A stretch of DNA of 13,135 nt from Chloroflexota bacterium. Its GTDB lineage: Bacteria > Chloroflexota > Anaerolineae > J102. Positions 1 to 13,135 of the stretch are shown in pieces. How positions within the stretch are numbered: position 1 is the first letter of the stretch; every line of letters begins with the position of its first letter. Made by a program: the position numbers and the translations under genes. A model generated the notes under the pieces. That model did not search any database, was not told the DNA's origin, and saw only the letters and a program-made list of their open reading frames with translations. The stretch spans positions 1-13,135 of the forward strand of contig PIVW01000121.1 of assembly GCA_003353825.1 (NCBI GenBank), in the 5' to 3' direction.

Positions 1-1089
1 ACCAGGTAACCGCCCCCGCCTGAGAGTTTCTACCCCAAGGCTTGTTCACGATAGGTCTCGATCAGTTCGCTAATGGTCGGGTTGAGCATGTGCGGGAACA
101 TGGCGATCTGCGCTTCGAAGGAGCGGCGCATGGCCGTGCCAAAACCGACAACATCTTTGTTCATAATCGCCTGCCAGCAGTCGGTGGCAGCATCGGCTAG
201 GGCCTGCGCTCGATCAGGTGTGATATATGTTTCGCTAAGGACATTGTAGCCGTCGTAACGGGGGCCCAAAGGTATCGAATAGAGCAATTTCTCTACAAAT
301 CTTTAACGTACTCTCGTCGGGCAGATGCTCGATGTGATGGGGCCAGTAGTCGCCGTTATAGTCGGAGCGGGACAGGCCGGGGAAGACCAGGCCGACGCTG
401 TCCTGCGCTCCCGAGATCTTCTCAATGCCAGGTGGGTTGTCGCAACAGAAGAGCATGTAAGCCAGTTTGTGCGGGTCCATGGTGGGCAGATGGTTGTTCT
501 AAAGGCGTTCGGCGACTCGCCGGGTGCTGGTGGCCATGCCACTACGTTCGTTGAATTCGAGGGTGGGTTCGATGGAGAGGGTGATGACTGAGCCAGGATG
601 ATGTTTGGAGACGAAAGCTTTGGTCGAGCCAGCCGCCGGCCAGGTCGATGCGGTAGGACAACTGGTCAATCTTGCGCAGATCGGTGGTGGAGCGGGGGAG
701 GAGTCCGTCATGAGGCGTGCGTTGCAGTACCACGTACTCGATGCCCAGGTTCTGCACCAGTTTGCGCTTTTCAGGTGTGTTGCCATCCTCGTTCACCACA
801 AAAACGTCGGGCTGGATGGCACGTAGTGCCGGTTCGAAGTCGAGATAACCACAACCGCTAGAGATCAGGGCCTGGTGCACACAACCCACATACTGCACCA
901 TGAAGCAACGCTCCCCCTTGACAACCCTTCGTTGTTGACGGGCGGGCGACCTTTGAGATCGTAGACTGTCTGGTCAGAGCCTAAGGCCACGTACAGTTGG
1001 TCGCCTAGGGCGGCGGCGCCCTGGAAGAACTCGACATGGCCGGCGTGGAGCATGTCGAAACAGCCGCTTATAAGCACAACCACAGATGA
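1..1089 (-). pseudogene. Copy A: decayed cytidylyltransferase / GHMP sugar kinase fusion (3' end off the window)
   Basis: Read from 1089 down to 1, the pieces in different frames join into one protein. First comes a cytidylyltransferase N-terminus with ISGCFDMLHAGHVEFF (nucleotide-binding HxGH motif) and YVALGSDQTVYDLKGRPP. Next comes QALISSGCGYLDFEP and FVVNEDGNTPEKRK. A GHMP-kinase start follows (YRIDLAGGWLDQ, about 690-650), then GDYWPHHIEHLPDES, then the kinase C-terminus FEAQIAMFPHMLNP and KLSGGGGYLV at the window edge. The intact protein would activate a sugar by anomeric phosphorylation and nucleotidyl transfer; the sugar cannot be told. Lesions: the expected ATG reads TCA at 1089-1087, apparently through a 2-base loss after the good ribosome site GAGGAG; a frameshift near 913-917; at least two more frameshifts between 650 and 290; a TAG at 30-32 where copy B has Trp; and a shortened glycine motif. 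It is clearly non-functional as one protein. The fusion architecture is inferred by joining the fragments. Confidence 0.82.
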
Positions 1090-1221
1090 TATTCTCCTCA
1101 GGCCGCATGTCATCATGTCATGTGGGGTCCGTTTTTTTAGGATTCTCTTGAATCACTGACGTCTCGAATATCGCGGACTTCTTTCATTGCCGTGATTAAC
1201 TGCAGATTTCACAGATTAGAT
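1078..1221. repeat. Degenerate CACAGATT-type repeat segment upstream of copy A
   Basis: The stretch starts with AACCACAGAT (1078-1087) and ends with GCAGATTTCACAGATTA (about 1202-1218). The 110 bases between resemble 3297-3410 upstream of copy B: both contain CCTCAGG, a T-rich run, CTTGAA-CAC-GACGT and TTGC-GTGA in the same order. The leader was therefore duplicated together with the coding sequence. There is no gene in 1090-1246. The left end overlaps the first codons of copy A, because TCTGTGGTTGTG there is both coding sequence and a match to the repeat. Confidence 0.6.
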
Positions 1222-1246
1222 ACCCCCCGGCGAATAGATACGCAAT

Positions 1247-1582
1247 TCACGCAGCAGTGGGCAACGGGATGTCGTACCCTTCACGTCGAGCGATTTCGAT
1301 GATCATACTAGCATTATCTTCCTGCCATTGGCGTTCGCCTACCGGCAGCGGCTCAATGCGGCTATCGGTATAAGCTCGTAATGTCCATAGCAAGTCAAAT
1401 TGCTCTTTCCGAACTACCCCATCAAACTCCGGCGCTATCACCAAAATATCGATATCGCTATCGGAGTGGGCATCACCACGAGTATAAGAACCAAACAGAA
1501 CGGCCCGACTGGCTTGAAGACCAACTCGACGCACCGCGACCAAATAGTTTTGTACCACCTTTACAATTGTTGGATCAACCAT
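1247..1582 (-). CDS. MNT-domain nucleotidyltransferase (antitoxin of a HEPN-MNT pair)
   Basis: A 111-residue protein of the minimal nucleotidyltransferase family. The signature LFGSYTRGDAHSDSDIDILV lies at residues 29-48: the GS motif is followed by the DxD metal-binding pair Asp43/Asp45. Length and layout fit stand-alone MNT proteins. Known MNT partners neutralise HEPN RNase toxins, in studied cases by adding AMP to the toxin; that activity is inferred here. The start ATG at 1582 lies inside the last codons of the HEPN gene, giving a 22-base overlap, so the two are translationally coupled. No ribosome site is needed or obvious. The frame is intact, unlike the polysaccharide remnants on both sides. 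Confidence 0.88.
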   Translation of the reverse strand: MVDPTIVKVVQNYLVAVRRVGLQASRAVLFGSYTRGDAHSDSDIDILVIAPEFDGVVRKEQFDLLWTLRAYTDSRIEPLPVGERQWQEDNASMIIEIARREGYDIPLPTAA

Positions 1583-1938
1583 TCTAATACCTTTTGGGCC
1601 TGCGCTAACTCATTCTGGGCTGTTTCGATATCAGGTGCAACCGGCAACATATCGGGATAACGACCTTCTAACTGATAACGGTCAAAACGAGCCAGAAAAA
1701 GGCGCTGATTCTCGGACAAAGATAGATCGATGCGTTCAGACAAACGCAAGAGTGCGTGGATGCGCGGCGCCAGGTCGCCTGTTGTGCGGCAAACATGGGC
1801 TTTGAGCGCTTTTTCCAGAGCCAAATGTGCAAAAAACAGGCCATGTCGCGTTCGTCCGGCGTTGACCAATTCAACGGCTACATCCCAGTCTTCGATGGCG
1901 CCTGAGCGCCAGTACTGTATTTGTTTCGATATGTCCAT
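1561..1938 (-). CDS. HEPN-domain protein (putative toxin of the HEPN-MNT pair)
   Basis: A 125-residue, all-helical protein starting MDISKQIQYW. It carries the HEPN core LFFAHLALEKALKAHV (residues 34-49), His61 in the PRIHALL segment and the RYPD motif at 93-96, as in PF05168 proteins. HEPN toxins are RNases that use an R-x4-6-H motif; Arg31-His38 fits R-x6-H by spacing, but I cannot tell whether it is the catalytic pair, and the usual C-terminal R-x4-6-H-x-Y is not visible. The ATG at 1938 is chosen because homology starts there. The frame is open for 54 more codons upstream, but that part reads through the remnant at 2004-2243 and looks non-coding. Together with the overlapping MNT gene this forms a complete two-gene module. 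Confidence 0.85.
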   Translation of the reverse strand: MDISKQIQYWRSGAIEDWDVAVELVNAGRTRHGLFFAHLALEKALKAHVCRTTGDLAPRIHALLRLSERIDLSLSENQRLFLARFDRYQLEGRYPDMLPVAPDIETAQNELAQAQKVLEWLIQQL

Positions 1939-2003
1939 CAGCACACTTAGCTTATCCGAATCACAAAACGATGCGGTTAAATTCAAGAACCGAAGGCCAT
2001 GAC

Positions 2004-2243
2004 TTACTGCCTCACAGAGAAATTGGCAGCAGGTACAAGATCGTCGTAAATGTCCTCTGCTGGATCGTCCCAAAATTCGAATGCTGACTCTGCCAAGCAC
2101 AACCAGCCAATATCCTCCAACTCGGCCTGATCAAGCCCCAAGAGCAGTGGCATACGCTGCTTCAATTCCTTCTTCTCTGTTTAGTTCAACAACATGATCG
2201 CTGCTGACACCTGATCCACATTCAATCGCAATTGCATGGCCAT
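2004..2243 (-). pseudogene. Broken small antitoxin-like gene
   Basis: Read from ATG at 2243, the frame gives MAMQLRLNVDQVSAAIMLLN, then an in-frame TAA at 2183-2181, then TEKKELKQRM and LGLDQAELEDIGWL up to FEFWDDPAEDIYDDL, and a final TAA at 2006-2004. From memory, small proteins ending WDDPAEDIYDDL sit upstream of MazF/PemK-type or PIN toxins in Chloroflexota and cyanobacteria; that link is recalled, not tested. Without the TAA the protein would be 79 residues. Translation could restart at the Met of RMPLLLG and give a 49-residue protein. No toxin gene follows: the next gene is HEPN at 1938. It is therefore likely an orphaned, broken half of a toxin-antitoxin pair. Confidence 0.5.
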
Positions 2244-2350
2244 AGTACACTCACGATCCAACTGATGTCTTGAGCAGCGATAGGGATATAGAGCAGCCCT
2301 ATACCGCTTGATGAATTGACCCAGGCATCATGCCCTTGTTATGGCGATTC

Positions 2351-2544
2351 GTCAAGTACTACTCGATAGTCCGCCGCAACCATTCCTCGATTGACGTCTG
2401 GCTCTGGAACCCGCACCGCCCCCTTGCTCGGTTCACACCCAGCTTCCGCCGCGGCTGGCCGACCGTGCTGAACGGCGACCTCCAATCGCTTACCGAATGA
2501 AGGATAACCTCGGCCGCGTCCTCCTTGTGGAAGAACTTGCGCAT
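2351..2544 (-). pseudogene. C-terminal remnant of an NAD-dependent epimerase (GDP-fucose-synthase-like)
   Basis: The frame reads MRKFFHKEDAAEVILHSV and then GQPRRKLGVNRARGRCGFQS, TSIEEWLRRTIE, stop, YLTN. In short-chain epimerases of the GDP-L-fucose synthase type, a segment like REFLHVEDAAEGI is followed after about 50 residues by GQPRRxLDVSRA and EGLRRTIEWYL. Here the 50-residue spacer is gone, and TAG at 2359-2357 stands where the family has Trp. It follows copy B by about a dozen bases, which suggests the ancestral order cytidylyltransferase/kinase then epimerase. Non-functional. Assignment to this superfamily rests on motif resemblance only. The stretch 2244-2350 holds no gene I can recognise. 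Confidence 0.6.
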
Positions 2545-2555
2545 CGATTTATCCT

Positions 2556-3213
2556 TCAAGGTAAACGCCGCGCCGTGATGTGCATGCCATTCTCAATCGT
2601 TTGCTCCGCCATCAGCACCTGGTAGCCGCCCCCGCCCGCACCGGAGAGTTTCCAACCCAAAGCCCGTTGGCGATATGTTTCGATCAAATTGGTAATGGTC
2701 GGATTGAGCATGTGGGGAAACATGGCGTTCTGCGCTTCAAAGGAGCAGCGCATGGCCGTGCCAAAACTGACAGCATCTTTATTGGTAATCGCCTGCCAGC
2801 AGTCGGTGGCGGCATCCGCCAAAAGCCTGCGCCCGTTCCGGTGTGATGTAGGTCTCGCTGAGGACATTGTAGCCGCCGTTGCGAGGCCCTAGCGGAATCA
2901 GATAGAGGAAGGTCTTCGATAAAACGCAGCTTGCTCTCGTCGAGCACGTGTTCGATATGGTGGGGCCAGTGGGCGCCATCATGATCAGATCGGGCAGAGC
3001 CGGGGTAGATCAGCCCAACGCTGTGTCCTGCGCTCATGAAGCAGCACTCCTATTCGATGTTGGCAGGCGAACGACCTTTGAGGTCGTAGACGGTCTGGTC
3101 GGAGCCTAAGGCCACGTAGAGTTGGTCGCCGAGGGCGGCGGTGCGCTGGAAGAACTCGACATGGCCGGAATGGAGCATGTCGAAGCAGCCGCTTATAAAG
3201 ACAATCACAGACA
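2556..3213 (-). pseudogene. Copy B: decayed cytidylyltransferase / GHMP kinase with large internal deletion
   Basis: From ATG at 3213 it reads MSVIVFISGCFDMLHSGHVE, then YVALGSDQTVYDLKGR, then a stop after SPANIE. The next bases jump straight to AGHSVGLIYPG, which in copy A lies about 490 bases further on (copy A roughly 899 to 409). The second half of the transferase and the substrate-binding start of the kinase are therefore missing. After at least two more frameshifts (near 2920 and 2830) the C-terminus is well kept: LADAATDCWQAI, FEAQNAMFPHMLNP and the glycine-rich GHMP motif GWKLSGAGGGGYQVL, ending at TGA 2556-2558. It preserves the Trp codon and full glycine motif that copy A lost, so it is the better guide to the ancestral C-terminus. 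Confidence 0.82.
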
Positions 3214-3267
3214 TGTGCTGAGCGCAGTCGCAGTATTTCTCAGATTTCATGGGGGGGTTAAAAACTT

Positions 3268-3439
3268 AACCACAGATTTCACAGATTACATAGATTTTTT
3301 GTTTTCCTCAGGCTGCGTGTCGCTCATATCATGTAAGGGGCTTTTTGGGGGGAGTTTTTCTTGAACCACCGACGTTTAGAATAATACAGCCCTTTTCAAT
3401 TGCTGTGACTAATCTGTGTCATCTGCCCAATCTGTGGTT
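3268..3439. repeat. MITE-like element with 29-bp CACAGATT terminal inverted repeats
   Basis: The left arm at 3268-3296 (AACCACAGATTTCACAGATT and on) and the right arm at 3411-3439 are inverted copies of each other; by hand count 24 of 29 positions match. The arms are built from a roughly 10-base period of CACAGATT. The inner 114 bases carry no gene and resemble the segment upstream of copy A. Relative to copy A, the left arm lies between the ribosome-site-like CCTGAGGAAAAC and the ATG of copy B, separating a translation signal from its gene. Repeats of this kind are, from memory, widely scattered in environmental bacterial genomes, with unknown function. Confidence 0.65.
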
Positions 3440-3473
3440 CTTCTTCTGGGGTACTTCTCTCGAACCACAGATT
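3429..3473. repeat. Perfect 12-bp inverted repeat (AATCTGTGGTTC / GAACCACAGATT)
   Basis: AATCTGTGGTTC at 3429-3440 pairs perfectly with GAACCACAGATT at 3462-3473 across a 21-base loop. It shares its left arm with the right arm of the 3268-3439 element, so three repeat arms lie in series. No T-run follows on either strand, so this is a repeat hairpin rather than an obvious terminator. From 3474 to 3564 I see only a weak further repeat-like piece (ATGGATTACAGG) and no gene. Confidence 0.6.
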
Positions 3474-3564
3474 TCTGGATAAAATGGATTACAGGTTCGG
3501 TGATTCCAGGTGACAATCATTTAATGTAAATGAGGTTTTTTCTGCATCGCTATCCGTAAAACGG

Positions 3565-4188
3565 TTATTCGTATTCCATCTTCCCAAGTTTTATCATGCT
3601 CTCTACATCCTCAGATGCATCTGGTGTATGCTTTGCCACGACTGATCTTACGCTTTCAAGTATGGCGTCGTCAGCGGCGCCTAACATGCGCGTGATGTCA
3701 GCTATGTCCTGGGCTCGTCCCGAGAGCAACTTCATCACAACTAGATAGGGAAGCGCGATAGTAGGTAAACCTGGGTCGGCCATATTTGGAGTGTTGACTG
3801 CCTCATACGCCCACACTTCTTCTGAAAAGATCACGTCGAGTTCGGCACCATCGATAAGCTCCCATGAAGCACCACCTATTGCTAGATTGCCTAGTTTACG
3901 ACAACCCGCCTGCTCTAGCCTATTCTCGCAAGTAGCCTGATCATCCACAAGCACTAGCACATCTGTATCATATGTCATGCGTTCAGGCATATATAGGCGA
4001 GCGGCGATAGCACCAACCACGACAAATGGAATTTCCTGGAAAATCGATCTCAGATCGGGCGCCGCTTGTCTGGATGTACGACGATAAAGGTGAGCGCGGC
4101 TGCTACCACTGCCTGGCTGTGACCTTCTCTTGGCCAATGCCAGATAGGCTTTTCGTCGCGCTGCAACCGCCGTTGGTTCAAATATCAT
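3565..4188 (-). CDS. AbiEii/MNT-like nucleotidyltransferase family protein
   Basis: A 207-residue protein. Residues 55-81 read like a nucleotidyltransferase core: FVVVGAIAARLYMPERMTYD then TDVLVLV, with the DxD pair at Asp74/Asp76 and a likely third carboxylate at Asp118 (AELDVI). Further on, LVVMKLLSGRAQDIADITRM (149-168) matches the K-x-x-R-x-x-D-x-x-D helix of AbiEii/DUF-type nucleotidyltransferases. The first 50 residues are basic and not recognisable. Such proteins are often the toxin half of type IV or related systems, or solitary; no partner is visible on either side, since copy B and the repeats lie downstream and a gene-free stretch lies upstream. VGA replaces the common GG before the helix. 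The frame is intact. Substrate and partner are unknown. Confidence 0.7.
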   Translation of the reverse strand: MIFEPTAVAARRKAYLALAKRRSQPGSGSSRAHLYRRTSRQAAPDLRSIFQEIPFVVVGAIAARLYMPERMTYDTDVLVLVDDQATCENRLEQAGCRKLGNLAIGGASWELIDGAELDVIFSEEVWAYEAVNTPNMADPGLPTIALPYLVVMKLLSGRAQDIADITRMLGAADDAILESVRSVVAKHTPDASEDVESMIKLGKMEYE

Positions 4189-4262
4189 AACTCATTTTAC
4201 CTGTCCTGATGCGCCATGTCCATCGCATTAGGATGCCGCCAAGGCTATCTACTGTTTCACTA

Positions 4263-4289
4263 CCGGACACTTTTCTATTGTGTCACCCC
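4263..4289. other. Possible insertion-sequence end fragment
   Basis: The gap 4189-4340 has no recognisable gene. Within it the minus strand reads GGTGACACAATAGAAAAGTG then TCCGG. From memory, strings like TGACA-N-ATAGAAAAGTGTCC occur at the ends of IS21/IS481-type elements. It lies about 50 bases from the point where copy C loses homology to copy A. Only one such end is visible and no transposase is present, so this is a weak call. Confidence 0.25.
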
Positions 4290-4339
4290 TTCGAGTTCCT
4301 CAGGGCAGGCAGAAAATCTACTGTATAACCTGACGAAAC

Positions 4340-4672
4340 AGGTCCTCCATCAGTTTGCGCTTGTCAGGTGTGTTGCCATCCTCATTGACCACAAAGATGT
4401 CGGGCTGGATGGCGCGCAACTTAGGTTCGAAGTCGAGGTAACCACAACCGCTGGAGATCAGAGCCTGGTGCACGCAACCCACGTTTTGCACTATGAAGCA
4501 ACGCTCCCCTTGAAAACCCTTCGCTGTTGGCGGGTGGGCGGCCCTTGAGTTCGTAGACGGTACGGTCGGATCCCCAGGCCACGTAGAGTTGGTCGCGGAG
4601 GGCGGCGGCACGCTGGAGGAACTCGACATGGCCGGAGTAGAGCATGTCGAAGCTACTGACAAAGGTCTTCAT
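4340..4672 (-). pseudogene. Copy C: truncated cytidylyltransferase fragment directly after the BY-kinase gene
   Basis: ATG at 4672 opens MKTFVSSFDMLYSGHVEFLQ, followed by YVAWGSDRTVYELKGRPPAN. A frameshift around 4506-4509 moves to a second frame with QALISSGCGYLDFEP and FVVNEDGNTPDKRKL. Homology to copy A stops near 4340; the kinase half is absent. The conserved HxGH nucleotide-binding motif reads YSGH here, so even the remaining domain would lack its first histidine. It starts only 38 bases after the stop of the BY-kinase gene, so in an ancestor this gene was probably the next member of the polysaccharide operon. Confidence 0.8.
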
Positions 4673-4710
4673 AATTACTTCACAACAGTGATAATTCCAT
4701 TGCTTCCGAT

Positions 4711-6378
4711 TTAGCCTACGGTCTGAGATTTCTGCGTAGAAGTTCGGCCGCTGCGCCCACGACGCCTACGCGTCCTGCCTCCTTCCGCATTCCCATCGCT
4801 ATCGTCACCGTAGTAACGGTCATACGCGTAGTAATAATAGCCACTGTCCCGGCCTCGTTTGTATTTATTCAGGGCCACGCCGATCACGTGAGCGTTGACT
4901 TTATCCAATTCCTGTAAGGCCTGCACCAACGCCGGTTCCCGGGTGTTGCCCGCATCTACCACCAGCAGTATACCATCCAGGACCTGGCCCAAAACAATGG
5001 GGTCGGTCACGGCCAGGGCTGGGGGTGAGTCGAGTATCAACATATCGTGATCATGCAGTAAGCGTTCGCAAAGCACCTGCAATTTTTGTGAGCCTAAAAG
5101 CTCTGAAGGGTTATGCGGCAACTGCCCGCTGGTTATCAGCCAAAGGTTTTCGACGCCAGTCTCCGCCAACAAGTAGTCGAGATTCTCAGGCAGCATCTCC
5201 ATGAGTAATGTGCCTGTCAGGCCCACGGTGTTGGGCAAGCTCCAGAACTTATGCTGGCTGGGTTTGCGCAAATCGGCGTCGACCAGTACCACTCTTTTGC
5301 CGGTCTGCGCCATTACCACAGCAAGATTGGCGGCCGTGGTACTCTTGCCTTCTCCTGGGCTAGCGCTGGTTACCAGTAACGAACGGATGGGATCATCCAC
5401 ACTAGAGAACTGGATGCCGGTGCGGATACTGCGGTAAGCCTCGGCGTCAGACGCGCGCGGGTCTTCGACTGTCACGACTCTGAGCTCACCCTCACCATTG
5501 CTATTCCGCTGTCTGGCAATCACCCCCAGTGTACTCAGGCCAATGATGCGGACCACGTCATCTGGTGTCTTCACCGTATCATCCAAGTATTCGATCAGAA
5601 AGGCCGCACCCAGACCGATCATTCCACCCACGATCAGCGCCAACAAGGTATTCATCAGCAGGCGAGGGCTAATCGGGGATATAGGCACTGTGGCGGGCTC
5701 AACCACCGTGATCGTGTCTCTGGCATTGGCCTCGGCTAGACGGATGACTTCGAGCTGGGAGAGGACACTGCCATAGCTGTTGCGATATTGGGCCAGACGA
5801 TTTTCCAGAAGTGTGCTTCGGTTCTCGTCTGCTCCCTCGCTAGTTTCGGTAATTTCTGCGATATCAGCCGCCACTCCCTTAATCTCATCATTCAGTGCGG
5901 CCAGCTCTGCCTGCAACGAAACCTTCGAGTCCTGGTAGAGCGCAGTCAGTTGCCTATTGTTAAAACTGATAAAAACCTGCGGTAGGGCATTGGCAATGGC
6001 TGCTGCCAGTTCGGGTAGCAGATGCTGCACCTTTAAATCGATCAATTGGGTGTCACGCACCGGCTGCACCGAGACACTCGCCTGGTGCAGCGCCGCCTCC
6101 GGGTTCAGGCCAACCTCCTCGAAGGCCGAAACCAGGATGGGTTTGGCCGTCAGCATCTGGGCATAAGTTTCTGTCAGGCGCTCACTGAGCAAGACATCGG
6201 CATAGGTAACACTGGGATTGTTGGAGGATCCCTGGTTCACCCACAAGCGCGTCGAAGCCTGATAAATTGGGGTCTGGCGTATGCTGAAGGCATAGGCCGC
6301 CACCCCGGCTACAATAGCTGCCAGGACAATCAGCCACAGCCATTTTCTGAAAAAATGCCAATACTCGCGAAGTTCCAT
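4711..6378 (-). CDS. Wzc/CpsD-type polysaccharide co-polymerase with BY tyrosine kinase
   Basis: A 555-residue inner-membrane protein that sets chain length and controls export of a surface polysaccharide by cyclic tyrosine autophosphorylation. Numbered from a TTG at 6393 (5 residues longer): Wzz-type N-terminal domain with membrane segment 17-37; periplasmic part with coiled-coil stretch about 150-225; the Pro-rich VEPATVPISPISP before membrane segment 246-268; BY-kinase domain with Walker A SASPGEGKST (343-352), Walker A' VVLVDADLRKPS (368-379) and Walker B MLILDSPP (451-458). The tyrosine cluster SGYYYYAYDRYY (517-528) is the expected autophosphorylation site. A basic tail TRRRRGRSGR follows the cluster. 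I prefer ATG 6378, with a GGGGA ribosome site 10 bases upstream, over TTG 6393. Transmembrane and kinase parts are fused in one chain, as in proteobacterial Wzc. The gene is intact. Confidence 0.95.
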   Translation of the reverse strand: MELREYWHFFRKWLWLIVLAAIVAGVAAYAFSIRQTPIYQASTRLWVNQGSSNNPSVTYADVLLSERLTETYAQMLTAKPILVSAFEEVGLNPEAALHQASVSVQPVRDTQLIDLKVQHLLPELAAAIANALPQVFISFNNRQLTALYQDSKVSLQAELAALNDEIKGVAADIAEITETSEGADENRSTLLENRLAQYRNSYGSVLSQLEVIRLAEANARDTITVVEPATVPISPISPRLLMNTLLALIVGGMIGLGAAFLIEYLDDTVKTPDDVVRIIGLSTLGVIARQRNSNGEGELRVVTVEDPRASDAEAYRSIRTGIQFSSVDDPIRSLLVTSASPGEGKSTTAANLAVVMAQTGKRVVLVDADLRKPSQHKFWSLPNTVGLTGTLLMEMLPENLDYLLAETGVENLWLITSGQLPHNPSELLGSQKLQVLCERLLHDHDMLILDSPPALAVTDPIVLGQVLDGILLVVDAGNTREPALVQALQELDKVNAHVIGVALNKYKRGRDSGYYYYAYDRYYGDDSDGNAEGGRTRRRRGRSGRTSTQKSQTVG

Positions 6379-6387
6379 GTAGTCATT

Positions 6388-6419
6388 CCCCAATACAGCC
6401 GGACCCCAATACAGCCGGA
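6388..6419. repeat. Perfect tandem 16-bp duplication at the BY-kinase translation start
   Basis: CCCCAATACAGCCGGA occurs twice head to tail, at 6388-6403 and 6404-6419. On the sense (minus) strand each copy ends in TTGGGG. The copy nearer the gene supplies the presumed ribosome-binding GGGGA and the alternative TTG start, so the duplication moved or doubled the initiation signal. Confidence 0.85.
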
Positions 6420-6492
6420 AAGGTCGATACTGTACTGCAATGGTTGGTTTTGAAAAAGAGTGAAGTGTAAAGTAAGTTTATTAGCAGTATGA

Positions 6493-6521
6493 ATAATACA
6501 GCATGAATATAATATATTCAA
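6493..6521 (-). promoter_or_regulatory. Sigma70-like promoter with palindromic operator candidate, upstream of the BY-kinase gene
   Basis: On the minus strand TTGAAT (6521-6516) is followed after exactly 17 bases by TATTAT (6498-6493), 4/6 and 5/6 matches to the -35 and -10 consensus. Overlapping the -35 box and spacer is the perfect inverted repeat TGAATAT-AAT-ATATTCA (6504-6520), placed where a repressor would block RNA polymerase. The region is AT-rich compared with neighbouring genes. About 115 bases separate the -10 box from the ATG at 6378. Confidence 0.5.
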
Positions 6522-6606
6522 TCAGACGCAATCTCAGCCGGCATAAACCTCATGGCAGATAATTCGATTGCTGATGACGGGCACCTAAAGTCCGATAGAG
6601 ATGAAC

Positions 6607-6810
6607 TCAGCCCGCTGAATCAGAGATCGATTCACTCTGCACGATCTGAATGAAGCGTAAACGTCCCTTGACCACGATCAGGCGTACCTCACCAAACGCC
6701 CCAACCTTGGCCAGCGCTTTGTCAAGGCGATGAACTAAATTCGAGTCCAGCACTGCCAGAGAGGATTCAGGAGATGCACCGGCACTTTCACGGGCGGCGA
6801 GATCAGACAT
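6607..6810 (-). CDS. DUF2292/YezD-like small protein
   Basis: A 67-residue protein from ATG 6810, with AAGGAT 11 bases upstream as a rather distant ribosome site. The C-terminal half reads LVHRLDKALAKVGAFGEV then RLIVVKGRLRFIQI. This is the short helix followed by two strands (GxVxLxVxxGRxxxI) of the DUF2292 family, whose members include Bacillus YezD. From memory, members of that family are often found among sulfur-assimilation genes. Here it lies after the sulfotransferase and two genes after the PAPS synthetase. Biochemical role unknown. The first 20 residues (Ser/Ala/Glu-rich) look disordered. The frame is confidently coding because of the conserved core, but the family assignment is by motif only. 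Confidence 0.6.
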   Translation of the reverse strand: MSDLAARESAGASPESSLAVLDSNLVHRLDKALAKVGAFGEVRLIVVKGRLRFIQIVQSESISDSAG

Positions 6811-6847
6811 GATCGGCAAACATCCTTATGTGTAACAGAAATAACAA

Positions 6848-6900
6848 ACGACCCTCGGGATTTTCCACCACTGGCAGGGTCGTGACACCCGTAGGGTGCC
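6848..6900 (-). promoter_or_regulatory. Two abutting hairpins in the leader of the DUF2292 gene (attenuator or cis-regulatory RNA candidate)
   Basis: On the sense (minus) strand, GGCACCC-TAC-GGGTGTC (6900-6884) is immediately followed, with no gap, by ACGACCCT-(20 bases)-AGGGTCGT (6883-6848), an 8-bp perfect stem. The next bases, TTGTTATTTCTGTT, are T-rich as after an intrinsic terminator. The gene start lies about 40 bases further on. I cannot match this to a known riboswitch class. Confidence 0.45.
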
Positions 6901-7047
6901 AAGAAAACAGTTGGAATTCTTTCTCATCAAATGTGATCTGAGCTCTTGGAGGCCCAGTAACCCCAAAATGCTATAGAAAGAATCCCAGATTATGGATACT
7001 CTTAAAAAAAATGCACCTCCCCGCAAAACACCGCTCAGGCTCCGCCA

Positions 7048-7072
7048 CGCCGCCATCAGTGTTATGGCGGCG
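7048..7072. repeat. Perfect 9-bp stem-loop CGCCGCCAT / ATGGCGGCG
   Basis: CGCCGCCAT (7048-7056) and ATGGCGGCG (7064-7072) are exact inverted copies with a 7-base loop. It lies in the roughly 500-base gene-free stretch 6811-7309 between the sulfotransferase and DUF2292 genes. No T-run follows closely on either strand. On the minus strand it is followed at once by GTGGCGGAGCCTG. Confidence 0.6.
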
Positions 7073-7309
7073 ACATCAAACTGCAGTCACTCTCAGGACG
7101 GAGCTTGTGAGCTACGACGTACCCTGAGTTAACGTGTCGTACTACAGGAACTCATTGAGTTGGAACCTACAAAAGGAAGTACCCTACAATCATACCTGCT
7201 ATCCATTCTGGAATCAAGTAGGACCACCCCTTCATAACTGATAATTTGCTTACATTTCGCGTTTCATGAGTCCACAGAGGCCACAACTGTATGAGGAAAT
7301 CCCAAAACG
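7073..7309. other. Gene-free stretch between the sulfotransferase and DUF2292 genes
   Basis: No frame here shows recognisable coding similarity. It contains a 13-base palindrome AACTCATTGAGTT (7149-7161) and a loose pair CTACGAC / GTCGTACTAC around 7110-7145. No clear terminator follows the sulfotransferase stop, and no good sigma70 promoter is visible by eye. Confidence 0.4.
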
Positions 7310-7927
7310 CTAGGATCGATTGCGATATAGACTAGGGTCCACCACCCTAGCCATGGCCGCTTCGTTCAGAACACCGTTCAGGAACTGATTCACTTCTCGT
7401 ACATAAGGCGCAGGATCAATCAACATCTGGTTGTAATCGACGTCGATGAGTGTAAAATTGGGTTGTGCGGAAACCCAACTTTTTGTTTTATTCACATGTT
7501 TCTGCAATAGCTCGCCCAGTTTTTCGTCACTGATATTCGAGTCTTCTCCACGATGTTCGAGCATTCTACCTTGTGAGGCCAGAACTTCTTCGAGATGCCG
7601 ATTCATAAAGAGCACCTGGTAGTCAAATCCGGGTGGCAGGTGCTCTAACAAAGCGGCGATCACTTTCACTACCTTTCCTACAGCATCTGCCATCCACTCG
7701 CCATCCCCTTTATCTAGTTGCTTCACTCGCTCGAACTCGTAATACCCTTTGGGGTTATCGGTATCCGCCTCGCGCAGGCCGTCACTTAGCACTGCCAGAC
7801 CACCGGCCTCCAACATCTTCATCATCATCGACGTGCCAGAGCGAGGCAGGCCGGATACGACCACCACGGTATTGGCCGGAAGTGTAGGTTGTGGTTCGGC
7901 CTTAAACAGATTCTTGAATAGCTTCAT
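7310..7927 (-). CDS. Small sulfotransferase-fold (PAPS-binding P-loop) protein
   Basis: A 205-residue protein starting MKLFKNLFKAEP. Residues 25-33 are SGLPRSGTS, the phosphosulfate-binding loop of sulfotransferases (usual form GxPRSGTS). A second segment, FMNRHLEEVLASQGRM, sits where sulfotransferases have the Arg/Ser that bind the 3'-phosphate of PAPS. At about 205 residues it is shorter than typical carbohydrate sulfotransferases (250-350), with a short region between the two motifs, so transfer activity is likely but not certain. Some such proteins are annotated only as sulfotransferase-family P-loop proteins. It lies next downstream of the PAPS synthetase gene, which supports PAPS use. 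An in-frame ATG at 7951 and a TTG at 7957 are alternative starts; neither these nor 7927 has a clear ribosome site. Confidence 0.78.
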   Translation of the reverse strand: MKLFKNLFKAEPQPTLPANTVVVVSGLPRSGTSMMMKMLEAGGLAVLSDGLREADTDNPKGYYEFERVKQLDKGDGEWMADAVGKVVKVIAALLEHLPPGFDYQVLFMNRHLEEVLASQGRMLEHRGEDSNISDEKLGELLQKHVNKTKSWVSAQPNFTLIDVDYNQMLIDPAPYVREVNQFLNGVLNEAAMARVVDPSLYRNRS

Positions 7928-7949
7928 GGTAGGCACTTGCGGCGGCGAC

Positions 7950-7969
7950 ATCGACAACTTTTTGTCGAT
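7950..7969 (-). promoter_or_regulatory. Stem-loop over the upstream start codon of the sulfotransferase gene
   Basis: On the minus strand ATCGACAA-AAAG-TTGTCGAT is a perfect 8-bp stem with a 4-base loop at 7969-7950, and the alternative ATG at 7951 overlaps its base. If formed, it would hide that start and favour the ATG at 7927, or gate translation. Confidence 0.4.
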
Positions 7970-8044
7970 CTTGATCTCTTATCTGACAAGGTGAGGGGGT
8001 GGCAAGGTGATCACTTGACACTCCTGCTACCTTGTGGAAAAGTG

Positions 8045-8073
8045 ATTATGTCAACTAAATGGTATTGTCACAA
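8045..8073 (-). promoter_or_regulatory. Sigma70-like promoter candidate for the sulfotransferase gene
   Basis: TTGTGA (8073-8068) and CATAAT (8050-8045) on the minus strand are separated by exactly 17 bases, 4/6 and 5/6 matches to consensus. It lies in the 169-base gap between the PAPS synthetase stop and the sulfotransferase start. Two direct copies of CCTGCTACCT (8023-8032 and 8082-8091) flank it. Confidence 0.4.
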
Positions 8074-8096
8074 CTAAAAACCCTGCTACCTGCAGA

Positions 8097-9893
<1,797 letters not shown>

Positions 9894-9901
9894 TCAGCAT
9901 A

Positions 9902-11209
9902 TTATACCACATGTCGGGTATCTACAAGAGCCTCGCATGTTGTGGCGATTCGCTGCCAATCATAGTTGGAATGATCGGTAACGATGACCACGCAATCGGC
10001 AGCCGCCAGCGCTTCATCAAGATCGGTTTCGCTGCTCAGGCGCCGGTCATTATGGAGGAACTCGGCCACATAAGGGTCGTGATAGCGCACATCCGCGCCT
10101 TTGCCACGTAATAATTCGATGATATCCAGCGCCGGCGACTCACGCACGTCATCAATATCTTTTTTGTAAGCAACGCCCAAGATCAGCACCCGACTCCCCT
10201 TTACAGCCTTTCCGACATCATTCAACGCATCCTGTACCTTGTCTACCCAGTAATGGGGCATTTCAGTATTGATCTCGCCCGCCAATTGGATAAAACGGGC
10301 GTTATAATTCAACATCTTCAACTTCCATGACAGATAGTGAGGATCCAGAGGAATACAATGGCCACCTACGCCGGGACCGGGTGTAAACTTCATAAAACCA
10401 TAGGGTTTAGTCGCCGCTGCTTCAATCACTTCCCAAACATCGATACCAAGCTTATCGCACATGATGGCCGTCTCGTTCACGAGGGCGATATTGACGGCCC
10501 GGAAGGTATTTTCCAGGAGCTTGGTCATCTCTGCTGCCGAAGTCGACGATACCGGCACGACGCGCTCGATGGCCTGTCCGTAGAGACTGCAGGCGACCTC
10601 CAAGCAGGTCGGTGTCACACCACCTACCACTTTTGGCGTAGTCTCGACCACCCAATCGCTACGGCCGGGATCAATACGCTCGGGCGAAAATGCGAGAAAG
10701 AAATCCTCACCCACCTGCCAGCTCACATCGGCCGCCTGAGATTCCTTGAGCATCGGCAGCAGTAGTTCCTCGGTCGTGCCGGGGTAGGTTGTGGATTCAA
10801 GGACGACGAGCATGCCCGCTGGTATGTGTGCGGCAATCGATTCTCCGGCTGAGATCAGGAAGCGCACATCCGGGTCCCGTGTTTTATTCAAAGGTGTGGG
10901 CACGCAGACAATAGCGACATCACATTGCTGTAAAACTGAATAATCGGTCGTAGCCCAGACTGAGCCAGGTGACTTTGGCCGGCGACTACTGTAGCGTGCC
11001 AGTGTCGAGGATGCCACATCCTGGATGTAGGATTCGCCCTGATTTACGGCATCGACTTTTTGCTCGTCCACATCGATGCCAATCACTGTAAAACCATTCT
11101 TGGCAAACGCTACCGCCAGGGGCAGGCCTACATATCCCAGGCCGACGATAGCCAGGTTTGCTTGTTTACTTGTGATGCTTTGCAGGAGCTTAGCTGATTT
11201 GTTAGTCAT
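9902..11209 (-). CDS. UDP-sugar 6-dehydrogenase (UDP-GlcNAc/UDP-ManNAc dehydrogenase type)
   Basis: A 435-residue enzyme that oxidises C6 of a UDP-hexose (or UDP-N-acetylhexosamine) to a uronic acid with two NAD+. The N-terminal NAD domain has VGLGYVGLPLA (22-32) and VLESTTYPGTTE (136-147). The central domain has AEMTKLLENTFRAVN with Lys230 and Asn234. The active-site loop is PGPGVGGHCIPLDPHYL with catalytic Cys285. The GGHCIPLDPxYL form, rather than the GGxCxPKD form of UDP-glucose dehydrogenases, points to the WbpA/WecC/TviB group acting on N-acetylhexosamines; the exact sugar is inferred. It starts 6 bases after the NusG-like gene, with its GGAGGT ribosome site inside that gene's last codons. 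It supplies acidic sugar for the polysaccharide. Confidence 0.95.
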   Translation of the reverse strand: MTNKSAKLLQSITSKQANLAIVGLGYVGLPLAVAFAKNGFTVIGIDVDEQKVDAVNQGESYIQDVASSTLARYSSRRPKSPGSVWATTDYSVLQQCDVAIVCVPTPLNKTRDPDVRFLISAGESIAAHIPAGMLVVLESTTYPGTTEELLLPMLKESQAADVSWQVGEDFFLAFSPERIDPGRSDWVVETTPKVVGGVTPTCLEVACSLYGQAIERVVPVSSTSAAEMTKLLENTFRAVNIALVNETAIMCDKLGIDVWEVIEAAATKPYGFMKFTPGPGVGGHCIPLDPHYLSWKLKMLNYNARFIQLAGEINTEMPHYWVDKVQDALNDVGKAVKGSRVLILGVAYKKDIDDVRESPALDIIELLRGKGADVRYHDPYVAEFLHNDRRLSSETDLDEALAAADCVVIVTDHSNYDWQRIATTCEALVDTRHVV

Positions 11210-11215
11210 AAGTTC

Positions 11216-11836
11216 TCAACCTCCGCCACCACCCTTTGGCTCTTCTTTACCCTGATAGTCGATCTTCCTCCCACCACCGCGCGTGCCCCGCCGTTTCTTG
11301 TGGTGATGCACCGGGCTGGCACGTTCGATATCGTGTAAATCCAGTTCCACTTCATTTTGTTGGCCCAGAAATCTGAGTAGCACGACGACCCTTTCTACAG
11401 GCTTTAGATGCTTTACAAAGAGGGCATGCAGGCCTTTCAGTGGTCCGCTATTTAATCGTACCATTTCACCAGGCCGATAGGTGTCGTGCGGTAATCCTCC
11501 CTCTTCATTCAGTTTATCTACCTCGACCCGCAGCTGTGCCATGACGCCAGGGCGTAAGGGGAGTGGAATGTCGCCAAATACGATGATTTTCAACGTACCG
11601 GGTGTGGCATTAATAGCAGTCACTTCTACTTTGCTCAGATTTGCCTGGACAAATACGTAGCGTGGAAACAATGGCCGCAAAACCATCTGCTCACGGTATT
11701 TCTGTAAAACCTCAGGCAGATAAACTTGTAGTGAAAGCCTCTCCTCAAGCATGCCGGCCGCCAGCAACTCCTTATGAGGCCTGGTATGAACCACATACCA
11801 GAGGTCGGAATCAATCATGTTTTGTGTCATGAGCAT
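11216..11836 (-). CDS. NusG/RfaH-like transcription antiterminator paralogue
   Basis: A 206-residue paralogue of the elongation factor NusG. The NGN domain (about 12-112) starts LWYVVHTRPHKELLAAGML and includes PLFPRYVFVQANL (55-67), which binds the RNA polymerase clamp in NusG proteins. A KOW-like domain (about 120-171) reads YRPGEMVRLNSGPLKGLHAL then FLGQQNEVELDL. The tail HHHKKRRGTRGGG ... KGGGGG is low-complexity. Paralogues such as RfaH, LoaP and UpxY sit at or near the head of long polysaccharide or antibiotic operons and suppress termination within them; that role is inferred from position. The final glycine codons double as the ribosome site of the dehydrogenase gene. Three possible ATGs (11836, 11830, 11818) lie close together, none with a clear ribosome site. 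Confidence 0.9.
   Translation of the reverse strand: MLMTQNMIDSDLWYVVHTRPHKELLAAGMLEERLSLQVYLPEVLQKYREQMVLRPLFPRYVFVQANLSKVEVTAINATPGTLKIIVFGDIPLPLRPGVMAQLRVEVDKLNEEGGLPHDTYRPGEMVRLNSGPLKGLHALFVKHLKPVERVVVLLRFLGQQNEVELDLHDIERASPVHHHKKRRGTRGGGRKIDYQGKEEPKGGGGG
11219..11224 (-). promoter_or_regulatory. Ribosome binding site of the dehydrogenase, inside the poly-Gly tail of the NusG-like gene
   Basis: The codons GGA GGT just before the TGA stop of the NusG-like gene form GGAGGT, 9 bases before ATG 11209. This explains a coding constraint at the end of the upstream protein and implies translational coupling. Confidence 0.75.
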
Positions 11837-11872
11837 GATGTCTGAGTCTCGGAGCGTGTTCGCTGATTTGCA

Positions 11873-11938
11873 GGCTCCGCCGATCTTGATGTTTTCGATA
11901 CATCAAGCAGCGTATGGTATTCAGCGTGGGGCGGAGCC
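11873..11938 (-). promoter_or_regulatory. Nested stem-loop in the leader of the NusG-like gene
   Basis: In the 178-base gap after the epimerase gene, GGCTCCGCC and GGCGGAGCC form a perfect 9-bp outer stem (11938-11930 with 11881-11873 on the minus strand). Inside it a perfect 7-bp hairpin CTTGATG / CATCAAG (11907-11901 with 11891-11885) forms a second element. No T-run follows, so it is not a simple terminator. It could be a recognition structure for the downstream antiterminator, or an autoregulatory leader. Confidence 0.5.
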
Positions 11939-12014
11939 AAAGGCTACAACGCAGCAAACGCTTTGGTGTTGGCAGGTCTCTACGATGTTAGGGGGTGGGT
12001 ACGGCAGATCCGTA

Positions 12015-12983
12015 TTATACGTCCAGTGACGCTGCAATGCGAGTTAATATCTGATTCAATTTGAATTCAGGCTCCCATCCCGAGAGGGCGCGAATGCGGC
12101 TGGTGTCCGGCACGCGACGCTGCATGTCTTCGAACCCGGGTGCGTAAGCCTGTTCATATGGAATCAATTCGATAGATGAGGTGCTACCCGTGAGCAGCTT
12201 GACGCGTTCAGCCAATTCGCCAATGCTTATTTCTTCGATGGAACCCACATTGTAGACGCACCCCAAAGCCTCAGGGTATTCCGCCAGATCGATGAGGGCG
12301 CGTACTGTATCTGAAACATCACAAAAACAGCGGCTTTGTCGGCCGTCTCCGAATACGCTGATGGGCTCACCACGCAGGGCCTGCTCCACAAATCTAGGCA
12401 CCACCATGCCGTAACGCCCTGTCTGGCGAGGCCCTACCGTGTTGAAAAGCCGCGCAACCACAACCGGCAGGTCTTTATCCCGGTAGTAGGCGAGAGCGAG
12501 GAACTCATCGACCATTTTTGAGGCAGCGTAGGACCAGCGACTTTTGCTGGTAGGTCCCAATACAACATCATCATCCTCTCGAAAGGGGACACGGCTGCCC
12601 TTGCCATAAACTTCGGAGGTAGAAGCAACCAGCACTTTGGCTCTGTAGCGGGAGGCCGCTTGCAGCACAGCATCGGTGCCCATGACGTTGGCTTCGATAG
12701 TATGGACCGGACGTTCGACAATCAGTTGCACGCCCACAGCAGCAGCAAGGTGGATGATAACCTCGCACTCACTGGCCAATCGATCCAGTACAATGGCATT
12801 GGTGATGTCATCAATAGCAAATCGGAAACCCGGTTTCCCCACCAGGTGCTCGATATTGTGGAAGCGCCCGGTCGACAGATTATCAAGCACTGTGACCTGC
12901 TTTCCCTTCGCCAGCAATGCTTCGCACAAATGACTGCCGATAAAACCGGCGCCGCCTGTGATCAGAAACGAATTATGTCTCAT
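12015..12983 (-). CDS. NAD-dependent nucleotide-sugar epimerase/decarboxylase (extended SDR)
   Basis: A 322-residue extended short-chain dehydrogenase acting on a nucleotide sugar, of the UDP-glucose 4-epimerase / UDP-glucuronate decarboxylase / GDP-mannose dehydratase superfamily. It has the NAD loop ITGGAGFIGSH (8-18), Asp34 in VLDNLSTG for the NAD ribose, ASTSEVYGKGS with the catalytic Ser/Thr (120-130), and the catalytic pair Tyr152-Lys156 in YAASK. ARLFNTVGPRQTGRYGMVVP (177-196) and the late RRVPDTSRIRALSGWEPEF are typical of the group. All catalytic residues are present. The exact reaction cannot be told by eye. The start ATG at 12983 fits the family start but has no clear ribosome site. 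It is the first gene of the cluster within the window and is followed after 178 bases by the NusG-like gene. Confidence 0.93.
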   Translation of the reverse strand: MRHNSFLITGGAGFIGSHLCEALLAKGKQVTVLDNLSTGRFHNIEHLVGKPGFRFAIDDITNAIVLDRLASECEVIIHLAAAVGVQLIVERPVHTIEANVMGTDAVLQAASRYRAKVLVASTSEVYGKGSRVPFREDDDVVLGPTSKSRWSYAASKMVDEFLALAYYRDKDLPVVVARLFNTVGPRQTGRYGMVVPRFVEQALRGEPISVFGDGRQSRCFCDVSDTVRALIDLAEYPEALGCVYNVGSIEEISIGELAERVKLLTGSTSSIELIPYEQAYAPGFEDMQRRVPDTSRIRALSGWEPEFKLNQILTRIAASLDV

Positions 12984-13021
12984 AATAGCTTTATGATACC
13001 CTTGATCTACGAAATGCTGAA

Positions 13022-13134
13022 AACTCTGGAAAAGTCTAAAACGGCTGTTCGCACCCCTATATACAGGGGGGTTTTGCTCGTTCTCACCTGTGTAAACGGG
13101 GGTAAAAAATAGCTCAAAAAAGTTTTCCAGAGTT
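13022..13134. repeat. 12-bp inverted repeat enclosing a CCCCT/AGGGG hairpin, upstream of the epimerase
   Basis: AACTCTGGAAAA (13022-13033) and TTTTCCAGAGTT (13123-13134) are perfect inverted copies 89 bases apart. Between them CCCCT-ATATAC-AGGGG (13054-13069) forms a short stem, followed on the plus strand by GGTTTT. The repeat lies in the 152-base non-coding segment 12984-13135, where the epimerase promoter would be expected. The outer arms could be a long hairpin, an operator pair or ends of a small element; the window edge prevents a decision. Confidence 0.55.
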
Positions 13135-13135
13135 C

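Follow-up and report, generated by a model that had tools for sequence, protein, structure and literature searches.

In this study, we show that the 13,135-nt stretch of Chloroflexota DNA analysed here (the window) carries, all on the minus strand and at the positions assigned by the first-pass annotation, PAPS-synthesis and sulfotransferase genes in the company of genes for sugar-nucleotide formation and export, the arrangement expected of a polysaccharide cluster with a sulfation branch. The set begins with an NAD-dependent NDP-sugar epimerase/decarboxylase (12015..12983, 322 aa; Pfam Epimerase, 191.6 bits), whose top-scoring solved relative is UDP-glucuronic acid decarboxylase 1 (191 bits). 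It is followed by a NusG-family antiterminator-like protein (11216..11836, 206 aa). It scores above the family cut-off (Pfam NusG, 51.2 bits against 22.2) but falls below the curated NCBIfam cut-offs for RfaH (89.2 of 144.5 bits), UpxY (58.2 of 100 bits) and LoaP (46.4 of 125 bits). Next comes a UDP-sugar 6-dehydrogenase (9902..11209, 435 aa; TIGR03026, 447.6 bits against a cut-off of 189.8), with Cap5O and UDP-ManNAcA dehydrogenase as its top-scoring solved relatives. At the other end of the set, a Wzc-type chain-length determinant and BY-kinase (4711..6393, 560 aa) contains both the Wzz domain (PF02706, 41.1 against 25.5 bits) and the autokinase domain (TIGR01007, 171 against 108 bits), and its translation has a tyrosine-rich stretch at the C-terminal end. 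The sulfur genes thus lie, as first annotated, between a UDP-sugar dehydrogenase and a Wzc-type kinase that both exceed curated cut-offs. Within the window, searches revealed neither a glycosyltransferase nor Wzx or Wzy, reductive sulfur genes were absent from the two sets of 10 ORFs scanned, and scans for Rfam families and tRNAs gave no matches.

The first of the sulfur genes encodes Sat-CysC, a fused ATP sulfurylase and APS kinase, that is, a PAPS synthetase (8097..9890, minus strand, 597 aa, true start uncertain). It passes the equivalog model PRK05537 (837.9 bits against a cut-off of 669) and contains the ATP-sulfurylase and APS_kinase domains of Pfam. Residues 61-597 match the solved bifunctional SAT/APS kinase 2gks (759.7 bits), and the alignment retains motifs comprising 27 protein letters (not shown) together with LDGD, all of which we take to be active-site motifs. 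The claim of a full-length enzyme with its active-site motifs is therefore borne out. The second gene encodes a compact sulfotransferase (ST), predicted to be PAPS-dependent, which is listed at 7310..7957 (minus strand, 215 aa); translation probably begins at a point inside this listed frame, because in the related locus L001 a stop codon interrupts the region that matches ST, and the open frame there starts at 1960. ST exceeds the curated Pfam cut-offs for Sulfotransfer_3 (32.1 against 27) and Sulfotransfer_1 (24.2 against 22), and its predicted structure has the sulfotransferase fold. The motif PRSGTS, presumably the 5'-phosphosulfate loop, occurs in all 87 alignment rows that cover the region, and R118 and S126, which we take to be the Arg and Ser contacting the 3'-phosphate, in all 91 rows. 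With profile, predicted fold and motifs in agreement, the protein is a sulfotransferase as far as sequence and model can tell, in keeping with the sulfotransferase-fold protein of the first-pass annotation. A search against PHROGs returned nothing useful.

Between ST and the kinase lies a small conserved ORF (6607..6819, minus strand, 70 aa; 96% conserved in L001). Its description as a DUF2292-like protein had to be abandoned: there was no Pfam match at E values up to 10, although the filters of HMMER may miss short matches of low score, and DUF2292 (PF10055) occurs in none of the 14 relative genomes. Seven proteins of this kind were found, its own included, and none contains a Pfam domain. 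A further ORF at 7056-6826 was rejected as a gene, as it differs from L001 by 4 synonymous and 12 nonsynonymous changes and one gapped codon.

The window is colinear with L001 at 4683-8010 (91.7% DNA identity) and 8092-9863 (95.2%), which argues that the gene order is not accidental. The Sat-CysC proteins of the two loci are 95% identical, and synonymous to nonsynonymous codon changes amount to 57:27 in Sat-CysC, 60:51 in the Wzc-type kinase, 16:16 in ST and 4:3 in the 70-aa ORF. Conserved linkage between sulfur and polysaccharide genes in related genomes had been named beforehand as a test, and it was found across the clade. Sat-CysC lies directly before ST in 10 of the 14 clade loci; as for the other four, the contig of L006 starts at ST, and in L002, L003 and L007 the dehydrogenase lies directly before ST and a further Sat-CysC plus CysC are located elsewhere. 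A dehydrogenase is found near ST in 10/14 loci, an epimerase in 9/14 and a NusG-family gene in 8/14. Wherever the contig extends far enough (10 loci), the dehydrogenase precedes either Sat-CysC or ST. The cluster beyond the window was read in relatives alone. There, the expected extension was recovered, with Wzx (L008), Wzy (L005), GT4, Gfo/Idh and hexapeptide genes downstream; the glycosyltransferase, flippase and polymerase genes that the window itself lacks lie downstream in L005, L008 and L009, and additional sulfotransferases share the cluster contig in 4 of the 14 genomes.

The window likely belongs to a capsule or exopolysaccharide cluster of the Wzx/Wzy type that includes a sulfation branch of its own, and the bacterium probably makes a sulfated surface polysaccharide, the sulfation of the polymer and the acceptor sugar being deduced from gene content. 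This reading is drawn from the conserved Sat-CysC-ST pair, the dehydrogenase, the downstream Wzx, Wzy and GT4 genes and the extra sulfotransferases nearby. It also draws on the cluster's Sat-CysC as the sole full-length APS kinase of relatives with this pair, on the reductases missing from most pair-bearing genomes (see below), on the fold and profile of ST, and on precedents outside the clade, both in a second capsule locus (L048) and in Vibrio and Cobetia, whose polymers are sulfated. In the proposed pathway, the epimerase and dehydrogenase would supply an acidic NDP-sugar, while Sat-CysC would convert sulfate and two ATP to PAPS. Ahead of export, and thus still in the cytoplasm, ST would transfer the sulfuryl group from PAPS to the repeat unit or to the sugar precursor of that unit. 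The Wzc-type kinase would control export and chain length, and the NusG-family protein, if it acts on this operon, would probably sustain RNA polymerase through its considerable length. The sulfated acidic exopolysaccharide or capsule first proposed for this locus is thus supported by the synteny and by cluster contigs free of reductases.

The most serious alternative, which we nevertheless regard as unlikely, is that ST sulfates another target such as a lipid, a lipid-linked sugar or a small metabolite, its sole tie to the cluster being the PAPS supply encoded there. ST belongs to a very widespread family (at least 7967 of 8000 scored candidates among the matches listed; 174 stretches in the genome scan), and its relatives occur in many settings without nearby polysaccharide or PAPS genes of the kind seen in the window. 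Among 66 loci outside the clade, PAPS genes lie within 6 kb of ST in one, a dehydrogenase in 3, an epimerase in 4, Wzc in 2 and a NusG-family gene in 1, and some of the relatives adjoin iron-uptake or alkaline-phosphatase-superfamily genes. This scarcity suggests that the acceptor may not be the polysaccharide of the window, and the strong conservation of ST between phyla (23 columns are invariant in the 91-row alignment) hints at a shared acceptor. Moreover, every one of the 14 genomes has 2 to 12 sulfotransferase-domain matches, ST counted, and the others could be the enzymes of the polymer. In the ST tree, the proteins linked to Sat-CysC do not form one group apart from loci without it (4 changes, one of which may be false because L006 was scored as lacking Sat-CysC although its contig starts only at ST). 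However, ST of the clade remains next to the dehydrogenase, epimerase and NusG-family genes, including in those loci that have Sat-CysC at another site (L002, L003, L007). In L048, outside the clade, ST again adjoins capsule genes: it is paired with CysD and CysN/C, each scoring above its curated cut-off, and its neighbours include NusG, a dehydrogenase, NeuA/NeuB-type genes and capsule genes, forming another capsule cluster.

A second alternative, that Sat-CysC serves sulfate assimilation directed to cysteine and is only located in a polysaccharide operon, is very unlikely in view of the reductase searches. No gene for PAPS/APS reductase or sulfite reductase lies on any cluster contig in the 14 relative genomes, in line with the original remark that reductive sulfur genes are missing from the vicinity, and an assimilatory operon, with reductases in or near it, was thus not found. 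Of the 10 genomes that have Sat-CysC paired with ST, all of them metagenome bins whose completeness is not stated, 8 lack both reductases; neither is present in 8/11 when G033 is counted and in 15 of the 20 genomes of the whole family searched. The cluster's full-length APS kinase is the only one in each of the 10 pair-bearing genomes. In favour of an assimilatory role, G004 and G013 carry both reductases on one contig away from the cluster, and G033 carries both together with an epimerase-dehydrogenase-Sat-CysC arrangement at a contig end, where the cluster is cut off. As PF01507 also matches CysD, its matches were re-checked against CysD and reductase models. The match in L048 is CysD (CysD models over cut-off), and those in G002, G004, G013, G032 and G033 are PAPS/APS reductases (PRK02090 over cut-off in 6/6 proteins), each with a sulfite reductase in the same genome and, for five of the six, on the same contig. 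All six fail the stricter PAPS-reductase model TIGR02057. The APS-reductase model TIGR02055 accepts two of them, the G033 protein and the first of the two G004 proteins, and these would not need PAPS. In G004, G013 and G033, PAPS may serve both sulfation and reduction. Inositol_P (PF00459), sought as a PAP phosphatase, occurs in all 14 genomes and on none of the cluster contigs, the model being too broad to be informative. Finally, that ST is a P-loop protein of other activity (a nucleotide-dependent kinase, RapZ-like) resembling sulfotransferases is hardly credible given its profile and predicted fold, even if its single sequence retrieved no sulfotransferase and nothing useful among solved structures and RapZ chains appeared among the Foldseek matches.

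Sulfated polysaccharides are well known from animals, algae, cyanobacteria and a few marine proteobacteria. The proposed sulfation set resembles NodPQ-NodH of rhizobia in linking a dedicated PAPS supply to a sulfotransferase, but there the acceptor is a lipo-chitooligosaccharide signal and the enzymes are of the CysD and CysN/C type. Sat-CysC has its motifs in common with the bifunctional Sat/APS kinase of 2gks and PRK05537, whereas here the gene adjoins a sulfotransferase in a polysaccharide operon. Such systems are less rare in bacteria than the first-pass annotation claimed. In the available portions of the reports, Vibrio sp. KMM 8419 and Cobetia marina KMM 1449 have capsule clusters that, like the window, combine PAPS-synthesis and sulfotransferase genes, and their polymers were shown to be sulfated (PMC11641403, PMC11766843). 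As these portions describe them, the clusters use CysD with CysN and CysC (CysN and CysC fused in Cobetia) rather than a single-chain Sat-CysC, and ABC-transporter export in contrast to the Wzx/Wzy-type genes of the window's relatives; the Vibrio PAPS genes are second copies, whereas no other full-length APS kinase occurs in the 10 pair-bearing relatives. The xss cluster of Synechocystis PCC 6803, which makes synechan, likewise joins Wzx/Wzy-type exopolysaccharide genes with two sulfotransferases, XssA and XssE, but the available portions of its report mention no PAPS-synthesis gene and the terms PAPS and APS kinase are absent from the main text (PMC8205485), in contrast to the Sat-CysC found here.

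We found no description of a comparable cluster in Chloroflexi/Chloroflexota, Anaerolineae or Caldilineae in the available portions of the literature searched (e.g., PMC9723792, PMC12555021, PMC12426252, PMC10450351). In the sections at hand, sulfotransferases are named in two bins that are given there without a taxon (PMC12555021), and two Chloroflexi bins are without one (PMC9723792), which speaks against a trait of the entire phylum. A conserved dedicated sulfation set in uncultured Chloroflexota would extend the known bacterial makers. We further propose, tentatively and with somewhat less than even confidence, that this lineage keeps sulfate activation only for surface-polysaccharide sulfation, without assimilation, and that the compact ST of about 205 residues represents a widespread, uncharacterised sulfotransferase family modifying envelope glycans. 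Should PAPS serve no further purpose in these cells, the cost of retaining sulfate activation is borne by sulfation alone. The ST proteins would offer a compact sulfotransferase family open to study, and the combination of dehydrogenase, Sat-CysC and ST would provide a marker for finding further clusters of this kind.

Seven genes follow one another on the minus strand of the window, which is 13135 bases long: an epimerase (12983-12015), a NusG-family protein (11836-11216), a UDP-sugar dehydrogenase (11209-9902), the fused PAPS synthetase Sat-CysC (9890-8097), the compact putative sulfotransferase ST (7957-7310), a 70-aa ORF (6819-6607) and a Wzc-type kinase (6393-4711). The PAPS synthetase and sulfotransferase are in place between dehydrogenase and kinase, as the first-pass annotation had described, and the spacings between the NusG and dehydrogenase genes (6 bases) and between the dehydrogenase and Sat-CysC genes (11 bases) suggest a single transcript. 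Sat-CysC exceeds its equivalog cut-off (837.9 vs 669), and its alignment with 2gks, a bifunctional enzyme of known structure, runs from residue 61 to the C-terminus and shows the motifs of both catalytic domains, which bears out the earlier view that it is full-length with its active-site motifs. The dehydrogenase and the kinase each score above their subfamily cut-offs. The top-scoring solved protein is UDP-glucuronic acid decarboxylase for the epimerase, and Cap5O and UDP-ManNAcA dehydrogenase for the dehydrogenase; taken together, these matches point to an acidic sugar as the predicted product. With regard to the proposed antiterminator, the NusG domain cut-off is reached but those of RfaH, UpxY and LoaP are missed, and we therefore regard antitermination of the operon by this predicted NusG-family protein as no more than likely. 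The 70-aa ORF had been called DUF2292-like, a label that we reject because Pfam gave nothing for it at E values as high as 10, all 7 proteins found (its own included) lack any domain, and DUF2292 was not found in 14 relative genomes. The ORF is 96% conserved in L001, a locus colinear with this part of the window.

Our genome scan for ST relatives covered 80 loci, the best 80 of 174 confirmed stretches, and 14 of these group together with the window in the tree (support 100/94). Sat-CysC lies within 6 kb of ST in 10 of the 14 clade loci, and directly before it in each of those 10. At the same distance, 10 of the 14 have the dehydrogenase, 9 the epimerase, 8 the NusG gene and 6 Wzc, counts made on contigs several of which start inside the cluster. 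The sulfur and polysaccharide genes are syntenic in relatives, as the proposal of a sulfated polysaccharide cluster had implied. The position of Wzc varies, after ST in the window and L001 and before the epimerase in L005, L008, L009, L010 and L015. In L002, L003 and L007, dehydrogenase and ST occur together without Sat-CysC, and another Sat-CysC and a second CysC are found elsewhere. Among the 20 genomes of the G008 family, ST adjoins a full-length Sat-CysC (at least 79% identity) in 10 of the 10 genomes having one; in an eleventh (G033) the contig breaks inside Sat-CysC after epimerase and dehydrogenase, and ST was not found in that genome. The relatives also allow the cluster to be read beyond ST: a TPR protein, Gfo/Idh, Wzx, two GT4 enzymes and a CoA-binding-domain protein follow in L008, a hexapeptide transferase in L009, Wzy in L005, and Polysacc_synt_2, GT4, Wzy and GT2 genes in L003, with ORFs from the same sequence clusters in L007. 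Moreover, extra sulfotransferases stand on the cluster contig, 9 to 27 kb away, in 4 of the 14 genomes (G005, G007, G008, G011).

Each of the 10 genomes that pair Sat-CysC with ST has exactly one full-length APS kinase match, that of the cluster, the other matches being short fragments (E 2e-4 to 7e-4). Reductive genes were sought with PF01507 (PAPS/APS reductase, also CysD) and PF01077 (sulfite reductase, which takes in the dissimilatory enzymes too), profiles that found their targets in 14/14 and 11/14 well-known control genomes, respectively. Both were absent in 8 of these 10 genomes, and in G004 and G013 they lie on one contig apart from the cluster, in agreement with the earlier remark that no reductive sulfur genes accompany it. 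Across the 20 genomes of the G008 family, both profiles match in 5 (G002, G004, G013, G032, G033) and neither in 15; all six PF01507 proteins of those 5 exceed the cut-off of the reductase model PRK02090, and two of the six, the G033 protein and one of the pair in G004, also reach an APS-reductase cut-off. Since bin completeness is not stated, absence in any single bin proves little, and the evidence is the pattern over many bins. Most of the relatives searched show no further use for PAPS.

A second pairing comes from a single locus, L048, with an ST of 56% identity that the tree places outside the clade. Directly before ST stand CysD and a CysN-CysC fusion, both above curated cut-offs, and the order continues with NusG, dehydrogenase, epimerase, GDP-mannose dehydratase, TPR, cytidylyltransferase, NeuB-type and capsule-synthesis genes. 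Another type of PAPS synthetase beside the same sulfotransferase family in a capsule cluster is the repeat that would be expected if surface-glycan sulfation is the function.

Several results speak against the proposed function. The ST family is very large and strongly conserved, with at least 7967 members under E 0.001 among 8000 scored candidates. PAPS genes occur within 6 kb of ST in 1 of the 66 loci outside the clade (L048; loci from the best 80 of 174), where neighbors like those of the window are the dehydrogenase in 3, the epimerase in 4, Wzc in 2 and a NusG-family protein in 1 (again L048). Elsewhere, ST relatives neighbor iron genes (DtxR/FeoA and FeoB) or members of the alkaline phosphatase superfamily, and a polysaccharide as the putative acceptor of ST here rests on gene neighborhood. 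Each of the 14 relatives holds 2 to 12 Sulfotransfer_3 matches, so ST need not be the sole sulfotransferase at work. The Sulfotransfer_3 domain was also seen inside very long open frames, roughly 2600 to 3300 residues in length (G005 contigs C58, C128 and C193; G014 contig C22). The iron genes, assigned by a scan of cluster representatives, share loci with ST relatives in L028, L030, L033, L034, L035, L050, L051, L063, L065 and L077. Two clusters of alkaline-phosphatase-superfamily ORFs, one member of which was scanned by Pfam, do so in L057, L066, L067, L073, L075, L078, L079 and L080. A script search for [CSTA]-x-[PAS]-[SAT]-R in 16 sulfatase-like members gave four matches in three proteins, each beginning with Ala, and these may therefore be no ordinary sulfatases.

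Capsule clusters that combine PAPS-synthesis genes with sulfotransferases, and whose polymers were shown to be sulfated, are reported for Vibrio sp. KMM 8419 and Cobetia marina KMM 1449 (PMC11641403, PMC11766843). The synechan cluster is reported to be of the Wzx/Wzy type with two sulfotransferases (PMC8205485), and a Shark Bay study reports two Chloroflexi bins with no sulfotransferase in either (PMC9723792). No Chloroflexota case of such a cluster was found in the literature as far as the retrieved texts extend. Compared with known sulfated-capsule clusters, the differences here are another phylum, a single-chain Sat-CysC and a compact ST.

The remainder of the window holds further genes. 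On the minus strand, overlapping nucleotidyltransferase and HEPN-domain genes (1247-1582 and 1561-2100) form a toxin-antitoxin-like pair, the nucleotidyltransferase being MntA-like below its cut-off. A nucleotidyltransferase-like ORF (3565-4188, minus) has a weak DUF6036 match as its only match, and a 62% relative at L082:4469-5140, downstream of the L008 polysaccharide genes. A single cytidylyltransferase plus GHMP-kinase gene is represented by three remnants, broken and frameshifted (39-1086, 2565-3214 and 4339-4672), which share 79-89% DNA identity where aligned, and an intact 379-aa relative lies directly after ST in L003 (10718-11854).
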